Shown here: positions 1-64,000 of the stretch, piece by piece
Numbering within the stretch: the first letter of the stretch is position 1
Layout of the letters: every line of letters begins with the position of its first letter
Source of the DNA: Bradyrhizobium lablabi
GTDB lineage: Bacteria; Pseudomonadota; Alphaproteobacteria; Rhizobiales; Xanthobacteraceae
Reading direction: 5' to 3'
DNA length: 64,000 bases
NCBI RefSeq assembly: GCF_900141755.1
Contig: NZ_LT670844.1
Span: 4,836,001-4,900,000, forward strand
The notes under the pieces: generated by a model
The model's database searches: none
The model's input: only the letters and a program-made list of their open reading frames with translations
What the model was told of the DNA's origin: nothing
Made by a program: the position numbers and the translations under genes

Positions 1-267
1 ATAGAGTTCGCTGAACTGCCATTTCCGCCACAGGTCGTCGCGCGAATATTGATAGATCGGGCCGGAAGAATCGACGCGGGCCCCGGGATAACAATTCCAA
101 TACCAGACGCCGCCAAGACCGCCCCCGGCCTCAAACACTTGAACGGCCATGCCCATGCTGCGCAGACGGTCAAGCAGATAGAGGCCGGCGAATCCCGCGC
201 CGACGATGATGACGTCGAGATCCTGGCTCCCGCCATTGTCCGTCCGTTTCGCGTTAGTCGTGCTCAT
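1..267 (-). CDS. Baeyer-Villiger-type flavin monooxygenase, 5' part only
   Basis: The gene runs off the left edge; the 89 N-terminal residues are present. Residues 18-30 carry the FAD-binding Rossmann motif (DVIIVGAGFAGL), followed by GGVWYWNCYPGARVDS, the conserved segment of cyclohexanone/phenylacetone monooxygenases. Enzymes of this family use NADPH and O2 to insert oxygen next to a ketone, giving an ester or lactone in the cytoplasm. The ATG at 267 is the first start in frame and the Rossmann fold begins at the usual distance from it. The substrate cannot be told from this fragment. The family is clear, but the NADPH domain and the second half are outside the window. Confidence 0.88.
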   Translation of the reverse strand, partial: MSTTNAKRTDNGGSQDLDVIIVGAGFAGLYLLDRLRSMGMAVQVFEAGGGLGGVWYWNCYPGARVDSSGPIYQYSRDDLWRKWQFSELY

Positions 268-471
268 ATGGTTTGATTCCTTCCCGGACAGGATCAGTTA
301 GCGGTGGGGCGCCCGGAAACCCGAGGGCATTTCGTTTGAGCCGAGCTATCTATTCACCGCGTCGCCGGAAGGCGCGGAAAGGGATATGGCTTATTCCAAT
401 GGAGCCCTAAATGCGGAGGCTTGCTGCCAGGACGCCGGGGAGGGCCGGGGCAAAACGACACGTCGAATAAT

Positions 472-486
472 TTCGGAATTTCCGAA
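472..486. promoter_or_regulatory. Inverted repeat upstream of the monooxygenase
   Basis: A perfect dyad, TTCGGAA-T-TTCCGAA, lies about 205 bases upstream of the monooxygenase start. Its size and symmetry suit a homodimeric repressor such as a TetR-type regulator, but no regulator gene is in view. The role is inferred only from symmetry and position. Confidence 0.35.
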
Positions 487-507
487 TTTTACTTGACGGC
501 GGGGTAG

Positions 508-704
508 CGCGGGGAATGCCGGGTTGTTCCGATGTGACCGTGGTGACTAACTCGCGTGTTTTTTTCTACACGCGAGGCTGCGGGCGCATCGAGCGCCCGG
601 CATTCCCTGCGCCCTCTTCATTCAGAGGGCGGAATGTTCTTGCAAAACCTCGCGCAAAACACGCGGCGAGATCGCGAAGCTGCGGCTGTTTGAAATTGAA
701 TCCG
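508..704. repeat. Partial copy of a long Bradyrhizobium interspersed repeat (family R7)
   Basis: This segment shares blocks with 59395-60106: the CCCTGCGCCCTCT...GAGGGCGG hairpin, a GCGAGA-type block, and a TGTTTGAAATTGAATCC-like end. It also has the short palindromes CTCGCGTG/CACGCGAG and GGGCGC/GCGCCC. From memory this is the 3' half of a repeat scattered through Bradyrhizobium and Rhodopseudomonas genomes. Short ORFs crossing it are not credible genes. Together with the next repeat it fills the gap between the monooxygenase and apaG. Confidence 0.6.
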
Positions 705-720
705 TAGCCACCCCTCCACT

Positions 721-860
721 GTCATCACCCGCCACCGGGTCGGCGCAACGCGCCGCCCGATGACAGGCTCCGGCGGGTGATCCAGTATTCCAGAGACATC
801 AGCAATAGAACCGAAAAGCCGCGGCGTACTGGATACCCCGCATGCGCGGGGTATGACAGC
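721..860. repeat. Palindromic repeat, family R5
   Basis: The repeat begins with GTCATCACCCGCC and ends in a GTATGACAGC-like inverted partner. It contains the module GGGTCGGCGCAACGCGCC followed by CGATGACAGGCTCC, which recurs at 12700-12735 and, inverted, at 41238-41288. It lies between the convergent 3' end of apaG and the R7 fragment, and has no coding potential of its own. Confidence 0.65.
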
Positions 861-887
861 TGTTGTGAAGCGGCGAAGTGCCCGAAG

Positions 888-1280
888 CTAGTTCAACACC
901 CGCTTGATGTCCGGGCTGTCGAGCGAGAACGTCGGCACGTCGATCTCGAACCGCTCGCCGCTCTCGCTCACCATTTGATAGCGCCCGGTCATGAAGCCGG
1001 ACGTGGTCGGAAGCGGCACGCCGCTGGTATATTCGAAGCGCTCGCCCGGGGCGAGCACCGGCTGCTCGCCGACCACGCCCTTGCCGGGAACTTCTTTTTT
1101 GTGGCCTGAGGCGTCGGTGATGATCCAGAACCGGCTCAGCAGTTGTACCGTCTCCTCGCCGTTATTGGTGATGACGATGGTGTAGGACCAGAAATATTCA
1201 TGCTTTTCGACCGACGAGCGGTCCGGCATGAAATGCGGCTCGACGGTGACTTCGATCTGGCGGGTAACGGCGCGGTACAT
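888..1280 (-). CDS. apaG: ApaG protein (Co2+/Mg2+ efflux-associated)
   Basis: The 130-residue protein has the full ApaG/DUF525 sandwich: residues 1-25 give the VTVEPHFMPDRS strand region, then EYFWSYTIVITNNG, LLSRFWIITD, and the signature GVVGEQPVLAPGERFEYTSG followed by GFMTGRYQM. ApaG is a small fibronectin-III-like cytosolic protein. It has been linked to cobalt/magnesium resistance and Ap4A metabolism, but its biochemical activity is not settled. Length is typical (about 125-130). The gene is divergent from the opgC operon, with 255 bases between the starts. Nothing looks broken. Confidence 0.93.
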   Translation of the reverse strand: MYRAVTRQIEVTVEPHFMPDRSSVEKHEYFWSYTIVITNNGEETVQLLSRFWIITDASGHKKEVPGKGVVGEQPVLAPGERFEYTSGVPLPTTSGFMTGRYQMVSESGERFEIDVPTFSLDSPDIKRVLN

Positions 1281-1461
1281 GCGTACGATGTTCCAGAATC
1301 CTCAAGGCGGCATCTTAGCGAAAAGTTCGCGCGGAACCAATCGCCCGCCCGGCATGGCGGCATCCCCGCGGGCAGAAATCTTAAGATCGCCGTTTCAACA
1401 CAGTTCCAACCTAAAGCGCTCCCGCGCGGCCGCGGCCCGCGTCGCTTGCTTGCAACTGCAG

Positions 1462-1478
1462 GGCCGATACTATCGGCC
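1462..1478. promoter_or_regulatory. Inverted repeat upstream of the opgC-like operon
   Basis: GGCCGATA-C-TATCGGCC is a perfect 8+1+8 dyad 58 bases upstream of the opgC start and about 180 bases upstream of the divergent apaG. It is a plausible operator, or a short hairpin in the opgC leader. No regulator is encoded nearby. Confidence 0.4.
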
Positions 1479-1535
1479 GAAGCAAGCTTTCGTGCCGGGC
1501 AAGTGCGCAACGCGACTGCCCAAAACCGGTGCCAG

Positions 1536-2795
1536 ATGACGTCAATTGCCGATCGAATCGCCGGACCACCGCTCGCGACGCAGGCGGCTGCGCTTGCCTC
1601 CGACGCTGCAGCTGCGCCGGCGCTGCCGACGTTCTCGCTTCCTGTGGGCGGCGAGCGCGAATTGCGGCTCGATCTGTTTCGAGGGCTCGCGCTGTGGCTG
1701 ATCTTCATCGACCACCTGCCGCCCAATATCCTGACCTGGTTCACGCTCCGCAATTACGGCTTCAGCGACGCCACCGAAATCTTCATCTTCATCTCCGGCT
1801 ACACCGCGGCCTTTGTCTACGGCCGCGCCATGCTGGAGGTCGGCTTCGTGGTCGCGACCGCGCGCATCCTGCGCCGGGTCTGGCAGATCTATGTCGCGCA
1901 TGTGTTCCTGTTCACGATCTTTCTGGCGGAGATTTCCTATGTCGCCACCAGTTTCGAGAACCCGCTTTATTCCGAAGAAATGGGGATCATGGATTTCTTG
2001 AAACAGCCCGACGCCACCATCGTCCAGGCGCTGCTGTTGCGATTCCGGCCCGTCAACATGGACGTGCTGCCGCTCTATATCGTGCTGATGCTGTTTCTCC
2101 CCGTGATCCTGTGGCTGATGAGATGGAAGGCCGACATCGCGCTGGCGCTCTCGGTTCTGCTGTATGCCCTGACCTGGCATTATGACTGGTATCTGTCGGC
2201 CTATCCGAACGGCTACTGGGCCTTCAACCCGCTCGCCTGGCAATTATTGTTCGTATTCGGCGCCTGGTGCGCGCTCAGCGGCGCCAAGCGGATGACGCGG
2301 CTTCTCTCCTCGCCGGTCACGCTGTGGATTTCTTTTGCCTATCTGTTCGCGGCGTTCTTGGTGACGCTGACCTGGTACATCCCGCAATTGAACCATCTGA
2401 TGCCGCGGCTACTCGAACAATGGATGTATCCGATCGACAAGACCGATCTCGACGTGCTGCGGTTCGCGCATTTTCTGGCGCTGGCGGCGATCACTGTGCG
2501 TTTCCTGCCGAGGGACTGGCCCGGATTGAAATCGCCCTGGCTCAAGCCGCTGATCCTGTGCGGGCAGCATTCCCTTGAGATTTTCTGCCTCGGTGTCTTC
2601 CTGGCGTTTGCCGGGCATTTTGTCCTTGCCGAGGTTTCCGGCGGTGCAGCACTGCATTTCGTTATCAGTATTTCCGGAATCCTGATCATGTGCGCCGTGG
2701 CCTGGGTTATTTCGTGGTACAAGCACTCCGCCGACAAGGGTGCCTCACGCACAAAAAGCACCGGCGGCAATGCTGATTTGGCAGGAGGGGGTTGA
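1536..2795 (+). CDS. opgC: OpgC-domain membrane acyltransferase-like protein
   Basis: The 419-residue polytopic membrane protein has about ten hydrophobic segments. It starts after a short cytoplasmic tail with ELRLDLFRGLALWLIFIDHL, which carries the Arg-Gly and Asp-His features of OpgC/acyltransferase-3-like enzymes. OpgC proteins transfer succinyl groups to periplasmic glucans; here the acceptor could be a cyclic glucan or exopolysaccharide. A longer frame runs back to 1143, but that part is antisense to apaG and unlike the family, so the ATG at 1536 is preferred although its ribosome site is weak. The stop overlaps the start of the next gene (TGATG), so translation is probably coupled to the two SGNH proteins. 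The family is clear; the substrate is inferred. Confidence 0.82.
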   Translation: MTSIADRIAGPPLATQAAALASDAAAAPALPTFSLPVGGERELRLDLFRGLALWLIFIDHLPPNILTWFTLRNYGFSDATEIFIFISGYTAAFVYGRAMLEVGFVVATARILRRVWQIYVAHVFLFTIFLAEISYVATSFENPLYSEEMGIMDFLKQPDATIVQALLLRFRPVNMDVLPLYIVLMLFLPVILWLMRWKADIALALSVLLYALTWHYDWYLSAYPNGYWAFNPLAWQLLFVFGAWCALSGAKRMTRLLSSPVTLWISFAYLFAAFLVTLTWYIPQLNHLMPRLLEQWMYPIDKTDLDVLRFAHFLALAAITVRFLPRDWPGLKSPWLKPLILCGQHSLEIFCLGVFLAFAGHFVLAEVSGGAALHFVISISGILIMCAVAWVISWYKHSADKGASRTKSTGGNADLAGGG

Positions 2796-3610
2796 TGAAC
2801 TCAGGAGCCATCCTGGGCCTGATGCTGTTGGCCGGTCTTTTGACCGCGGCGCCCGCGCGCGCCGAAGATGCCCCCGCGCCCGCCCAGGATGCGCCTGCGC
2901 GCGCCCAAGATACGCCTGCGCGCCCCGGAGATGCGCCGCAAAGCTGCGAGGTCCCGGAATACCTGCTCGCGACCGATAGCGCGCTTCCCAAGGTCACGGA
3001 GGCCGTAAAGAGCCGCCATTTGCTGGATATTCTGGTGATCGGGAGCCGCTCGTCGACCCTCAACACCGCCGAGGGATTGGCCTATCCGGACCGGCTGCAG
3101 GCGATGCTGCGCGAGAAGCTGCCCTCGGTTACGGTCAACCTGTCCGTAGAACTGCAGGTAAAGAAGACCGCCGAAGAATTAGCCCCCGGCCTCGCCAAGC
3201 TTTTGGAAGGCAAAAAGCCTACCCTGGTTATCTGGCAGACCGGCACCGTCGATGCGGTGCGATCGGTCGATCCCGAGGATTTTCGCAGCGCCGTCGACGA
3301 AGGGGTTGCTGCGATGCAAAATGCGGGTGCCGACGTGATCCTGATGAATTTGCAATATAGCCCGCGTACCGAGACCATGATTTCCGCGCCGCCATACCTA
3401 GATAATATGCGCGTGGTGGCGCAGCAGCACGACGTTCCGCTGTTCGACCGCTTCGCGATCATGCGCCAGTGGAACGAGCAGGGCGATTTCGATCTGTTCA
3501 GCACGTTTCATGGCATCGAACTCGCCAAGCGCGTGCACGATTGCCTTGGCCGGGCGCTGTCGAAATTCATCATCGACGCCGCCCATCTCGGCCCAGCCCA
3601 GCAGAATTGA
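2795..3610 (+). CDS. Secreted SGNH-fold protein with degenerate catalytic residues
   Basis: The 271-residue protein has a signal peptide (hydrophobic core then APARAED) and three copies of an Ala/Pro-rich unit of about nine residues (residues 25-47). An SGNH-like domain follows. It is paralogous to the next gene: VIWQTGTVDAVRSVDPE and LMNLQYSPRTE match VIWQVGTNAVLRNLDPA and LVDPQYSPRVT. However, the C-terminal Asp-x-x-His of SGNH esterases (DGLH in the paralogue) is FSTFHG here, so the Asp is missing. The first block is GSRSSTL instead of a GDS-like motif. It may bind or help rather than hydrolyse. AGGAGG lies at 2782-2787, and the ATG overlaps the opgC stop. Confidence 0.75.
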   Translation: MNSGAILGLMLLAGLLTAAPARAEDAPAPAQDAPARAQDTPARPGDAPQSCEVPEYLLATDSALPKVTEAVKSRHLLDILVIGSRSSTLNTAEGLAYPDRLQAMLREKLPSVTVNLSVELQVKKTAEELAPGLAKLLEGKKPTLVIWQTGTVDAVRSVDPEDFRSAVDEGVAAMQNAGADVILMNLQYSPRTETMISAPPYLDNMRVVAQQHDVPLFDRFAIMRQWNEQGDFDLFSTFHGIELAKRVHDCLGRALSKFIIDAAHLGPAQQN

Positions 3611-3640
3611 GGATTTAGCGTTAATGAGGACTGAGTGTTG

Positions 3641-4681
3641 ATGAGTCTTGCCCGCCCTTTCTTCCGAACGACATCGCTGGCCGTATGCGCCGCCGCGGCG
3701 CTTACCCTGCTGTCGCCGGCCTCGACGCCGCCTGCGCGCGCGCAAGCGGCCCAGGCCGCCCGGCAGCCGACGCAATCCGACGTTGCCAAATCCGATAGCG
3801 CCAAACCTGACAGCACCCAGCCGCCTGCCGCGCAGACGAACGGCACCGGCAATGGCGCAGCCGTCGACCAGCCAGATCCGTCGCAGCAAAAGAGCCTCAC
3901 CACCAAGGCGGTAGAAAAGGCAAAACAGGCCGCGAAATCGGCCGGCGATATTTTCGGCCGCGTGCCGTGCCTGCCGCCGAAGGGCGGCGCCAAGTCGATG
4001 GGCTCGCTGCCGCATGTGGCGGGCAAGCTCGCTGCGGGGCAGCCGGTGGTGATCGTCGCCTTCGGATCGTCTTCGACGCAGGGCTACGGCACGTCGTCAC
4101 CCGAATACGCCTATCCCAACCGGCTGGCCGCGCAGCTGCGCCGGCAATATCCGGGCGCCGACATCACCGTTCTCAATCGCGGCAGGGGTGGCGATGATGC
4201 GCCCGAGATGATGAAGCGGCTGCAGGCGGAGGTGATCGATGCGAAGCCGGATCTCGTGATCTGGCAGGTCGGCACCAACGCCGTACTGCGCAATCTCGAT
4301 CCCGCCGAGACCGCCAAGATGGTGGAGGAGGGCGTCGCGCGCATTCAGGCCACGGGTGCCGATGTGGTGCTGGTCGATCCGCAATATTCTCCGCGGGTGA
4401 CCGAGCGCGCCGAAAGCGCGAGCAAGATGGTCGGGCTGCTCGGCAAGGTCGCCGCGTTGCGCCATGTCGGCATTTTCCCGCGCTTCGAGGTGATGCGCGA
4501 ATGGCACGAGAAGCAGGCGCTCCCGGTCGAGAGCTTTGTCATTGCCGACGGGCTGCACATGAATGACTGGGGCTACGCCTGCTTCGCGCAACTGCTCGGC
4601 GACGACATCATCAAGTCGGTCGGCCAGATCAAGCTCGGCGTCAACGTCCCCGCCGCCGTGCAGAGGTATCGGCCGATGTGA
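3641..4681 (+). CDS. Secreted SGNH/GDSL-type esterase
   Basis: The 346-residue protein has an N-terminal signal sequence, a Pro/Gln/Asp-rich linker (residues 30-85) and an SGNH hydrolase domain. The block I region reads VAFGSSSTQGYG (nucleophile Ser), GRGGDD marks block II, GTNAVLRN block III, and DGLHMNDWGY gives the catalytic Asp and His. Such enzymes remove or move O-acyl groups in the periplasm. Third in the operon after opgC and the degenerate paralogue, it probably edits the same acylated glycan. GTG 3635 and TTG 3638 are alternative starts; ATG 3641 sits behind an AGGA at 3627-3630. Confidence 0.82.
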   Translation: MSLARPFFRTTSLAVCAAAALTLLSPASTPPARAQAAQAARQPTQSDVAKSDSAKPDSTQPPAAQTNGTGNGAAVDQPDPSQQKSLTTKAVEKAKQAAKSAGDIFGRVPCLPPKGGAKSMGSLPHVAGKLAAGQPVVIVAFGSSSTQGYGTSSPEYAYPNRLAAQLRRQYPGADITVLNRGRGGDDAPEMMKRLQAEVIDAKPDLVIWQVGTNAVLRNLDPAETAKMVEEGVARIQATGADVVLVDPQYSPRVTERAESASKMVGLLGKVAALRHVGIFPRFEVMREWHEKQALPVESFVIADGLHMNDWGYACFAQLLGDDIIKSVGQIKLGVNVPAAVQRYRPM

Positions 4682-4705
4682 GGTTATGGCGGCACCATTT
4701 ACAAT

Positions 4706-4830
4706 CGTCGTCCCTGCGAACGCAGGGACCCATACGCCGCGGCGGAGCCGTGGGAAGAAAGTGGGCGACGGCTTCGCTCGCAACGAGCATCGGTGGTTAT
4801 GGGTCCCTGCTTTCGCAGGGACGACGACGG
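4706..4830. repeat. Palindromic repeat, family R1
   Basis: The ends are inverted partners: CGTCGTCCCTGCG...CGCAGGGACC on the left, GGGTCCCTGC...GCAGGGACGACG on the right. About 70 less conserved bases lie between. It lies between the converging 3' ends of the SGNH esterase and metZ, so it could act as a bidirectional terminator or transcript-end stabiliser. Related copies are at 38251, 40080 and 41131. Confidence 0.75.
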
Positions 4831-4846
4831 ATTTTTCGTATTCGCC

Positions 4847-6052
4847 TCACGCCTGCTCCAGCGCCGCCTGCAAATCCTCGATCAGATCATCGGGATGTTC
4901 GAGCCCGGCCGAGAACCTGACAAAACCTTCGCTGATGCCGAGTTCGGCGCGCGCTTCCGGTGTCAGCCGCTGATGCGTGGTGGTGGCCGGATGGGTGACG
5001 AGGCTCTTGGCGTCGCCGAGATTGTTGGAGATGCGCGAAACCTTCAGCGCGTTGAGGCAGCGGAACGCCGCCGCCTTGCCGCCCTTGACCTCGAAGCCGA
5101 CCAGCGTCGAGCCGGCGCGCATCTGCTTCTTGACCAAATCGGCCTGCGGATGATCGGCGCGGCCGGGATAGATCAGCCGCGAGATTTTTGGGTGTCGCGC
5201 CAGCGCATCCGCGACCTTCGCGGCTGTGTCGGTCTGGGCGCGCACGCGCACCGCAAGCGTCTCCAATCCCTTCAACAGCACCCAGGCGTTGAACGGCGAC
5301 AGCGACGGCCCGGTCTGACGCATGAAGTTATGCAGGTGCTCGGCAATGAACGCTTCGGAGCTCAAGATCATGCCGCCGAGGCAGCGGCCCTGGCCGTCGA
5401 TGTGCTTGGTCGCGGAATACACCACGACGTCGGCGCCGAGTGCAAGCGGGCTCTGCCAGATCGGCGTCGCAAACACATTGTCGACGATCAGCCGCGCGCC
5501 GGCTTGATGGGCGATTTCCGCGATAGAGGAGATATCGAGCACGTCGAGTGTCGGATTGGTCGGGCTTTCGAGAAAACAGCTCCTGGTGTTCGGCCGCATC
5601 GCCTTCTTCCACTGGTCGAGATCGAGGCCGTCGACCAGCGTGGACGCAATGCCGTAGCGCGGCAACAGGTCTTCCACCACATAGCGGCACGATCCGAACA
5701 TCGCCTTGGAGGCCACCACATGATCGCCGGCTTTCAGGGGGGCCAGCACCGCCGTCGTCACCGCGGCCATGCCGGTCGCGGTCGAGCGGCCGGCTTCGGC
5801 GCCCTCGAGCTCGATCATGCGGCGTTCGAACATCGCAATCGTCGGATTGGAATAGCGCGAATAGATGTAGCCGGGGTCCTCGCCCTTGAAGCGCGCCTCG
5901 CATTGCTCGGCGCTGTCGTAGACATACCCTTGCGTGAGAAACATCGCCTCGGAGGTCTCGCCGAATTGCGAGCGAAGGGTGCCGGAATGGACCAGCCTTG
6001 TTTCGGGGCGGTAGCGGGCGGTGGACGATTTGGATGCGGCAGACTCAGACAT
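4847..6052 (-). CDS. metZ: O-succinylhomoserine sulfhydrylase
   Basis: The 401-residue PLP enzyme belongs to the Cys/Met metabolism family. It contains SRYSNPT, GMAAV, the PLP-facing Asp in RLIVDNVFATP, and SATKHIDGQGR with the PLP lysine. The direct use of sulfide on an activated homoserine to make homocysteine is the usual pathway in Rhizobiales, where this subgroup is MetZ; a cystathionine gamma-synthase or O-acetylhomoserine enzyme is the alternative. The ATG at 6052 follows GGAGG by four bases; a longer start at 6088 would extend into the terminator region. A SAM-II riboswitch in the leader supports a methionine-pathway role. Confidence 0.9.
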   Translation of the reverse strand: MSESAASKSSTARYRPETRLVHSGTLRSQFGETSEAMFLTQGYVYDSAEQCEARFKGEDPGYIYSRYSNPTIAMFERRMIELEGAEAGRSTATGMAAVTTAVLAPLKAGDHVVASKAMFGSCRYVVEDLLPRYGIASTLVDGLDLDQWKKAMRPNTRSCFLESPTNPTLDVLDISSIAEIAHQAGARLIVDNVFATPIWQSPLALGADVVVYSATKHIDGQGRCLGGMILSSEAFIAEHLHNFMRQTGPSLSPFNAWVLLKGLETLAVRVRAQTDTAAKVADALARHPKISRLIYPGRADHPQADLVKKQMRAGSTLVGFEVKGGKAAAFRCLNALKVSRISNNLGDAKSLVTHPATTTHQRLTPEARAELGISEGFVRFSAGLEHPDDLIEDLQAALEQA

Positions 6053-6088
6053 GTGACCTCCATCGTGACCACCTTCAAAAATGGTCAC

Positions 6089-6122
6089 AAAAAAACCGGC
6101 CTGGAAAATTCCATTGGGCCGG
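6089..6122 (-). terminator. Intrinsic terminator in the metZ leader
   Basis: Read on the minus strand, an 11-bp stem (CCGGCC, a CAA bulge, then TGGAA; loop TT; then TTCCA and GGCCGG) is followed directly by seven T. It lies between the SAM-II aptamer and the metZ start, the right place for premature termination. Its 5' arm can also pair with the sequence just upstream (next entry). Confidence 0.85.
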
Positions 6123-6142
6123 GATCACACGTGTCCCCGGCC
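6117..6142 (-). promoter_or_regulatory. Putative antiterminator hairpin in the metZ leader
   Basis: GGCCGGG and CCCGGCC form a 7-bp stem around an ACACGTGT self-complementary loop. It uses the same CCCGGCC strand that forms the 5' arm of the terminator, so the two structures exclude each other. A switch between them governed by the SAM-II fold is inferred, not shown. Confidence 0.6.
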
Positions 6143-6197
6143 TGTTTAGCGACTTATTTAACGTGGCTGCAAGCCGGCCGGCTCAAATCACCACGGG
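6141..6197 (-). promoter_or_regulatory. SAM-II riboswitch
   Basis: The minus strand reads CGTGGTGATTTG, a GC-rich loop, TTGCAGCCACGTTAAA, then AAGT and CGCTAAACAGG. This is the SAM-II (metA-type) consensus: the P1 arms CGTGG/CCACG, the A-rich stretch after P1, and the GCTAAA segment that closes the pseudoknot. SAM-II binds S-adenosylmethionine and represses methionine-biosynthesis genes in alphaproteobacteria. It sits 89 bases upstream of the metZ start. Confidence 0.9.
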
Positions 6198-6207
6198 ATA
6201 AGTCATG

Positions 6208-6236
6208 CTCTTATTCGCTCGCGCCCTTTCCGTCAA
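6208..6236 (-). promoter_or_regulatory. Putative sigma-70 promoter of metZ
   Basis: On the minus strand, TTGACG (6236-6231) and TAAGAG (6213-6208) are 17 bases apart. This would start transcription about ten bases before the SAM-II aptamer. The -35 is strong and the -10 weak. Confidence 0.5.
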
Positions 6237-6282
6237 GGCGGCCATCGGATAACCGGTAAAAGGCCCTATTTTCAGCGTCTGG

Positions 6283-7419
6283 ATGGCGAAAGCCGCTTCA
6301 AGGACCTTAATCGTGTCGTTCACGCTTCAACCCGACGCCAACGGCATTCTGCCCGACCGCATGATCGCGGCGATGGCCGACGCCGGCCTGATCCTGCCGG
6401 CCTATCCCTTTGTCGAAAGCCAGATCCAGCCCGCGAGCCTCGACCTCCGCCTTGGCGACATCGCCTATCGGGTGCGGGCGAGTTTCTTGCCGGGGCCGGG
6501 CGCGACGGTGGCCGAGCGCATCGACGAATTGAAGCTGCACGAAATCGATCTCACCGACGGCGCGGTGCTGGAAACCAACTGCGTCTACATCGTGCCGCTA
6601 CTGGAGTCGCTCGCGCTGCCGCCGGAAATCGTCGCCGCCGCCAACCCGAAAAGCTCGACCGGGCGATTGGACGTGTTCACCCGCGTGATCGCTGACGGCA
6701 CGCGGCGGTTCGACATGATCGGTGCCGGCTATCACGGCCCGCTCTATGCCGAGATCAGCCCAAAGACTTTCCCGGTGTTGCTGCGCGAGGGATCGCGGCT
6801 GTCGCAAGTGCGTTTCCGCACTGGCGATGCCATCCTCAACGCCGACGAGCTCGATGCGCTGCACGATCTGGAGCGGCTGGTCGATATCGATGACGCCGAT
6901 CTCGCCAATGGCGTGGCGCTCAGCGTCGACCTTTCCGGCGAAAACGCCAACGGCTTTGTCGGCTATCGCGCCAAGCGCCATACCGGCGTGGTCGATATCG
7001 ACCGCCGCGGCGGCTACGCGGTCGATGAATTCTGGGAAGCGATTTCGGCCCGGCCTGACGGCAGCCTCATTCTCGATCCCGGCGAATTCTATATTCTCGC
7101 ATCGAAAGAAGCCGTCCAGGTGCCGCCGGATTACGCCGCGGAGATGGTGCCGTTCGATCCGCTGGTTGGCGAGTTTCGCGTGCATTATGCGGGCTTCTTC
7201 GATCCCGGTTTCGGTTATGCAGGGGCCGGCGGACAAGGTTCCCGTGCGGTGCTGGAAGTGCGCTCGCGCGAGGTGCCGTTCATCCTCGAGCACGGCCAGA
7301 TCGTCGGCCGCCTGGTCTACGAAAAAATGCTGGCGCGGCCTGACGCCTTGTACGGCCAGCGCATCGGCTCCAACTATCAGGCCCAGGGCCTGAAGCTGAG
7401 CAAGCATTTTCGGGTATAG
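6283..7419 (+). CDS. dcd: dCTP deaminase (long, two-domain form)
   Basis: The 378-residue protein is about twice the length of the E. coli enzyme and matches the long alphaproteobacterial form, with two dUTPase-like halves. Visible motifs are QIQPASLDLRLG near residue 47, the catalytic-site stretch NPKSSTGRLDVFTRVI near 122, and a C-terminal half with GEFYILASKEAVQVP and GFFDPGFGYAG. It converts dCTP to dUTP for dTMP synthesis. ATG 6283 has no good ribosome site; GTG 6313 lies eight bases after AAGGA and is a serious alternative start. It is divergent from metZ, 230 bases apart. No inserted or missing segment is seen. Confidence 0.88.
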   Translation: MAKAASRTLIVSFTLQPDANGILPDRMIAAMADAGLILPAYPFVESQIQPASLDLRLGDIAYRVRASFLPGPGATVAERIDELKLHEIDLTDGAVLETNCVYIVPLLESLALPPEIVAAANPKSSTGRLDVFTRVIADGTRRFDMIGAGYHGPLYAEISPKTFPVLLREGSRLSQVRFRTGDAILNADELDALHDLERLVDIDDADLANGVALSVDLSGENANGFVGYRAKRHTGVVDIDRRGGYAVDEFWEAISARPDGSLILDPGEFYILASKEAVQVPPDYAAEMVPFDPLVGEFRVHYAGFFDPGFGYAGAGGQGSRAVLEVRSREVPFILEHGQIVGRLVYEKMLARPDALYGQRIGSNYQAQGLKLSKHFRV

Positions 7420-7576
7420 CCAGCCGCGCAATTCTCCTGCGATGCAGCATTGCTAGGGCCTTCGACGAAATGCGCCTTTCGGTCACCCCGGCCTGATTGT
7501 AGCATCGACGCAAAAGGAACCTCGGAGAACTGGTTCCTACGGGGCAAGGAAAAACAACCAGCGAGGGGATAATTCA

Positions 7577-8902
7577 ATGGCCATGGCAATCACACATGGG
7601 ACGTTGTCCGCATCCGAGCATAGTGCGCAGTTGCGCAAGGCGGTCGTCGCATCAACGATCGGCACTGCCATCGAATGGTACGACTTCTTCCTTTACGGCA
7701 CGGCTGCAGGGCTCATCTTTGGCAAGCTCTACTTTCCCAACGAAGATGCTCTAACGGCGACGCTCGCGGCCTTTGGTACCTATTTCATCGGCTTCGTCGG
7801 GCGTCCGATCGGCGCGGCGATATTTGGTCATTACGGTGATCGCATCGGCCGCAAGGCGACACTCATCGCCACGCTTCTGTTCATGGGTATCGCAACCTTC
7901 CTCATCGCCTTCGTGCCTACCTACGCATCAATCGGCATCTGGGGCGCGGTCATCCTCACGGTGTTGCGGATGCTTCAGGGCATCGGCGTCGGCGGCGAAT
8001 GGGGCGGATCCGTGCTGCTGGCGATGGAATGGTCGCGTACCCATGGTCAACGCGGCTTGGTGGCATCCTGGCCGCAATTCGGCGTGCCGTGCGGCCTGTT
8101 CCTGTCAAACCTTGCCGTCCTCGCATTCAGCCGGTTGACGGGCGACCAGTTCAACACCTGGGGCTGGCGGCTTCCATTCGCGCTCTCGATTGTTCTCGTC
8201 GGGGTCGGACTATGGATTCGCCTTGGCATCCTTGAGACGCCGGTGTTCCAGCAGCTGCTGGACAACAGGAAGATCGAGAAGACCCCTATCATCGAGGTGT
8301 TCAAGAAGCATCCGAAAGAGATCATCCTCTCGGCATTGCTGCGGATCTCCGAGCAAGCGCCGTTCTATATCTTTACCGCATTCATCTTCGCTTACGCGGT
8401 CGGTACCTTGCACATGTCGCGCGATCTGATCCTGAGCGCAGTGCTGGCGGCCTCGTGTGTCTCGTTCGTCACCATCCCGCTGTCGGGCCACATCTCCGAC
8501 CGCATCGGGCGCAGGAAGATGTATCTGATCGGCGCGGCGACGGTGGGCCTGTTCGGCTTCCTGTATTTCGGAATGGTGGACACCGCGATTCCGTCATTAG
8601 TGTTCATCGCAATCGTGCTGTCACTGATCCCGCACGACATGCAATACGGGCCGCAGGCAGCTTTGATCGCGGAGGCCTTTACGCCGCGATTGCGCTACAG
8701 CGGTGCTTCGCTAGGCTATCAACTTGCGTCGGTGATTGCTGGCGGTCCGGCGCCCCTGATCGCGACAGCCCTATTCGCCACCTATCACTCCGGCTACGCG
8801 ATTTCCGTCTATATTGCCGTTTGCGCGGTCATAAGCATTGTGGCGGCGTCGTTCATGCCTGACTACACGGGCCAGGACATTTCGAGGGAGTATGACGACT
8901 GA
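7577..8902 (+). CDS. MHS-family (MFS) metabolite:proton symporter
   Basis: The 441-residue protein has twelve predicted membrane segments and the metabolite/H+ symporter signature: GTAIEWYDFFLYG near residue 30, GHYGDRIGRKATL in loop 2-3, and RMLQGIGVGGEWGGSVLLAMEW in TM4. Relatives carry dicarboxylates, shikimate, proline/betaine or aromatic acids, and the sequence does not say which. It starts at ATG 7577, eight bases after GAGGGG. Its last 11 bases overlap the next gene, so the two are probably co-translated and may act on the same compound. Confidence 0.88.
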   Translation: MAMAITHGTLSASEHSAQLRKAVVASTIGTAIEWYDFFLYGTAAGLIFGKLYFPNEDALTATLAAFGTYFIGFVGRPIGAAIFGHYGDRIGRKATLIATLLFMGIATFLIAFVPTYASIGIWGAVILTVLRMLQGIGVGGEWGGSVLLAMEWSRTHGQRGLVASWPQFGVPCGLFLSNLAVLAFSRLTGDQFNTWGWRLPFALSIVLVGVGLWIRLGILETPVFQQLLDNRKIEKTPIIEVFKKHPKEIILSALLRISEQAPFYIFTAFIFAYAVGTLHMSRDLILSAVLAASCVSFVTIPLSGHISDRIGRRKMYLIGAATVGLFGFLYFGMVDTAIPSLVFIAIVLSLIPHDMQYGPQAALIAEAFTPRLRYSGASLGYQLASVIAGGPAPLIATALFATYHSGYAISVYIAVCAVISIVAASFMPDYTGQDISREYDD

Positions 8903-9974
8903 AACAAAGGTGCAACGTCGGATGACGGAAGTGGCCGACGCCACGGACGAGGTAACATGGCTGCGGTGGCGCAGCGTCGCCGATCTCTATCACGCCTATT
9001 TCACCGGCCTCATCCTGACCGTTGTCACGCGGCGCGGCACGGCGGACGCCGCTGAATTCGTGTTCCGGGTGTTTCGCCGTCAGCAGCAGGAACGTTTCCT
9101 GCCGGGCTTAAAAAAACTCGGGCTCAGCCATCTGCCGCCGGCGGTGGCGGCGGCGCAGTATCACTATCTCTCCAATTGGATCGGCGGCGTCCATGTCGAG
9201 TACATGCTTGAGACCGATCGCAAGGCCTGGATCCGCTATCCGCCGCCGCGCTGGATCTGGCGCGGGACCGCGATCTGCGGCGTGCCCGGCGAAGTGTCGC
9301 GCGCGATGCTGCGCGGCTGGCACGCCAATAACGGCGTTGCGCTTGGCAATCCCAATCTCGGCTTCGTCTGCACCAAGCAAAGCGTCGACGGCCAGGACGG
9401 CCTCGAAGGTTTTTACTGCGAATACGATCACGCGCTCGAGCCCGAGCAGCGCCTGGTGTTCGCCCACCATCTCGAAGCGCCGATGTTCGATCCCGCGACG
9501 GCGCCGGCCCTGCCGGTTGCGAGCTGGCCGAAACCGCGGCTCGAAAAAGCCTATCGCAATTACGCCATTGAATATGTGCGGACCGCCGCACCCGTGATGG
9601 TGCAATTGTTCGGCCCCGAAGATGCCGGCTATCTGTTGCACCTCACCGGCAAACTGATCGGCATGCAATATTTCGACGAGATCGCGCGCGGCTTTTTGTT
9701 GCCGCGGGGGACCGCGAAAGAATTCGATAGATTTCTGCGCGCGTTGTTTGAAGCGCAGGACGATGTTGCGGAGGTCGGCGAGGACGATAGCGTCTATGAG
9801 TTCCGGCAACTGACCTGGAAGCTGATGGCGGATGTCAGCGATTATCATCCCGCCTGCGCTGGGGTGATCGAGGGCTTGTTCGAGGGGCTCGCCGCCGGCT
9901 GCGGTCGCCATATCGCCGTTTCCATGAGATCGGAGGACGCCGGAAAGCCGCCATTTGTGTGGTCGATCAGCTAA
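8892..9974 (+). CDS. Conserved-looking protein of unknown function coupled to the MHS transporter
   Basis: I do not recognise this 360-residue protein. It has no signal peptide or membrane segment. The N-terminal 100 residues look helical, with many aromatic and His residues (QYHYLSNW). The centre has a motif-like stretch with ICGVPGEVSRAML, GWHANNG, LGFVCTKQ and FYCEYDHAL, giving three cysteines in about 60 residues that could be catalytic or metal-binding. The C-terminal third is helical again. ATG 8892 follows GAGGGAG and overlaps the transporter stop by 11 bases. An enzyme acting on the transported compound would fit, but no function is assigned. Confidence 0.7.
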   Translation: MTTETKVQRRMTEVADATDEVTWLRWRSVADLYHAYFTGLILTVVTRRGTADAAEFVFRVFRRQQQERFLPGLKKLGLSHLPPAVAAAQYHYLSNWIGGVHVEYMLETDRKAWIRYPPPRWIWRGTAICGVPGEVSRAMLRGWHANNGVALGNPNLGFVCTKQSVDGQDGLEGFYCEYDHALEPEQRLVFAHHLEAPMFDPATAPALPVASWPKPRLEKAYRNYAIEYVRTAAPVMVQLFGPEDAGYLLHLTGKLIGMQYFDEIARGFLLPRGTAKEFDRFLRALFEAQDDVAEVGEDDSVYEFRQLTWKLMADVSDYHPACAGVIEGLFEGLAAGCGRHIAVSMRSEDAGKPPFVWSIS

Positions 9975-10114
9975 CCCCGACTTTCCGCTCTGCGGCACAT
10001 CGACGACGACTTAATTGCGCAGGCGGCCCATGCGCCTGACGCACGTGGAATCGGATTTGATCGTGCTAGGAAGTACCGCGGCGCGGCAGGCAGATCGGGC
10101 CGAGGGAGCGAAAT

Positions 10115-11557
10115 TTGCCCGATATTGCCGTCCCCGAGATTCCCGTCGACGAAGAGGAGCGTCCGCTTCCGCCGCCCGAGCCGCGGGCGCGCAACGCGCT
10201 GCTCGACGGCCCGATCCTGCGCACGCTGTTGTGGCTCGCGTGGCCGAACGTGATCGCGCTCTCGGCCGGCACCTGCGTGGTGATCGCCGAGACCTCCTAT
10301 ATCGGCCGGTTAGGTGTGGAGTCGCTGGCAGCGATGGCGCTGGTGTTTCCGTTCGTGATCCTGACCATGACCATGTCGGGCGGCGCGATGGGCGGCGGCG
10401 TCGCGTCGGCGATTGCGCGCGCGCTGGGCGCCGGCGATGTCGAGCGCGCCTCGACGCTGGCCGCGCACGCGTTGCTGATCGGCATCTCGTTCGGGCTGAC
10501 CTTCATGCTGGGCATGCTGATCTTCGGGCCGGCGCTGCTAAAATTGCTCGGCGGCCGCGGCACCGTGCTGGCTAACGCCGTCGGCTACGCGCAGATTTTC
10601 TTCGGCGGCGCGGTCTTGCCCTGGCTGATGAACACGATGGCAGGCGTTTTGCGCGGCACCGGCAACATGAAGCTGCCGTCGCTGATGATCCTCTCTTCCG
10701 CCATCTGCCAGATCATTCTCGGCGGCACGCTCGGCCTCGGCCTTGGCCCGATCCCGCAATTCGGCATGCGCGGTGTCGCCGCGGGTTCGCTGATCGCCTA
10801 TTCGATCAGCATCTCGGTGATGGCGTGGTATCTGTTTTCCGGACGGGCGCGCGTCGTTCCCAAGATCAGGGGCCTGCGCATCAAGCGCGCGATGTTCTTC
10901 GATATTTTAAAGGTCGGCGCGGTTTCCTGTTTCTCGCCGCTGCAGGGGGTGCTCACCATCAGCATCTTCACTCACTTGTTGGCGGGTTTCGGCACCGCGA
11001 TCCTGGCCGGCTACGGCATCGGCGCGCGGCTTGAATTCATGCTGACCTCGGTGGCATTCGCGACCGGGATTGCATCGGTGCCGATGATCGGCATGGCGAT
11101 CGGCGCGGGCCGGATCGCGCGTGCGCGGCGGATCGCCTTGACCGCGGGCCTGGTCTCGTTCGTCTCGGTCGGCGTGATCGGCAGCTTTATCGCGATCTTC
11201 CCGGATCTCTGGGTCAACATCTTTACCCATGATCCGGGCGTGCGCGCGGCGAGCCGGCAATATCTGGCGACGGCGGCCCCGATGTACGCGTTCATCGGGC
11301 TTGCGATGTCGATGTATTTTTCCTCGCAGGGCGCGGCCAAGGTGGTCGGTCCTGTGCTGGCGCAAAGCGCGCGGCTGGTGTTCATCGCGCTCGGCGGCTG
11401 GTGGCTGTCGACCCACAACGCGACCGCCGCGAACTTCTTCGCGCTCGCCGCGGCCTCGATGGGCGTGCTCGGCGTGCTGTCGGCCTCCAGCGTCGTTCTG
11501 ACGCGCTGGGGCCCGAAGGCCGGCCCCGTTCCGCAAGCCAGGCCGGCGATGTCGTAA
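10115..11557 (+). CDS. MATE-family efflux transporter
   Basis: The 480-residue membrane protein has twelve hydrophobic segments in two similar halves. After an acidic/Pro-rich cytoplasmic tail it has LLWLAWPNVIALSAGT and ETSYIGRLGVESLAAMAL, typical of TM1-TM2 of NorM/DinF-like MATE proteins. These export cationic or phenolic compounds using H+ or Na+. The first usable start is TTG 10115, six bases after GGGAG; no ATG lies upstream in frame. It converges with the glycine-rich gene, seven bases apart. A second MATE gene lies at 43832. Confidence 0.88.
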   Translation: MPDIAVPEIPVDEEERPLPPPEPRARNALLDGPILRTLLWLAWPNVIALSAGTCVVIAETSYIGRLGVESLAAMALVFPFVILTMTMSGGAMGGGVASAIARALGAGDVERASTLAAHALLIGISFGLTFMLGMLIFGPALLKLLGGRGTVLANAVGYAQIFFGGAVLPWLMNTMAGVLRGTGNMKLPSLMILSSAICQIILGGTLGLGLGPIPQFGMRGVAAGSLIAYSISISVMAWYLFSGRARVVPKIRGLRIKRAMFFDILKVGAVSCFSPLQGVLTISIFTHLLAGFGTAILAGYGIGARLEFMLTSVAFATGIASVPMIGMAIGAGRIARARRIALTAGLVSFVSVGVIGSFIAIFPDLWVNIFTHDPGVRAASRQYLATAAPMYAFIGLAMSMYFSSQGAAKVVGPVLAQSARLVFIALGGWWLSTHNATAANFFALAAASMGVLGVLSASSVVLTRWGPKAGPVPQARPAMS

Positions 11558-11563
11558 ACTTGT

Positions 11564-12016
11564 TCAGCGCCGCCGGTGATGGCGATGATGGCCGCCGCCG
11601 AAATTGGCCATCTGCATCAATTGCGGAATCATGCTCATCATGCCGCTGCCGCCACCGCCGCCGAGCATGCCCATGTAGTCGCCGCCGCCCATGCCTATGC
11701 CGTAGCCTCCCGGCACGTAGCCGCCGCCGAAGCCGCCGGGGATTCCGCCGCCGCCAAGCATTCCGCCAAAGCCGCCGCCACCGCCTTCCATCATCTGGCT
11801 CATCATCGGGCCCATGGTCTGCATCAGCTGGCCGAAGCGGCGCTTGCCCATCTTGGCTTTCATCATTTCGAGCATCGGCGCCATCTGGGTCATCATGTCG
11901 CCGCCACCGCCGCCGCCGCCGAAGCCTGCGAATTGGGCCTTCGCCGGCGCTGCCGTCAGCGTCAACAGCACGAGCAGCGTGGCTAGTTTGCACACCAGCC
12001 TGTCAGCTCCCGTCAT
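11564..12016 (-). CDS. Secreted glycine/methionine-rich protein with a His-rich tail
   Basis: The 150-residue protein has a signal peptide ending near APAKA-QF. A low-complexity body follows: poly-Gly runs, Met-rich pieces (MMTQMAPMLEMMKAKMG, MMSQMMEGG, GMMSMIPQLMQM), and the tail HHRHHRRR. The Met and His richness suggests metal (copper or nickel) binding or an exported structural role, but I know no characterised family. ATG 12016 has GGAG seven bases upstream; the longer frame to 12073 lacks a signal peptide at its start. Low-complexity composition makes any homology argument weak. Confidence 0.65.
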   Translation of the reverse strand: MTGADRLVCKLATLLVLLTLTAAPAKAQFAGFGGGGGGGDMMTQMAPMLEMMKAKMGKRRFGQLMQTMGPMMSQMMEGGGGGFGGMLGGGGIPGGFGGGYVPGGYGIGMGGGDYMGMLGGGGGSGMMSMIPQLMQMANFGGGHHRHHRRR

Positions 12017-12143
12017 GGTCTTTCTCCTCGCGTGCGCAAGCTCCGCGGACGCGGCGCAAACCGGACGCACCAAGCGAGGCTAGCGACCGCGTGCGGCACC
12101 CTCTGTGAGAAAGATCACAATCCCGGTCTACGCGGCGTCGCGC

Positions 12144-12193
12144 CGGCGCATGATCCGCCAAAGTGTAAGCGGTTTGGCGATAAGATCATGCGC
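12144..12193. repeat. Hairpin repeat of the GCATGATC family (R8)
   Basis: GGCGCATGATC and GATCATGCGCC are perfect inverted arms around an inner CCGCCAAA/TTTGGCG pair. A relative lies at 45218-45266. It abuts the 3' end of the SRPBCC gene (minus strand) and could end its transcript. Confidence 0.7.
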
Positions 12194-12197
12194 CATT

Positions 12198-12638
12198 TTA
12201 ATATTTTTTAGCGCTATCGGACGCAAAACCGGATTCCACTTTTGCTGATCGCGCTAATGCCTTCTGCATCGCCAGCGCTGCCTGATCCATCTGGCTGTCG
12301 ATGTAGGGCGCGATTTCGTTCGGCAATACATCGACAATCCAGACCAGGCGCGTACGCGTGTCGCCATCGGCAAAAACCTGCACCGACGCGCTGTGTTGTT
12401 TCATTCGCTCGCTGATCACGGCATAGACCAACCGCCGTCTGGTCTCGTCGCAATCGACCAATAGTTCGCGCGCCACCGTGCCGTTGGCGAAATTCACGAT
12501 GCGGGCATCGCCGTCGAGCCGCGCGTCGAGTACGAATCCCGGCACCAGCCGCCGGTGCAGATTGCCGAAGTCGTGAACCGCGCCCCAGACGTCAGCGGGT
12601 GAAGCGTCGATAGGGATGTCCTTGTGGATGGAAGCCAT
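12198..12638 (-). CDS. SRPBCC (START/Bet v 1-like) domain protein
   Basis: The 146-residue single-domain protein begins MASIHKDIPIDASPADVWGAVHDFGNLH, the usual first strand and helix of polyketide-cyclase/SRPBCC proteins. RLVYAVISERMKQHSASVQVF and TRLVWIVDVLPNEIAPYID give the central strands and the C-terminal helix. The fold binds hydrophobic ligands; no catalytic residues can be named. It is last in a run of minus-strand genes (ogt, araC, VOC, SRPBCC), though an R5 repeat separates it from the VOC gene. Confidence 0.8.
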   Translation of the reverse strand: MASIHKDIPIDASPADVWGAVHDFGNLHRRLVPGFVLDARLDGDARIVNFANGTVARELLVDCDETRRRLVYAVISERMKQHSASVQVFADGDTRTRLVWIVDVLPNEIAPYIDSQMDQAALAMQKALARSAKVESGFASDSAKKY

Positions 12639-12684
12639 GGTGTTCTCCTTGCGCGAGGGATAGCCGTCGTCGCTTCTCCATTCC

Positions 12685-12800
12685 CGTCATCGCGAGCCAA
12701 CGGGTCGCGCGAATGCGCGCCCGATGACAGGCTCCGCGAAGCAATCCACGGCCACAAAGAAAGAGTGGATTGCTTCGTCGCTACGCTCCTCGCAATGACG
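12685..12800. repeat. Palindromic repeat, family R5
   Basis: The ends CGTCATCGCGAG and CTCGCAATGACG are inverted partners, as are GAAGCAATCCAC and GTGGATTGCTTC inside. The internal block CGATGACAGGCTCC matches the copy at 721-860. It fills the gap between the SRPBCC and VOC genes. Confidence 0.75.
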
Positions 12801-12826
12801 ATGGTGAGGGCGGAATGCCAAATTGA

Positions 12827-13186
12827 CTACGTGCAAACCGCCTCGACATTGTTGCCGTCGGGATCGATCAGGAACGCCGCAAAATAGCTCGGGCTGTAAT
12901 CGGCGCGCGGGCCGGCACCGCCATTGTCGCGGCCGCCGGCCTTGACGCCCTCGGCGTGGAATTTCCTGATTGCCGCGTGATCGGGCGCACGGAACGCGAT
13001 ATGGGCGCCGGCGCCCGAAAGACCTTTGTGCAAATAGAGCCAGAGCGCCGGCTCGCCCTTGGGTCCGAAACCCGCGCCACTATCGTCGCGCGAGCACAAG
13101 ACATAGCCGAGCGGCGCCAGCGCCGCCGAATAGAAGCGCACGCTGGCGTCGAGATTACCTACTTTCAGTCCGATGTGGTCGTACAT
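12827..13186 (-). CDS. VOC (glyoxalase/dioxygenase-fold) family protein
   Basis: The 119-residue protein has the VOC layout: MYDHIGLKVGNLDASVRFY at the start, IAFRAPDHAAIRKFHAEGVKAGG in the middle and FLIDPDGNNVEAVC at the end. The His of DHIGL and the Glu of NNVEAVC are the usual metal ligands. Substrates of this fold range from methylglyoxal adducts to antibiotics. It lies 54 bases downstream of the AraC-type regulator on the same strand, so it may be in its transcript. Confidence 0.85.
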   Translation of the reverse strand: MYDHIGLKVGNLDASVRFYSAALAPLGYVLCSRDDSGAGFGPKGEPALWLYLHKGLSGAGAHIAFRAPDHAAIRKFHAEGVKAGGRDNGGAGPRADYSPSYFAAFLIDPDGNNVEAVCT

Positions 13187-13240
13187 GATGATCTCCGGTG
13201 AAACTTACGCGTTCGACAACGCGTCTGGAGATCACCCTAG

Positions 13241-14080
13241 TCAGTGCAGGGCGAGGCGTTCTTGGAGAATCTTGCGCATCCCGCGTGAGGCCTCGCGGAA
13301 CCTTCGTGGCGAAACCCCTGCGGCACGATGGAAGGTACGGACGAAGTTCGAAAGATCGCCGAAGCCGACGTCATAGGCGACGTCAGTGACGGACCTTGCA
13401 TCGTCGGCCAACAGCCGCGCCGCATGGCGCAGCCGCGAGCGCACCAGATATTGGTGCGGCGTCACCCCTAACACGCTCGAAAACAGCCTCAGGAAGTGGA
13501 ACGGGCTGATATCGGCGTGAGCGGCGACGTCCTCCAGATTGATCTGTTGGTGCGAATGCGCATCGATCCACAGCGCCGTCTCCACCGCGCGGCGGCGATC
13601 CCGCGAGCTAGCCGGGGCGGGCTTGTGCGATCGCCCCGAGACCACCTCGACAAAGCGGCTCGCAAACATTTGCCCGATCTCGTCGAGGCCGACATCGCTG
13701 CGGCCGCAGGCGGAGGCTTGCGCCAATTCGCCGAGCACCATCAATTCGGGCAGCGGCGGCACGGCGCCGACCTGCCAGACGTCCTTGCGGTCGCCGATCG
13801 TCTCGACCAGTTCGGGATCCAGGAAAAACGACAGGCACTCGTCGCCGCAGACGTGTTCGTGGGTGCACATGAATTCGTCGCCGGGATGCCCGACCAGGAT
13901 CGATCCCGCCACCAGCTCGAAGAACCGGCCGTGGCTATGGCAGCCAAAGCTGCCCTTGCGGACATAGGAGATCGAATGGCAGGCGTATTGTTCCGCAAAC
14001 GGCTTGTCGCCCGGCGCGGCGCAGCACCGGAAGTCGGATACGGAAATGGAGCCGCGCTGGTGGAGGGCCGTTCTCGTCAT
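13241..14080 (-). CDS. AraC-family transcriptional regulator
   Basis: The 279-residue protein has a cupin-like N-terminus (residues 15-110) rich in Cys and His ([32 protein letters not shown]). The C-terminal AraC domain has two helix-turn-helix units ([20 protein letters not shown] and [21 protein letters not shown]), ending [15 protein letters not shown]. The clustered cysteines might sense metal, redox state or an electrophile. It starts nine bases after the ogt stop, so the two genes probably share a transcript. That recalls Ada-type coupling, but no Ada methyl-acceptor domain is seen. Confidence 0.88.
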
Positions 14081-14089
14081 GGGGTAAAT

Positions 14090-14674
14090 TTAGTTCTGCG
14101 GCCGTGGCGGCGCAACGGGGAGCAGCACGTCGAACAGGGTTTTGCTCTTGGCCGGGCCTGCGCCCGCGCCCTCGATCGAGAGCAGCCGGCGCTTGGAAAT
14201 GACGCCGCCATAGGGGGAAATCCGGTCGGCGTAGCCGCCCGCTTCAAGAACGCGGTGGCAGGGCACGATGATCATGAAGGGGTTTTTCGAAATCGCCTGC
14301 GCCACCGAGTGAACCGCGCCCGGAGCCCCGAGACGTGCCGCGACGTCACCATAGGTCCGGGTCTCGCCGCGCGGGATCGCGCGCGTGAGCTCGTAAACGC
14401 GCTGATTGAAGGGGTGGATGCCGGAGATATCGAGCGTGACGTCGGAGAAATCGGCCGTCTCGCCGCGCAGCAACGCGGTAATCGCCTCGATCGCAATTTC
14501 GACGTTCATCGGCGCGCGCAGTTCGCGGGCGTCGGGATAGAGCTGAAACAGCCGCTTGCGGGTTTCGATCTCGCGCGCCTCGGGAAGCTGCACGCCCAGA
14601 ATCCCGGAATAGCCCCATGCGATGCCGCATCGGCCGATACCGGTATCGAATATGGAGTAGCCTCGCCCCGCCAT
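14090..14674 (-). CDS. ogt: Methylated-DNA-[protein]-cysteine S-methyltransferase
   Basis: The 194-residue protein ends in the MGMT catalytic domain. VYELTRAIPRGETRTYGDVAARLG is the winged-helix entry, and NPFMIIVPCHRVLEAGG holds the PCHRV active-site Cys that takes the alkyl group from O6-alkylguanine in a suicide reaction. The N-terminal RNase H-like domain is present. Length is normal for Ogt. It is the first gene of the ogt-araC run, and the downstream regulator may control it. Confidence 0.9.
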   Translation of the reverse strand: MAGRGYSIFDTGIGRCGIAWGYSGILGVQLPEAREIETRKRLFQLYPDARELRAPMNVEIAIEAITALLRGETADFSDVTLDISGIHPFNQRVYELTRAIPRGETRTYGDVAARLGAPGAVHSVAQAISKNPFMIIVPCHRVLEAGGYADRISPYGGVISKRRLLSIEGAGAGPAKSKTLFDVLLPVAPPRPQN

Positions 14675-14782
14675 GACACCACGCCCCGGCAGCGATCATA
14701 ACACTGTCGTGTTCCGGCGCATCTGGAATCTTGAGGATCGGATAAAATGGGGGCGAGGGGGCAAATCGACAAAGCGGGGCAA

Positions 14783-14816
14783 GAAAAACGGCTCCGTGCG
14801 GGCGCGCCGGAGCCGT
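14783..14816 (-). terminator. Intrinsic terminator after amt
   Basis: On the minus strand, ACGGCTCCG pairs with CGGAGCCGT across an 11-base GC-rich loop and is followed by TTTTTCTT. It lies 27 bases past the amt stop. Confidence 0.85.
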
Positions 14817-14842
14817 TCGTGGTGCCGCCAAGGGCTGGCGGG

Positions 14843-16165
14843 CTATTCGCCCTCGGTGCCGATCGCGTAGGCGGTCTCGCCGTGAACCGCGTCGTCGCCC
14901 ACTTTCAACGTCGCCTCATCCATCCGTAACGGGACGATGAACGAGATCACCTTGAGGATGATGAAGGTCGCGATCACGTTGTAGACGATGATGAAGGCCG
15001 CGCCCTCCGCCTGCAGCAGCAGTTGGTTGGCGTTGCCGTAGAGCAGGCCGGTGACGTTGACGCCCGGCGCCTCCTTGTCGGTGCCGATATACATCAGCAT
15101 GTCGGGATTGGCGAAGATCCCGGTCAGCAATCCGCCGGTGAGACCGGCGATGCCGTGGGTCGATAACACGCTCAGCGTATCGTCCACCTTCATCATGAAG
15201 CTGGCTTTCTGCAGCTTGTTCATCGCGAGCCAGGGAATGATGCCGGCGACGACGCCGATCGCGATCGCGCCCAGGCCATCGACATAGCCCGCGGCAGGCG
15301 TAATGGCGACGAGGCCTGCGATCATGCCGTTGACGGCACCTAACACCGACGGCTTGCCGTAGGCCATCTTGTCCATCAGCGTCCAGACCAAGAGCGCCAC
15401 CGCCGTGCAAGTGTTGGTGTTGAGCACGGCAGCGCCGGCATCGGCGTTGGCGAAATAGGGGTCGCCGCCGTTAAAGCCGTTCCAGCCCAGCCATAGAATT
15501 CCGGCGCCGACCAGCGTCATCAATAGGCTGTTGGGCGGGAAATGCTCGCGATCGGCCTGCAGCCGCGGACCGACCAACCATGCGGCAACGAAGCCCGAGG
15601 TGCCGGCGGCGAGATGGATGACGTAGCCGCCGGAAAAGTCCGCAACCCCCATGCCGGCGAGCCAGCCGCCGCCCCACAGGCTGAACGCCCCGACCGTATA
15701 GACCAGCGTCATCCACACCGGGCAGAAGATCATCCAGGCCGTAAAATTCATCCGGCCGAGCACGGCGCCGGCGAGGATGATGACGGTGATGGCGGCGAAC
15801 ACGAACTGGAAGAAAATCAGTGTCGCCATCGGAAAGGTCAGCGGCGGCATGCCCGATGCCGCGGCCGGAACGATTGCCTGGCCGGTGATAAATGATGCCG
15901 ATGTCGCTAACCCCGGCTTGCCGAGGAATGGAAACCATTGCTCCCCGAATGCCATGTTGTAATCGAACAGGACCCAGACGACGAGGACCGACGCGAAGGC
16001 GTACATCGCCATGAAGGCGGAGTTGATCGCCCATTTCTTCTTGACGATGCCGCCATAGAGAACCGTCAGCCCGGGAATACTTTGCAGGCCGACGAAGGTT
16101 GCCGCCGCGAGCTGCCAGGCGTTATTGCCAGTATCCAGCCATTGTGGTGATGGAACGAGTGCCAT
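14843..16165 (-). CDS. amt: Ammonium transporter
   Basis: The 440-residue polytopic protein has eleven hydrophobic segments. The twin pore histidines are visible in GGYVIHLAAGTSGFVAAW and LSTHGIAGLTGGLLTGIFA; the signature DFSGGYVIHLAAG precedes the first. It conducts ammonium across the inner membrane and is normally gated by GlnK, which is not encoded next to it. ATG 16165 follows GGGGAAGG; a longer frame to 16258 adds a stretch unlike Amt proteins and covers the candidate promoter. A sigma-54-like element upstream fits nitrogen control. Confidence 0.93.
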   Translation of the reverse strand: MALVPSPQWLDTGNNAWQLAAATFVGLQSIPGLTVLYGGIVKKKWAINSAFMAMYAFASVLVVWVLFDYNMAFGEQWFPFLGKPGLATSASFITGQAIVPAAASGMPPLTFPMATLIFFQFVFAAITVIILAGAVLGRMNFTAWMIFCPVWMTLVYTVGAFSLWGGGWLAGMGVADFSGGYVIHLAAGTSGFVAAWLVGPRLQADREHFPPNSLLMTLVGAGILWLGWNGFNGGDPYFANADAGAAVLNTNTCTAVALLVWTLMDKMAYGKPSVLGAVNGMIAGLVAITPAAGYVDGLGAIAIGVVAGIIPWLAMNKLQKASFMMKVDDTLSVLSTHGIAGLTGGLLTGIFANPDMLMYIGTDKEAPGVNVTGLLYGNANQLLLQAEGAAFIIVYNVIATFIILKVISFIVPLRMDEATLKVGDDAVHGETAYAIGTEGE

Positions 16166-16242
16166 GAGCCTTCCCCCAATCGAGTTTGTTATGAACCAAA
16201 CCGAATCTGCGCCGGCGGCACAGACCAGCGTTGGAGTAAAAC

Positions 16243-16257
16243 GCAAGGAATATACCA
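16243..16257 (-). promoter_or_regulatory. Possible sigma-54 promoter of amt
   Basis: On the minus strand, TGGTATATTCCTTGC keeps the invariant GG and GC spaced by ten bases and a full TTGC -12 box; the -24 box is weak (TGGTAT for TGGCAC). A start about 67 bases before the amt ATG would follow. Two TGATCA sites 13 bases apart (16332-16356) lie further upstream. The match is imperfect. Confidence 0.4.
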
Positions 16258-16402
16258 CTCATCTCGGCCCTATCCGGCATTGACGGGACAGCGGTTTTCC
16301 ATAAAGTTCGTACGCCGGGCTTAGATTGATGTGATCAAATAATATGCAAATGATCATGAAATAGGCACGAAGAAGGTAAAAACGACTCGGGCGAGGGGAC
16401 CG

Positions 16403-16729
16403 GTGATTCTGACCCGGCTAGCGGCGGGAATTAGCGCATTGGCGGTCGGCATGGCGTCGCCCGCGATCGGCGCAGAAGCGCCGCGCGGCGAGATTCCCGT
16501 CACCTGCACCAATATCGCGAGCGGCGCGAACTGGCAGATCAGGATCGACTACGACAAGGGCACGGTGGATTCCAATCCGGCCCGCATCAGCGACGCGCAG
16601 ATTTCCTGGCACGATGCCAGCGACGGCGGCAACTACACGCTTGACCGCAAATCCGAGAAATTGACGGCGATCGTCGCGTCGAGCACAGGCGGCTATTTTG
16701 TCTACCATCGTTGCAAGCTGGAGAATTGA
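16403..16729 (+). CDS. Small secreted protein of unknown function
   Basis: The 108-residue protein has a signal peptide (hydrophobic residues 5-22, then AIGAEA). The mature part of about 85 residues has two cysteines (VTCTN and HRCKLEN) that could form one disulfide in the periplasm. I do not recognise a family. GTG 16403 follows GAGGGG by six bases. It is divergent from amt and 82 bases upstream of the phosphatase-kinase gene, so it may share that gene's transcript. Confidence 0.7.
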   Translation: MILTRLAAGISALAVGMASPAIGAEAPRGEIPVTCTNIASGANWQIRIDYDKGTVDSNPARISDAQISWHDASDGGNYTLDRKSEKLTAIVASSTGGYFVYHRCKLEN

Positions 16730-16811
16730 GGCCGTGATGCCGCAATCCTGCGGCGCGGTCACCGCGTTACTCTTCCGGGTCATGCTCTTCTAAAAAATTG
16801 GAGCGGCGTCG

Positions 16812-18518
16812 ATGGCTCAGCGCCTTTCCGGCGTCAAGGTAAGCGTCGGGTTCTGTTCCGAGACCGGACCGCGCAAGCGCAACGAGGATTTCGCCGGCGC
16901 CGTTTTCGGCCCGGAATTGCCGCAGCCGCGCCGCGACGTGGTGGCGGCGATCTCGGATGGCATCGGCGGCGCCAAGGGCGGCCGCGAGGCGGCGGAGATC
17001 GCGGTGCGCGGTTTCCTCGATGGATTTTGCGATCTGCCGGAGACCATGGAAGTGCGGCGCGCGGCCGCCACCGTCATCGATGCGCTCAATGGCTGGATCC
17101 ACTCGGAGGGTCAACGCGATCAGCTGTTGATGGGGATGGGATGCACCTTCACCGCGCTGGTGCTGCGCGGCCGCATCGCCCATGTGCTGCATGTCGGCGA
17201 CACTCGCGCCTACCGGCTGAGCCGCGACCGCCTGACCCTATTGACATCAGACCATGTGCGGCCGGGCGGCGACGGCCGGTCGAACATCCTGACCCGCGCG
17301 CTCGGCGTCGAGACCGAGGTGCGGCTGGACTACACCAGCCAGCCGCTGGCGCAGCACGACCGCTTCCTGCTCTGCAGCGACGGCGTGCACGGCACTCTCG
17401 CGACGGAGGCGATCGCCGACATCATGCGCCAGCGCGTCTCGTCGGAGGATACCGCGCGCGAGCTGGTCAGGGCTGCGCTTGATGCAGGCAGTACCGACAA
17501 CTGCACCGCATTGGTGCTCGACGTGGTCGGTCTTGAAACGGCTGAAACCACCGACATCGGCGCCGACATTGCGAAATTGCCGCTCATTCCAGTGCCGCAG
17601 GGCGGCGAGACCGTCGATGGCTTCGTGCTCAAGGTGCTGTTGTCCGACGGACGCTACACCCGCCTGTTCGGTGCCGAGGACGAGGTCGAGGGCGGCGAGG
17701 TGGCGTTGAAATTTCCCAAACCCCGGATGGTCGACGAGGCCAAATTCCGCGAGACTTTTGCCCGCGAGGCATGGGTGGGCTCGCGCGTCAACAGCCCGTG
17801 GCTCGGCCATGTCATCGAACTGCCGCCGGGGCGGCAGAGCTGTCTCTACACCGTCATGCCGCTTTATGAGGGCGAGTTGCTGGAGACCCGGCTGACGCGC
17901 CGCCCCGGGCTCGGTCTGGAAGAAGGACGTAACATCGCGATAAAACTTGCGCGCGCGGCGGCGGCGCTGCACCGCGCCGGCATCATCCATCGCGACATCA
18001 AGCCGGACAATGTCATTCTCGAGCGCGAAGGATCGCTGAAACTGATCGATTTCGGGGTGGTGCGCATCCCCGGACTGGAGGATGCCCCGCCGCAGGACAT
18101 ACCCGGTACGCTAGCCTACATGGCGCCGGAAATGCTCGACGGCGAAGCGGGCACCGAGGCGACCGACATTTACGCGCTCGGCGTCACCATGTTCCGCGCC
18201 TTCGCGAGCGAATATCCGTATGGCAATGTCGACGCCATCAGCCCGCCGCGCCGCGAGCGGCCGACACCGCTTTCGGCCTTGCGCCCGGACCTGCCGGCCT
18301 GGCTGCAGGCAGCGCTCGCACGTGCGCTCGCCAAAGATCCCGCCGAGCGCTTTCCCGACATGACCGAATTTGCCATCGAGATGGAAGCGGGACCCGCGAG
18401 CGCGCCGCACGCGCCGAGCCGGCCGCTAACGCTCTATGAACGCTACCCCTTGCGATTTTGGCAAGGCATCTCCGCGCTGCTGGCGCTCGCGCTGCTGGTG
18501 TTGTTGCTTCGGCATTAG
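16812..18518 (+). CDS. PP2C phosphatase-Ser/Thr kinase fusion with C-terminal membrane anchor
   Basis: The 568-residue fusion begins with a PP2C phosphatase (residues 10-240): SETGPRKRNEDF, AISDGIGGAKGG, HVGDTRAYRL, LCSDGVHG and DNCTALVLDV give the metal-binding Asp residues. A protein kinase follows (residues 265-535): EVALKFPKP with the Lys, IIHRDIKPDNVIL, LIDFGVV (DFG) and GTLAYMAPEML. A single TM helix (547-566) ends in LLRH, so the protein is a tail-anchored inner-membrane signalling enzyme. Both activities seem intact. The substrate is unknown; the proximity to amt hints at nitrogen signalling but proves nothing. Confidence 0.9.
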   Translation: MAQRLSGVKVSVGFCSETGPRKRNEDFAGAVFGPELPQPRRDVVAAISDGIGGAKGGREAAEIAVRGFLDGFCDLPETMEVRRAAATVIDALNGWIHSEGQRDQLLMGMGCTFTALVLRGRIAHVLHVGDTRAYRLSRDRLTLLTSDHVRPGGDGRSNILTRALGVETEVRLDYTSQPLAQHDRFLLCSDGVHGTLATEAIADIMRQRVSSEDTARELVRAALDAGSTDNCTALVLDVVGLETAETTDIGADIAKLPLIPVPQGGETVDGFVLKVLLSDGRYTRLFGAEDEVEGGEVALKFPKPRMVDEAKFRETFAREAWVGSRVNSPWLGHVIELPPGRQSCLYTVMPLYEGELLETRLTRRPGLGLEEGRNIAIKLARAAAALHRAGIIHRDIKPDNVILEREGSLKLIDFGVVRIPGLEDAPPQDIPGTLAYMAPEMLDGEAGTEATDIYALGVTMFRAFASEYPYGNVDAISPPRRERPTPLSALRPDLPAWLQAALARALAKDPAERFPDMTEFAIEMEAGPASAPHAPSRPLTLYERYPLRFWQGISALLALALLVLLLRH

Positions 18519-18614
18519 GGGTAAGCCTTCGCGAAAATTGATCCGGGCAAGTCCGCGCAGGCGCAAACTGCCGCTTGGCGTAACGCGCAGTCTCGGCTAA
18601 ATCAGGGGACGACC

Positions 18615-18688
18615 GCGGGCGTAGTTCAATGGCAGAACGGCAGCTTCCCAAGCTGCATACGAGGGTTCGATTCCCTTCGCCCGCTCCA
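18615..18688 (+). tRNA. tRNA-Gly(CCC), intact copy
   Basis: The 74-base gene has a perfect seven-pair acceptor stem (GCGGGCG/CGCCCGC), anticodon loop TTCCCAA on a GCAGC/GCTGC stem, the T-arm GGGTTCGATTCCC, and encoded CCA. The anticodon is CCC (Gly, GGG codons). Its 3' 69 bases are repeated exactly at 29622-29690, and the integrase gene starts just beyond, so this is the left attachment end of an island. Confidence 0.97.
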
Positions 18689-18737
18689 AGCACTTAGCCC
18701 ATTTTCAGGGTTCGGGTTTTGTCGTTGGTTTTGCACG

Positions 18738-19757
18738 TTACGTTCGCCTTTCGTTGATTTGCCGGATCAAGGCTTTCGTCGCCGCCGTGCGATCTACGTA
18801 GCGCCGGATGATCTTGGCGACGTGTTCTTCCTCCCACGCCAGTATTTCGGCAATCACGCGCTCGGGTATGTTCGCGGTGTAGAACTTGGTGACCGCCGTT
18901 CCCCTCAGGTCGTGGAAATGCAGGTTGCGCTCATTCATCTTGGCTGCGATCTTGGCCCGGTTAAACGCGGTGCCGAAACCGTTGGCCGTCCAGGGCCGGC
19001 GCCGGACGTTCGTTAGGATCGTTGTCGATCGCTTCGGAATCCCCTCCAGAACCCGCCGCAAATCATCGTAAAGAGGAATCATTGCCGTGCGACGATGCTT
19101 GCTCTTACCGGTGGTGATCGTGATTGCGTCGTCGCCGACGTGCGACCATGATAGCCGCAATAAATCGCTGAGCCGCAGTCCGGTATGGGCGGCGAGATCG
19201 ACAGCATGACTGATATCCGCAGAGCATGTTTTCTTAAGCTGTGCGATGTCGGCTTCGGTCCAGATGATCTCCGATCGGTTGGCGCTGTAGAGCTGCTTAA
19301 TACCTTCGCAGGGATTTCCGGCGATCTTGCCGAGAGGGTCTACGGCATATGACAACACACGCGAGAGAACTTGCATGGCGTAATCCGCAGTCCGTGGCTT
19401 GTCGGACCACTGACTCCGCCAGAGACGGATGACGGGCCTGATTTTGTCCGGGCGATCGAATTGCGCGATACGGAGATCGCCGAAGTACTGGCCTATACGA
19501 TCCAGCCACCGCGACCAGTTGCGTTTAGTAGAATCGGCGAGGGCCTTGTAGTCCCCACTGGCCTTATAAAGGGTAACGAGCGATCGGAACCGGGCCGTAT
19601 CTGGCGTTCGGTGGTTTTCGACCGCCTCATTATAGGCGGCCATGAATTCAGGAGAACCGGGCTCACCGCGAAGACGCGGGCCGCCGCGCCATGCATAATA
19701 GTAAGTCTTTCCTTTGGAATTGACCTTTGCGATGCCCTTCAAATCAACTCTGACCAT
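18738..19757 (-). CDS. int: Tyrosine site-specific integrase
   Basis: The 339-residue integrase has an N-terminal arm-binding region (YYYAWRGGPRLRG), a SAM-like core-binding domain (residues 55-145) and the catalytic domain. The catalytic set is visible: Arg in HTGLRLSDLL, Lys in TGKSKHRRTA, HDLRG (His and Arg), a Trp/His region (ILAWEEEHV) and the Tyr nucleophile in IIRRYVDR. It would recombine the tRNA-Gly attachment sites. The stop lies 49 bases from the tRNA. Its start overlaps the small gene upstream by 14 bases. Confidence 0.92.
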   Translation of the reverse strand: MVRVDLKGIAKVNSKGKTYYYAWRGGPRLRGEPGSPEFMAAYNEAVENHRTPDTARFRSLVTLYKASGDYKALADSTKRNWSRWLDRIGQYFGDLRIAQFDRPDKIRPVIRLWRSQWSDKPRTADYAMQVLSRVLSYAVDPLGKIAGNPCEGIKQLYSANRSEIIWTEADIAQLKKTCSADISHAVDLAAHTGLRLSDLLRLSWSHVGDDAITITTGKSKHRRTAMIPLYDDLRRVLEGIPKRSTTILTNVRRRPWTANGFGTAFNRAKIAAKMNERNLHFHDLRGTAVTKFYTANIPERVIAEILAWEEEHVAKIIRRYVDRTAATKALIRQINERRT

Positions 19758-19953
19758 GCCGCGCCGCCTTGAAAGTTACCAGTTCTAGGTCCAGTTCGTG
19801 CTCGGACGTTTGCGGGCTGTCGCCGATCGTTACAATGATGATCTTTCCAGCCTTGTCGATTTCAACCCGCTGTATTTCAATGCCAGCAGCGATTGCCCCA
19901 CGCAACGCGCGTGTGACATCTTGTTGTTTGAATGTGCAAGGGCGACGGGCCAT
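19744..19953 (-). CDS. Small integrase-associated protein
   Basis: The 69-residue basic-then-acidic protein begins MARRPCTFKQQDVTRALRGAIAAG, which looks like a short helical DNA-binding start. Similar small genes directly upstream of integrases are common in Rhizobiales islands, as I recall. The overlap with the integrase start implies co-translation. It could be an excisionase or recombination directionality factor, but no motif proves it. Confidence 0.6.
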   Translation of the reverse strand: MARRPCTFKQQDVTRALRGAIAAGIEIQRVEIDKAGKIIIVTIGDSPQTSEHELDLELVTFKAARHGQS

Positions 19954-20154
19954 TCATAAGACCCGCAAGCGGAAGAACAGCCGAAAGTAGTTTATCGATG
20001 GTGGAGGAAGTTTCGGCATCGTATTCCAGAGGTGAATGCGACCTCTGAAATTGCCGCGCGTGCAATTCCAGTACGCGGCATCTAGGTTTACGAGCTTCAA
20101 CCATTTCGAACAAGCGCTTGCCGCAAATAAATTTCGTGAATTTATCCCGTGTTT

Positions 20155-20298
20155 TCAATAGTTTCGCCTTTTCAACTCGGGCTGCGTTTGCAGGCGACCT
20201 GCAAGTGGATCGAGTTTTTGCTGTATTACCTGCAAGCTTGCCTGCAACTCTTGGCTCGCTGCGATCCGAGCTTCCAAGGCTTCCAACAGTACGGTCAT
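20155..20298 (-). CDS. Possible 47-residue coiled-coil-like protein
   Basis: Starting at ATG 20298, the frame encodes MTVLLEALEARIAASQELQ, then a Gln/Leu-rich helix, ending KRRNY. The same frame stays open for 20 more codons upstream (PARFGPLRGRQIPRY) without a normal start codon after a TGA, as if a longer gene had lost its beginning. The heptad-like Leu pattern makes it look protein-like. A longer antisense-frame ORF (19877-20485) competes with it. Weakly supported. Confidence 0.3.
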   Translation of the reverse strand: MTVLLEALEARIAASQELQASLQVIQQKLDPLAGRLQTQPELKRRNY

Positions 20299-20597
20299 GT
20301 ATCGTGGAATCTGGCGGCCGCGAAGAGGGCCGAACCGAGCCGGACGAGCCTTCGTATCTCAAATGGCCGGTGTTACTTGTCCTGCCTCCGACTTCGATCC
20401 TACCGAGCTGAAGATTCGGCATCACGATACGAGTTTGATAATTTTTTGTGAATTTTCGCACTGTTAAAAGATGAGGAGGGGGCATTGCAAACCTTCGGTT
20501 TTGCTACATCCTAGCCGACTCACGTAGTGTTGTTGCATTGGCCAAAGCATAGACCAAACAAAAGCCTTCCACCGACCTTTCTACGCGAGCCCACGAA

Positions 20598-20657
20598 ATG
20601 GCGGCTCAACTAAAAGCGGACCTTGATACTCTTAAGTCTGAGATGGGCATCACATGA
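20598..20657 (+). CDS. Possible 19-residue leader peptide of the AIPR gene
   Basis: ATG 20598 opens a 19-codon frame (MAAQLKADLDTLKSEMGIT) whose TGA overlaps the AIPR start as ATGA. Such an overlap would couple translation of the two. It could also be the tail of a lost antitoxin-like gene. No good ribosome site precedes it. Low confidence. Confidence 0.3.
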   Translation: MAAQLKADLDTLKSEMGIT

Positions 20658-22348
20658 GCATTCTCCACGTCAACCAAATCGATGGCGCATTGCATCGTTT
20701 ATTCGATAGCAAGATCGATCTCAGTGATGTGCAGCCCGCTACTCCCGCCGGGACAAAGGCTTTCCTCACCAGAGCACTTGCAGCGTTTGCCATCATGCAG
20801 CTCGTTGGTATCTCCGCCGATGACGCTGCGCTTGCCGTTACGGACGGCACCGGCGACAACGGAATCGATGCGCTTCACTACGATCGCCTGACGAAGACGA
20901 TGTTTGTGGTTCAGGCGAAGTGGCACTCGGACGGCAATGGCGCGTTCGACCGTGCAGATATGCTTAAATTCACGAAGGGATTTGAGGACCTCGCGGAACA
21001 GGAGCTTGCCAGGTTCAACGCCAAGGTCAACGCTAAGGCTGACATGATCAAGGAAGCGCTGCACGACGACAAAGCTAAGTATGTGCTGGTCCCCATCCAC
21101 ACGGGGACGAACGATCTTGCCCCTGAAGTCCAGCAGGATCTCGACGACTGCCTTGCGAAATATAATGACACAATGGACACCCAAGCATCCGACCTTCTGG
21201 AAGTTAGGCTGCTTAAGCAGGGCGACGTGCACGCCCTGGTCGCCCGAGGAACGCAAGGTGACCCTATCGATCTAGAAGTGGCGCTTTTTCAATGGGGCGA
21301 GGCAGTCGATCCGTACTCAGTGTACGGGCAAGTTGCCGCAAGCGACGTTGCAAGCTGGTGGAAGGACCACTATCCGCAAATCGTGTCACAGAACATTCGC
21401 ATGTTCCTTGGGGCGGATACGGAAGTAAACGTCGGTCTCCAGACCACTCTACTCAACGACCCCAAGCATTTCTGGCACTTTAATAACGGTGTCACAGTCA
21501 TCTGCCGCGAGATCAGTCCCAAGATGGTTGGCGGCAAGAGCAAGGAAGCAGGCTACTTCAACTGCTATGATGTCCGAATCGTTAATGGAGCCCAGACCGC
21601 CGGATCGATTGCTACTGCATACGACAAGAAGAAGGACGCAGTAGAGCAGGCGCGGGTCCAAGTTCGGTTCATTGCTGTCGGGAACGGTCAGGAAGCATTG
21701 CTCGGCGATGAGATCACCAAGGCTACCAACACCCAGAACCGGATCAATCCCAAAGACTTTGTCTCACTCGATCCCGAGCAGAACCGTCTACGCACAGAGC
21801 TCATGATCGAAGGCGTCTTCTACAACTACAAATCAGGAGACGGCTCCATACGTGACCAAAAGACCACGGACATCGAGGAAGCAACCGTTGCCCTCGCGTG
21901 CGGCAGTTCCGAGCTTTCGCATTCCACCCTTGCCAAACGCGAAATCGGCCGCCTTTGGGAGGACACCACAAAGCCCCCCTACAAGGCGCTATTCAACCCG
22001 AGCGTATCGGGCCTGAAGCTTTGGCAATCTGTTAGGATACTCCGCCTCGTCGAGAATGCGTTGAGCACTAGGCTTGCTGCGGTAAACGGCCGAGAGGAAG
22101 GGTTCTTTATTCACGGAAACCGGTTCATCGCCCACAATGTGTTTCAGCGTCTGCCCGCCGCGATTGTGAACGGTTCAACGCCACTGCAGGCTAAAATCGC
22201 CGTGGACGTGGCTAAGCTTGTCGACGACATCTACAACGGTCTTTCGGCTGAGGCGAACAAGCTTTACCCGCAGGCCTATTTGGCTCAGCTGTTCAAGAAC
22301 CAGCAAAAATTGACTGCCATATCGAAGGCCATGGCATCAAAACTCTGA
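20654..22348 (+). CDS. AIPR-family protein with nuclease-like N-terminus (candidate phage defence)
   Basis: The 564-residue protein carries the AIPR (abortive infection phage resistance) core: HFWHFNNGVTVIC near residue 275 and IVNGAQTAGSI near 310, then NTQNRINPKDF. The N-terminal part has a PD-(D/E)xK-like pattern: GDNGIDALHYD (D72) followed 15 and 17 residues later by Q87 and K89 in VVQAKW, as in Mrr-type restriction domains. AIPR proteins are found in abortive infection and restriction-linked loci. It is the only defence-type gene in the island, with no methylase partner, so it may act alone. ATG 20654 overlaps a short upstream frame. Confidence 0.85.
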   Translation: MSILHVNQIDGALHRLFDSKIDLSDVQPATPAGTKAFLTRALAAFAIMQLVGISADDAALAVTDGTGDNGIDALHYDRLTKTMFVVQAKWHSDGNGAFDRADMLKFTKGFEDLAEQELARFNAKVNAKADMIKEALHDDKAKYVLVPIHTGTNDLAPEVQQDLDDCLAKYNDTMDTQASDLLEVRLLKQGDVHALVARGTQGDPIDLEVALFQWGEAVDPYSVYGQVAASDVASWWKDHYPQIVSQNIRMFLGADTEVNVGLQTTLLNDPKHFWHFNNGVTVICREISPKMVGGKSKEAGYFNCYDVRIVNGAQTAGSIATAYDKKKDAVEQARVQVRFIAVGNGQEALLGDEITKATNTQNRINPKDFVSLDPEQNRLRTELMIEGVFYNYKSGDGSIRDQKTTDIEEATVALACGSSELSHSTLAKREIGRLWEDTTKPPYKALFNPSVSGLKLWQSVRILRLVENALSTRLAAVNGREEGFFIHGNRFIAHNVFQRLPAAIVNGSTPLQAKIAVDVAKLVDDIYNGLSAEANKLYPQAYLAQLFKNQQKLTAISKAMASKL

Positions 22349-22437
22349 CGTATGTGAGGAATTGGCACTATTTCGATGGCGAGTTGGGCCGGTGAAAGTC
22401 CTCGGGCCAGTACTATATCACAGGCCGTGGTGAAAAA

Positions 22438-22575
22438 TATCGAGCTTCATGCTTCGACACCGCAGCCGCAAGGATATGGATGGTAAGCCGATTGGCTTGA
22501 GGACATTCGATGCTTCCGAGCTGGCTTGATGCGGGGGCTCGGGCGAGCCTGTCCAGCTTGCAGGGATGGCGACGA
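22438..22575 (-). pseudogene. Relic of a serine recombinase gene
   Basis: On the minus strand the segment encodes ECPQANRLTIHILAAA then HEAR, matching FPQANRLTIHILAAVAEHEAR in the intact recombinase at 26579-27271. Thirty-three bases (22471-22503) are identical to 26931-26963. Upstream codons are rearranged, with only scattered matches (a GTCCAGCTTG block), and no start or catalytic Ser remains. It marks an older recombination event in the island. Confidence 0.7.
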
Positions 22576-22585
22576 GGCTTCAGAT

Positions 22586-22602
22586 TTGCAGGTTTCCTGC
22601 AA
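22586..22602. repeat. Palindrome TTGCAGG-N3-CCTGCAA
   Basis: A perfect 7+3+7 dyad. The same arms with a different spacer occur at about 20187-20203 on the other side of the AIPR gene, and a close variant (TTGCAGG-TT-CCTGCA) lies inside the intact recombinase near 26811. The copy here may come from the recombinase relic. Confidence 0.45.
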
Positions 22603-22610
22603 GCCCGGGT

Positions 22611-22773
22611 GTCTTACAGGGCGGCGTAATGCTTTGGTCTTACAGTAGATGGGGCACATCTTGTATTTTGATAGGAAAAGCGGTGTGCGTTACCCGCGAT
22701 TAGCAGAATCGAGTTTTTTCCCGGTTTTCGTGCGGTGCAAATCCCTGAAGAGAATCGGTCTTACGTGTAAGAC
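22611..22773. repeat. Cluster of GTCTTAC motifs ending in a palindrome
   Basis: GTCTTACA occurs at 22611 and 22637, 26 bases apart, and GTCTTACGTGTAAGAC (7+2+7 dyad) at 22758-22773. This gene-free stretch between the recombinase relic and IS30 is AT-richer than its surroundings. A repressor-binding region for a displaced gene is one reading. Confidence 0.35.
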
Positions 22774-22951
22774 GGTGTTGCACTATTCGGCGTTTCTAAC
22801 GGCGGGTGTGCTTCATACTCAGTGCTCTTAATCTCGGACCAATTGAAATTGGAAATTTTTTATAGGGATTTTCGCACTAATACATATAGGGAGGGGCGAT
22901 CTGCATCTCCTCGGTTTTGCTCCCGATTGAATGTCCGCTATTGGGTTGCCG

Positions 22952-24170
22952 GCTCAACCGGTCGACGCAACACAGGCGCTAAATCTCTCTGCTGGGGTTT
23001 CAAATTGCAAGGTCTCACGTGGTCGTTCGTTTAGCTGACGAGCCACTTTGTTCAGGTAGGCTTGTGAGTGCACCGACAAGTCGGTGCCCTTCGGAAAGTA
23101 CTGTCTCAGCAGGCCATTGGTGTTCTCGTTCGACCCGCGCTGCCACGGGCTTTGCGGATCGCAAAAATATACGTCGATTTTGGTCGCCAACGTAAAGCGA
23201 CGATGATCCGTAAGTTCCTTTCCCCGATCCCAGGTCAGGGACTTATACAGCTCCTTTGGTAGCTTCTTCGCCTGCTTGATGAGCGCGGTGACGACCGTTC
23301 GGGTGTCCTTACCGGCCACCTTGGCCAACATCACGTAGCGCGTATGACGCTCGACCAAGGTCGCGATGTAGCTGTTGTTCGGCCCGGACAGCAGATCGCC
23401 TTCCCAATGGCCAGGCACCGCTCGATCTTCAACCGCCGCCGGTCGCTGGCGGATTGAGACGATATCCTTGATATGCCCCCGTCTATCGCCATCCGGATCG
23501 ACCGGCTTGGAGCGACGCATCGAGCGCTTCGATCGAAGATGACTAAGCAGCTCTTTCTTGAGCACGCCACGGGTTTGTACAAATAAGCTGCGGTAGATCG
23601 TCTCGTGTGACACCTGATTACACTCGTCTTCAGGATGCGTTCTCTTCAGCCAGCCGGCTATCTGCTCGGGTGACCAATCCAATCTGAGCTTCCCCGCGAC
23701 AGCTCGCCGTAGCCGCGGACTGCTCGCCAATTTACAGCATTTTGGACGACGAGCTCGCGCCCAGGCATTCTCGTCCGCAAGCGTCGCTCGGTAGCGATCA
23801 TAGCCGCCATTGCGGCTCATTTCCCGGCTCACCGTCGAGGGTGAGCGGCCAAGCAACTTGGCGATCGATCGGGCCGATCGATGTGCCGTAACACCTCTGG
23901 AAATCACCTCGCGTTCCGCGAGCGTCAATGCCAGCCTGGAGCGACGCCGCTCGGCAGGACGAATCCCACCATGCGGAGCCACCAAAAAATAGATCGACGA
24001 TGACTGCTTACCAAAAGCGCGTCCGATCGCCTTTAGCGACTCCCCGCGCTTCCAGCGATCCCATAACTCCGTTTTCTCTGCCGCAGTAAACCCTCTATGA
24101 AATTTGTGAGCCATCAAACCACACTCCATCTCTCCTTTAAGATAAAGTGTTGCGTCAACCGGTTGAGACC
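22952..24170 (-). mobile_element. IS30-family insertion sequence, copy 1
   Basis: The element is about 1.22 kb. Its ends carry inverted repeats CTCAACCGGTCGACGCAACAC (left, as written) and CTCAACCGGTTGACGCAACAC (right, on the other strand), one mismatch apart. It encodes one transposase. An almost identical copy lies at 56158-57376, same orientation. The transposase stop lies inside the left repeat. Confidence 0.92.
22954..24114 (-). CDS. IS30-family transposase (copy 1)
   Basis: The 386-residue DDE transposase has an N-terminal helix-turn-helix (FTAAEKTELWDRWKRGESLKAIGRAFGK), a second HTH (SIAKLLGRSPSTVSREM), and the IS30 catalytic residues in GHWEGDLLSG (Asp), LTWDRGKEL (Asp) and GSNENTNGLLRQYFPKGTD (Glu). 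The frame is intact. ATG 24114 gives MAHKFHRG; ATG 24129, five codons upstream, lies closer to AAGGAG and is also possible. Confidence 0.93.
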   Translation of the reverse strand: MAHKFHRGFTAAEKTELWDRWKRGESLKAIGRAFGKQSSSIYFLVAPHGGIRPAERRRSRLALTLAEREVISRGVTAHRSARSIAKLLGRSPSTVSREMSRNGGYDRYRATLADENAWARARRPKCCKLASSPRLRRAVAGKLRLDWSPEQIAGWLKRTHPEDECNQVSHETIYRSLFVQTRGVLKKELLSHLRSKRSMRRSKPVDPDGDRRGHIKDIVSIRQRPAAVEDRAVPGHWEGDLLSGPNNSYIATLVERHTRYVMLAKVAGKDTRTVVTALIKQAKKLPKELYKSLTWDRGKELTDHRRFTLATKIDVYFCDPQSPWQRGSNENTNGLLRQYFPKGTDLSVHSQAYLNKVARQLNERPRETLQFETPAERFSACVASTG

Positions 24171-24244
24171 ACCGGTGGAGATCGGAAGTCGCTCGATCAT
24201 GGCGCCATGTCCGAAAAGTGCCAACAACGGAAGTCGCCTCTTTC

Positions 24245-25228
24245 CTATTCGATCACCTCGTCGGCACGGGCGAGAAGAATGGGCGGCACCTCTAGACCTA
24301 GCGCCTTGGCGGTTTTGAGGTTGATCACGAACTCGAACTTGGTTGGCTGCTGCACAGGTAGATCAATGGCCTTCTCGCCCCGGAGTATCCGATCTACATA
24401 CGCCGCTGCCTGTCGGAATTCATCCACGATGTCGGGGCCGTAGGAAACAAGGCCTCCCGCGTCGGCGTAAAACCGAAACGCATAAATCGCGGGCAGGCGA
24501 TATCGAGCCGCCTGTTCGACGATTAGTTTGTAGTGAAAAGGCAGGAAGCTGTCCGGCGGGATGATCAAGCCCGAACCCGGCTCTCCTCCGAGCCGCGCCA
24601 TCACCGCTTCGATCTCCCCGGACGCATGAACCGGCGTCGTCACGGTTTCCATGCCAAACCTTGGAGCAGCCTCCTGCGCCGAAGGAACGAATAGTGGCGC
24701 AACGGGGGTCGCGCCCGGGTTGAACATAATTGCGACGCGCGTGACGTGCGGGGCAATCTCCTTAAGCAGTTCCAACCATTTCGCTCCCATACTCGGCTCA
24801 AAAGTCGTGAAACCGGTGGTATTGCCGCCCGGATGTGCGAGGTTCGCAACGCCGGCCGGCTCGCTGACCCCCACGAACACGATCGGCGTCGTGCGGGTCG
24901 CCTGCTGCACGGCCCGCAAGGCCGCTCCGGAACTGACGACCATTACGTCTGGTGTCAGTCGCAGTAAGTCCGTTGCGGCGGCGCGCGCCCGCTCGTCTTC
25001 TCGGACGCCGAAACGATAGTCGATCTGAACGTTGCGACCGACCTTCCATCCCAGCTTCTCGAGGCCCTGCTGAAATGCGGTGGTGCGAACCAGGGTTTGC
25101 GGATCAGTCTCGGAGAGAATAACCAAGACGCCGACGCGCCGCTTCTGGTCGGGCTGTTGTGCACGCACGTCCGGCGGCCACATCACTGCCGCGCCACCGA
25201 GAAGCGTGATGAACTCGCGTCGCTTCAT
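24245..25228 (-). CDS. Orphan ABC-type substrate-binding protein (ABC_sub_bind family), 1 of 4
   Basis: The 327-residue exported protein starts MKRREFITLLGGAAVMW, a Tat-like lipoprotein-free signal, and has the family's HPGGNTTGF, GLVSYGPD and DLPVQQPTKFEFVINLKTAKALGLEVP ending in DEVIE. These proteins resemble TrpX/YtrF-type periplasmic binders, but no permease or ATPase lies nearby. They are abundant as solitary genes in Bradyrhizobium, from memory. ATG 25228 is chosen because the signal peptide starts there. IS30 sits 75 bases past its stop. Ligand unknown. Confidence 0.85.
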   Translation of the reverse strand: MKRREFITLLGGAAVMWPPDVRAQQPDQKRRVGVLVILSETDPQTLVRTTAFQQGLEKLGWKVGRNVQIDYRFGVREDERARAAATDLLRLTPDVMVVSSGAALRAVQQATRTTPIVFVGVSEPAGVANLAHPGGNTTGFTTFEPSMGAKWLELLKEIAPHVTRVAIMFNPGATPVAPLFVPSAQEAAPRFGMETVTTPVHASGEIEAVMARLGGEPGSGLIIPPDSFLPFHYKLIVEQAARYRLPAIYAFRFYADAGGLVSYGPDIVDEFRQAAAYVDRILRGEKAIDLPVQQPTKFEFVINLKTAKALGLEVPPILLARADEVIE

Positions 25229-25310
25229 TGTTGTTCCGTCCCCGATGCTCCAACCGGAGCGTAAGCACTTTTCAGCATAAGTCCAAGCGGCCGGATGTCC
25301 GAGTCGGGTC

Positions 25311-25400
25311 AATCGCTCCACTTTGACCGTGCGCCGATCACTTCCGGTCTTTCCCACTTAGCGGACATTTTCCATGTCCGTCGGCATGTCTCAAAGGTGC
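25311..25400. repeat. Repeat unit U between orphan binding-protein genes
   Basis: The unit reads GGGTCAATCGC...TTTGACC, GCGCCGATCACTTCCGGTCT, GCGGACAT, then CGGCATGTCTCAAAGGTGCCA. Related sequence occurs at 29378, 56093, 57377 and 58549, each beside an orphan binding-protein gene or the island end. Shorter GTCCGAAAAGTGCCAA pieces lie at 24207 and 54974. It holds the short inverted pairs GGTCAA/TTGACC. Confidence 0.6.
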
Positions 25401-25424
25401 CACAAGCCGACGTGTCCCGGCCGC

Positions 25425-26420
25425 TTATCCGATGACCTCGTCGGCGAGTGCGAGCAGCTTGTCTGGAATGGTGAGGCCGAGCGCCTTCGCAGTCTTGAGG
25501 TTGATGACCAACTCGAACTTGGTCGCCTGCTGCACCGGCATATCGGCCGGCTTTTCTCCCTTGAGTATCCGACCGACATATATTCCTGTCAGACGAATAA
25601 GGTCGACGGGGTTGGTCCCGTAACTTATCAAGCCGCCGGCTTCGGGGTACTCGCGCCATGCCGCAATGGAAGGGATGGCATACCGGGCGGCCAGAGCTGC
25701 GATTTGCCAGCGCTGGCTGAAATAGTACGCATCGGCCCCAATCACAATCGCGCGGGCACCTAGGGCGATCAGATTCGGAAATAAAGCATCAATTTCATCT
25801 TGATGTTTCGCCTCAGCAACATGCAGCTCCAGCCGCAGAGATCGCGCCGCGGCTTCAACCTCCCGGCGTTCAGCCTGTTCAAATGGATTTGCTGGATTTG
25901 TCAGTAGCGCGATAGTCGCCGCGGTGGGTATCAATTGATGCAATAAATCGACCCGCTTTGTGACCACAGGGACCTCAAGCATAGCAAGCCCTGTGATGTT
26001 GCCTCCCGGGTGCGCGAGGCTCGCGACGAGCCCGAACTCGACGGGGTCACCCCCTATCATGAACACTATTGGAATGGTTTGTGTAGCTGCCTTCGCAGCG
26101 AGCGCCGCCGCTGTGGATCCCGGCACTGCGATGGCAGCAACCCGACGACCGGCCAGTTCGGCCAATATGCCCGGCAAGCGTTCGTGACGGCCTTCCGCCC
26201 ACCGCCATTCTATGACGACGTTCTTATTTTCGACGTAGCCGGCTTGCGTCAGGCCTTGACGAAATGCGTCCTCAAAACGCGTGTTTTCCCCACGCTTGGC
26301 GAGACGCACAACACCGATGACGGGCATGGGCTGCTGCTGCGCGGGCGCAGTCAATGGCCAAGCGACGGCGGCGGCGCCAACCGCGGCTATCAACTCTCGC
26401 CGTCCGATTGTGGCTGGCAT
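25425..26420 (-). CDS. Orphan ABC-type substrate-binding protein, 2 of 4
   Basis: The 331-residue exported protein has an N-terminal signal (GRRELIAAVGAAAVAWPL...APAQQQ), AHPGGNITGL, GLISYGTNPVDL and DMPVQQATKFELVINLKTAKALGLTIP, ending DEVIG. It is a diverged paralogue of the gene at 24245 (same strand, about 200 bases apart), not a recent duplicate. ATG 26420 follows GGAGGAGAGG. Without a cognate ABC complex it may serve a distant transporter or a sensor. Confidence 0.85.
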   Translation of the reverse strand: MPATIGRRELIAAVGAAAVAWPLTAPAQQQPMPVIGVVRLAKRGENTRFEDAFRQGLTQAGYVENKNVVIEWRWAEGRHERLPGILAELAGRRVAAIAVPGSTAAALAAKAATQTIPIVFMIGGDPVEFGLVASLAHPGGNITGLAMLEVPVVTKRVDLLHQLIPTAATIALLTNPANPFEQAERREVEAAARSLRLELHVAEAKHQDEIDALFPNLIALGARAIVIGADAYYFSQRWQIAALAARYAIPSIAAWREYPEAGGLISYGTNPVDLIRLTGIYVGRILKGEKPADMPVQQATKFELVINLKTAKALGLTIPDKLLALADEVIG

Positions 26421-26578
26421 TTGCCTCTCCTCCGAGGGCTGCCTACCAATGGCAATGATACCACGCCGCGAGCATACTGTATTCGAGGTCAGGCCAGGCT
26501 GGATGCAGTGCTTCAGGGCCGGAGCAATGTCTCCTCCGGGTCAAAAGGCGAAGTGGTGAGCCTTCCGGCCCATGTCCG

Positions 26579-27271
26579 CTATGAGGGTAAGACCAGACCC
26601 GTTGTCGCGAACTGCGACAGTACGCGCTTTACCTGGGCAGCATGCCAAGCACCGCCACGAGGCGCGGTTATCCCTCTTTGATTAAGGCCGGATGCCACGG
26701 CGCAGAGCGATTGAGCACCGCTATTCTGGATTTCAAGGATGGTGGTACGTAAATCGGACGCCCGCCGAACGGCTTTATTGGTTCTTGCGGCCCGCGCCCG
26801 CGCAAGGTCGTTGCAGGTTCCTGCACGGTTTCGGAATCCCCCAAGGCGGACGCCCCGGGCTTTGGCCGCCGCTAGGGCCGCCCGGGTACGATCCGAGATC
26901 ATTCGGGCTTCGTGCTCTGCGACGGCCGCTAGGATATGGATGGTAAGCCGATTGGCTTGAGGAAAATCGACGGCTTCAAATTCGACACCCGACTCCATGA
27001 GATTGGATACGAAGGCGACGCTTCGGGCGAGGCGGTCCAGCTTGGCAATGATCAGGGTGGCCCGATGGAGGCGGCACGCGGCAAGTGCCTCCGCAAGCCT
27101 CGGACGATCATTTTTACGCCCGCTTTCGACTTCGGTGTATTCGGAGATCAGATCGCCGCCATCGCTTAGCCGATCATTTACGGCCTTCCGCTGGGCATCA
27201 AGGCCGAGGCCGGACCTACCTTGGCGTTGGGTGCTTACCCGGTAGTATGCGATATAGCGGGTGTTTCGCAT
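26579..27271 (-). CDS. Serine recombinase (resolvase/invertase family)
   Basis: The 230-residue recombinase has the catalytic domain with YYRVSTQRQGRSGLGLDAQ (nucleophile Ser), ATLIIAKLDRLARS, and AAVAEHEARMISDRTRAALAAAKARG leading to helix E. A basic helical C-terminus (residues 150-225) with GLNQRGITAPRGGAWHAAQVKRVL is recombinase-like DNA binding. ATG 27271 follows GGAG by eight bases. It is small enough to be a resolvase or invertase. The 38-bp dyad 12 bases upstream is its likely site or operator. A decayed relative lies at 22438. Confidence 0.9.
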   Translation of the reverse strand: MRNTRYIAYYRVSTQRQGRSGLGLDAQRKAVNDRLSDGGDLISEYTEVESGRKNDRPRLAEALAACRLHRATLIIAKLDRLARSVAFVSNLMESGVEFEAVDFPQANRLTIHILAAVAEHEARMISDRTRAALAAAKARGVRLGGFRNRAGTCNDLARARAARTNKAVRRASDLRTTILEIQNSGAQSLCAVASGLNQRGITAPRGGAWHAAQVKRVLSQFATTGLVLPS

Positions 27272-27283
27272 TGGATGCTCTCC

Positions 27284-27321
27284 GTAACATTTCGTGCAAC
27301 GTCGGATGCACGAAGCGTTAC
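27284..27321. promoter_or_regulatory. 38-bp dyad beside the serine recombinase (possible res site)
   Basis: GTAAC-AT-TTCGTGCA and TGCACGAA-GC-GTTAC form a 15-base imperfect inverted repeat around an 8-base centre, starting 12 bases upstream of the recombinase ATG. Res subsite I sequences of serine recombinases have this position and symmetry. The rest of 27322-27637 is AT-rich and shows nothing else I can name. Confidence 0.5.
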
Positions 27322-27637
27322 AGAGGGCGATTCGAGCCGCCACTCAAGTTTTGTAACAGGCAGAGGAGCAACTGTTCGTCTCGGCGACGTCGCTGGTGTA
27401 TCCATGTCGAAAAAAGCATCGCTGTTGATAACGCCGTTTGCGAAAATTCTCCTGCGTCTAGCCGTATTAGAATTCGAAAGCGACGCGCGTACTTCTTGGC
27501 ACACACGCCGCCCTCTCAATTAATAAAGTCCAATAAGATGTACTTAAATGATATCACGTTGAAGTAGGGACAGCTCGGGAGGCTGTGAACTACTGATGAG
27601 TTTAAAGGGCGGCACCTGAATCGGGGAATGAAGGGAA

Positions 27638-28315
27638 ATGTCGGACACCTTAAAAGCAGCACTGATCGCACTTGTAGGTACGGCCATATTGGCTCCGTTA
27701 GTAGTTAGATGCCTCGCGTGGTTGGGGGAAAAGCGCTCTCAATTACTGGTAGTTTTGACCTGGAATCAAGCAGGGAAGTGCGACTATCTTGAAGCCATAA
27801 CGAGCAAGCTGATCCTAGGCAGCAAAGAATTTCGGGAAGCTGCAAGTGTCGACGAAAGTAGGTGGAGGGATCTTAGGATATTTCGAACGTTCTTTTCCGC
27901 GCAGTCGTACATGCGGTTTGTTATTCTAAACAATAGCCGCAAGAAGTTGTCTCACCTAACCCTCTTTGACAATGAATGGAGCGACCTTTTTCAAATCGAC
28001 CAGGGACCGACGATCTCTGTTGAGAGGGGGCAACCAATGGTGCTGGGTGATGTACAACCCGGGAGGGAAATCGTGCTGCACCTATGGTCGTCAAGCAATA
28101 TCCCCGTTTGGAATCCGGATACCAGAAAGCGGTTTAAGTTCTCAGCTGATGAGTTAGATCGGGTAAAAATCAAAGAGCCCATGCAAGAATTTCTGAAAAG
28201 GAGATATCAGCATCGAATTTTGAAGTATTTAGCAATTAGCACCTGGGCGACCTTAGTCGGGTTAAGCGGGCTCGCGTACTTTGGTGGCGACATTCACATT
28301 GCTATCAAGTGGTAA
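27638..28315 (+). CDS. Two-TM membrane protein of unknown function
   Basis: The 225-residue protein has an N-terminal membrane helix (residues 7-25) and a C-terminal one (about 200-217) around a 170-residue soluble domain with many Trp, Arg and Ser residues (SRWRDLRIFRTFF, LHLWSSSNIPVWNPDTRKRF). I do not recognise it. The domain placement between two TM helices recalls effector or sensor proteins of defence islands, but no motif supports that. Codon use is AT-richer than the core genes. ATG 27638 follows AAGGGA. Confidence 0.65.
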   Translation: MSDTLKAALIALVGTAILAPLVVRCLAWLGEKRSQLLVVLTWNQAGKCDYLEAITSKLILGSKEFREAASVDESRWRDLRIFRTFFSAQSYMRFVILNNSRKKLSHLTLFDNEWSDLFQIDQGPTISVERGQPMVLGDVQPGREIVLHLWSSSNIPVWNPDTRKRFKFSADELDRVKIKEPMQEFLKRRYQHRILKYLAISTWATLVGLSGLAYFGGDIHIAIKW

Positions 28316-28454
28316 TAGAATGCATTGACTTTATTACGCGGCAACCGCGCTTATCACTATGTGGGTTCAGGCCGGAAAATCCGGAAGCACAGATCGATAA
28401 TTCGCCGGACTTCTTCGGATATGAGGCGCGCCCGCTAAGCGGAAGGAGAACACC

Positions 28455-29351
28455 GTGAAACCGACCGGCCAGACCCTCATTCGTAAGACTATCGCCAGCG
28501 GCTTAATCGCGATGGCTTGTTTCGCGTTGACGCCGCGTACAATGGCCCAATCACTCTCGACTGAGGGCATCGTAAAGCTTGCCAACTCAAACATGGAATA
28601 TTTCAGTCAAGGCAAAGGCGAAGCCATTGTGCTGCTTCCTGGCGGGACCTTGACCGTAGGTTACTTTGACGCCATGGCCACAGCACTCGCTGCGCAGGGG
28701 TATCGAGTGATCGGCGTCAACTTTCGCGGGTCCGGGAAAAGTACAGGGCCCAGCGAAGGGGTCACGCTCCAAACCAACGCCGATGATGTTGCCGGTGTCA
28801 TAACGGCGCTCAATGTTAGTCCCGTTCATCTAGCCGGTAACGATTTTGGAAACCGCGTAGCCCGCATGCTCGCCGCGTCGCATCCGGAACTGGTGCACAG
28901 CGTCATCCTTATTGCGGCTGGTGGAAAAATCCAGCCGAAGCCCGAGGCTTCTCACGCGTTGGAGGTCATATTCAACCCGGCGTCCACGGAAGCGGAGGTC
29001 CTCTCCGAGATGAAGTATCTCGTGGCCAATGAGGCGGATGCCGCACGAGTGTGGAAAATCTTGAACGCTTCGCGTGACCCTAAGGCTGGTGCCATAGAAG
29101 AGGCGGCTGCAAAGGCGACGCCGCTTGCGGCGTGGTGGGCACCCCCGGGAAACACCAAATACTTGATCTTGCAAGGAGCGGACGACCAAATCGCTCCACC
29201 GGAGAACGGCGTTTTGCTTCAAAAGGAACTGGGGCCCCGTGCGACCGTAGTGAACGTACCCGGCGCGGCGCATCTGTTGCCGATCGAACTGCCAGCAGTC
29301 GCGGCATCTCACATCGTCGAGTTCGTTAAATCTGTTGGTAAGGCGCCCTGA
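28455..29351 (+). CDS. Secreted alpha/beta-hydrolase-fold protein
   Basis: The 298-residue protein has a signal peptide (ALTPRTMAQS) and an alpha/beta hydrolase fold: LLPGGTLTVGYFD as oxyanion loop, VNFRGSGKS, and the nucleophile elbow LAGNDFGNRVAR, where Asp130 takes the place of the usual Ser. A later acid region (LQGADDQIAPPENG) and VPGAAHLLPIELP with the His are intact. An Asp nucleophile is normal in haloalkane dehalogenases and epoxide hydrolases, so it may be active as such, or be a non-catalytic relative. AGGAG lies before GTG-adjacent ATG 28455. It is the last island gene before the right tRNA copy. Confidence 0.8.
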   Translation: MKPTGQTLIRKTIASGLIAMACFALTPRTMAQSLSTEGIVKLANSNMEYFSQGKGEAIVLLPGGTLTVGYFDAMATALAAQGYRVIGVNFRGSGKSTGPSEGVTLQTNADDVAGVITALNVSPVHLAGNDFGNRVARMLAASHPELVHSVILIAAGGKIQPKPEASHALEVIFNPASTEAEVLSEMKYLVANEADAARVWKILNASRDPKAGAIEEAAAKATPLAAWWAPPGNTKYLILQGADDQIAPPENGVLLQKELGPRATVVNVPGAAHLLPIELPAVAASHIVEFVKSVGKAP

Positions 29352-29377
29352 TAGCTCGGGCGATTGTGAAAACTGTC

Positions 29378-29458
29378 CGAAGTCTGTTCAGGGTCAATCG
29401 CGTCGTTTTGACCCTCCGCCGACTACTTCCGGTCTTCCCTCGTAAGCAGACATGCTCC
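29378..29458. repeat. Repeat unit U at the island's right end
   Basis: GGGTCAATCGCGTCGTTTTGACCC is followed by GCCGACTACTTCCGGTCT and an AGCAGACATGCTC-like piece, matching the unit at 25311. It lies between the hydrolase gene and the right tRNA copy. Shared U units could permit recombination across the island end. Confidence 0.55.
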
Positions 29459-29616
29459 GCCTCAACCTGACGGGCTGTAAACGGTTTGAACGCGGCGCTG
29501 GAGCGGTCTATAAAAAGCGTCTCGGGGTAATCCGCCGACATCACGATGACACAACGATGCGAAACTAAAATCAGGTCGAAAAACACGAGAAGTACCTGAT
29601 TTTATTGAATAAGTTA

Positions 29617-29690
29617 GCGGTCGTAGTTCAATGGCAGAACGGCAGCTTCCCAAGCTGCATACGAGGGTTCGATTCCCTTCGCCCGCTCCA
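29617..29690 (+). tRNA. tRNA-Gly(CCC), second copy with an acceptor-stem mismatch
   Basis: The copy is identical to 18615-18688 except that base 5 is T instead of G. That gives GCGGTCG against CGCCCGC and leaves a U5-C68 mismatch in the acceptor stem. Everything from base 6 to CCA is the same. As the right attachment end it may be a pseudo-tRNA, although a single mismatch need not abolish function. Confidence 0.8.
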
Positions 29691-29873
29691 GGCCCCACCG
29701 GGTAGGGGCAGGCAGACCTGACCCCCGCTTTCGACGGCAGGGCCGGAAGGCTGTCATGCAATCCGGTGACACGGCCACGCTGATCCGGACAAGTGCATTT
29801 ACCCGATCTTACAGACTTGTCCGTTAGGGTCCCCCGCGATCGCGGTATCTCCGCCGTTGCGGTGTGGTTAACA

Positions 29874-32276
29874 ATGTTCAAGATTTACACGTGCATTGCC
29901 TACGCCCACGATTTGAGGCTGGTCGGTCTTGCGGCCCTGGTGTGCGTGCTGGCGTCATTTGCGGCGATCAACCTGCTTCGCCATGCCCAAAAATCCTCAG
30001 GTCAGACGCGGGGCATGTGGCTGGCCGTGTCCGCCATATCTACCGGCTTCGGCATTTTTGCAACGCACTTCATCGCGATGCTCGCATTCACGCCGGGAAT
30101 CCCGAGCGGCTACAACGTTGTTTTAACCATGCTGTCGCTGGTGGCGGCGATCTTGCTGACCGGCGCAGGGCTCGCGGTGTCGCTGACGCCGAACTGGCGC
30201 CACGGGCCGTGGCTGGGCGGCGCCATCGTTGCCGGGGGCATCGCAGCGATGCACTACACCGGGATGGCCGCATTTGAAATCGAGGGCACCATCCTGTGGG
30301 ATCCCGTGCTTGTCGTCACATCGATCGTGCTCGGCGCGGCAATCGGCGCGGTCGCACTTCCCGTCGGTCTTCATGGCAAGGAAGAGAAGTGGAAGATCGG
30401 CGGTGCCCTGCTGCTGACGCTGGCGATCTGCAGCCACCACTTCACCGCGATGGGCGCGGTGTCGATTATTCCCGATCCGACCATCGAGGTTTCGCCATCG
30501 GCACTTCCCGCTGGACTGCTTGCGATCGGGGTGGCGATCGCGAGCGTCGCCATTATCGCCCTGGCGCTGGCGGGCGTCGTGCTCGATATCCGCGATCAAA
30601 GGCGTTCGGAACTCGAGGTCGAGCGGATGCGCGATCTCGCCGATGCTTCGGTCGAGGGGCTTCTGGTTTGCGACGGAGAGGCGATCGTCTCGGTCAACAC
30701 GAGTTTTGCGCATCTCGCCGGATTGCCGGCCGCCACGCTCGTCGGCGAAAAGCTCGAGTACTGCTTTCCGGACCAGGCCGCGCGCACTGAGCTATTGTCG
30801 GGATCGAACAAAACGGTTGAAACGGCGTTGCGCCATCTCGACGGCTCGACGACCCCGGTCGAATTGATCCTGCGGTCGATCGTTTACGCCGGACGGCCGC
30901 ACCAGGTCATCGCGGTCCGCGACCTGAAGGCGCGCAAGGACGCCGAGCAGCATATCTATTTCCTGGCGCATCACGATGCGCTGACCTCGCTCCCGAACCG
31001 CAGCCATTTCAATGCGCGGATCGACCAGGAGATCGCGGCATTGACGGCGGGCAAAAGCCTCGCGGTGCTGTGTCTCGACCTCGACAAGTTCAAGGAAGTC
31101 AACGACCTGTTCGGACACACCACCGGCGACAAGGTGTTGCAGATGGTCGCTTCACGCGTCACCGCGGTGCTCGGTGAACGGCAGATGATGGCGCGTCTCG
31201 GGGGCGACGAGTTCGCCATCCTGATGCCTGATGTTGCAAATCCCGCCGCCGCCAGCCGGCTTGCCGAGACTATCCTGGAAGCGCTGCGCGCCTCGAGCGA
31301 TGCCGCGGACACCCGCATCGCGACCTCTATCGGCATCGCGCTTTGTCCCGACGACGCGGCGGACCGTCACTCGCTTCTTACCCACGCCGATACCGCCCTC
31401 TACCGCGCCAAAAACGAGGGCCGCAACACCTATCGCTTCTTCGAGGCAAAAATGGGCGTCGAGGTTCGCGAGCGCCGATTGCTCGAGCACGATCTCCGTC
31501 ATGCCATCGCGCGCGACGAGTTGCGGCTGGTGTATCAGCCGCAGAAGGTGGTCCTGAGCGACACCATCAGCGGCTTTGAGGCATTGCTGCGCTGGAGACA
31601 CCCGACGCGCGGCGAAATCTCGCCGGCCGTTTTCATCCCGATCGCCGAGGAGACCGGCGCGATCCTGCAGATCGGGGACTGGGTGTTGCGAACCGCCTGC
31701 CGCGAGGCCGCCAGCTGGACGCAGCCGTTGAAGATTGCCGTCAACGTCTCGGCGGTGCAGCTCTACAACGCAAGCTTCGTCGGGGAATTGCACCAGATAT
31801 TGCTCGACACCGGCCTGCCGCCACGCCGGCTGGAGATCGAGATCACCGAGACCGCGCTGGTTCGCGATTTCAACCGGGCGCTTGCCATGCTGCGGCAAAT
31901 CAAGGCGATCGGTATCGCCATCGCGATGGATGATTTCGGCACCGGCTATTCGTCGCTGTCCAATTTGCGCGCGTTTCCGTTCGACCGGATCAAGATCGAC
32001 GGCTCCTTCATCAAGTCCGTCAATTCCAACGGTCAGGCCGCGACCATCGTGCGGGCGGTATTGGGGCTTGGCCGTGGACTCGGCCTTCCCGTGATCGCCG
32101 AAGGCGTCGAGACCGCCGCTGAGCTGAAATTCCTGCAGGACGAGAGCTGTACCGAGGTGCAGGGATATTTGCTCGGCCGTCCGGCCGCAATCGGCAGCTT
32201 CCGCCACTACACTCACGGCGACGTCGCTTTGGACGAGAGCGACGATGTTACCATGCGGCCGGCGCAGCGCGCCTGA
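29874..32276 (+). CDS. MHYT-PAS-GGDEF-EAL cyclic-di-GMP enzyme
   Basis: The 800-residue protein starts with a seven-TM MHYT sensor (ATHFIAML, AMHYTGMAAF and CSHHFTAMGAV are its three repeats, residues 60-240). A PAS-like segment (280-370) follows, then GGDEF with an intact MARLGGDEFAIL, then EAL with FEALLRWRHP, EITETAL and DDFGTGYSS. Both the diguanylate cyclase and phosphodiesterase signatures look complete, so it may make or break cyclic di-GMP. MHYT is thought to sense O2, CO or NO through copper. A longer frame starts at 29793; ATG 29874 is chosen because the first TM begins there. Confidence 0.92.
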   Translation: MFKIYTCIAYAHDLRLVGLAALVCVLASFAAINLLRHAQKSSGQTRGMWLAVSAISTGFGIFATHFIAMLAFTPGIPSGYNVVLTMLSLVAAILLTGAGLAVSLTPNWRHGPWLGGAIVAGGIAAMHYTGMAAFEIEGTILWDPVLVVTSIVLGAAIGAVALPVGLHGKEEKWKIGGALLLTLAICSHHFTAMGAVSIIPDPTIEVSPSALPAGLLAIGVAIASVAIIALALAGVVLDIRDQRRSELEVERMRDLADASVEGLLVCDGEAIVSVNTSFAHLAGLPAATLVGEKLEYCFPDQAARTELLSGSNKTVETALRHLDGSTTPVELILRSIVYAGRPHQVIAVRDLKARKDAEQHIYFLAHHDALTSLPNRSHFNARIDQEIAALTAGKSLAVLCLDLDKFKEVNDLFGHTTGDKVLQMVASRVTAVLGERQMMARLGGDEFAILMPDVANPAAASRLAETILEALRASSDAADTRIATSIGIALCPDDAADRHSLLTHADTALYRAKNEGRNTYRFFEAKMGVEVRERRLLEHDLRHAIARDELRLVYQPQKVVLSDTISGFEALLRWRHPTRGEISPAVFIPIAEETGAILQIGDWVLRTACREAASWTQPLKIAVNVSAVQLYNASFVGELHQILLDTGLPPRRLEIEITETALVRDFNRALAMLRQIKAIGIAIAMDDFGTGYSSLSNLRAFPFDRIKIDGSFIKSVNSNGQAATIVRAVLGLGRGLGLPVIAEGVETAAELKFLQDESCTEVQGYLLGRPAAIGSFRHYTHGDVALDESDDVTMRPAQRA

Positions 32277-32297
32277 ACCGGAAAATCGGGTACCATC

Positions 32298-32552
32298 TCA
32301 CCCGTGGTGGGTGCGATGATGACGGTGCCAGCGCGGTTGCACATACGGCTCCACGGACGCATTGCCGCTCTGCCAGCCGCTGCGATAGGAGCCGGGGTAG
32401 GTGACGGGATTGCCGGGGCCGTAGTTTTGGCAATTCGCATTCGGGTAGTACTGCGCGCAATAGCCGGGTTCTTCGACAACGGGTTGCGCCAGCACCGGCG
32501 TGGCAAACGCAGCCGCGGCAACCGCGGCGGCGCCGATCAATGCGAATCTCAT
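32298..32552 (-). CDS. Small secreted Tyr/Pro/His-rich protein
   Basis: The 84-residue protein has a clear signal peptide (ALIGAAAVAAAAFATPVLAQ). The mature part of about 60 residues is rich in Tyr, Asn, Pro and Gly (YCAQYYPNANCQNYGPGNPV), has two cysteines, and ends in WHRHHRTHHG. ATG 32552 follows AGGAGACAG; the longer frame to 32750 is not supported. I recall similar small exported proteins in Bradyrhizobium but know no function. It converges with the cyclic-di-GMP gene, 21 bases apart. Confidence 0.65.
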   Translation of the reverse strand: MRFALIGAAAVAAAAFATPVLAQPVVEEPGYCAQYYPNANCQNYGPGNPVTYPGSYRSGWQSGNASVEPYVQPRWHRHHRTHHG

Positions 32553-32746
32553 CTCTGTCTCCTGCATCGGTGTGAGCACAGAAGATGGGAACGCGTCTTC
32601 CGTTTCGCCAATTGGCTTTTGGCTCGCTCTTTGAAACGTGATAGCCGGTCCACCCGAGTTCACGCGAGTGAAATCGGCCCACCCGCGCGCAGCGGGCACC
32701 GCCGCCCCGGCATGACCGGGGCAGCCGCATCGCCGTTCGCCGTTCG

Positions 32747-33112
32747 TCATGCGCCCTGCGGCACCTGATCGAGAAATCCGGTGATGCTTCGGATCTTGCC
32801 ATCCTGCACCACCGCGAAATCGGTGCCCTTGATCGGACTGTCCGCGCCCTCCGGTCCGAGGCCCCAGGAGAAGCGGACATGGTCGCCATATCCGTTGGGC
32901 TGGCCGAGCAGCGTAAAACGGAAATCCGGAAAGCGCTGCTGCACGTCCTCGATCAGCGCGTCGACGCCGTCATGGCCATCGCCTGACATCAGCGGGTCGA
33001 TATATTTTGCGTCCTTGGTCCAGTGCTGGCTGAGGATCTCGCGCCGGCGGCTTGGCGTCCGCTCGTTCCACAGGTCGATATAGCGGCGGGCGACGATATT
33101 CATATCGGTCAT
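32747..33112 (-). CDS. NTF2/SnoaL-like domain protein
   Basis: The 121-residue protein begins MNIVARRYIDLWNERTPSRRREIL, the first helix of SnoaL-like polyketide-cyclase folds. It continues with a cone-shaped fold pattern (AKYIDPLMSGDGHDGVDALIEDVQQRFPDFRF, VRFSWGLGPEG, GTDFAVVQDGKIRSITGFLD). It may bind or isomerise a small molecule. The reaction cannot be guessed from the sequence. Confidence 0.8.
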   Translation of the reverse strand: MTDMNIVARRYIDLWNERTPSRRREILSQHWTKDAKYIDPLMSGDGHDGVDALIEDVQQRFPDFRFTLLGQPNGYGDHVRFSWGLGPEGADSPIKGTDFAVVQDGKIRSITGFLDQVPQGA

Positions 33113-33606
33113 GTCTCTCTCCTTCGATGTTAGCCGGATCGACCGGCTGACCGACTATCGAAGGTTCGCGCGGCGTGATCGATTACCTCTGAGGTCAAGG
33201 ATTTCGTTTGTCGCCGTCACGGAAACTTGCGGAAAAATTCCCGCGCGGCCCGAATCCGCACATTTGGATGCCAACGCGGCCTATCTTTCCGCATCCGTTG
33301 CGCGTACGGTCGCTCTGTCGCAAGACGATGGCGCTGAAACTTAGAGCGGACTGCGGGCAGACCCGGGGGCAGTACCCGGCGCCTCCACCCTAGCAGCTTG
33401 AGCTTAAAGGTCTCATTTTCGATGAGATCGATTTTGTCGGAAGGCAAAATCCCTGGGCTGCTACGGCGGGGGCGAAACAGGATCGATGGTCGCGAAGAAG
33501 CTCTGAATTGTGCCCGGCATGATACCGCCGTTATCGGGTCAAAAACCTAAATGCAAACGATAACGTTGCATTGAACGAAGTGCGCCTCGCGGCGTAACCT
33601 GTTCGG

Positions 33607-33674
33607 GGTTGGTCCACCTGGCAACAGAACGGCCATCGCCGCGTCAACCCTCGGGTTGGCGCGGCTTTGTTTTG
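33607..33674 (+). ncRNA. Candidate small RNA with its own terminator
   Basis: A plus-strand intrinsic terminator (33638-33674: GCCGCGTCAACCC/GGGTTGGCGCGGC, then TTTGTTTTG) lies between two minus-strand genes and ends no plus-strand gene. Upstream, TTGAAC (33571-33576) and TAACCT (33595-33600), 18 bases apart, could start a transcript near 33607, giving about 70 bases. A short dyad (TGCAA...TTGCA, 33552-33570) abuts the -35. The rest of the 608-base gap (33113-33550) holds only a small TCTCAT/ATGAGA hairpin near 33416. Confidence 0.4.
33638..33674 (+). terminator. Orphan intrinsic terminator
   Basis: A 13-bp stem with one G-T pair and a two-base loop is followed by TTTGTTTTG on the plus strand only. 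The minus strand has no T-run after it, so it does not serve the downstream FAD gene. Confidence 0.75.
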
Positions 33675-33720
33675 TGGCGATAGCAGCGCTCGTCACGATG
33701 ATCGTGCAGCCCTCGATTTC

Positions 33721-35379
33721 CTATCCTACGGCCTTCGCCGCCGCCCTTCCCGCGTTGCGGCCCGAAAACAGGCAGCCGCCGAGAAACGTGCCTTCCAGCG
33801 AGCGGTAGCCGTGCATGCCGCCGCCGCCGAATCCTGCGGCTTCGCCGGCGGCATAAAGCCCCGGCATGATGTTGCCGTCGCTGCCGAACACGCGGGCGTC
33901 GAGATCGGTCTCGAAACCGCCGAGTGTCTTGCGGGTCAGGATGTTGAGCTTTACGGCGATCAGCGGGCCATGCGTGGAATCGAGAATCCGGTGCGGCTTT
34001 GCGGTGCGGATCAGGCGGTCGCCGATATATTTCCGCGCATTGTGGATGTTCATCACCTGCGCGTCCTTGACGTAAGGATTGGCGATCTCGCGGTCGCGCG
34101 CCTCGATCTGGGCCTTGAGATCGTCGAGCTTCAACAGATTGTCGCCGGCAAGCGCGTTCATGCCGGTGACCAGATCGGCAAGGTTGTCGCGCACCACAAA
34201 ATCCGCGCCATGGCGTTTGAAGGCTTCGACCGGCGCCGGCGCGCCCTTGTTGGTGGCGCGGCGCGCGGTCATCAACCAACTCTTGCCGGTCAAATCCGGA
34301 TTCTGCTCCGAGCCTGAAAGGGCAAATTCCTTCTTGATGATGCTCTGTGTCAGCACGAACCAGGAATAATCATAGCCGGTCGACATGATGTAATGCAGCT
34401 GGCCGAGCGTGTCGGAGCCGGGATAGAGCGGCGAGGGCAGCCGCTTGCCGTGGGCGTCGAACCACATCGACGACGGTCCCGGCAGGATGCGGATGCCGTG
34501 GCGCGGCCAGATCGGTGACCAGTTCCTCAATCCCTCGACATAGTGCCACATCCGGTCGCGGTTGATCAGCCGGGCGCCGGCTTCCTCCGTGATGCCGATC
34601 ATCCGGCCGTCGACATGTTCGGGCACGCCGGAGATCATGTTCTTGGGCGCATCACCAAGACGCTTCGGCCAGTTCTGCCGGACCAGCTCATGATTGCCGC
34701 CGATGCCGCCGGAGGCAATGATCACGGCCTGGGCGCGCAACGAAAAACCGCCGATGATTTTGCGCGAAGAGCTTTTGCCCCGCGCGACGTTATCGGGCTC
34801 GAGGATCGAGCCGGTGATGCCGTCGACGGTGCCGCCTGTGATCGAGAGCGCATCGACACGGTGGCGGAATTTGAAACTCAGCACCCCACGCGCCTGCGCC
34901 TCGCGCGCCCGCCGCTCGAACGGCGCGACCACGCCCGGGCCGGTGCCCCAGGTGACATGGAACCGCGGCACCGAATTGCCGTGGCTCATCGCGTCATAAC
35001 CGCCGCGTTCGGCCCAGCCGACCACCGGGAAAATACGGTGACCCATCGCGCGCAGCCATCCGCGCTTTTCGCCGGCCGCGAATGCCACATAGGCCTGCGC
35101 CCAGCGCCGCGGCCAAAGGTCTTCGTCGCGGTCAAACCCCGCCGAGCCCATCCAGTCCTGCAGCGCCAGCTCAAAACTGTCCTTGATGCCGAGCCGGCGC
35201 TGTTCCGGGCTGTCGACCAGAAACAAGCCGCCGAACGACCAGAAGGCCTGGCCGCCAAGGCTTTGTTCGCCTTCCTGCTCGACCACGATGACGCGTTTGC
35301 CGGCGTCGGCGATTTCGGTCGCGGCGACGAGGCCCGAAAGGCCCCCGCCGACCACGATTACGTCTGCATCGTCAGCCAT
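33721..35379 (-). CDS. FAD-dependent dehydrogenase (3-ketosteroid dehydrogenase/fumarate reductase type)
   Basis: The 552-residue flavoprotein begins MADDADVIVVGGGLSGLVAATEIADAG (Rossmann FAD motif) and has GQAFWSFGGLF, an ASGGIGGNHELV substrate-domain stretch, and the C-terminal FAD-binding LYAAGEAAGFGGGGMHGY and GCLFSGRNAGRAAA. Relatives introduce double bonds in steroids or act on fumarate-like substrates. ATG 35379 follows GGGGGAA. Length fits the family. The substrate is unknown and no steroid genes are nearby. Confidence 0.85.
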   Translation of the reverse strand: MADDADVIVVGGGLSGLVAATEIADAGKRVIVVEQEGEQSLGGQAFWSFGGLFLVDSPEQRRLGIKDSFELALQDWMGSAGFDRDEDLWPRRWAQAYVAFAAGEKRGWLRAMGHRIFPVVGWAERGGYDAMSHGNSVPRFHVTWGTGPGVVAPFERRAREAQARGVLSFKFRHRVDALSITGGTVDGITGSILEPDNVARGKSSSRKIIGGFSLRAQAVIIASGGIGGNHELVRQNWPKRLGDAPKNMISGVPEHVDGRMIGITEEAGARLINRDRMWHYVEGLRNWSPIWPRHGIRILPGPSSMWFDAHGKRLPSPLYPGSDTLGQLHYIMSTGYDYSWFVLTQSIIKKEFALSGSEQNPDLTGKSWLMTARRATNKGAPAPVEAFKRHGADFVVRDNLADLVTGMNALAGDNLLKLDDLKAQIEARDREIANPYVKDAQVMNIHNARKYIGDRLIRTAKPHRILDSTHGPLIAVKLNILTRKTLGGFETDLDARVFGSDGNIMPGLYAAGEAAGFGGGGMHGYRSLEGTFLGGCLFSGRNAGRAAAKAVG

Positions 35380-35653
35380 CGTATTTCCCCCGGTCCCGAA
35401 CCGATTGAAGACCGCGGCGTTTGCCGCGGTCAACGGCAAACGCTGCCTTGCGCGCCACTCCAACGCTTAAGGAAATATTAACTTGTTCCGCTTTGGGACT
35501 TTTCGCGCCAAGGTGCAGCGCGCCGGCAACACTCAATTTGAATTTGTTTTGAGCCATCGTTTGCATCTGGACAAAAACACATTCTCGCAACAGGCTGGCA
35601 ACCATCTTGCATCACGCAGAATCGGGTTCGACAGGTTTCAACCGGGGCAGGAC

Positions 35654-36190
35654 ATGAAATTTGCGACGGGGTTGCTCGCGGCGGTTCTCTTTCTGGCAGG
35701 GGTTTCGGCCAGTCATGCGGTGGTCCGGATCGGCGAGGATCGCGGCGGTCGGATCGGCACCTACGTCGACAAATATCAGGGCCTGCGCAGTTCCGGCGAA
35801 ACCGTCATCATCGACGGCCTGTGCGCCTCGGCCTGCACCATCGTGCTCGGCGCGGTTCCCCATGACAAGATCTGCGTAACCTCCAACGCCACTTTGGGAT
35901 TCCACGCGGCGTGGGACTTTGGCGCCAATGGCCGCGCCATCACCAACCCCGAAGCCACGCAGATGCTGTATTCGATGTATCCCTCGCAGGTCCGGCGCTG
36001 GATCGCCGCGCGCGGCGGGTTGACCCCGCACATGATCTTCCTGCGGGGCAGGCAATTGATGAGCATGTACAAGCCCTGCTATCTCGATGCGCAGGCGTCC
36101 GCGCCGCGGTCGTCGCGCCGCGACCGCAATTCGCCTCAGCAGGACGTGATCAGCCCCGACGCGGGCGTGCTTGCCCGGCAGCCCGACTAG
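35654..36190 (+). CDS. Secreted ClpP/crotonase-like protein
   Basis: The 178-residue protein has a signal peptide (AAVLFLAGVSASHA). A segment resembles the periplasmic ClpP-class family of COG3904 type: ETVIIDGLCASACTIVLGA (Ser after CA) and ATLGFHAAW, where the Ser and His are the likely catalytic pair. The C-terminal Ser/Arg-rich tail is probably disordered. It may be a periplasmic peptidase, or a non-catalytic relative. ATG 35654 is chosen for the signal sequence; a longer frame begins at 35483. Confidence 0.7.
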   Translation: MKFATGLLAAVLFLAGVSASHAVVRIGEDRGGRIGTYVDKYQGLRSSGETVIIDGLCASACTIVLGAVPHDKICVTSNATLGFHAAWDFGANGRAITNPEATQMLYSMYPSQVRRWIAARGGLTPHMIFLRGRQLMSMYKPCYLDAQASAPRSSRRDRNSPQQDVISPDAGVLARQPD

Positions 36191-36258
36191 CTCTATCTGA
36201 ATAGCACAAGCAGGTGAGCGGCAACGCCGCTTAACACTGTCGGTTCAGATGGTTGCCC

Positions 36259-36447
36259 ATGGCCCAGCCTATTTCCACGCAGCAAGCGCCCGCCGTGCTG
36301 AGCTCGCGGAGGGTCGCGCCGGCGATCGTGGCGGGCGGAGCAGCTCTCGGCGCCGCCGTCCTGCTCGGTGCGCTGGCGCTCTGGTTCCATTATGGTACGG
36401 CGGTGTTCTTCGCGACGATCGCCTCAGGCATCTCCGCCTGCTTCTGA
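36259..36447 (+). CDS. Small single-TM protein upstream of the SCO gene
   Basis: The 62-residue protein has a polar N-terminus (STQQAPAVLSSRRVAP), one long hydrophobic segment (IVAGGAALGAAVLLGALALWFHYGT) and a second, partly hydrophobic end. It lies 19 bases upstream of the SCO1/SenC gene on the same strand. The position suggests a role in the same membrane process (cytochrome oxidase assembly), but no motif supports it. Ribosome site weak. Confidence 0.55.
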   Translation: MAQPISTQQAPAVLSSRRVAPAIVAGGAALGAAVLLGALALWFHYGTAVFFATIASGISACF

Positions 36448-36466
36448 TCCTGCAACAGGAAATCTT

Positions 36467-37072
36467 ATGACAGATCGGATGATGGACCGGACCACCCGCC
36501 CGCTGGTCATCGTCGCGGCATTCTCCGGCAGCCTCTTGGTTGGACTGGTGCTGATCCTGTGGGCGCTCGGGGGATTGCGGCATGTCGCAGCCCCCGCCGC
36601 GATCGGCGGCCCATTTCAACTGACCGACCAGGCCGGCCAGACCGTGACCGACAAGAACCTGCAGGGCCGCCCGACCCTGATCTTCTTTGGCTTCACCCAT
36701 TGCCCCGACGTCTGCCCGACCTCGCTGTTCGAGATTTCCCAGGTGCTCAAGGCGCTCGGCAAGGATGCCGACCGCGTCAACGCCTATTTCATCTCGGTCG
36801 ATCCCGAGCGCGACACCACTTCGGCGATGAAGGATTATCTGTCGAGTTTTGACCCGCATCTGGAGGGCCTCACCGGCAATCCGGATGAGGTCGCGAAGGT
36901 GATTTCCGAATTCCGCGTCTATGCCCGAAAGGTGCCGCTGAAGGACGGCGACTACACCATGGACCACACCGCGCTGATCTACCTGATGGATCGCGACGGC
37001 AAGTTCGTCGCGCCCTTCAACCTCAAGCGCACGCCCGAGGAAGCCGCGGCCGATTTGAAGCGGTATCTTTGA
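36467..37072 (+). CDS. SCO1/SenC-family copper chaperone
   Basis: The 201-residue protein is anchored by an N-terminal TM helix (residues 12-34) and has a thioredoxin-like periplasmic domain. FFGFTHCPDVCPTSL carries the CxxxC copper site, and YTMDHTALIYLMD supplies the conserved His. SCO proteins deliver copper to the CuA site of cytochrome oxidase or act as thiol reductases. ATG 36467 follows AGGA by eight bases. The length is normal; no oxidase gene is in the window. Confidence 0.92.
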   Translation: MTDRMMDRTTRPLVIVAAFSGSLLVGLVLILWALGGLRHVAAPAAIGGPFQLTDQAGQTVTDKNLQGRPTLIFFGFTHCPDVCPTSLFEISQVLKALGKDADRVNAYFISVDPERDTTSAMKDYLSSFDPHLEGLTGNPDEVAKVISEFRVYARKVPLKDGDYTMDHTALIYLMDRDGKFVAPFNLKRTPEEAAADLKRYL

Positions 37073-37090
37073 GCGGGCGCGGCTACGTCG

Positions 37091-37236
37091 TTCTCCCCTC
37101 CCTCCACGCGCATCGCGCGTGGCGGGGAGGGGTCGGGGGTGGGGGTGGCTCCGCAACCTCGCTGCGCGCAGGAGAGCGAACGGAGAGACCCCCCACCCCC
37201 GACCCCTCCCCACCGCTTCGCGGGGGAGGGGAGAAG
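37091..37236. repeat. Palindromic repeat R3, intergenic copy
   Basis: The ends are inverted partners (TTCTCCCCTCCC on the left, GGGAGGGGAGAAG on the right), with GGGGAGGGGTCGGGGGTGGG and CCCACCCCCGACCCCTCCCC inside and CTCGCTGCGCGC in the centre. One plus frame is open across it and reads ATSLRAGERTERPPTPDPSP then GGGE, the same peptide as in the ligase and helicase copies. It lies between SCO1 and the binding-protein gene. Confidence 0.85.
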
Positions 37237-37327
37237 AAGAGCCGCAGTTTCGAGGCCGACAAACGATGCTCGCCTTATCGGGTGGATGGTCTATAAGGCC
37301 GTCGACTTCCAGACAAAACCGCCGGTA

Positions 37328-38245
37328 ATGCGCCTATATTCACGCTCACAGCTCAACCTAAGATGGCTCCGGACCGTCCGCGCCGCGGCGGCATTGTCGC
37401 TTGGCGCGCTCGCTTGTGCGGCCCTTTCCGGCAGCGCGGCGTACGCGCAAAACATCGCAAAACCCGGCGCCGAGGCGGCGCCGCAAGCCGTTCCCGGCTT
37501 CTGGGACCCGAGGCGCCGCCCGGACCGGCCCGATCTGTCACGCATCTCGGTGATCAGGTTTCTGACCGAGACCGACTATCCGCCGTTCAATTTCACCGGC
37601 CCGGACGGCAATCCCGCCGGCTTCAATGTCGATCTGGCGCGGCAGCTTTGCGAGGAAATCAAAGTCACCTGCACCATCCAGATGCGCCGCTTCGAGACCT
37701 TGCTCGATGCGATCGCCAGCAACCGGGGTGACGCCATCATCGCTTCGCTCGCGGTGACGCCGCAGCTGCGCGCCCGCGTCGATTTCACCGATCCCTATTA
37801 CCGGGCGCCGGCGCGGTTCGTGTCGCGGCGCGACGCCGTGATGCCGGAAATCCGCCCCGAATATCTCGAGGGCAAGAAAGTCGGCGCCGTCGCCGGCTCC
37901 GCGCATGAGGCGTATCTGAAGGCGATGTTCACCGACGCCGAACTGCATTCCTATCCCAATGACGACGCGCTGCGGCTGGCGCTTCGGCGCGGCGAGGTCG
38001 ACTTCATCTTTGGCGATGCGATCTCGCTGGCGTTCTGGATCAACGGCACTGATTCCGGCGAATGCTGCGCGTTCTCGGGCGGGCCGTTTGTCGAGAGCCG
38101 CTATTTCGGCGAAGGCATCGGGATTGCCGTGCGCAAGGGCAACGATCTGTTGCGCCAGGCGCTGAACTGGGCGCTGTTCCGGGTCTGGGAAAAGGGTCGT
38201 TACACTGATTTATGGCTGCGCTATTTTTCGGTCAGCCCGTTTTAA
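37328..38245 (+). CDS. Periplasmic amino-acid-type substrate-binding protein (SBP_3)
   Basis: The 305-residue protein has an N-terminal signal (ALSLGALACAALSGSAAYAQ). The family-3 solute-binding pattern follows: FLTETDYPPFNF, GNPAGFNVDLARQLCEE, DAIIASLAVTPQLRARVDFTDPYY and GSAHEAYLKAMF, then DFIFGDAISLAFWI. Such proteins bind polar amino acids. No permease or ATPase is adjacent. Start choice is uncertain: ATG 37286 would add 14 residues and ATG 37328 gives the cleaner signal; a longer frame reaches into R3. Confidence 0.85.
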   Translation: MRLYSRSQLNLRWLRTVRAAAALSLGALACAALSGSAAYAQNIAKPGAEAAPQAVPGFWDPRRRPDRPDLSRISVIRFLTETDYPPFNFTGPDGNPAGFNVDLARQLCEEIKVTCTIQMRRFETLLDAIASNRGDAIIASLAVTPQLRARVDFTDPYYRAPARFVSRRDAVMPEIRPEYLEGKKVGAVAGSAHEAYLKAMFTDAELHSYPNDDALRLALRRGEVDFIFGDAISLAFWINGTDSGECCAFSGGPFVESRYFGEGIGIAVRKGNDLLRQALNWALFRVWEKGRYTDLWLRYFSVSPF

Positions 38246-38250
38246 ATACT

Positions 38251-38372
38251 GTCGTCCCGGCCTTGAGCCGGGACCCATGACCCCAAATCTCAGCGGAGAG
38301 CAGGCCGCGGCCCCAGCCGAGCGTAGCGTTGACATCGGTGGTTATGGGTCCCTGCTTTCGCTGGGACGACGG
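38251..38372. repeat. Palindromic repeat, family R1
   Basis: GTCGTCCCGGCC...GGCC-type arms open it, and GGGTCCCTGCTTTCGCTGGGACGACGG closes it. It separates the binding-protein gene from lysK. Confidence 0.7.
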
Positions 38373-38434
38373 CTGTAATTTTGCATTTGTTCGCGGAGAC
38401 GTTTAGTTTCCGCGACCCGGAGAAAGCCATTTCG

Positions 38435-40072
38435 ATGTCTACCAACGATCCCGCCAGTCCGAGCGATCTGCGCGCGCTCGCCGAACAGTCCAACGCCTGG
38501 CCATTCGAGCAGGCGAAGGCGATTGTCGCGCGGCTGAAAAAGAAGCCAAAGGACGAGGTGCTGTTCTCGACCGGCTACGGTCCCTCGGGCCTGCCGCATA
38601 TCGGCACATTTGGCGAGGTCGCGCGCACCACCATGGTGCGCCACGCCTTTCGCGTGCTGACCGAAGACAAGATCAAGACCCGGCTGATCGCGTTCTCAGA
38701 CGACATGGACGGCCTGCGCAAGGTGCCGGACAACGTGCCGAACAAGGAGATGCTGTCACAATATCTCGGCAAGCCGCTGACCACGGTGCCCGATCCGTTT
38801 CATACCCATCCGAGCTTCGGCGCGCACAACAATGCACGGCTGCGCGCGTTCCTCGACACCTTTGGGTTCGATTACGAATTCGCGAGCTCCACCGAATATT
38901 ATAAGTCCGGCAAATTCGACGCGGCGCTGCTGCGCGTGCTGGAGCGGCTCGAGCAGGTGATGGCGATCATGCTGCCGTCCTTGCGCGAAGAGCGCGCGGC
39001 GAGCTATTCGCCGTTCCTGCCGATTTCTCCGCGCACCGGCGAGGTGCTCTATGTGCCGATCGTCGAGCACGATGTGAAGGCCGGCACGATCTCCTATGAC
39101 GATCCCGACACCAAAGAGCGCATGACGCTGCCGGTCACCGGCGGGCATTGCAAATTGCAGTGGAAGCCGGATTGGGCGATGCGCTGGTACGCGCTCGGCA
39201 TCGATTATGAAATGGCCGGCAAGGATTTGATCGACTCGGTAAAGCTGTCGGGCAAGATCTGCTCCGCGCTCGGCGGCCTGCCTCCGGAAGGATTCAATTA
39301 CGAGCTGTTCCTCGACGACAAAGGTCAAAAAATTTCAAAATCGAAGGGCAACGGGCTGACCATCGACGAATGGCTGCGCTACGCGTCGCCGGAATCGCTG
39401 TCGCTGTTCATGTATCGTGAGCCGAAGTCGGCCAAGCGGCTGTACTTCGACGTGATCCCGCGCAATGTCGATGACTACCAGCAATTCCTCGAAGGCTTTC
39501 CACGCCAGGACGCGCGCCAGCAGCTCGGCAATCCGGTCTGGCACATCCATGCCGGCCATCCGCCGGTAGCCGACATGCCCGTGACGTTCCAGTTGCTATT
39601 GACGCTGGTGTCGTCGTCGAACGCGGAGAACGCCGCGACGCTCTGGGGTTTCATCGGGCGCTATCGTCCCGGCGTGACGCCGCAAACCCATCCCAAGTTA
39701 GATGCGATGGTCGGCTACGCCATCAACTATTATCGCGACTTTGTCGCGCCGACCAAAAAATTCCGCGAGCCGACCGAACCCGAGCGCGCCGCGCTGCAGG
39801 ACCTTCGCGATGCGCTGTCGCAATTGCCGGCGAGTTCGACCGCGGAAGAAATCCAGAACGTGGTCTACGAAATCGGCCGCCGCGAGCCGTTTCTGGACGC
39901 GGTGAAGAAAGGCAAGGATGGCCGGCCCGGCGTCTCGCTCGACTGGTTCAACATGCTTTATCAGGTGCTGCTCGGTCAGGAAAAAGGCCCGCGGTTCGGT
40001 TCGTTCGTCGCGGTCTATGGGTTGCAAAATTCGGTCGCCATGATCGACGGCGCGCTGGCGCGGTCGGGGTAG
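38435..40072 (+). CDS. lysK: Lysine--tRNA ligase, class I
   Basis: The 545-residue enzyme is a class I lysyl-tRNA synthetase, the archaeal/alphaproteobacterial form, rather than the common class II LysS. It has [15 protein letters not shown] (HIGH-like HIGT) near residue 50 and [11 protein letters not shown] (KMSKS) near 300. It charges tRNA-Lys with lysine in the cytoplasm. The C-terminal anticodon-binding helices ([16 protein letters not shown]) are present and nothing is truncated. ATG 38435 follows GGAG; a longer frame to 38381 starts in the repeat-flanked leader. Confidence 0.93.
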
Positions 40073-40079
40073 CACTCTC

Positions 40080-40196
40080 CGTCGTCCCTGCGAACGCAGG
40101 GACCCATAACCACCGGCGCTCGTTGTTGCAAAGGGCGTCTCCCACATCGCGATATGGCAAGACCTCGCGGTATGGGTCCCTGCTTTCAGGGACGAC
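40080..40196. repeat. Palindromic repeat, family R1
   Basis: CGTCGTCCCTGCG/CGCAGGGACC arms open it, and GGGTCCCTGCTTTCAGGGACGAC closes it, with ACCATAACCACC-like flanks as in the other copies. With about 140 further bases it fills the gap after lysK; nothing else is seen there. Confidence 0.75.
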
Positions 40197-40339
40197 GCTG
40201 GAGGGACTGGCCCACTCGGCAAATTGAGATGGGAGGCCCGCAGCAATTTCAGCCACGGCTGTTCGAGATTGCGCTACAATACCGAGCATCAAAACCGCTT
40301 AAGCCTCCGTTGAGGGGCCAACAACAGGGGAGCATACCC

Positions 40340-41122
40340 ATGCAGTTCAGGGTTTCGCCGAAGACGCTGGAAGATTGCAGCGCTGAGGAATGGCAGGCGC
40401 GGCTTGATCTCGCGGCGGCGCATCGGCTCGCTTACATGCACGGTTTCAGCGAGGGCATTTTCAATCATCTGACCTTTGTGGTGCCGGGCCGCGGCGACCG
40501 TTACTACCAGATTCCGTTCGGCATGCATTGGTCGGAGGTGACGGCGTCCTCCTTCATGGAAGTCGGCATCGACGACGGCAAGGTCAAGCGCGGCGATGGC
40601 GACGTCGAACGCTCCTGCTATTGCATCCATGCGCCGATCCACAAGGCGCTGCCGCAGGCCAAGGCGGTGTTCCACACCCACATGCCCTATGCGAGCGCGC
40701 TGACGCGGCTGGAAGACCCGCGCATCAAGGAGATCGGCCAGACCGAGGTCGGGATGTCCGGCGAGATTGCCTATGACGATGAATATACCGGCCCGGCGCT
40801 CGATCCGTCTGAAGGCGCGCGGCTGGCAAAAGTCATCGGCGACAAGACCGTGTTGTTCATGGCCAATCACGGCATCTCGACGGTCGGCGAGACCGTCGCC
40901 GACGCCTATGACCGGCTCTATTACATCGAGCGCGCCGCGCAGGTTCAGATCTACGCGATGTGGACCGGGCAGCCGCTCAAGAAACTCCCCGAGCCCGTGG
41001 TCGAAAAGACCAAACGCGATATCGGCGGCAACAGCCTGTACAACGGACCAACGCCTGCGCAGCGCCACTTCGACGCGTTAAAGCGCATCCTCGACCGCAA
41101 GGAGCCGGATTACGCGACGTAG
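40340..41122 (+). CDS. Class II aldolase/adducin-family protein
   Basis: The 260-residue protein has the class II aldolase zinc site: AVFHTHMPYASAL supplies two His ligands and ANHGIST the third. GFSEGIFNHLTFVVPG near the start is the phosphate/substrate loop. Relatives are fuculose-phosphate aldolases, decarboxylases and uncharacterised adducin-like enzymes; the substrate is not evident. ATG 40340 follows AGGGGAGC. It stands alone between two R1 repeats. Confidence 0.85.
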   Translation: MQFRVSPKTLEDCSAEEWQARLDLAAAHRLAYMHGFSEGIFNHLTFVVPGRGDRYYQIPFGMHWSEVTASSFMEVGIDDGKVKRGDGDVERSCYCIHAPIHKALPQAKAVFHTHMPYASALTRLEDPRIKEIGQTEVGMSGEIAYDDEYTGPALDPSEGARLAKVIGDKTVLFMANHGISTVGETVADAYDRLYYIERAAQVQIYAMWTGQPLKKLPEPVVEKTKRDIGGNSLYNGPTPAQRHFDALKRILDRKEPDYAT

Positions 41123-41130
41123 GTCTTATT

Positions 41131-41301
41131 GTCGTCGTCCCTGCGAAAGCAGGGACCCATAACCACAGGCGTGCGAAGCTTTGAAAAGCTGGGGCCGCCA
41201 CTTCACGCAACAATTGCTATCGGTGGTTATGGGTCCCGGCTCGCGCGGAGCCTGTCATCGGGCGGCGCTTTGCGCCGACCCGTTGGCTTGGCCGGGACGA
41301 C
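41131..41301. repeat. Palindromic repeat R1 carrying an inserted R5 module
   Basis: R1 ends (GTCGTCGTCCCTGCG... and GGCCGGGACGAC) bracket a longer unit than usual. The right-hand arm GGGTCCCGGCTCG is split by GGAGCCTGTCATCGGGCGG, CGCTTTGCG and CCGACCCGTTGGC, the inverse of the R5 core seen at 12700 and 735. This is nesting of one repeat inside another. Confidence 0.75.
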
Positions 41302-41313
41302 ACCGAGGATGAT

Positions 41314-41967
41314 CTACTGGCTCACCCACACAATCCTCGCGATCCACGCGACTTCACCGGCCGCCAAGGTGCGGTCGACATGGCTGGGATTGAGCGACTG
41401 CAGCTCCAGCGCCTTCGCGGTGCGGCGTTTTAGTTCCTTCACCATCACCTCGCCCGCTCGCGTCTTCACCACCACGCGGTCGCCGCGGCGGATCGGTGTG
41501 CCCGGCGATACCACGATGATGTCGCCGTCGCGAAAGGCCGGGCGCATCTGGTCGCCGGAAATTTCCAGCGCGTAGGCGTGCTCGTCATGGGCCGACGGCA
41601 ACGCCACCTGGTCCCAGCCCTTGCCGCTCGGAAAACCGCTGTCGTCGAAAGTGCCGTCGCTTGCCGCCCGGGCGAAACTCAATCGCGGCACCGACTGCGC
41701 GGTCCGCGCGCCGTCGCCGATCAACTGCACAAAATGGTCGATCGAGCTGTTGGTGGCGGCCAGCGCCTTGGCGAGTGATTCGGTGGACGGCCAGCGTTCG
41801 CGGCCGTCGACGGTGATGCGCTTGGACTTGTTGAAGGTGGTGGGATCGAGGCCTGCGCGCTTGGCAAGGCCGGAGGGCGATAGGCCTGAGCGTTCGGCAA
41901 GCCGGTCCAGCGCGGTCCAGACCTGGCCGTGGGTCAACACGCGCTGGGCTTTTGGCTGCTTGGCCAT
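41314..41967 (-). CDS. S24/LexA-like regulator lacking the catalytic serine
   Basis: The 217-residue protein has an N-terminal helix-turn-helix (SGLSPSGLAKRAGLDPTTFNKSKR) and a C-terminal S24 peptidase-like domain. The site that normally reads GDSM is ISGDQMRPAFRDGDIIVVSP, so the nucleophile Ser is Gln (codon CAG, not a stop or frameshift), while the Lys region RVVVKTRAGEVMVKEL is kept. Self-cleavage is therefore unlikely, and it is probably a non-cleavable repressor. Start ATG 41967. It is divergent from the DUF952-pyrD pair, which may be its target. Confidence 0.8.
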   Translation of the reverse strand: MAKQPKAQRVLTHGQVWTALDRLAERSGLSPSGLAKRAGLDPTTFNKSKRITVDGRERWPSTESLAKALAATNSSIDHFVQLIGDGARTAQSVPRLSFARAASDGTFDDSGFPSGKGWDQVALPSAHDEHAYALEISGDQMRPAFRDGDIIVVSPGTPIRRGDRVVVKTRAGEVMVKELKRRTAKALELQSLNPSHVDRTLAAGEVAWIARIVWVSQ

Positions 41968-42146
41968 CCGGTAATGCCGTCAAAAAGCTAGGAATTATTA
42001 CCTCAATAAACCGGCTTTCGGCATCCACCGCAAGGGGCGAAGGCCGCCCTTGAAGTGCGCTGGTCGCGCCGATACGGTCGCTGGCCGATCCCGAGATTTC
42101 GGGAAAAGCCCAAGAGACTCAAAGCCCCAGCAGGACTCTGGATAAG

Positions 42147-42491
42147 TTGCGGAAAATCTACAAAATCTGTCCCGAGCCGGCCTGGCGCGAGGCCGAGCGG
42201 CAGGGGGTGTACCGCGGCAGCGCCGACGATGCGCGCGACGGTTTTATTCATTTTTCCGCGGCCTCGCAGGTGGCGGAGACGGCGCGCAAGCATTTTGCCG
42301 GCCAGACTGGGCTGTTGCTGATCGAGGTCGATGCCGATGCTTTGGGCGAGCGGCTGCGCTTCGAGCGCTCGCGCAACGATGAACTGTTTCCGCATCTCTA
42401 TGGCGACCTCGATCCCGGCGCGGTGATCAGTGTGCGCGAGATGCGCGCGCGCTCCGACGGCACCCATGACATCCCGGAGCTTAAGCCGTGA
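42147..42491 (+). CDS. DUF952-family protein
   Basis: The 114-residue protein matches DUF952: IYKICPEPAWREAERQGVYRGSADDARDGFIHFS near the start, then ARKHFAGQTGLLLIEVDADAL and FPHLYGDLDP. The fold is ADP-ribosyltransferase-like and the function unknown. The start is TTG at 42147; no ATG is available. Its stop overlaps the pyrD start (GTGA), so the two are translationally coupled. Confidence 0.85.
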   Translation: MRKIYKICPEPAWREAERQGVYRGSADDARDGFIHFSAASQVAETARKHFAGQTGLLLIEVDADALGERLRFERSRNDELFPHLYGDLDPGAVISVREMRARSDGTHDIPELKP

Positions 42492-43582
42492 TCCGCGCCT
42501 TCGACGCCTTCTCTCTGCCGCTACTGCGCTGGTTCGATCCGGAAGACGCGCATCGCCTGGCGATCCAGGGCCTGAAATTACTGCCGCCGGTGCGGGCGCG
42601 GCCGGACGACGCAAAGCTGGCGGTGCGGGCGTTCGGGTTGAATTTCCCCAATCCGATCGGCATGGCCGCGGGTTTTGACAAGAGCGCGGAGGCCCCGGAT
42701 GCGCTGTTGCGGCTCGGTTTCGGTTTCGTCGAAATCGGCACTGTGACGCCAAAACCGCAAACGGGAAATCCGCGGCCGCGGCTGTTTCGCCTCGAGCGCG
42801 ACGAGGCCGTGATCAATCGCATGGGGTTCAACAATGACGGCGCCGCCGCCGTGCTGCGGCGCCTCGCCGGGCGCGCGCATCTGAAAGGCATCATCGGCGT
42901 CAATGTCGGGGCGAACAAGGATTCCGCCGACCGCGTCGCCGATTACGTGAAACTGATCGAGACCTTCGCACCGGTGGCGAGCTATTTCACCGTCAACGTC
43001 TCCTCGCCGAACACGCCGGGCCTGCGCAATCTGCAGCAGGCCGCGGCCCTCGACGATCTGCTTGCAAAAGTGATCGATGCGCGCGAACGCGTCCGGCAAA
43101 ACGCCGGCGATTCGCCGGTGCTCTTAAAAATCGCGCCCGATCTCAGCCTCACCGAGCTCGACGACGTCGTTCATATCGCCCGCTCGCGCCGCGTCGACGG
43201 CATGATCGTCGCCAACACCACCACGATGCGGCCCTCGACCTTGCGCGAAGGGTTCCGCGCCAAGGAGCAGGGCGGTTTGTCGGGGCGCCCATTATTTCGA
43301 CTGTCGACCCGAATGGTGGCCGAAACGTATGTCCGCGCCGAGGGCGCGTTTCCACTGGTAGGTGCCGGCGGCATCGATTCCGGCGGCGCGGCGCTGACCA
43401 AAATCCGCGCCGGCGCCAGCCTGATCCAGCTTTATTCGTCGCTGATCTACAAGGGGATTGGGCTGGTCGACGACATCAAGAACGATCTGGCGTCGACGCT
43501 GTTGCGCACCGGACGCGACTCGCTGTCCGAAATCGTCGGCGCCGACGCGGCGACGATCACGGCCGAGGACTGGCCGGTGTGA
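42488..43582 (+). CDS. pyrD: Dihydroorotate dehydrogenase (quinone), class 2
   Basis: The 364-residue flavoenzyme has NPIGMAAGFDKSAEAPDALL, GFVEIGTVTPKPQ, INRMGFNNDGA and NVSSPNTPGLRNLQ, with the class 2 catalytic Ser in the last. The N-terminal helical membrane-binding extension (FDAFSLPLLRWFDPEDAHRLAIQGL) identifies the membrane-associated, quinone-using class. It oxidises dihydroorotate to orotate in pyrimidine synthesis. GTG 42488 overlaps the DUF952 stop. Confidence 0.95.
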   Translation: MIRAFDAFSLPLLRWFDPEDAHRLAIQGLKLLPPVRARPDDAKLAVRAFGLNFPNPIGMAAGFDKSAEAPDALLRLGFGFVEIGTVTPKPQTGNPRPRLFRLERDEAVINRMGFNNDGAAAVLRRLAGRAHLKGIIGVNVGANKDSADRVADYVKLIETFAPVASYFTVNVSSPNTPGLRNLQQAAALDDLLAKVIDARERVRQNAGDSPVLLKIAPDLSLTELDDVVHIARSRRVDGMIVANTTTMRPSTLREGFRAKEQGGLSGRPLFRLSTRMVAETYVRAEGAFPLVGAGGIDSGGAALTKIRAGASLIQLYSSLIYKGIGLVDDIKNDLASTLLRTGRDSLSEIVGADAATITAEDWPV

Positions 43583-43610
43583 TAGTTGATCCGTCCCAGG
43601 CGTTTGGATC

Positions 43611-43803
43611 ACCTCTCCCCGCTTGCGGGGAGAGGCATAGGCCGCCCTTGGCGGCCGGTCCTTAGAAGAACGCCGAAGCGTAGCTTCGGCTATGTCGCAT
43701 CGAAGACGCGATCCGGGTGAGGGGGACCCTCCGCGAGTCCGAGTATGCCGATAGAGCCCCTCACCCCGACCCTCTCCCCGCGAAGAGCAGGGAGAGGGAG
43801 AAG
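43611..43803. repeat. Palindromic repeat, family R2
   Basis: ACCTCTCCCCGCTTGCGGGG opens it, and CCCTCTCCCCGCG...GGAGAGGGAGAAG closes it. GAAGCGTAGCTTCGGCTATG lies near the middle and GGGTGAGGGGGACCCTCCGCG follows. It fills most of the gap between the converging pyrD and MATE genes. Copies, one inverted, are at 51006 and 60113. Confidence 0.8.
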
Positions 43804-43831
43804 TGGTCCATTCCGCTTCAATCGGACTTTG

Positions 43832-45151
43832 TCACTTCTTAAACGAGGCCTTCAACAGCGCGGGATAGCGCAGCGCCTGCAACCCGCCGCGCGCGGCGTA
43901 GAGGGCGAGCATCGCGCCCCACAGGCCGGTATTGCCGAACGGGCGCAACGCGAGCCAGGCGGCCAGGAAAATTACCAGCGACAGCACCATCAGATTGCGC
44001 ATGTCGCGCGCCCAGGTCGCGCCGATATAGATGCCGTCATAGGCAAAGGCGAACACGGCAAGCAGCGGCGCCAGCACCACGAACCACAAGACCTCACGCG
44101 CGCCGCGCCGGACCGCTTCGCTCGCGGTCATGATATCGATCAGGTTGGTGCCGAACAGCGCATATGTCGCGGCCACCGCGAGCGCAAAGCCGAACCCCCA
44201 GAACAGCACCAGGCGCACCGCCGACGCGAACCCGCTTTGGTCCCGCGCGCCATAGGTGCGGCCGCAGAGCTGCTCGGCGGCATTGGCAAGTCCGTCGAGG
44301 AAGAAGGCCGTGACCAGCAGGAAATTGTTGAGCACGGCGTTGGCCGCGAGCGTGACGTCGCCGGAGCGCGCGCCTTGCGCGGTGAAAAACAAAAACGCCG
44401 CGATCAGCGCGGCGGTGCGGATCATGATATCGCGGTTGACGGCGAGCATGCGCAACAGTTTTGCACGGTCGAGCAGCGCCGCGCGCGGCACAGGAGGCTG
44501 TCCGTAGGTGAGACGCCGCGCGATCAGCAAGCCCAGCACGAGCCCGGCCGCTTCCGCGACCACGGCCGCGATCGCGGCACCCGCGATGCCGGCGTTGAGC
44601 ACCGATACCAGCAGCATGGTCGCCGCCACATTGATGAGGTTGATCGCGATCTGCACGCTCAGTGCCAGCTTTGCGCGCGCCTGTCCGATCAGCCAGCCGA
44701 GCACGACGTAATTGGCGAGCGCCAGCGGCGCCGACCAGATACGGATGACAAAATAGGTCTTTGCCGCGCGCGTAACCCCTTCGCTGCCGCCCATCGCTTG
44801 CAGCAGAACCGCGGCGAGGGGTATTTGCAAGACGATGAGGGTCGTCCCGATCAGCGCCGCAATGACAAGACCCCGGATCAGCAGCGCGCGCAATTCCTGC
44901 GTTTCGCCCGCGCCAAGCGCCTGCGCGGTGAAGGCAAGCGTGCCCATGCGCAGGAAGGCGAACAGCCAGAACAGGCAGTCGAAAATCACCGAGGCGATGG
45001 CGACGCCGCCAAGCAGCGTGGCGTCGCCGAGCCTCCCGATCGCGATCGTCGAGATGATGCCGATCAGCGGCGTTGTCAGGTTCGTGACCATCGCGGGCCC
45101 TGCGATGGCGAAGACCTGCGCGGTCGTAACCCGTTGTGGGGGAGCTAACAC
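43832..45151 (-). CDS. MATE-family (DinF-type) efflux transporter
   Basis: The 439-residue protein has twelve hydrophobic segments. VFAIAGPAMVTNLTTPLIGIISTIAIGRLG is TM1-TM2, and GWLIGQARAKLALSVQIAINLINVAA and GLANAAEQLCGRTYGARD belong to the DinF/NorM pattern. It is expected to export drugs or metabolites by H+ or Na+ antiport. The start is GTG 45151 after AGGCAAGG. It differs clearly from the MATE gene at 10115. Confidence 0.9.
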   Translation of the reverse strand: MLAPPQRVTTAQVFAIAGPAMVTNLTTPLIGIISTIAIGRLGDATLLGGVAIASVIFDCLFWLFAFLRMGTLAFTAQALGAGETQELRALLIRGLVIAALIGTTLIVLQIPLAAVLLQAMGGSEGVTRAAKTYFVIRIWSAPLALANYVVLGWLIGQARAKLALSVQIAINLINVAATMLLVSVLNAGIAGAAIAAVVAEAAGLVLGLLIARRLTYGQPPVPRAALLDRAKLLRMLAVNRDIMIRTAALIAAFLFFTAQGARSGDVTLAANAVLNNFLLVTAFFLDGLANAAEQLCGRTYGARDQSGFASAVRLVLFWGFGFALAVAATYALFGTNLIDIMTASEAVRRGAREVLWFVVLAPLLAVFAFAYDGIYIGATWARDMRNLMVLSLVIFLAAWLALRPFGNTGLWGAMLALYAARGGLQALRYPALLKASFKK

Positions 45152-45172
45152 ACCTTGCCTACGCGCGAACTA

Positions 45173-45203
45173 GATCACGATCCGACTGGGTCGGATCGTG
45201 ATC
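45173..45203. repeat. Long perfect hairpin
   Basis: GATCACGATCCGAC and GTCGGATCGTGATC form a 14-bp stem with a TGG loop, followed by a T-rich stretch on the plus strand. It lies between the MATE start and the R8 repeat. A terminator or a repeat fragment are both possible. Confidence 0.65.
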
Positions 45204-45217
45204 TCATTTCTTTGTTT

Positions 45218-45266
45218 GAGCATGATCTTTCCGGAAAACCGGTACCCACTTTTCCGGATCATGCTC
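45218..45266. repeat. Hairpin repeat of the GCATGATC family (R8)
   Basis: GAGCATGATC and GATCATGCTC are perfect arms around TTTCCGGAAAACC and TTTTCCGG. From memory this motif is very common between genes in Rhizobiales. It touches the stop codon of the DUF6460 gene. Confidence 0.75.
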
Positions 45267-45568
45267 TATCTTCCGCGCGGCGCGCCGAACATCCGCATCA
45301 AGAGCCAGACCGGAAACACGATCACCGCGCCAAGCAGGAAGTAGCGCCACAGCCAGTTGACGGCGTCAAAGCCGAGATTCCACAGCCGCTGGAACAACAA
45401 CCGGATGCTGTTGACGATATTCCAGGGATCGAAGCCGATCGCCGCGAGCACCACCCCGACCAGGATGGACAACAGGATCAGCCGAAACGCTACCGTCAGC
45501 GGCGAGCCGCCGAGAAAACGATAGAGGCCGTCATTGGCTGCCGGCAATTCCCTGGTCTCGTTTTGCAT
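45266..45568 (-). CDS. DUF6460-like small membrane protein
   Basis: The 100-residue protein has two TM segments (VAFRLILLSILVGVVLAAIG and YFLLGAVIVFPVWLLMRMF) joined by FDPWNIVNSIRLLFQRLWN and FDAVNWLWR, a pattern I recall as DUF6460. Function is unknown. ATG 45568 follows GGGAG by eight bases; a longer frame starts at 45703 without support. It lies 117 bases from the start of the MATE gene. Confidence 0.75.
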   Translation of the reverse strand: MQNETRELPAANDGLYRFLGGSPLTVAFRLILLSILVGVVLAAIGFDPWNIVNSIRLLFQRLWNLGFDAVNWLWRYFLLGAVIVFPVWLLMRMFGAPRGR

Positions 45569-45730
45569 CGATCGTCTCCCGCGCGGACTGGCCCGCGCAC
45601 TATAGTATGGCGGAGGGCAGATGGGGAACCCGTCCGTTGGCGTCAATGGCCGGTAGAACGTATTCCGATTGGGTCGAATCATGACCGCATCCCCCGGCCG
45701 CATGGTTCGAGACGCGCGGCGTTGCCGCGC

Positions 45731-45795
45731 TCCTCACCATGAGGGGTTAGACCTCATCCTGAGGAGCGGCCTCTTGGCCGCGTCTCGAAGGATGA
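45731..45795. repeat. Palindromic repeat, family R4
   Basis: CCTCATCCTGAGGAGCGGCC, then TCTTGGCCGCGTCTCGAAGG and ATGAAG follow a TCCTCACCATGAGGGG hairpin. A longer, double copy lies at 62979-63113. It separates the DUF6460 gene and the ligase gene. Confidence 0.75.
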
Positions 45796-45829
45796 AGCCA
45801 CTGAAAGGCAAAAGGCCCTAGCTGCCAAA

Positions 45830-47653
45830 TCAAACCACTCGCTCGGTTTTCAGCATCCGCTCCAGCGTTTCCAGCCGGTCGGCCTCGCGCGGCGGCTTGT
45901 CCCAGCGCAACCGGCTGATGCGCGGAAACCGCATCGCGACGCCGGATTTATGTCGCGAGGAGCGCTGCAAACCCTCGAAAGCCACTTCCAGCACCAGCCC
46001 CTGATCCGGCTCATGCACCACATGGCGGACGGGACCGAATTTTTCGGTGGTGTTGCGTCGGACAAAACGGTCGATCTGCAGCAGCTCCTCGTCGGTAAAG
46101 CCAAAATAGGCCTTGCCGACCGGCACCAGCTGCTCGCCATCATCGCCCGCTGTCCAGACGCCGAACGTATAATCCGAATAATACGACGAGCGCTTGCCGT
46201 GACCGCGCTGCGCGTACATCAGGACGGCGTCGATGATGTGCGGATCGCGCTTCCATTTCCACCATTGGCCTTTCGGGCGCCCCGGCAGATAGGGCGCATC
46301 GCGGCGCTTGAGCATCACGCCCTCGACGGCTTCGGCATCGTCGCCGGCGCTGGCGCCGGCCGGATTTTTCCGGGCCGATGTCAGCGCTTCCCAGCTGGCA
46401 AAAGCAATCGTCGGCGACAGGTCGATCCTCGCATCGTCGAGTTTTGTCACAAAAGCCTCGAGCCGCTTGCGGCGCTCGGCGAACGGTAGCGTGCGCAGAT
46501 CGGCGTCGCCCTCGCCGAGCAGATCGTAGGCGCGCAGATGGATCGGATAATCCTTTGTCAGTTTCGGCGAGACCAGTTTGCGGTTCAGCCGCTGCTGCAG
46601 CACGTTGAAACTCTGCACCCTTCCGTCGCGGACCACCAGCAATTCGCCGTCGATGGCGCCGGGCAGATGTAATGACGGCAGCAGGTCCGGAAAACTCTTG
46701 GTGATGTCCTCGCCGCTGCGCGAATAAAGCCGGGCCTGCATGTTTCCGCGCTCGTCGCGGCCGCTCACCGCCTGCACACGGATGCCGTCCCATTTCCACT
46801 CCGCGATGAAATCGGCGGCGTTAAGACCCGTAAAATCCGCATCCTCGATCGCATGCGCCAGCATCACGGGGCGGAAGGGCGTGGGGTCGAGATTGACCGG
46901 TTTTTCGGCGCGGCCCTCGAGCCACGCGAACAGGTCGAGATAAGGCGGCGTAAGCCCCGGCCACATCAATTCGATTTCATGCGGGTCCTTGTCCCCAAGC
47001 TCGGCGGCCGCGGTTTTTGCCAGCCGCGCCGAAATGCCGATCCGCATCGCGCCGGTCACGAGTTTTAACAGCGCCCAGCGGCCGGTCTCATCGAGCTCGT
47101 CGAGCCAGCGCGCGAGTTGTCCCGGCAGTTCGGTCTTGCCGAGCGTGCGCAGGGTGGTGACGACTTCGGCGAGCGTCGGCGGCGGTGGGTTGTTGTGGCC
47201 AGCCACAGTGCGCTCCCCTCCCCCCGCGAGCGAAGCGAGTGGTGGGGAGGGAGCCTGCCCCGGACTTGATCCGGGGTCGGGGGTGGGGGGTCTCTCCGCG
47301 TGCTCTTCTGCTCGCAGCGAGGCTGCGGCGCCACCCCCCACCCCCGACCCCTCCCCACCGCTTCGCGGGGGGAGGGGAGAAGATTTCGGCCACATCAGCG
47401 CCACCGTCTCCGAGAGATCGCCGACATAATCATACGACAGCGCGAATAGCACGGGATCGGTGCGCGCCGCGATCAGGTCGCGGATCAGGGCCGGCTTTGC
47501 GTGCTTGAACGACAGCGCGCCGGTCAGCGCCGCGAGCGCGTAGCCGCGATCGGGATCCTCGACTTCGCGAAAATAGGCGGTCAAGAGCCGCAGCTTGTTG
47601 TTGCGGCCGGGCTCATAGGCGAGGCGGTCGAGCAGCTGCGCAAAGCGGTTCAT
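45830..47653 (-). CDS. ATP-dependent DNA ligase of the ligase-associated repair set, with in-frame repeat insertion
   Basis: The 607-residue ligase has a helical N-terminal domain (residues 1-90 and 160-260) and the adenylation domain with the active-site Lys287 in AEWKWDGIRVQ, then IDGELLVV, VEGVMLKRRDAPY and KWKRDP. The C-terminal OB-fold includes GFTDEELLQIDRF. It seals nicks, probably in repair rather than replication. About 60 residues (90-148) are not ligase sequence but the translation of repeat R3, which explains the unusual length (relatives are near 530). The frame is intact around it. ATG 47653 overlaps the exonuclease stop (ATGA), so the pair is an operon with the exonuclease first. 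Confidence 0.92.
   Translation of the reverse strand: MNRFAQLLDRLAYEPGRNNKLRLLTAYFREVEDPDRGYALAALTGALSFKHAKPALIRDLIAARTDPVLFALSYDYVGDLSETVALMWPKSSPLPPRSGGEGSGVGGGAAASLRAEEHAERPPTPDPGSSPGQAPSPPLASLAGGGERTVAGHNNPPPPTLAEVVTTLRTLGKTELPGQLARWLDELDETGRWALLKLVTGAMRIGISARLAKTAAAELGDKDPHEIELMWPGLTPPYLDLFAWLEGRAEKPVNLDPTPFRPVMLAHAIEDADFTGLNAADFIAEWKWDGIRVQAVSGRDERGNMQARLYSRSGEDITKSFPDLLPSLHLPGAIDGELLVVRDGRVQSFNVLQQRLNRKLVSPKLTKDYPIHLRAYDLLGEGDADLRTLPFAERRKRLEAFVTKLDDARIDLSPTIAFASWEALTSARKNPAGASAGDDAEAVEGVMLKRRDAPYLPGRPKGQWWKWKRDPHIIDAVLMYAQRGHGKRSSYYSDYTFGVWTAGDDGEQLVPVGKAYFGFTDEELLQIDRFVRRNTTEKFGPVRHVVHEPDQGLVLEVAFEGLQRSSRHKSGVAMRFPRISRLRWDKPPREADRLETLERMLKTERVV
47213..47383. repeat. Palindromic repeat R3 inside the ligase gene
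   Basis: The 171-bp element has the ends CTCCCCTCCCCCC and GGGGGGAGGGGAGAAGA. It keeps the reading frame of the ligase and encodes PPRSGGEGSGVGGG, SLRAEE, AERPPTPDP and GGGE. A further short palindrome (CCCCGGACTTGATCCGGGG) is nested inside it and adds about seven residues. Relative to the coding strand it has the same orientation as the helicase copy. Confidence 0.9.
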
Positions 47654-48690
47654 GCCTCGGAATCCTCGCCCGGCGGCAATGTCTCGCCTTCATCCTCATC
47701 GCCATAGCCGACCAGATCGAGCGGTCGCGCGGCAAGACCCTTGGTCGTGCACCAACGCACCAGCGCGTCTTCCTGGCCGTGGGTGACCCAGATCTCGCCG
47801 GCGCCGGTGGCGTCGATCGTCGCGGTCAATCCGTCCCAATCGGCGTGATCCGAGATCACCAGCGGCAGTTCGACGCCGCCCTGGCGGGCGCGGGCGCGGA
47901 CCCGCATCCAGCCAGACGCGAACGCGGTGACCGGGTCGGGGAATCGTCGCGTCCAGATATCGGCGGTCGCCGTCGGCGGCGCCAGCGTGATGGTGCCGGC
48001 GAGATCGGCCTTCTTCATGCCTTTGACGGCGCGCAGCTCGCCGAGCGCAACGCCGCGGCTCTCGTAATAACGCGTGATCTTTTCCATCGCCCCGTGCAGG
48101 TAGACCGGCGCGTCGTAGCCGGCCGCGCGCAACAGCGCGATCACGCGCTGCGCCTTGCCGAGCGAATAGGCGCCGACCAGATGCGCCCGCTCCGGAAACA
48201 GCGCCACCGAGTCCAGCAATTTCCTGACCTGAAGCGCCGCATCGCCGTGGCGGAACACCGGCAATCCAAAGGTGGCCTCGGTGATGAAGACGTCGCAGGG
48301 CACCATTTCGAACGGTACGCAGGTCGGGTCGGGTGCGTCCTTGTAATCGCCGGAGGCGACGATGCGCTTGTCCTGGCAGGTGACCGCGATCTGCGCCGAG
48401 CCCAGCACATGGCCCGCGGGGTGAAATGTTACGCTGACGTCGCCGAGTTTTATCTGTTCGCCATAGACAATCGCCTGCGTGCTTCCGGCGAAATTGTCGC
48501 CATAGCGCAGCCGCATCATGTCTAGCGTCTCTTGAGTGGCCAGCACCGCGTCATGGCCCGGCCGGGCGTGGTCGGAATGGCCGTGGGTGATCAGGGCACG
48601 CTCGACGGGGCGTACCGGATCGATATGGAAGCCGCCGGGCTTGCAGCAAAGGCCGGCGGCAACGGGCATCAGGATGTCTTGCGGACGCAT
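47650..48690 (-). CDS. Ligase-associated MBL-fold DNA exonuclease
   Basis: The 346-residue protein is a metallo-beta-lactamase/beta-CASP-type nuclease: ALITHGHSDHARPG carries the HxHxDH metal site, FHPAGHVLGSAQ and ASGDYKDAPDP the next ligands, and LPLVISDHADWDGL and WVTHGQEDALVRW the later motifs. The family (ligase-associated exonuclease) is encoded with an ATP-dependent ligase, a DEXH helicase and a phosphoesterase in many bacteria. The stop overlaps the ligase start. ATG 48690 is divergent from the methyltransferase gene. Confidence 0.9.
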   Translation of the reverse strand: MRPQDILMPVAAGLCCKPGGFHIDPVRPVERALITHGHSDHARPGHDAVLATQETLDMMRLRYGDNFAGSTQAIVYGEQIKLGDVSVTFHPAGHVLGSAQIAVTCQDKRIVASGDYKDAPDPTCVPFEMVPCDVFITEATFGLPVFRHGDAALQVRKLLDSVALFPERAHLVGAYSLGKAQRVIALLRAAGYDAPVYLHGAMEKITRYYESRGVALGELRAVKGMKKADLAGTITLAPPTATADIWTRRFPDPVTAFASGWMRVRARARQGGVELPLVISDHADWDGLTATIDATGAGEIWVTHGQEDALVRWCTTKGLAARPLDLVGYGDEDEGETLPPGEDSEA

Positions 48691-48770
48691 GCCGTTTATA
48701 TAGGCTGGCTCGAGGTTCGTTCGAGTCTTCCCCCCCCCGTCACTTTGCAGCCTGCAGTCAGTCCCTAAAG

Positions 48771-49697
48771 ATGCCCGCGCGAATATTTCTGTCTTCCGGC
48801 GATCTAGTAGCCGACCGGCGGTTCGATTTTGCGCGCGACCTGCAGCTCAAGGGCGACCTCGTCGCCGCCGCCGATCTGTTGCTGCAGGCGATTGAGCTCG
48901 CGCCCGGCTTTGCCTCGGCCTGGTTCACGCTCGGCCAAATCCGCGAACAGCTCGGCGAGTCCGAGGCGGCGATCGCGGCCTATCGCAAAGCGGGCGAGGC
49001 CGATCCCGATGACAGGCACGGCGCCAGCCTGCGGCTGATGCGGCTCGGGGCCGAAAAATTGTCGGCGATGCCGCAGGCCTATGTGCGCACGCTGTTCGAC
49101 CAATACGCGCCGAAATTCGAAACCGCCCTCGTCGACGATCTCGGCTATCGCGGCCCCGCGCTATTGTTCAAGGCAGTGCTGGCCGCGCGTCACGCGGTGC
49201 GCAAGCCGGCCTTCTTCAAGCGCGCCATCGATCTCGGCTGCGGCACTGGGCTAGCGGCCAGCGCCCTCGCCAGGGAAGTCGATCATTTCATCGGCGTCGA
49301 TCTGTCGCCGCGCATGATCGAGAAGGCGCGCTCGACCGGGCTTTATGCCGAGCTTGAGGTCGCCGACATGCTGGAGGGCTTGCGCGGCAGGCGGGACGCC
49401 AGCACTGAGCTGATTCTGGCCGCCGACGCGATGGTTTATGTCGCCGATCTCGCGCCCGTGCTCTGCGAGGCGAAGCGCGTGCTGGTGCCGGGCGGCCTGC
49501 TGGCGTTCACGGCGGAAACCCATGATGGCGAGGGCGTCATGATCGGCGAGGGGCTGCGCTATGCGCACGGCGCCAATTACGTGCGTACATCGATCACGGA
49601 TGCCGGGCTGACGCTGTCGCAACTCGAAGAGCTGTCGGCCCGCAATGAGGACAATGCGCCGGTGCCCGGGCTTGTCGTGGTCGCGGCCAAGACCTGA
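48771..49697 (+). CDS. TPR-containing class I methyltransferase
   Basis: The 308-residue protein starts with TPR-like helices (residues 15-85: ARDLQLKGDLVAAADLLLQA, ASAWFTLGQIREQLGESEAA). It ends in a Rossmann methyltransferase domain with motif I AIDLGCGTGLAASALA, then VDLSPRMIEKARS, ADAMVYVADLAPVL and VPGGLLAFTAETHDG. The substrate is unknown; TPR fusions often methylate proteins or small molecules. It separates the two arms of the repair set. It begins 80 bases from the exonuclease start on the opposite strand. Confidence 0.88.
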   Translation: MPARIFLSSGDLVADRRFDFARDLQLKGDLVAAADLLLQAIELAPGFASAWFTLGQIREQLGESEAAIAAYRKAGEADPDDRHGASLRLMRLGAEKLSAMPQAYVRTLFDQYAPKFETALVDDLGYRGPALLFKAVLAARHAVRKPAFFKRAIDLGCGTGLAASALAREVDHFIGVDLSPRMIEKARSTGLYAELEVADMLEGLRGRRDASTELILAADAMVYVADLAPVLCEAKRVLVPGGLLAFTAETHDGEGVMIGEGLRYAHGANYVRTSITDAGLTLSQLEELSARNEDNAPVPGLVVVAAKT

Positions 49698-49780
49698 GAG
49701 CGGCAACTTCGCTATTGCCGAGGCGGCGGGAATGTAGATCAATGCATTCAAACAAGAACAATGCGCCATAGGGAGAAACA

Positions 49781-51001
49781 ATGAACCATCTTCAAGCAAA
49801 TTCCGTCGCGCGGGCAATTGCTGTTGTCGCGCTTGTTTGCACCGCCAGCGCTGCTTTCGCGGGCGAGAAGAAATACGATCCGGGCGCGAGCGACACCGAA
49901 ATCAAAATAGGACAGACCGTGCCGCACAGCGGCCCGGGCTCGCTCTACGGCGTGCTCGGGCGGATCGGGGAAGCCTATTTCCAGATGCTGAACGACAAGG
50001 GCGGCATTAACGGGCGCAAGATCAAATTCCTCACCATGGATGATTCCTACAGCGCGCCGAAGGCGGTGGAAGCCACACGGCGGCTGGTGGAGCAGGAAGA
50101 GGTGCTGGCGCTGTACGGTTCGCTCGGCACCGCGCCGCAGACCGCCGTGCACAAATATCTCAATTCCAAGGGCGTACCGCAGCTTCTGCTCAACACCGGC
50201 GCGTCGAAATGGAACGATCCGAAAAACAACAAATGGACCATGGCAGGCCTGCCGCTCTATCCGACCGAGGCCCGCATCCTTGCCAAATATGTTTTGAGCG
50301 TGAAGCCGAACGCCAAAGTCGCGATCCTCTACCAGAACGATGATTTCGGCCGCGATTTTCTGGGGCCGTTCAAGAAGGTGCTGGCGGATGCCGGCGGCAA
50401 CGCCAAGGTGATCGCGGAACAGACTTACGATCTCACCGATCCGACCGTCGATTCCCAGCTCATCAACCTCGCCAATTCGGGCGCTGACGTCTTCTACAAT
50501 ATCTCGACCGGCAAGGCGTCGTCGCAGTCGATCCGTAAAGTGGCGGAACTCGGCTGGAAGCCGTTGCAACTGCTGTCGGCCGGCTCGACCGGCCGCTCGA
50601 TCCTCTCTGCCGCGGGTTTTGAAAATGCGGCCGGCATCGTGGCCATCCGCTACTCCAAGGATGCCGGAGTGTCGCGTTGGGAAAAGGACCCCGACGTGAT
50701 GGCGTTCGAGGAATTGCGCAAGAAATATCTGCCGACCGTCGACCCCGACAACACCATCGCCTTCGCAGGCTATGGCCAGGCGGTGACCATGGCGGAAATC
50801 CTGCGCCGTTGCGGCGACGACCTCACGCGCGAGAACGTCCTGAAGCAGGCGTCGAACCTCAACGGCTTTCACTCGCCGTTTTTCCTGGACGGCATCACCT
50901 ACAGCTATACGCCCGACGACTACACGCCGATGAAGACGCTCTATATCTCGATCTTCAACGGCAAGGACTGGGATATTTCCGACCAGCCGGTGACGGAATA
51001 A
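49781..51001 (+). CDS. Branched-chain amino-acid-type ABC substrate-binding protein (LivJ-like)
   Basis: The 406-residue protein has a signal peptide (IAVVALVCTASAAFAGEKKY). The Peripla_BP_6 pattern follows: EIKIGQTVPHSGPGSLYGV, YFQMLNDKGGINGRKIKF, VLALYGSLGTAPQTAVHKYL, NDDFGRDFLGPFK and TDPTVDSQLINLANSGADVF. It binds branched-chain amino acids, amides or aromatic acids in the periplasm. No permease or ATPase gene is beside it, so it must be served from elsewhere. ATG 49781 follows AGGGAG. Confidence 0.9.
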   Translation: MNHLQANSVARAIAVVALVCTASAAFAGEKKYDPGASDTEIKIGQTVPHSGPGSLYGVLGRIGEAYFQMLNDKGGINGRKIKFLTMDDSYSAPKAVEATRRLVEQEEVLALYGSLGTAPQTAVHKYLNSKGVPQLLLNTGASKWNDPKNNKWTMAGLPLYPTEARILAKYVLSVKPNAKVAILYQNDDFGRDFLGPFKKVLADAGGNAKVIAEQTYDLTDPTVDSQLINLANSGADVFYNISTGKASSQSIRKVAELGWKPLQLLSAGSTGRSILSAAGFENAAGIVAIRYSKDAGVSRWEKDPDVMAFEELRKKYLPTVDPDNTIAFAGYGQAVTMAEILRRCGDDLTRENVLKQASNLNGFHSPFFLDGITYSYTPDDYTPMKTLYISIFNGKDWDISDQPVTE

Positions 51002-51005
51002 GGCT

Positions 51006-51202
51006 CTTCTCCCTCTCCCCGCTCTTCGCGGGGAGAGGGCCGGGGTGAGGGGCCGCCTCCGCAAATTCCGAAGATAAACGATCGCGGAGAGTCCCCCTCA
51101 CCCGGATTGCTTCGCAACATAGCCGAAGCTTCGCTTCGGCGTACTTATCTGAGGACGGCCGCCGAAGGCGGCCTATGCCTCTCCCCGCAAGCGGGGCGAG
51201 GT
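51006..51202. repeat. Palindromic repeat, family R2 (inverted relative to 43611)
   Basis: CTTCTCCCTCTCCCCGC, GGGTGAGGGG, CCCCCTCACCCGGATTGC, the GCGAAGCTTCGGCTATG core in reverse and TCTCCCCGCAAGCGGGGCGAG are all present. It occupies most of the gap before the helicase. A frame crossing it gives the helicase a false upstream extension. Confidence 0.8.
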
Positions 51203-51268
51203 AAGGCCAGCGCGCCGATTTGGTTGTGCCCCTCGACGAAACCGCCGCGACGGCATACCTCTTGGCGC

Positions 51269-54013
51269 GTGCCGCCCAACATCCAGACCGCTCTTCCGAT
51301 TGAGCCAGCCGAGCTGCTGCCGGACCGCTTTCGCCAATGGTTCACGGGCCGCGGATGGTCGCCGCGCGAGCACCAGCTCGAGTTATTGGCAAAAGCCCGC
51401 GACGATCGCTCGGCGCTGTTGATTGCGCCTACCGGCGCCGGCAAAACCTTGGCCGGATTTTTGCCGACGCTGGTGGAGCTGAGTGCGGCTTCTCCTCTAG
51501 CGCGGTCTGCTCCCCACCCCCCGCGCAGTGGTGGGGAGGGGTCGGGGGTGGGGGGTGGTGCCCCAACCTCGCTGCGAGCGGCAGAGCGCGCGGAGAGGCC
51601 CCCCACCCCCGACCCCTCCCCGCCACGCGCTGCGCGCGTGGGGGGAGGGGAGAACACCGCGCTCGCTGCGCCATCACTACCCCGCACTCTCATCTCCACC
51701 GGCCGAAGCGTGCAGAAGAGCCGCGGCCTGCACACGCTCTACATCTCACCGTTGAAGGCACTCGCGGTCGATATCGCGCGCAATCTGGAAGCGCCGGTTG
51801 CCGAGATGGGGCTGCCGATCAAGATCGAAACCCGCACCGGCGACACGCCGGTTTCGCGGCGGCAGCGCCAACGGCGCTATCCGCCGGATATCCTGCTCAC
51901 CACGCCCGAGCAACTGGCGCTGTTATTGTCGTCCGACGACGCGCCGTTTTTATTCTCCTCGCTCAAGCGCATCGTGCTCGACGAATTGCATGCGCTGGTC
52001 ACTTCAAAACGCGGCGATCTGTTGTCGCTCGGCCTGGCGCGGCTGTGGCAACTTGCGCCGCAGATGCGCGCGATCGGGCTGTCGGCGACGGTTGCGGAGC
52101 CGGAATCGCTGGCGCGGTTTTTGGTCCCGCAGCACGAGGGCACGAACAAAGCCGCCGACATCGTGGTCGCCGGCGGCGCCGCCGCGCCTGTTGTCGAGAT
52201 GCTAGACACCCGCGAAAAATTGCCCTGGGCCGGCCACAGCGCGCGCCACGCGCTTAATGAAGTCTACGAACTGATCAAACGCAACAAGACCACGCTGGTG
52301 TTCGTCAACACCCGCAGCCAGGCCGAGATGCTGTTCCAGGATCTCTGGCGCATGAACGACGACGGGCTTGCGATCGCGCTGCATCACGGCTCGCTCGATG
52401 TAGCCCAACGTCGCAAGGTCGAGGACGCGATGGCGGCCGGAAAATTGCGCGGCGTGGTCTGCACGTCCTCGCTCGATCTCGGCGTCGACTGGGGCGACGT
52501 CGATCTCGTGATCAATATCGGCGCGCCGAAGGGCGCCTCGCGGCTGATGCAGCGGATCGGCCGCGCCAATCACCGCATCGACGAAGCTTCGCGCGCCGTT
52601 CTTGTTCCGGCAAATCGCTTCGAGGTGCTGGAATGCGCGGTCGCGATCGACGCGATTGCGGAAAATGCGCAGGACACCCCGCCGCTGCGCGTCGGCGCGC
52701 TCGACGTGCTGGCGCAGCATGTGCTCGGCCGCGCCTGCGGCGAGCCGTTTTTCTCCGACGAGCTTTTTGCCGAAGTGCTGACGGCTGCACCTTATTCAAA
52801 TCTCTCGCGGACCGATTTCGACGACGTGGTCGATTTCGTCGCCACCGGCGGCTACGCGCTGAAGACCTATGAGCGTTTTGCGCGCATCAAGCAGGACAAG
52901 CAGGGCCGCTGGCGCGTCGCCAATCCCCGGGTGCGGCAAAGCTATCGTCTCAATGTCGGCACCATCGTCGAGGAGGCGATGCTGAAAGTGCGGCTGGTGC
53001 GCTCGCGCGCCGGCGGTTCGGGGTCGACCGGTGCATTGGGGCGCGGCGGGCGGATGCTGGGCGAAATCGAGGAATATTTCATCGAGGGATTGGTGGTCGG
53101 CGACACCTTTGTCTTTGGCGGCGAGGTGGTGCGCTACGAGGCGCTGGCCGAAGACCAGGTCTACGTCTCGCGCGCCAACGACAAGGACGCAAAAGTGCCG
53201 TCCTATATGGGCGGCAAGTTTCCGCTCTCGACTTATCTCGCCGAGCGGGTACGAAACTTGCTGGCCGACAGGCCCGCCTGGGGCGGCTTGCCCGATCAGG
53301 TGCGCGACTGGCTGTCGTTGCAGGCGCATTTCTCGCGCGTCCCCGGCGTGCGCGAGCTCGTGGTCGAAACTTTTCCGCGCGGAAATAAACATTACCTGGT
53401 CTGCTATCCCTTCGAGGGCCGGCTCGCGCATCAGACGCTCGGCATGCTGTTGACGCGGCGGCTGGAGCGCGCCCGCGCCCGCCCGCTTGGCTTCATCGCC
53501 AATGAATATGCGCTTGCCGTATGGGGGCTTGGCGATATGTCGTTCATGATCCGGCAAGGAAAACTCGATCTCAACGCGCTGTTTGATTCCGACATGCTGG
53601 GTGACGATCTCGAGGCCTGGCTTGCGGAATCCGCATTGATGAAGCGCACCTTCCGCTCCGGCGCGCTGATCTCCGGATTGATCCCGCGCCGGTTCACCGG
53701 GGAGGAAAAAACCCGGCGCCAGGTGCTGTTCTCGACCGACCTTATTTACGACGTGCTGCGCAAGCACCAGGCCGATCATGTGCTGCTGCGCGCCGCGCGC
53801 GCCGACGCCGCGACCGGGCTGCTCGATCTTCGCCGGCTTGGTGATATGCTGGCGCGAATCAAAGGGCGAATCACCCACCGGGAACTCGACCGGGTTTCGC
53901 CGCTCGCGGTGCCGGTGATGCTGGAAATCGGCCGCGAGTCAGTTTATGGCGAAGCATCCGACGAGCTGTTGGCGGAAGCCGCCGACGAACTGGTCAAAGA
54001 GGCGATGTCGTAG
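51269..54013 (+). CDS. Lhr-type DEXH helicase of the ligase-associated repair set, with in-frame repeat insertion
   Basis: The protein is about 914 residues from GTG 51269. It is a superfamily 2 helicase of the ligase-associated Lhr type: Walker A APTGAGKT (residues 53-60), LYISPLKALAVDIARNL (motif Ia), VLDELHAL (motif II), GLSATVAEP (III), FVNTRSQAE, CTSSLDLGVDWGDVD (V) and QRIGRANH (VI). A winged-helix and C-terminal core follow (RRFTGEEKTRRQVLFSTDLIYDVLR). It unwinds DNA for repair with the ligase and exonuclease. Residues 80-129 are the translation of R3, between motifs I and Ia. The start is uncertain: GTG 51269 has no clear ribosome site, and the frame upstream (to 51107) lies in repeat R2. 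Confidence 0.9.
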   Translation: MPPNIQTALPIEPAELLPDRFRQWFTGRGWSPREHQLELLAKARDDRSALLIAPTGAGKTLAGFLPTLVELSAASPLARSAPHPPRSGGEGSGVGGGAPTSLRAAERAERPPTPDPSPPRAARVGGGENTALAAPSLPRTLISTGRSVQKSRGLHTLYISPLKALAVDIARNLEAPVAEMGLPIKIETRTGDTPVSRRQRQRRYPPDILLTTPEQLALLLSSDDAPFLFSSLKRIVLDELHALVTSKRGDLLSLGLARLWQLAPQMRAIGLSATVAEPESLARFLVPQHEGTNKAADIVVAGGAAAPVVEMLDTREKLPWAGHSARHALNEVYELIKRNKTTLVFVNTRSQAEMLFQDLWRMNDDGLAIALHHGSLDVAQRRKVEDAMAAGKLRGVVCTSSLDLGVDWGDVDLVINIGAPKGASRLMQRIGRANHRIDEASRAVLVPANRFEVLECAVAIDAIAENAQDTPPLRVGALDVLAQHVLGRACGEPFFSDELFAEVLTAAPYSNLSRTDFDDVVDFVATGGYALKTYERFARIKQDKQGRWRVANPRVRQSYRLNVGTIVEEAMLKVRLVRSRAGGSGSTGALGRGGRMLGEIEEYFIEGLVVGDTFVFGGEVVRYEALAEDQVYVSRANDKDAKVPSYMGGKFPLSTYLAERVRNLLADRPAWGGLPDQVRDWLSLQAHFSRVPGVRELVVETFPRGNKHYLVCYPFEGRLAHQTLGMLLTRRLERARARPLGFIANEYALAVWGLGDMSFMIRQGKLDLNALFDSDMLGDDLEAWLAESALMKRTFRSGALISGLIPRRFTGEEKTRRQVLFSTDLIYDVLRKHQADHVLLRAARADAATGLLDLRRLGDMLARIKGRITHRELDRVSPLAVPVMLEIGRESVYGEASDELLAEAADELVKEAMS
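51506..51653. repeat. Palindromic repeat R3 inside the helicase gene
   Basis: The 148-bp element runs from TCTGCTCCCCACC to GTGGGGGGAGGGGAGA and contains GGGGAGGGGTCGGGGGTGGG and CCCACCCCCGACCCCTCCCC. It encodes PPRSGGEGSGVGGG, SLRAAERAERPPTPDP and GGGE in the helicase frame, the same peptide and orientation as in the ligase gene. Confidence 0.92.
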
Positions 54014-54044
54014 AATAAAATGTTGCGCTCCGATCCATCAACAT

Positions 54045-54172
54045 CGTCATGCCCGGGCATAGCAGTCTGCCTTGCGCAGACTGCGTACACTTGTCTGCGC
54101 TCCCGGGCATCCACGTCTTTCTTTCTCGCGAAGCAAAGACGTGGATGGCCGGGACAAGCCCGGCCATGACGA
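54045..54172. repeat. Palindromic repeat, family R6
   Basis: CGTCATGCCCGGGCATAG opens it and GGACAAGCCCGGCCATGACG closes it, with CATCCACGTCTTT and AAAGACGTGGATG as internal inverted arms. It fills the gap between the helicase and phosphoesterase genes; its last bases contain the phosphoesterase ATG. Confidence 0.8.
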
Positions 54173-54861
54173 GCATTGCCGTCGATATCGCCTGTCGTCC
54201 TTCATTGAACGTTGCTGGTGTGGATCTGGTCGCCGATCTCTCCGGCGCCCTGTTCTGGGAACAGCAAAACCTGCTCGTCGTCTCCGATCTGCATCTGGAA
54301 AAAGGCTCGAGCTTCGCCGCGCGCGGCGTGCTGCTGCCGCCTTACGATACGGCCGCGACGCTCGGCCGCCTCGCCGCCGTGATCGCGCGGCACGACCCGC
54401 GCATGGTGGTCGCGCTCGGCGACAGTTTTCACGACCGCGACGCCCATCGGCGGCTGTCCGCGGCGGACCGCGACGCCATCGCAAGCTTGCAGGCGAGGCG
54501 CGACTGGATCTGGATTTCGGGCAATCACGATCCGGCGCTGCCGACCGATCTCGGCGGCGTGGTCGCGACCGAAGTGGCGATCGGGCCCATTGTCTTTCGT
54601 CACGAGCCGACTGGTGCCGCGGGCGAAATCGCCGGTCATCTGCATCCGAAAGCGCGGGTGTCGACGCGCGGCCGTTCGATGGAGCGCCGCTGTTTTGCGT
54701 CAGACGGCGAGCGCGCGGTGATGCCGGCATTCGGCGCCTATACCGGCGGCCTGAGCATCCGCGACGCGGCATTTGCAAAGATATTCCAGACGCTGGGCTT
54801 CATGGCCCATGTGCTCGGCGACGTCAGGCTGCACACCATCGCGGCGTCGCGGTGCCATTGA
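54166..54861 (+). CDS. Ligase-associated metallophosphoesterase
   Basis: The 231-residue protein is a calcineurin-like phosphoesterase of the ligase-associated type: VVSDLHLEKGSSFAARG (metal site), VALGDSFHDRDA, WISGNHDPAL and GEIAGHLHPKARV supply the Asp, His and Asn ligands, and MPAFGAYTGGLSI ends the fold. It completes the set with ligase, exonuclease and helicase. Its only good start, ATG 54166, lies in the right end of repeat R6, without a clear ribosome site; GTG at codon 19 is the next choice. It is 152 bases after the helicase on the same strand. Confidence 0.88.
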   Translation: MTSIAVDIACRPSLNVAGVDLVADLSGALFWEQQNLLVVSDLHLEKGSSFAARGVLLPPYDTAATLGRLAAVIARHDPRMVVALGDSFHDRDAHRRLSAADRDAIASLQARRDWIWISGNHDPALPTDLGGVVATEVAIGPIVFRHEPTGAAGEIAGHLHPKARVSTRGRSMERRCFASDGERAVMPAFGAYTGGLSIRDAAFAKIFQTLGFMAHVLGDVRLHTIAASRCH

Positions 54862-55008
54862 GCGATCCTGGATTAGCGGCGAGGTGTTTTCATCTCTCAG
54901 CTAGAGCATGAACCCATAAATGGCGGACGTCCGCTTAGGTGCCCATTCCGGACTCAATTCGGACATCAAGTGAGGTCCGAAAAGTGCCAATTTCGGAAGT
55001 GGCAAGCC

Positions 55009-55992
55009 TCATTCGACCACCTCGTCGGCCAGCGCCAGCACCGTCGGTGGAATTTCGAGACTGATCGATTTCGCAGTCTTGAGGTTGAGCACGAATAAAT
55101 AGCGTGTCGGTTGTTCGAACGGGAGATCGGCAGGCTTCGCTCCCTTGAAGATACGATCAACCATGGAGGCGGCGCGTTCGAACGATTCTCGCAAATCCGG
55201 CCCATAGGACATCAAGCCGCCCTCGCGAACCAGTGGGTCGTACTCGTAGATCGCCGGCAGCCGGTGCACGGCGGCATAGTCGAACACGCGCTTGCGGTTG
55301 AGCATGGTTAGGGAGTCGGAAACCATCAGAATGGCGTCCGGCGGCTCGCGATCCATCACCGCGAACGCCTCGTTGAAATCGTCCGGTTCACGCACGCCCA
55401 CCGCCTGCACGTCGACCACCATCGCTGCGGCCGCCTTTGCCGACGCGTCGTAGCGCAGCGACATCCCGAGGTCGTCCTTGTTCCACAACATCGCAACGCG
55501 ATGAAGTTTCGGCAACAGCTCCTTGAGCAAACTCAGCCGCTTGGTGCTGAGCGTCGTCGCCACGTCCGAGATACCGGTGATATTGCCTTCCGGCCGCGCA
55601 AGGTTGACGACGAGGCCGGTCGCAACCGGATCGCCGACGCCGAACGCCACGACCGTGGTAATCCCTGCCGCCTTGGCCGCTACGGCCGTTGGATAGCCAA
55701 AGACCACGATGAGATCGACCTCGGCTGCCTTCAATTCCTCCATCAGATGCGCAAGCTGGACGGGCTGCCCAGCCGCCCCACGCGGTCCCTCGAAGGCAAG
55801 ATTTTGTCCGGGCGTATAACCAAGCTTCGCAAGTCCGCCGAGCAAAATCTTCGCGAAAGGGTCGGATTCAGGCAAGAGTCCGCCGGGGCTGACGAGCGCG
55901 AGACGATAGACCTTGCCCGGCGTCTGCGCGATGGCCACACGGCGCGCTATTACCACGGTGCCGACCAGGGCGATGAAATCACGCCGTTTCAC
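55009..55992 (-). CDS. Orphan ABC-type substrate-binding protein, 3 of 4
   Basis: The 327-residue exported protein has a KRRDFIALVGTVVIARR signal, LARPEGNITGISD, GLMSYGPDLRESFERAA and DLPFEQPTRYLFVLNLKTAKSISLEIPPTVLALADEVVE. GTG 55992 is chosen because it follows GGAGG by five bases and begins the signal; a frame to 56013 exists. It lies beside IS30 copy 2. The same gene type and the same U-like tail (GTCCGAAAAGTGCCAA near 54974) recur in the island. Confidence 0.85.
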   Translation of the reverse strand: MKRRDFIALVGTVVIARRVAIAQTPGKVYRLALVSPGGLLPESDPFAKILLGGLAKLGYTPGQNLAFEGPRGAAGQPVQLAHLMEELKAAEVDLIVVFGYPTAVAAKAAGITTVVAFGVGDPVATGLVVNLARPEGNITGISDVATTLSTKRLSLLKELLPKLHRVAMLWNKDDLGMSLRYDASAKAAAAMVVDVQAVGVREPDDFNEAFAVMDREPPDAILMVSDSLTMLNRKRVFDYAAVHRLPAIYEYDPLVREGGLMSYGPDLRESFERAASMVDRIFKGAKPADLPFEQPTRYLFVLNLKTAKSISLEIPPTVLALADEVVE

Positions 55993-56092
55993 GAGCGCCT
56001 CCGTAATGATCACACGGTTACGATTCTAGCAGGCTATTGCATCGTAGGGCGCGAAATCGCAAGCGGCGGAAGTGCATTCGTAAAGTATGTGA

Positions 56093-56152
56093 CGTCCGAA
56101 ACGGGTCAAAAGCGCCGTTTTGACAGTGCGCCGATGACTTCCGGTCTACCCC
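56093..56152. repeat. Repeat unit U, left part, cut by IS30 copy 2
   Basis: GTCCGAAACGGGTCAAAAGC, TTTTGACAGTGCGCCGATGA and CTTCCGGTCTACCCC match the unit at 25311. The rest of the unit resumes beyond the insertion sequence at 57377, so IS30 appears to have inserted into a U copy. Confidence 0.6.
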
Positions 56153-56157
56153 TGCCG

Positions 56158-57376
56158 GCTCAACCGGTCGACGCAACACAGGCGCTAAATCTCTCTGCTG
56201 GGGTTTCAAATTGCAAGGTCTCACGTGGTCGTTCGTTTAGCTGACGAGCCACTTTGTTCAGGTAGGCTTGTGAGTGCACCGACAAGTCGGTGCCCTTCGG
56301 AAAGTACTGTCTCAGCAGGCCATTGGTGTTCTCGTTCGACCCGCGCTGCCACGGGCTTTGCGGATCGCAAAAATATACGTCGATTTTGGTCGCCAACGTA
56401 AAGCGACGATGATCCGTAAGTTCCTTTCCCCGATCCCAGGTCAGGGACTTATACAGCTCCTTTGGTAGCTTCTTCGCCTGCTTGATGAGCGCGGTGACGA
56501 CCGTTCGGGTGTCCTTACCGGCCACCTTGGCCAACATCACGTAGCGCGTATGACGCTCGACCAAGGTCGCGATGTAGCTGTTGTTCGGCCCGGACAGCAG
56601 ATCGCCTTCCCAATGGCCAGGCACCGCTCGATCTTCAACCGCCGCCGGTCGCTGGCGGATTGAGACGATATCCTTGATATGCCCCCGTCTATCGCCATCC
56701 GGATCGACCGGCTTGGAGCGACGCATCGAGCGCTTCGATCGAAGATGACTAAGCAGCTCTTTCTTGAGCACGCCACGGGTTTGTACAAATAAGCTGCGGT
56801 AGATCGTCTCGTGTGACACCTGATTACACTCGTCTTCAGGATGCGTTCTCTTCAGCCAGCCGGCTATCTGCTCGGGTGACCAATCCAATCTGAGCTTCCC
56901 CGCGACAGCTCGCCGTAGCCGCGGACTGCTCGCCAATTTACAGCATTTTGGACGACGAGCTCGCGCCCAGGCATTCTCATCTGCAAGTGCCGCTCGGTAG
57001 CGGTCATAGCCGCCATTACGGTTCATTTCCCGGCTCACCGTCGAGGGTGAGCGGCCAAGCAACTTGGCGATCGATCGGGCCGATCGATGTGCCGTAACAC
57101 CTCTGGAAATCACCTCGCGTTCCGCGAGCGTCAATGCCAGCCTGGAGCGACGCCGCTCGGCAGGACGAATCCCACCATGCGGAGCCACCAAAAAATAGAT
57201 CGACGATGACTGCTTACCAAAAGCGCGTCCGATCGCCTTTAGCGACTCCCCGCGCTTCCAGCGATCCCATAACTCCGTTTTCTCTGCCGCAGTAAACCCT
57301 CTATGAAATTTGTGAGCCATCAAACCACACTCCATCTCTCCTTTAAGATAAAGTGTTGCGTCAACCGGTTGAGACC
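56158..57376 (-). mobile_element. IS30-family insertion sequence, copy 2
   Basis: The element matches copy 1 at 22952 over its whole length by eye (constant offset of 33206 bases), including both inverted repeats. The only differences I found are seven substitutions within 43 bases (56979-57021). It lies between two orphan binding-protein genes and interrupts a U repeat. Confidence 0.93.
56160..57320 (-). CDS. IS30-family transposase (copy 2)
   Basis: The 386-residue protein is the same as copy 1 except for two substitutions (SREMN for SREMS and RAALADE for RATLADE) in the second HTH region. DDE residues, HTH and length are intact, so both copies may be active. An ORF read-through from the flank extends the frame to 57446 but is not transposase. 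Confidence 0.93.
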   Translation of the reverse strand: MAHKFHRGFTAAEKTELWDRWKRGESLKAIGRAFGKQSSSIYFLVAPHGGIRPAERRRSRLALTLAEREVISRGVTAHRSARSIAKLLGRSPSTVSREMNRNGGYDRYRAALADENAWARARRPKCCKLASSPRLRRAVAGKLRLDWSPEQIAGWLKRTHPEDECNQVSHETIYRSLFVQTRGVLKKELLSHLRSKRSMRRSKPVDPDGDRRGHIKDIVSIRQRPAAVEDRAVPGHWEGDLLSGPNNSYIATLVERHTRYVMLAKVAGKDTRTVVTALIKQAKKLPKELYKSLTWDRGKELTDHRRFTLATKIDVYFCDPQSPWQRGSNENTNGLLRQYFPKGTDLSVHSQAYLNKVARQLNERPRETLQFETPAERFSACVASTG

Positions 57377-57430
57377 ACCCCCGATAAACAGACATTCTCG
57401 GTGTTCGTCTGCATGTTTCAAAAGTGCCAC
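57377..57430. repeat. Repeat unit U, right part beyond IS30 copy 2
   Basis: CAGACATTCTCGGTGTTCGT and CTGCATGTTTCAAAAGTGCC correspond to GCGGACATTTTCCATGTCCG and GGCATGTCTCAAAGGTGCC at 25360. It completes the unit left of the insertion sequence. Confidence 0.5.
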
Positions 57431-57461
57431 CACCGGACTCTTGCATCGCAGCAACTGCTTT

Positions 57462-58430
57462 CTATTCGATCACCTCATCGGCGAGTTGCTGGAGCTGCCA
57501 CGGGATTTCGAGGCCAAGGGCCTTCGCGGTTTTGAGATTGATAATAAGCTCGAACTTGCTCGGCCGTTCGATGGGCAAATCGCCCGCTTTTGCCCCGCGC
57601 AGGATTCGATCAGTGTAACTTGCCGCGCGCTTGAACATCGAGGGAAGGTCCGGGCCGTACGCCATCAGCCCGCCAGCCTTCGGAAATGTGGTGAAGCCAC
57701 TGATCATCGGCAAGCGAGCCTTCAAAGCCAGATCAACGATCAGTGCGCGCTGGGTGAGAATCATCGGCGAAGTGAGGACGATCAGCCCTTGCACGTGTGC
57801 GTGCACGGCGTGCTCGATGGCATCCCTGATGTCTTTTGCTTCTCGGACTGGCAACAATTCCGGCTTTACGCCCGACGCTTGAATCGCCGCCTCCGTCGCG
57901 CGAAGCTGTGCTGTCCCCAACGTTGCGTCCCAGAGGACCGCCACATCGGCGAGTCGTGGCATGGCTTCCTTGAGAAGCTCAATCTGTTTGCCGCCCAGTT
58001 CGGGAAGACCGAGAAATAGCCCGGTCAGATTACCTCCCGGGCGAGGAATACTTTGCGCCCATCCGTTGGCTACCGGATCGTCTTCCAGATCAATACCAAT
58101 TGTGGGGATGACGCGCGTAGCTCTCATGACGGCGTCGACAGCGTGCGGGTTCGCAGCAAAAATGACGTTGCATTGGAGGCCGACAAGCTCCCGAGCTAAT
58201 TCTTCAACGCGCTCTGCGCTCGCGCCATGGTACCGCGTTTCCAGAATCACCGTCTGACCAGGGACATAACCCAGTTCGCGCAACCCTTCGAAGAATGCTT
58301 GAAAATTTTCCTGGGTGCCAGCTCCGATAATGCCGATCTTTGGAAGCTTGCGCTCCAACGGTTGGCCTCGCGCCACCGGCGCCCACGCAGTTGCAGCGCC
58401 TATTCCGGCCAGAAAATCCCGCCGCCGCAT
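57462..58430 (-). CDS. Orphan ABC-type substrate-binding protein, 4 of 4
   Basis: The 322-residue exported protein has a RRRDFLAGIGAATAWAP signal, IPRPGGNLTGLFLG, GLMAYGPDLPSMFKRAASY and DLPIERPSKFELIINLKTAKALGLEIP, ending DEVIE. ATG 58430 follows GGAG by six bases. It is the most diverged of the four paralogues in the middle (ALIVDLALKARLPMIS). There is no transporter partner nearby. Confidence 0.85.
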   Translation of the reverse strand: MRRRDFLAGIGAATAWAPVARGQPLERKLPKIGIIGAGTQENFQAFFEGLRELGYVPGQTVILETRYHGASAERVEELARELVGLQCNVIFAANPHAVDAVMRATRVIPTIGIDLEDDPVANGWAQSIPRPGGNLTGLFLGLPELGGKQIELLKEAMPRLADVAVLWDATLGTAQLRATEAAIQASGVKPELLPVREAKDIRDAIEHAVHAHVQGLIVLTSPMILTQRALIVDLALKARLPMISGFTTFPKAGGLMAYGPDLPSMFKRAASYTDRILRGAKAGDLPIERPSKFELIINLKTAKALGLEIPWQLQQLADEVIE

Positions 58431-58548
58431 GTGCCACTCCAAGGACTACCAAGTGGGATTGCTAAACTAGCACTTTGTCGTGGAGCTGTGTGAGGGCAAA
58501 GGGCATTTGCCGGGGTCGTGCGCGACAAGCGTGCGTCAACTCGTGAGG

Positions 58549-58665
58549 TCCGACTTGGGTCAAACTGACAAGAACTCAGTTCGAGCACATGTTTTCCGCT
58601 TTACCCCTCAAACTCGGACATTGCTCGATGCATTCGGCATGTCTCAAAAGGGCCAGGAGCGGTCA
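58549..58665. repeat. Degenerate repeat unit U upstream of binding protein 4
   Basis: GTCCGACTTGGGTCAAACTG, then CTCGGACATTGCTCGATG and TCGGCATGTCTCAAAAGGGC are diverged matches to the unit at 25311. The gap 58431-58898 shows nothing else I can name; short ORFs in it look non-coding. Confidence 0.5.
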
Positions 58666-58898
58666 TTCAAGGAAGTAGGGAGCGGATTAGCTTGCCGTGC
58701 TTTGAGTCCTGTATCAGCGAGTGAGGCTATCGATGACGGCCCCACTCGCAACGCACCCAGCGATGCCGATTGCCGAGCGCCAGCAATGCACCGCAATCCT
58801 CGCGTCGCCCACCCCCGCCCTAAGGTTTAGCCCCGCGCAGCTGGAACGATCATGACCAGGTGCTCGTTGATTTGACTCTGTGGCAAGGAGGCCGAGGT

Positions 58899-59204
58899 AT
58901 GAGGATAATGACCGCGTTCGCTCTCGGAACGGCCCTGGTACTGTGTAACCTGGGGACGTTTAGTGCCGCAGCCCATGCGCGGAAGGCCAAAGTCGTTCGT
59001 GAACCACGGGTGAGGCTTATCGTCGTCAGGGTGCCCGTAGTAAGGCCAACTCCTTACTGGGATTCCTATATTGTTCCACGATATCGTTATCGCCCTCAGG
59101 ACGACCGGATCGATCCATACGGCCCGCCCGTAGTGCCGATGGTGCGCTATGGGGCTCAAGAGGAAACGCTGCCCGGTTTTGCCGGTACCGCATTTCCTCG
59201 TTAG
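58899..59204 (+). CDS. Small secreted basic/Tyr-Pro-rich protein
   Basis: The 101-residue protein has a signal peptide (MTAFALGTALVLCNLGTFSAAAHA). The mature part of about 70 residues is rich in Arg, Val, Pro and Tyr (VRLIVVRVPVVRPTPYWDSY, RYRYRPQDDRIDPYGPPVVP) without cysteines. Short exported proteins of this type are common in Bradyrhizobium, from memory, and have no known role. ATG 58899 follows AAGGAGG and GAGG. The antisense frames are not credible. Confidence 0.65.
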   Translation: MRIMTAFALGTALVLCNLGTFSAAAHARKAKVVREPRVRLIVVRVPVVRPTPYWDSYIVPRYRYRPQDDRIDPYGPPVVPMVRYGAQEETLPGFAGTAFPR

Positions 59205-59394
59205 CAACGTTCGACGCGACGTTGCGATTGCGGGGACTATCAAGCTGCTGCAAGAACCACCTGTTCTGCCGCGGAACTGAATAGGAGGCCGAGATACAAG
59301 CGCGCGATGCTGGCGTTGTGGCTGATGACCGCTTTGGCTCATTCGCGTCGATTTTGGCATGTCCGCGGCATGTCCGGTTAGGGGGGTGATCTCG

Positions 59395-60106
59395 GAAATG
59401 CCGGTTGCCCCGTTTTGCCAAACGACGAAAAATTGCCCGACGGGCAAATCAGCAAGAACCTGTCCAGCCCCGCTGACAAAAATATTTCGCTTAACCCGTC
59501 GGGCAAATCACCTCTACAAGCTCGCCCCGTCCCACCCGGATGAGGGGCGGATCGCGAGTCGTCACGAACGCGCGGTGGGATGCGATGGACGCGACAGCGT
59601 CGGGCGCGCAATGGGATCGCAGGGCGGGTCTTCCCGTGAGCGATCGGCCGGCGCGCGGACGAACGATGCTGCTAACCGCCTTCGCCAGAACTCGCCGGAC
59701 GGCACGAGGCCCGGCAAGACCTTTGGCGTGAGATGGTCGCGGACGGCGAAGTCGTGTGGTCCTGGCGCCCCGATGCTGGCGTCAAGTCTTGCGGAGATGC
59801 ATTCGGCCCAACCGGGTTTGAGATGTATCATCGATCCGCAAGGCGACGGTGGCAAGAAAGCCCGGTCACCGGGGAGAGCACGAAGTAAGCCGTAAACCAT
59901 TCGCGCGGGGAAAGCCGGAGTGATCCGGTTGAACCTGTGGTCCACTCGTGCGCTTTTTGTGCGCACGACCGCGGGTGCAATCGGCATCCGGCTTTCCCTG
60001 CGCCCTCTGTTTGCGAAGGAGGGTGAAGTTGATGCAAGCCTCGGGCGCATCGCGCCGCGAGAATGCGGACGCATATCCTCTTGCTGTTTGAAATTTGAAT
60101 CCGACG
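59395..60106. repeat. Long interspersed repeat, family R7
   Basis: This stretch of about 700 bases contains the inverted pair TTGCCCGACGGGCAAATCAG/CCCGTCGGGCAAATCACC, GGACGGCGAAGTCGTGTGGT, AAGCCCGGTCACCGGGGAGA and GAGCACGAAGTAAGCC, then the hairpin block before CTGCGCCCTCTGTTTGCG. I recall this composite from many Bradyrhizobium sequences. ORFs across it (for example 59359-59895) lack protein-like composition. Its 3' third is related to 508-704. Confidence 0.65.
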
Positions 60107-60112
60107 TTTCAG

Positions 60113-60250
60113 ACCTCTCCCCGCCTGCGGGGAGAGGTCGGATTTTACGCGGAGCGAAAAATCCGGGTGAGGGGGACTCTCCGCGAGACCGGTGATGCCG
60201 ATAGAGCCCCTCACCCCAACCCTCTCCCCGCGAAGAGCGGGGCGAGGGAG
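60113..60250. repeat. Palindromic repeat, family R2 (short form)
   Basis: CCTCTCCCCGCCTGCGGGGAGAGG opens it, then GGGTGAGGGGGACTCTCCGCG, ATGCCGATAGAGCCCCTCAC and CCTCTCCCCGCGAAGAGCGG. It lacks the GAAGC/GCTTC middle part of the other two copies. It abuts the 3' end of the LysR gene. Confidence 0.8.
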
Positions 60251-60270
60251 CATACCGTCTTCGTGATTAG

Positions 60271-61134
60271 CTACGCCGCCTTCGCCTGCACATTGTCGCA
60301 AAATTCCGCCAGCCGATCGGCGAGCCGCAGTGTCGCCGGGCTGGCATCAGGCGACGCCACCAGCGCCACTTCCGTCCGGTCGATCGGCGCAAAACCGTCC
60401 TTCGCGGTCAGGACACGATGATCGGCCTGAACCGCGATCTCCGAGAGGATGCTGAGACCCATTCCGGCGGCGACTGCGGCCTGGATGCCGGCGAGGCTCG
60501 ACGACGTATAGGCCATGTGCCAGGGGCGGCCGGCGGTTTCCAGCGCATGGATCGCGCCCGCCCGATAAAGGCAACCGACGGGAAAGCCGATCAACGGCAC
60601 CGAGCCGATTTTTGCGTCGATCGGATGGCTCTTGCTGGTGACCCAATGCACGCGCTCGGACCACACCGCGATGCCGCCTTTTTCGCCGGCCGCGCGTTTG
60701 AACAGCGCCAGATCGAGTTCGCCGCGTTCGAGATCGCGCTTGAGATAGGTGCTCTGGTCGGCGCGCACGTCGAGCCGCAGGCCGGGATGCGAGCGCGAAA
60801 ATGAAGCGAGCAATTTCGCCAGCCGATAGGCGGCGAAATCCTCGGGGATGCCCAACCTGACGGCGCCTTCATTGCCGGGCCGCGTCACGACATCGCGGGC
60901 TTCTTCCGCAAGCGACAATAGCCGCCGCGCATAGGACAACAGCCGCTCGCCGGCCTCGGTCGGCGTCACGTCCTTAGCCGTCCGGTTCAACAGCGGCTGG
61001 CCGACATCCTCCTCCAGCCGCTTGATCTGCTGGCTGACGGTCGACTGGGTGCGGTGAACGCGCTCGCCGGCGCGGGTAAAGCCGCCGGAATCCACCACCG
61101 AGACAAAGCTGCGCAGCAATTCGAGATCGAGCAT
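60271..61134 (-). CDS. LysR-family transcriptional regulator
   Basis: The 287-residue regulator has the N-terminal winged HTH (MLDLELLRSFVSVVDSGGFTRAGERVHRTQSTVSQQIKRLEED) and a periplasmic-binding-like effector domain (residues 90-280: VRLGIPEDFAAYRLAKLLASF, GELDLALFKR, AGMGLSILSE). It is divergent from the EamA gene, which it probably controls through the dyad between them. The effector is unknown. Confidence 0.92.
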   Translation of the reverse strand: MLDLELLRSFVSVVDSGGFTRAGERVHRTQSTVSQQIKRLEEDVGQPLLNRTAKDVTPTEAGERLLSYARRLLSLAEEARDVVTRPGNEGAVRLGIPEDFAAYRLAKLLASFSRSHPGLRLDVRADQSTYLKRDLERGELDLALFKRAAGEKGGIAVWSERVHWVTSKSHPIDAKIGSVPLIGFPVGCLYRAGAIHALETAGRPWHMAYTSSSLAGIQAAVAAGMGLSILSEIAVQADHRVLTAKDGFAPIDRTEVALVASPDASPATLRLADRLAEFCDNVQAKAA

Positions 61135-61162
61135 TGGAGGGACCTATTTTAGGCCTATTCAT

Positions 61163-61177
61163 ATTTCCACTGGAAAT
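61163..61177. promoter_or_regulatory. Inverted repeat between LysR and EamA genes
   Basis: ATTTCCA-C-TGGAAAT is a perfect 7+1+7 dyad in the 121-base divergent promoter region, and ATTTCC recurs at 61191-61196. It contains a T-N11-A spacing typical of LysR binding sites, so it is a likely operator. Confidence 0.6.
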
Positions 61178-61255
61178 CAGTCTATCATTTAATTTCCAAA
61201 TATCAAGGCGCGGCCCTAGATCAGGGGCCAAGGAGATTCCCCAAGGAAAATTCCA

Positions 61256-62167
61256 ATGTCCGTCGCGCCCTCGATCGCAGTTCCCCGCACCACTTTCAAT
61301 CCACTGCCGATCTATATCGCCCTGTTCTGCCTGCTCTGGAGCTTTGCCTTTGTCGCGGGAAAAATCGGCGTCACATCGTGCCCGCCGCTGATCCTGCTCA
61401 CCGCGCGGTTCTCGCTGGCCGGAATCCTGATCCTCGCGATTTCCGCGTTTCGCGGCGAGGGCTGGGGGTTGTCATGGCGGGATACCCTGGTGTTCGCGCT
61501 GATCGGCGTCGCCAACAACGCGCTCTATCTCGGCCTCGGTTATACCGGGCTGAAGACCGTGTCCGCCGGCCTCGGCGGGTTGATCGTCAGCGCCAATCCG
61601 GTTTTCACGGCCGGCCTCGCCGCGCTGTTCCTCGGGGAGCAACTGACCGCGCGCAAGGTCGCGGGGCTGTTGCTCGGGATCACGGGAGTGAGTTTTATCG
61701 TCTGGCACCGCATGTCGGTCGGCACCGACAGTCTGCACGGCGTCCTCTTCACGTTGGCCTCGCTGGCCTCGATCGTGCTTGGCACTATCCTATTCAAGGT
61801 GCTGGCGCCGCAGGGCAGCCTCTGGATCGGCAACGGCGTGCAGAATCTCTCCGCGGGCATCGTGCTGCTGCCGTTCGCGATGAATTTCTCGAGCGTCGAT
61901 GACATCGTGCCGAGCGCGCCTCTGTTCGGCGCCTTTGCGTTCCTGGTGCTGGGCGGATCGATCCTGGCCTATCGGCTGTGGTTTCATCTGCTGCGAGTGT
62001 GCGGCGCGACCGCCGCGAGCGCCTATCATTTCCTGATGCCGCCATTGGGCATGCTGTTCGCCTGGATGGTGCTCGGCGAGCATGTCGAGTTCCGCGATTT
62101 GCTTGGGATTGTCCCGGTGGCGCTCGGCATCTATCTGGTGACGCGTCCCGCAGCAGTGCCGCAATAA
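61256..62167 (+). CDS. EamA-family (DMT) transporter
   Basis: The 303-residue protein has ten TM segments in two EamA halves: FCLLWSFAFVAGKIGVTSCPPLILLTARFSLAG, GLKTVSAGLGGLIVSANPVFTAGLAALFLGEQLTARKVAGLLLGI in the first, and RVCGATAASAYHFLMPPLGMLFAWMVLGEHVEFRDLLGI in the second. Such proteins export metabolites or amino acids. The dyad and divergent LysR indicate regulated expression. ATG 61256 follows GGAAAATTCC. Confidence 0.92.
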   Translation: MSVAPSIAVPRTTFNPLPIYIALFCLLWSFAFVAGKIGVTSCPPLILLTARFSLAGILILAISAFRGEGWGLSWRDTLVFALIGVANNALYLGLGYTGLKTVSAGLGGLIVSANPVFTAGLAALFLGEQLTARKVAGLLLGITGVSFIVWHRMSVGTDSLHGVLFTLASLASIVLGTILFKVLAPQGSLWIGNGVQNLSAGIVLLPFAMNFSSVDDIVPSAPLFGAFAFLVLGGSILAYRLWFHLLRVCGATAASAYHFLMPPLGMLFAWMVLGEHVEFRDLLGIVPVALGIYLVTRPAAVPQ

Positions 62168-62201
62168 GAAAACGCGGCCATAAGAAAAAGCGAGATCGAA
62201 C

Positions 62202-62990
62202 ATGAGTTCCCTTCGCATAACCCTGATCGGCGGTCCCACCGCGCTGATTGAAATCGACGGCTTTCGTCTCCTCACCGATCCGACCTTCGATGCGCCGGGC
62301 GCGTATCAATTGCCGCATGTAAGACTCGAGAAATTGACCGGTCCCGCGTTAGCGGCGGGACAGGTCGGTCCGGTCGATGCGGTGCTGCTCAGTCACGATC
62401 AGCATTCGGACAACCTCGATCATTCGGGCAAGGACTTCCTCCGTCAGGCCAAGCGCGTCCTGACCACGGAAGCCGGCGCAAAACGGCTCGGCGGCCATGT
62501 TGAGGGACTTGCGCCGTGGGCGACTACCGAATTGATGGGCAAGGATGGCCGTTCCCTGACCATCACCGCGACGCCCGCGCGTCACGGGCCGGCCGGCATC
62601 GAGCCGTTGTCCGGCGACGTCATCGGCTTTGTGCTGAGTTCGAAAGAGCGCTCACCGGTCTATATCAGTGGCGACACCGTGTGGTTCGACGGCGTCGCCG
62701 AGGTCGCGCGGCGCTTCAAGGCCGGCGTGGTGCTGCCCTTCGCCGGCGCGGCGCAGACCCGCGGTCCCTTTCACCTCACGATGGATACCAACGACACCAT
62801 CGAGACCGCGCGCGCATTTCCGGATGCGGTGATCGTGCCGCTGCATACTGACGGCTGGGCGCATTTCCGCCAGAGCGCGAGTGATTTGCGCGCGTCGTTC
62901 GACACGCTCGGGTTTGGGGCGCGGTTGAAACTGCTGGAGCCCGGCGTCGCGACGGTGATCGAGCCGCCACACCCACCGGCCTCATCCTGA
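62202..62990 (+). CDS. MBL-fold hydrolase (UlaG-like)
   Basis: The 262-residue protein is a metallo-beta-lactamase-fold enzyme of the small-molecule type: LIGGPTALIEIDGFRLLTDPTF, VLLSHDQHSDNLDHSG with a variant HxHxDH site (HDQHSDN), TATPARHGPAG, YISGDTVWFDGV and VPLHTDGWAHF. It may hydrolyse a lactone or phosphodiester. The last codons (CC TCA TCC TGA) lie in repeat R4, so the tail after PPHPP is repeat-derived. ATG 62202 follows GATCGAAC, a weak ribosome site. Confidence 0.85.
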   Translation: MSSLRITLIGGPTALIEIDGFRLLTDPTFDAPGAYQLPHVRLEKLTGPALAAGQVGPVDAVLLSHDQHSDNLDHSGKDFLRQAKRVLTTEAGAKRLGGHVEGLAPWATTELMGKDGRSLTITATPARHGPAGIEPLSGDVIGFVLSSKERSPVYISGDTVWFDGVAEVARRFKAGVVLPFAGAAQTRGPFHLTMDTNDTIETARAFPDAVIVPLHTDGWAHFRQSASDLRASFDTLGFGARLKLLEPGVATVIEPPHPPASS

Positions 62991-63113
62991 GCCACACGCA
63001 CCGGCCTCATCCTGAGGAGCGCGCTCTTGCGCGCGTCTCGAAGGATGGCAACAGGGGTGCAAGCGTCCATCCTTCGAGACGCGGCCAAGTGGCCGCTCCT
63101 CAGGATGAGGAGC
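62979..63113. repeat. Palindromic repeat, family R4, double form
   Basis: CCTCATCCTGAGGAGCGCGC and GTCTCGAAGGATGG are followed by the inverse ATCCTTCGAGACGCGGCC and CTCCTCAGGATGAGG. CACCGGCCTCATCCTGA is doubled at its left edge; the first of the two supplies the stop of the MBL gene. It lies between converging genes. Confidence 0.8.
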
Positions 63114-63117
63114 GGTA

Positions 63118-63909
63118 TTAGTCCTTCCTGAACACGATGGACGCCATCCACCCCGTCATCAGCGCCATGAACGCCGTCACCAGCCCATAGCTGAAACCGT
63201 TCTGGCGGGCGGTGGTGGCGACGAACTGCTCGAAGCCGACTTTGACGATATCGAACGCGGTTTCGGTATGCGTCACCAGCGCGCCGTCGGAAAACAGTTT
63301 TATCTCGACGTCATAGGTCCCGATCGGCACCTCGGCCGGCAGCGGAATGCCGGTGCGGAACAAGGTCGGCGTCAGAAACGTCACCGCCGAGGTCGCCTCG
63401 CGATAGAGCCCATGCTCGGAGCGCAGCCGCACGAAGGCGCTGCGGAACGCATCGTTCGGCACGACGTCGGCATAGTCAGGCCCGACGCGCTGGGTCAGCA
63501 GCACATTGTTGAGGCCAAGCTGCTGGCGCCGCTGCACTTCGGGCGAGGCGATGGCGTCGAATGGCCGGTTGGAAAACAGCGCCAGATAGGTCGGCACCTG
63601 CAGGAACTGGCGGTAATCGGTGTTGACCCAGATGCCGAATTTACGCTCCTTGCGGCGCGTCACCATGTCGGCGCGGGGGCCGGCGACGGTGACGACAAGA
63701 TCGTAATTGGTGCGCGTCGCAGGGGTGTTGGCGTCCTTTTCGACCGAGCCGAACAGCACGAGCTCCTCGCCGGAATAGTTCGGCGTCACGGTGACGCGGT
63801 GGTTGGAGACCGACACGATCAGCCGCTCGGCGTGCGCCGGAAGCGGGGCCGACGCCAGGCCCAGCGCGAGCACGACACCTGCCGATGCGAAAGGCCAGCG
63901 CGCAATCAT
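63118..63909 (-). CDS. TIGR02186-family membrane-anchored protein
   Basis: The 263-residue protein has a signal peptide (VVLALGLASAPLPAHAERL), a beta-rich periplasmic part (VSVSNHRVTVTPNYSGEELVLFGSVE, DLVVTVAGPRADMVTRRKERKFGIWVNTDYR) and a C-terminal TM helix (YGLVTAFMALMTGWMASIVF). This combination matches the TIGR02186 family, which is found next to a TauE/SafE-like exporter. The start overlaps the upstream gene's stop (ATGA), so the two are coupled. Function unknown, possibly sulfur-compound export. Confidence 0.85.
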   Translation of the reverse strand: MIARWPFASAGVVLALGLASAPLPAHAERLIVSVSNHRVTVTPNYSGEELVLFGSVEKDANTPATRTNYDLVVTVAGPRADMVTRRKERKFGIWVNTDYRQFLQVPTYLALFSNRPFDAIASPEVQRRQQLGLNNVLLTQRVGPDYADVVPNDAFRSAFVRLRSEHGLYREATSAVTFLTPTLFRTGIPLPAEVPIGTYDVEIKLFSDGALVTHTETAFDIVKVGFEQFVATTARQNGFSYGLVTAFMALMTGWMASIVFRKD

Positions 63910-64000
63910 CCGGTGCCTCCGATTTCCCGGATGGTGAAGAGATCGTCGGGGCGGATCACGAGCTCGATCGCGAAGCGGATTCCGACCGCGAGGATCAGAA
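63906..64000 (-). CDS. TauE/SafE-type exporter, C-terminal fragment
   Basis: Only the last 31 residues are in the window (LILAVGIRFAIELVIRPDDL, then FTIREIGGTG and stop). The hydrophobic stretch and the ending resemble the C-terminus of TauE/SafE-type exporters paired with TIGR02186 proteins. The stop overlaps the next start as ATGA. The rest lies beyond the right edge. Confidence 0.65.
   Translation of the reverse strand, partial: LILAVGIRFAIELVIRPDDLFTIREIGGTG

Follow-up and report, generated by a model that had tools for sequence, protein, structure and literature searches.

The R3 element in the ligase gene

The window, the whole 64,000-nt stretch of Bradyrhizobium lablabi DNA analysed here, carries on its minus strand the gene of a cisplatin damage response ATP-dependent DNA ligase of 607 aa (45830..47653; TIGR04120, 801 bits, cut-off 400). 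Residues 91-147 of this protein are encoded in frame by a palindromic element, R3 (47213..47383, minus strand), which was recognized from its sequence, its matches in the same genome and its fold. This copy of about 171 bp has no stop in the ligase sense. Its predicted fold had a z value of -6.7, and none of 200 shuffled sequences folded equally well. In the alignment to solved chains, the insert sits just past a GDLSETVAL stretch that aligns with archaeal ligases. A 27-bp repeat nested in the element (47251..47277) encodes GSSPGQAP. It is a separate repeat, with a second copy at 3.497 Mb (C1:3496990-3497016, 100% match). The ligase-associated exonuclease gene (47650..48690, minus strand; TIGR04122, 472 bits) adjoins the ligase gene and contains no internal palindrome in this genome, according to the element list of the window.

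R3 is a short dispersed sequence with inverted arms, which fits a MITE or REP-like element. No clean target-site duplication was found, either in the ligase linkers inspected by eye or for R3, which had no clean empty site. When the ligase was compared with Pfam and NCBIfam at E 0.001, no self-splicing family that would mark an intein appeared.

Other repeats were also noted in the window. An inverted repeat of the form CCTCATCCTGAGGAGC...GTCTCGAAGGATG lies just downstream of the ligase gene (45752-45794) and occurs again at 63 kb (63005-63110). A dispersed palindromic repeat, CGTCGTCCCTGCGAA.GCAGGGACCCATAACC, is present at 4706, 40080 and 41133 and inverted at 4788 and 38333, and may be a CGTC-type REP. 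Two 300-nt stretches 33 kb apart (22947-23246 and 56153-56452) are 100% identical.

R3 in the helicase gene and elsewhere in the genome

About 3.5 to 7 kb beyond the ligase region, the plus strand encodes a ligase-associated DEXH helicase of the Lhr type (51107..54013; TIGR04121, 1101 bits), whose true start may be downstream, and the ligase-associated endonuclease PdeM (54049..54861; TIGR04123, 230 bits). The helicase gene carries R3 in frame at 51506..51655 (plus strand), corresponding to about residues 134-183. Alignment to 5v9x, which has a few residues at this position, placed the insert between what we take to be motifs I and Ia. The R3 copies of the two genes matched at 90% over 111 nt and are read in the same codon phase. 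Although R3 is nearly palindromic, its 43-nt centre is oriented alike in both genes, with 84% identity. Thus, the preliminary description was right that R3 lies in frame in the ligase with the peptides it named, and that frame and orientation are the same in the helicase. The strong fold, the 90% match and the further copies in the genome indicated that the presence of R3 in both genes is not due to chance. We place the inserts in loops from their composition and from aligning the sequences with solved chains; these loops would probably be disordered.

DNA searches of the 7.91-Mb genome with the ligase and helicase copies gave five compact R3 copies and one split by a gene, besides fragments. 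Two of these six places are in genes and the others are not. Three of the six, all in the window, lie within 15 kb; the third local copy (37091..37231, no strand assigned) is outside the coding-score frames and belongs to the 43-nt-centre subtype. The 43-nt centres of the three window copies shared 79-84% mutual identity. At 5.21 and 5.54 Mb the R3 centre is 40 nt long; these two centres are 90% identical to one another and reach at most 77% identity to those of the window copies. These comparisons suggest that one local R3 subtype may have spread to the ligase, the helicase and position 37091. Such local spread of a common 43-nt-centre subtype is a candidate cause of the likeness between the two R3 peptides.

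The same loops in orthologues

Ligase orthologues were taken as the best 80 of 536 confirmed loci, ranked with a query that itself carries the insert. In this set, the ligase site is a linker after VALMWPK and before HNNPPPP that is short in many loci and filled with a palindrome in others. We sorted 36 filled ligase rows by eye, the window included: 15 held family F1, one an F1 remnant, five F2, two F3, three R3, one R3 with swapped arms, four F5, and five other elements, some of them weak. The families translate to visibly different peptides in different frames. In one locus (L070), an F2 element stands in place of about 20 conserved residues. The helicase linker between motifs I and Ia held an insert or remnant in 18 of 54 cases (53 loci plus the window, with both anchors found), and one of the 18 (L060) was out of frame. 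Second sites also occurred, in the helicase between FLVPQ and ADIVVAGG (L054, L055, L064 and L065) and in the ligase of L080.

These orthologues bear on several points of the preliminary description. It had proposed a shared tag specific to the ligase-helicase pair, and this was not supported, as orthologues hold other families and other peptides at the same positions. Unrelated linkers at the ligase position had been named beforehand as speaking against the tag, and such linkers were found. The second helicase site of L064 also holds an R3-like element in a different frame. The simpler suggestion of insertion into tolerant loops gained support from the orthologue linkers and the tree, and the insertions proved far more recurrent than first seen.

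The tree was built from the ligase core of 74 rows, after removal of 7 of 81 that were truncated, rearranged or gapped; the linker columns were dropped by the 75% filter. Insert presence requires no fewer than 19 changes for the ligase and 14 for the helicase, for which 52 rows had data; with family labels, 26 and 16 changes are needed. These counts do not separate gain from loss, on a tree with 16 of 71 inner branches starred. The window grouped with L041 (support 90), whose ligase also holds R3, and the close relatives L034 and L046 carry F1 and no insert, respectively. Co-occurrence of ligase and helicase inserts was not significant over the 52 rows (median p 0.125). The ligase of genome G041 contains the left half of F1, with the right half missing, followed by a whole R3, indicating that two families used the ligase site in turn.

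In L388 (genome G043) and L060, the palindrome is out of frame in the helicase linker, and the gene looks broken as assembled. The ligase of Bradyrhizobium cajani (L089) is without its N-terminal part and has an unrelated open frame upstream, which may reflect a rearrangement or an assembly join.

Gene specificity of the inserts

A hairpin scan of 81 loci (1.46 Mb; the relatives being the best 80 of 536) yielded 174 hairpins, forming 128 elements, against 14 hairpins in the reversed-sequence control. Seventy-one elements lay in open frames similar on both flanks to another locus. Of these, 53 were in the ligase (34) or the helicase (19); the remaining 18 had support from at most eight loci and were judged antisense or spurious. 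A codon-usage test was passed by 41 of the 53 and by none of the 75 others, five of which were too near an end. At the chosen cut-off the test overlooked R3 in UvrB and in the ligase of genome G006, both caught by the family search, so it misses some in-gene elements. The helicase R3 of the window also fell below this cut-off.

Protein searches covered 5.77 billion proteins, each query being limited to a single frame and to close relatives of its own sequence. The ligase insert (residues 88-150) matched 130 proteins of 334-1062 aa. Among the 120 listed, 104 were ligases, including that of the window, and 16 were helicases, one of which (P0044) was assigned by sequence only. The helicase insert matched 196 proteins of 532-1694 aa; 119 of the 120 listed were ligases or helicases, and the remaining one was a UvrB (P0147). 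With a helicase insert of another family (L066) as query, all 28 matches were helicases, many of them probably with orthologous inserts.

A case-control comparison used the same 30 genomes of the genus throughout, this genome included. Ligase and helicase were taken from the initial finding, UvrB and MutS were added after an insert had been seen, and CarB and SucA were chosen blind. These last two served as the control genes, and no DNA-metabolism gene was picked blind. An element lay within the open frame in 18/30 ligases, 7/30 UvrB and 1/30 MutS. The helicase had one in 10/29, including one only near the likely start (L375); of the nine internal elements, one (L388) was out of frame over the linker. 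The hairpin scan found no element in CarB (0/29) or SucA (0/30). In G006, the scan overlooked the half R3 of the helicase (L376). That genome also has R3 in UvrB and in the ligase, which as assembled contains a G run and is out of frame, and in G041 the ligase, the helicase and UvrB each carry R3. The linker length was a multiple of three in 27 of the 28 ligases and 27 of the 28 helicases measured, two of each 30 having no anchor; the exceptions were L364 (G006) and L388 (G043, one contig).

Most CarB loci of the 30 genomes (L278-L303) showed a match interrupted close to residue 150 by some 115 nt. The interruption contained no hairpin element and was absent from this genome (G000), G041 and G015.

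A pattern search of this genome gave 113 hairpins versus 12 in the control, the matches listed reaching up to 4.20 Mb. Four of 57 elements in this genome (41 from the listed hairpins) passed the codon test, namely those in the ligase, NrdJ (L120), MutS (L144) and LeuS (L148). UvrB carries an element of another family (L248). Among the elements examined, six are thus known inside genes here, in ligase, helicase, UvrB, MutS, NrdJ and LeuS. With ribonucleotide reductase counted, all of these but LeuS belong to DNA metabolism, five in total, a hint that tolerance may not be the whole story. Measured against the control genes used, the hotspot is specific, and the earlier impression that the ligase-helicase pair is special was upheld, as the other genes examined rarely or never carry such inserts. 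Purely random in-gene insertion was rejected on the case-control result and the 53 versus 0 within the loci.

Reading frame of the inserts

The choice of frame was examined in 44 inserts, a set that includes 15 related F1 rows and leaves aside remnants and very short inserts as well as any row that contains gaps or whose frame is broken. The used frame had the fewest order-promoting residues of the six frames in 31 inserts and was the most hydrophilic by hydropathy in 18. The helicase insert of L078 ran against the frame bias. A stop was present in 56% of the alternative frames. R3 itself is open in all six frames in the helicase and in five of six in the ligase, and the openness of its frames is mostly a matter of composition. 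Frame-specific openness of R3 was rejected because of the helicase copy. The intergenic copy at 37091 is open in the used frame, as had been described, but equally in five other frames. In the intergenic R3 copies of G000 and G006 taken together, the used frame was open in 16 of 19 strand readings, versus 10 and 13 of 19 for the others. Intergenic copies thus keep the used frame open more often, indicating that the frame bias is partly built into the element. The earlier proposal of selection for a stop-free, soluble reading therefore held only in part: the bias in 31 of 44 inserts agrees with it, while openness is mostly compositional and hydropathy ranked the used frame first in only 18 of 44.

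DUF559 as a candidate mobilising nuclease

In the split R3 copy, at 5.892 Mb, a DUF559 (PF04480) gene separates the two arms. The arms surround a small nuclease gene at G000:C1:5891884-5892356 (L009, L113), and a matching arrangement was seen in G006 (L205). By our reading of the flanks, the R3-armed DUF559 gene lies between glyQ and glyS in both genomes. Among 41 genomes, a set that does not contain G041, strong R3 DNA matches occurred only in these two. Of the six DUF559 places in this genome, five have a palindrome on each side. We examined 35 DUF559 loci, relatives included; five were too short, 26 belonged to a small class and four to a class of 402 aa. Inverted arms were present in 24 of the 26 small-class loci (5/5 here, 19/21 elsewhere) and in none of the four 402-aa loci. 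The arm alignment score was at least 31 in the armed loci and 18-23 in the rest. The arm pair of a locus was mostly not the best of the cross pairs, the families being common to the loci, and the evidence lies in the occurrence of arms on both sides. This arrangement suggests DUF559 as a candidate mobilising nuclease for these palindromes, which would be moved by the enzyme encoded between such arms. No DUF559 domain was found within a ligase or helicase in the Pfam matches of the proteins listed from both R3-insert searches. Our literature search returned nothing linking DUF559 to inverted repeats, and papers combining DUF559 with a palindromic repeat were off topic by title.

Another palindrome family, of the GGGTGAGGGG...CCCCTCACCC type, has three copies in the window (43711-43800, 51009-51053 and 60161-60250). 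Arms resembling this family also flank DUF559 in L116 and L117.

Possible origin and meaning of the inserts

Overall, repair genes look like a hotspot for palindromic elements lodged in frame, with either tolerance or targeting as the possible cause. We consider the following account probable. R3 would be one of several short C/G-rich inverted-repeat families of the REP or MITE kind in Bradyrhizobium and its kin. Such elements would be mostly intergenic and would survive in a gene where a loop can take in some 15-80 residues more. Two such tolerant sites would be the ligase loop and the helicase loop between motifs I and Ia, which hold other families or none depending on the relative. Low A/T content would leave many frames open, while selection would hold the total length at a multiple of three and favour whichever frame gives the more disordered peptide, rich in Gly and Pro. 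All three window copies would derive from one local R3 subtype. The recurrence of the inserts, their common sites, their in-frame length, the specificity relative to the controls tried and the local subtype are the observations on which this account builds; tolerance and selection as the cause of in-gene residence are what we infer from them. Some observations count against this account. Tolerance by itself leaves unexplained why CarB and SucA, also large, were spared, and the ligase linkers inspected by eye showed no clean target-site duplication.

A related idea, which we offer tentatively, is that a homing-like element, moved by its DUF559 nuclease, ends in these palindromes. DNA-repair genes (ligase, Lhr helicase, UvrB, and at times MutS and ribonucleotide reductase) would then be its preferred in-frame homes, much like inteins without the splicing, through target choice or a benefit to the element and not just tolerance. 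Inteins prefer DNA-metabolism genes. A narrower form, in which an element nuclease or the insertion step prefers DNA-metabolism genes, so that target choice and not tolerance alone sets the pattern, seems rather doubtful to us. It would agree with residence mainly in repair genes and with the small DUF559 genes between inverted arms (24/26), and passages of an earlier report describe a repair-gene bias of REPs (PMC3733652). However, no DUF559 was seen within ligase or helicase among the listed proteins, only two of the six R3 places of this genome are in genes, and both genes have second sites.

It is improbable that the elements act as nucleic acids, with a DNA or mRNA hairpin tuning repair-gene expression and the peptide as a by-product. 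The families do have C/G-rich hairpins in common while their peptides differ, and the ligase R3 folds strongly, but the hairpin scan found no internal hairpin in 12/30 ligases and 20/29 helicases of the genus.

A shared functional tag, an R3 peptide letting ligase, helicase and UvrB bind one another or a common partner, is the least likely of these readings. It could draw on R3 in both ligase and helicase of G000 and G041, on the out-of-frame ligase R3 and half helicase R3 of G006, on UvrB copies in G006 and G041 that share a frame by our reading of the peptides, and on putative protein pairs (P0009/P0027 and P0066/P0118) that matched for both genes in the ligase-insert search. In most relatives, however, these sites are empty or hold other peptides, intergenic R3 copies offer the same frame outside genes, and co-occurrence in ligase and helicase was not significant (median p 0.125, 52 rows). 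The tag is thus unlikely, and it was rejected as the main reading since orthologues use other peptides at the same sites.

An old remark, that in-gene palindromic repeats are strangely frequent in DNA-repair genes, becomes a testable system of one ligase loop and one helicase loop, in which empty orthologues within one genus serve as natural controls. DUF559 becomes a candidate mobilising enzyme for palindromes without a known transposase. For annotation, the 15-80-residue peptides should be treated as element sequence, not as ligase or helicase biology.

Comparison with known systems

Dispersed palindromes of the same genus have been described as Br-REP1 and Br-REP2 (PMC5082802). The R3 consensus is different, and in the portion of that paper available to us theirs are intergenic.

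REPs carrying GTAG or CGTC tags are reported inside uvrA, uvrB, polA, recBCD, dnaE2 and the O. terrae ligase gene, and, in two Xanthomonas, at nearly the same position of recB, in passages of a 2013 paper whose authors doubted that placement in repair genes is accidental (PMC3733652). R3-type palindromes likewise reside in repair genes. Unlike those REPs, R3 has neither tag on either strand of 47213-47383, and the passages of that paper at hand do not name this ligase-helicase pair for them. The same passages define the REPtron as a RAYT transposase gene flanked by REPs (PMC3733652). The arrangement found here is similar in that a nuclease-type gene lies between copies of a dispersed palindrome, but the gene is DUF559 and not a RAYT transposase.

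Within the literature searched, no published account came to light of different families recurring at a single loop of this ligase and of this helicase, nor of the contrast with control genes, the frame bias or the DUF559 link.

The nearest known kind, from the part of the source available, are the Rickettsia palindromic elements (RPEs), palindromic repeats of about 150 bp located both between genes and in frame within genes (PMC10969869). As with these, R3-type elements are found in frame in conserved genes as well as between genes. The likeness is one of description: the genus is another, and here several families occupy one site of the same gene.
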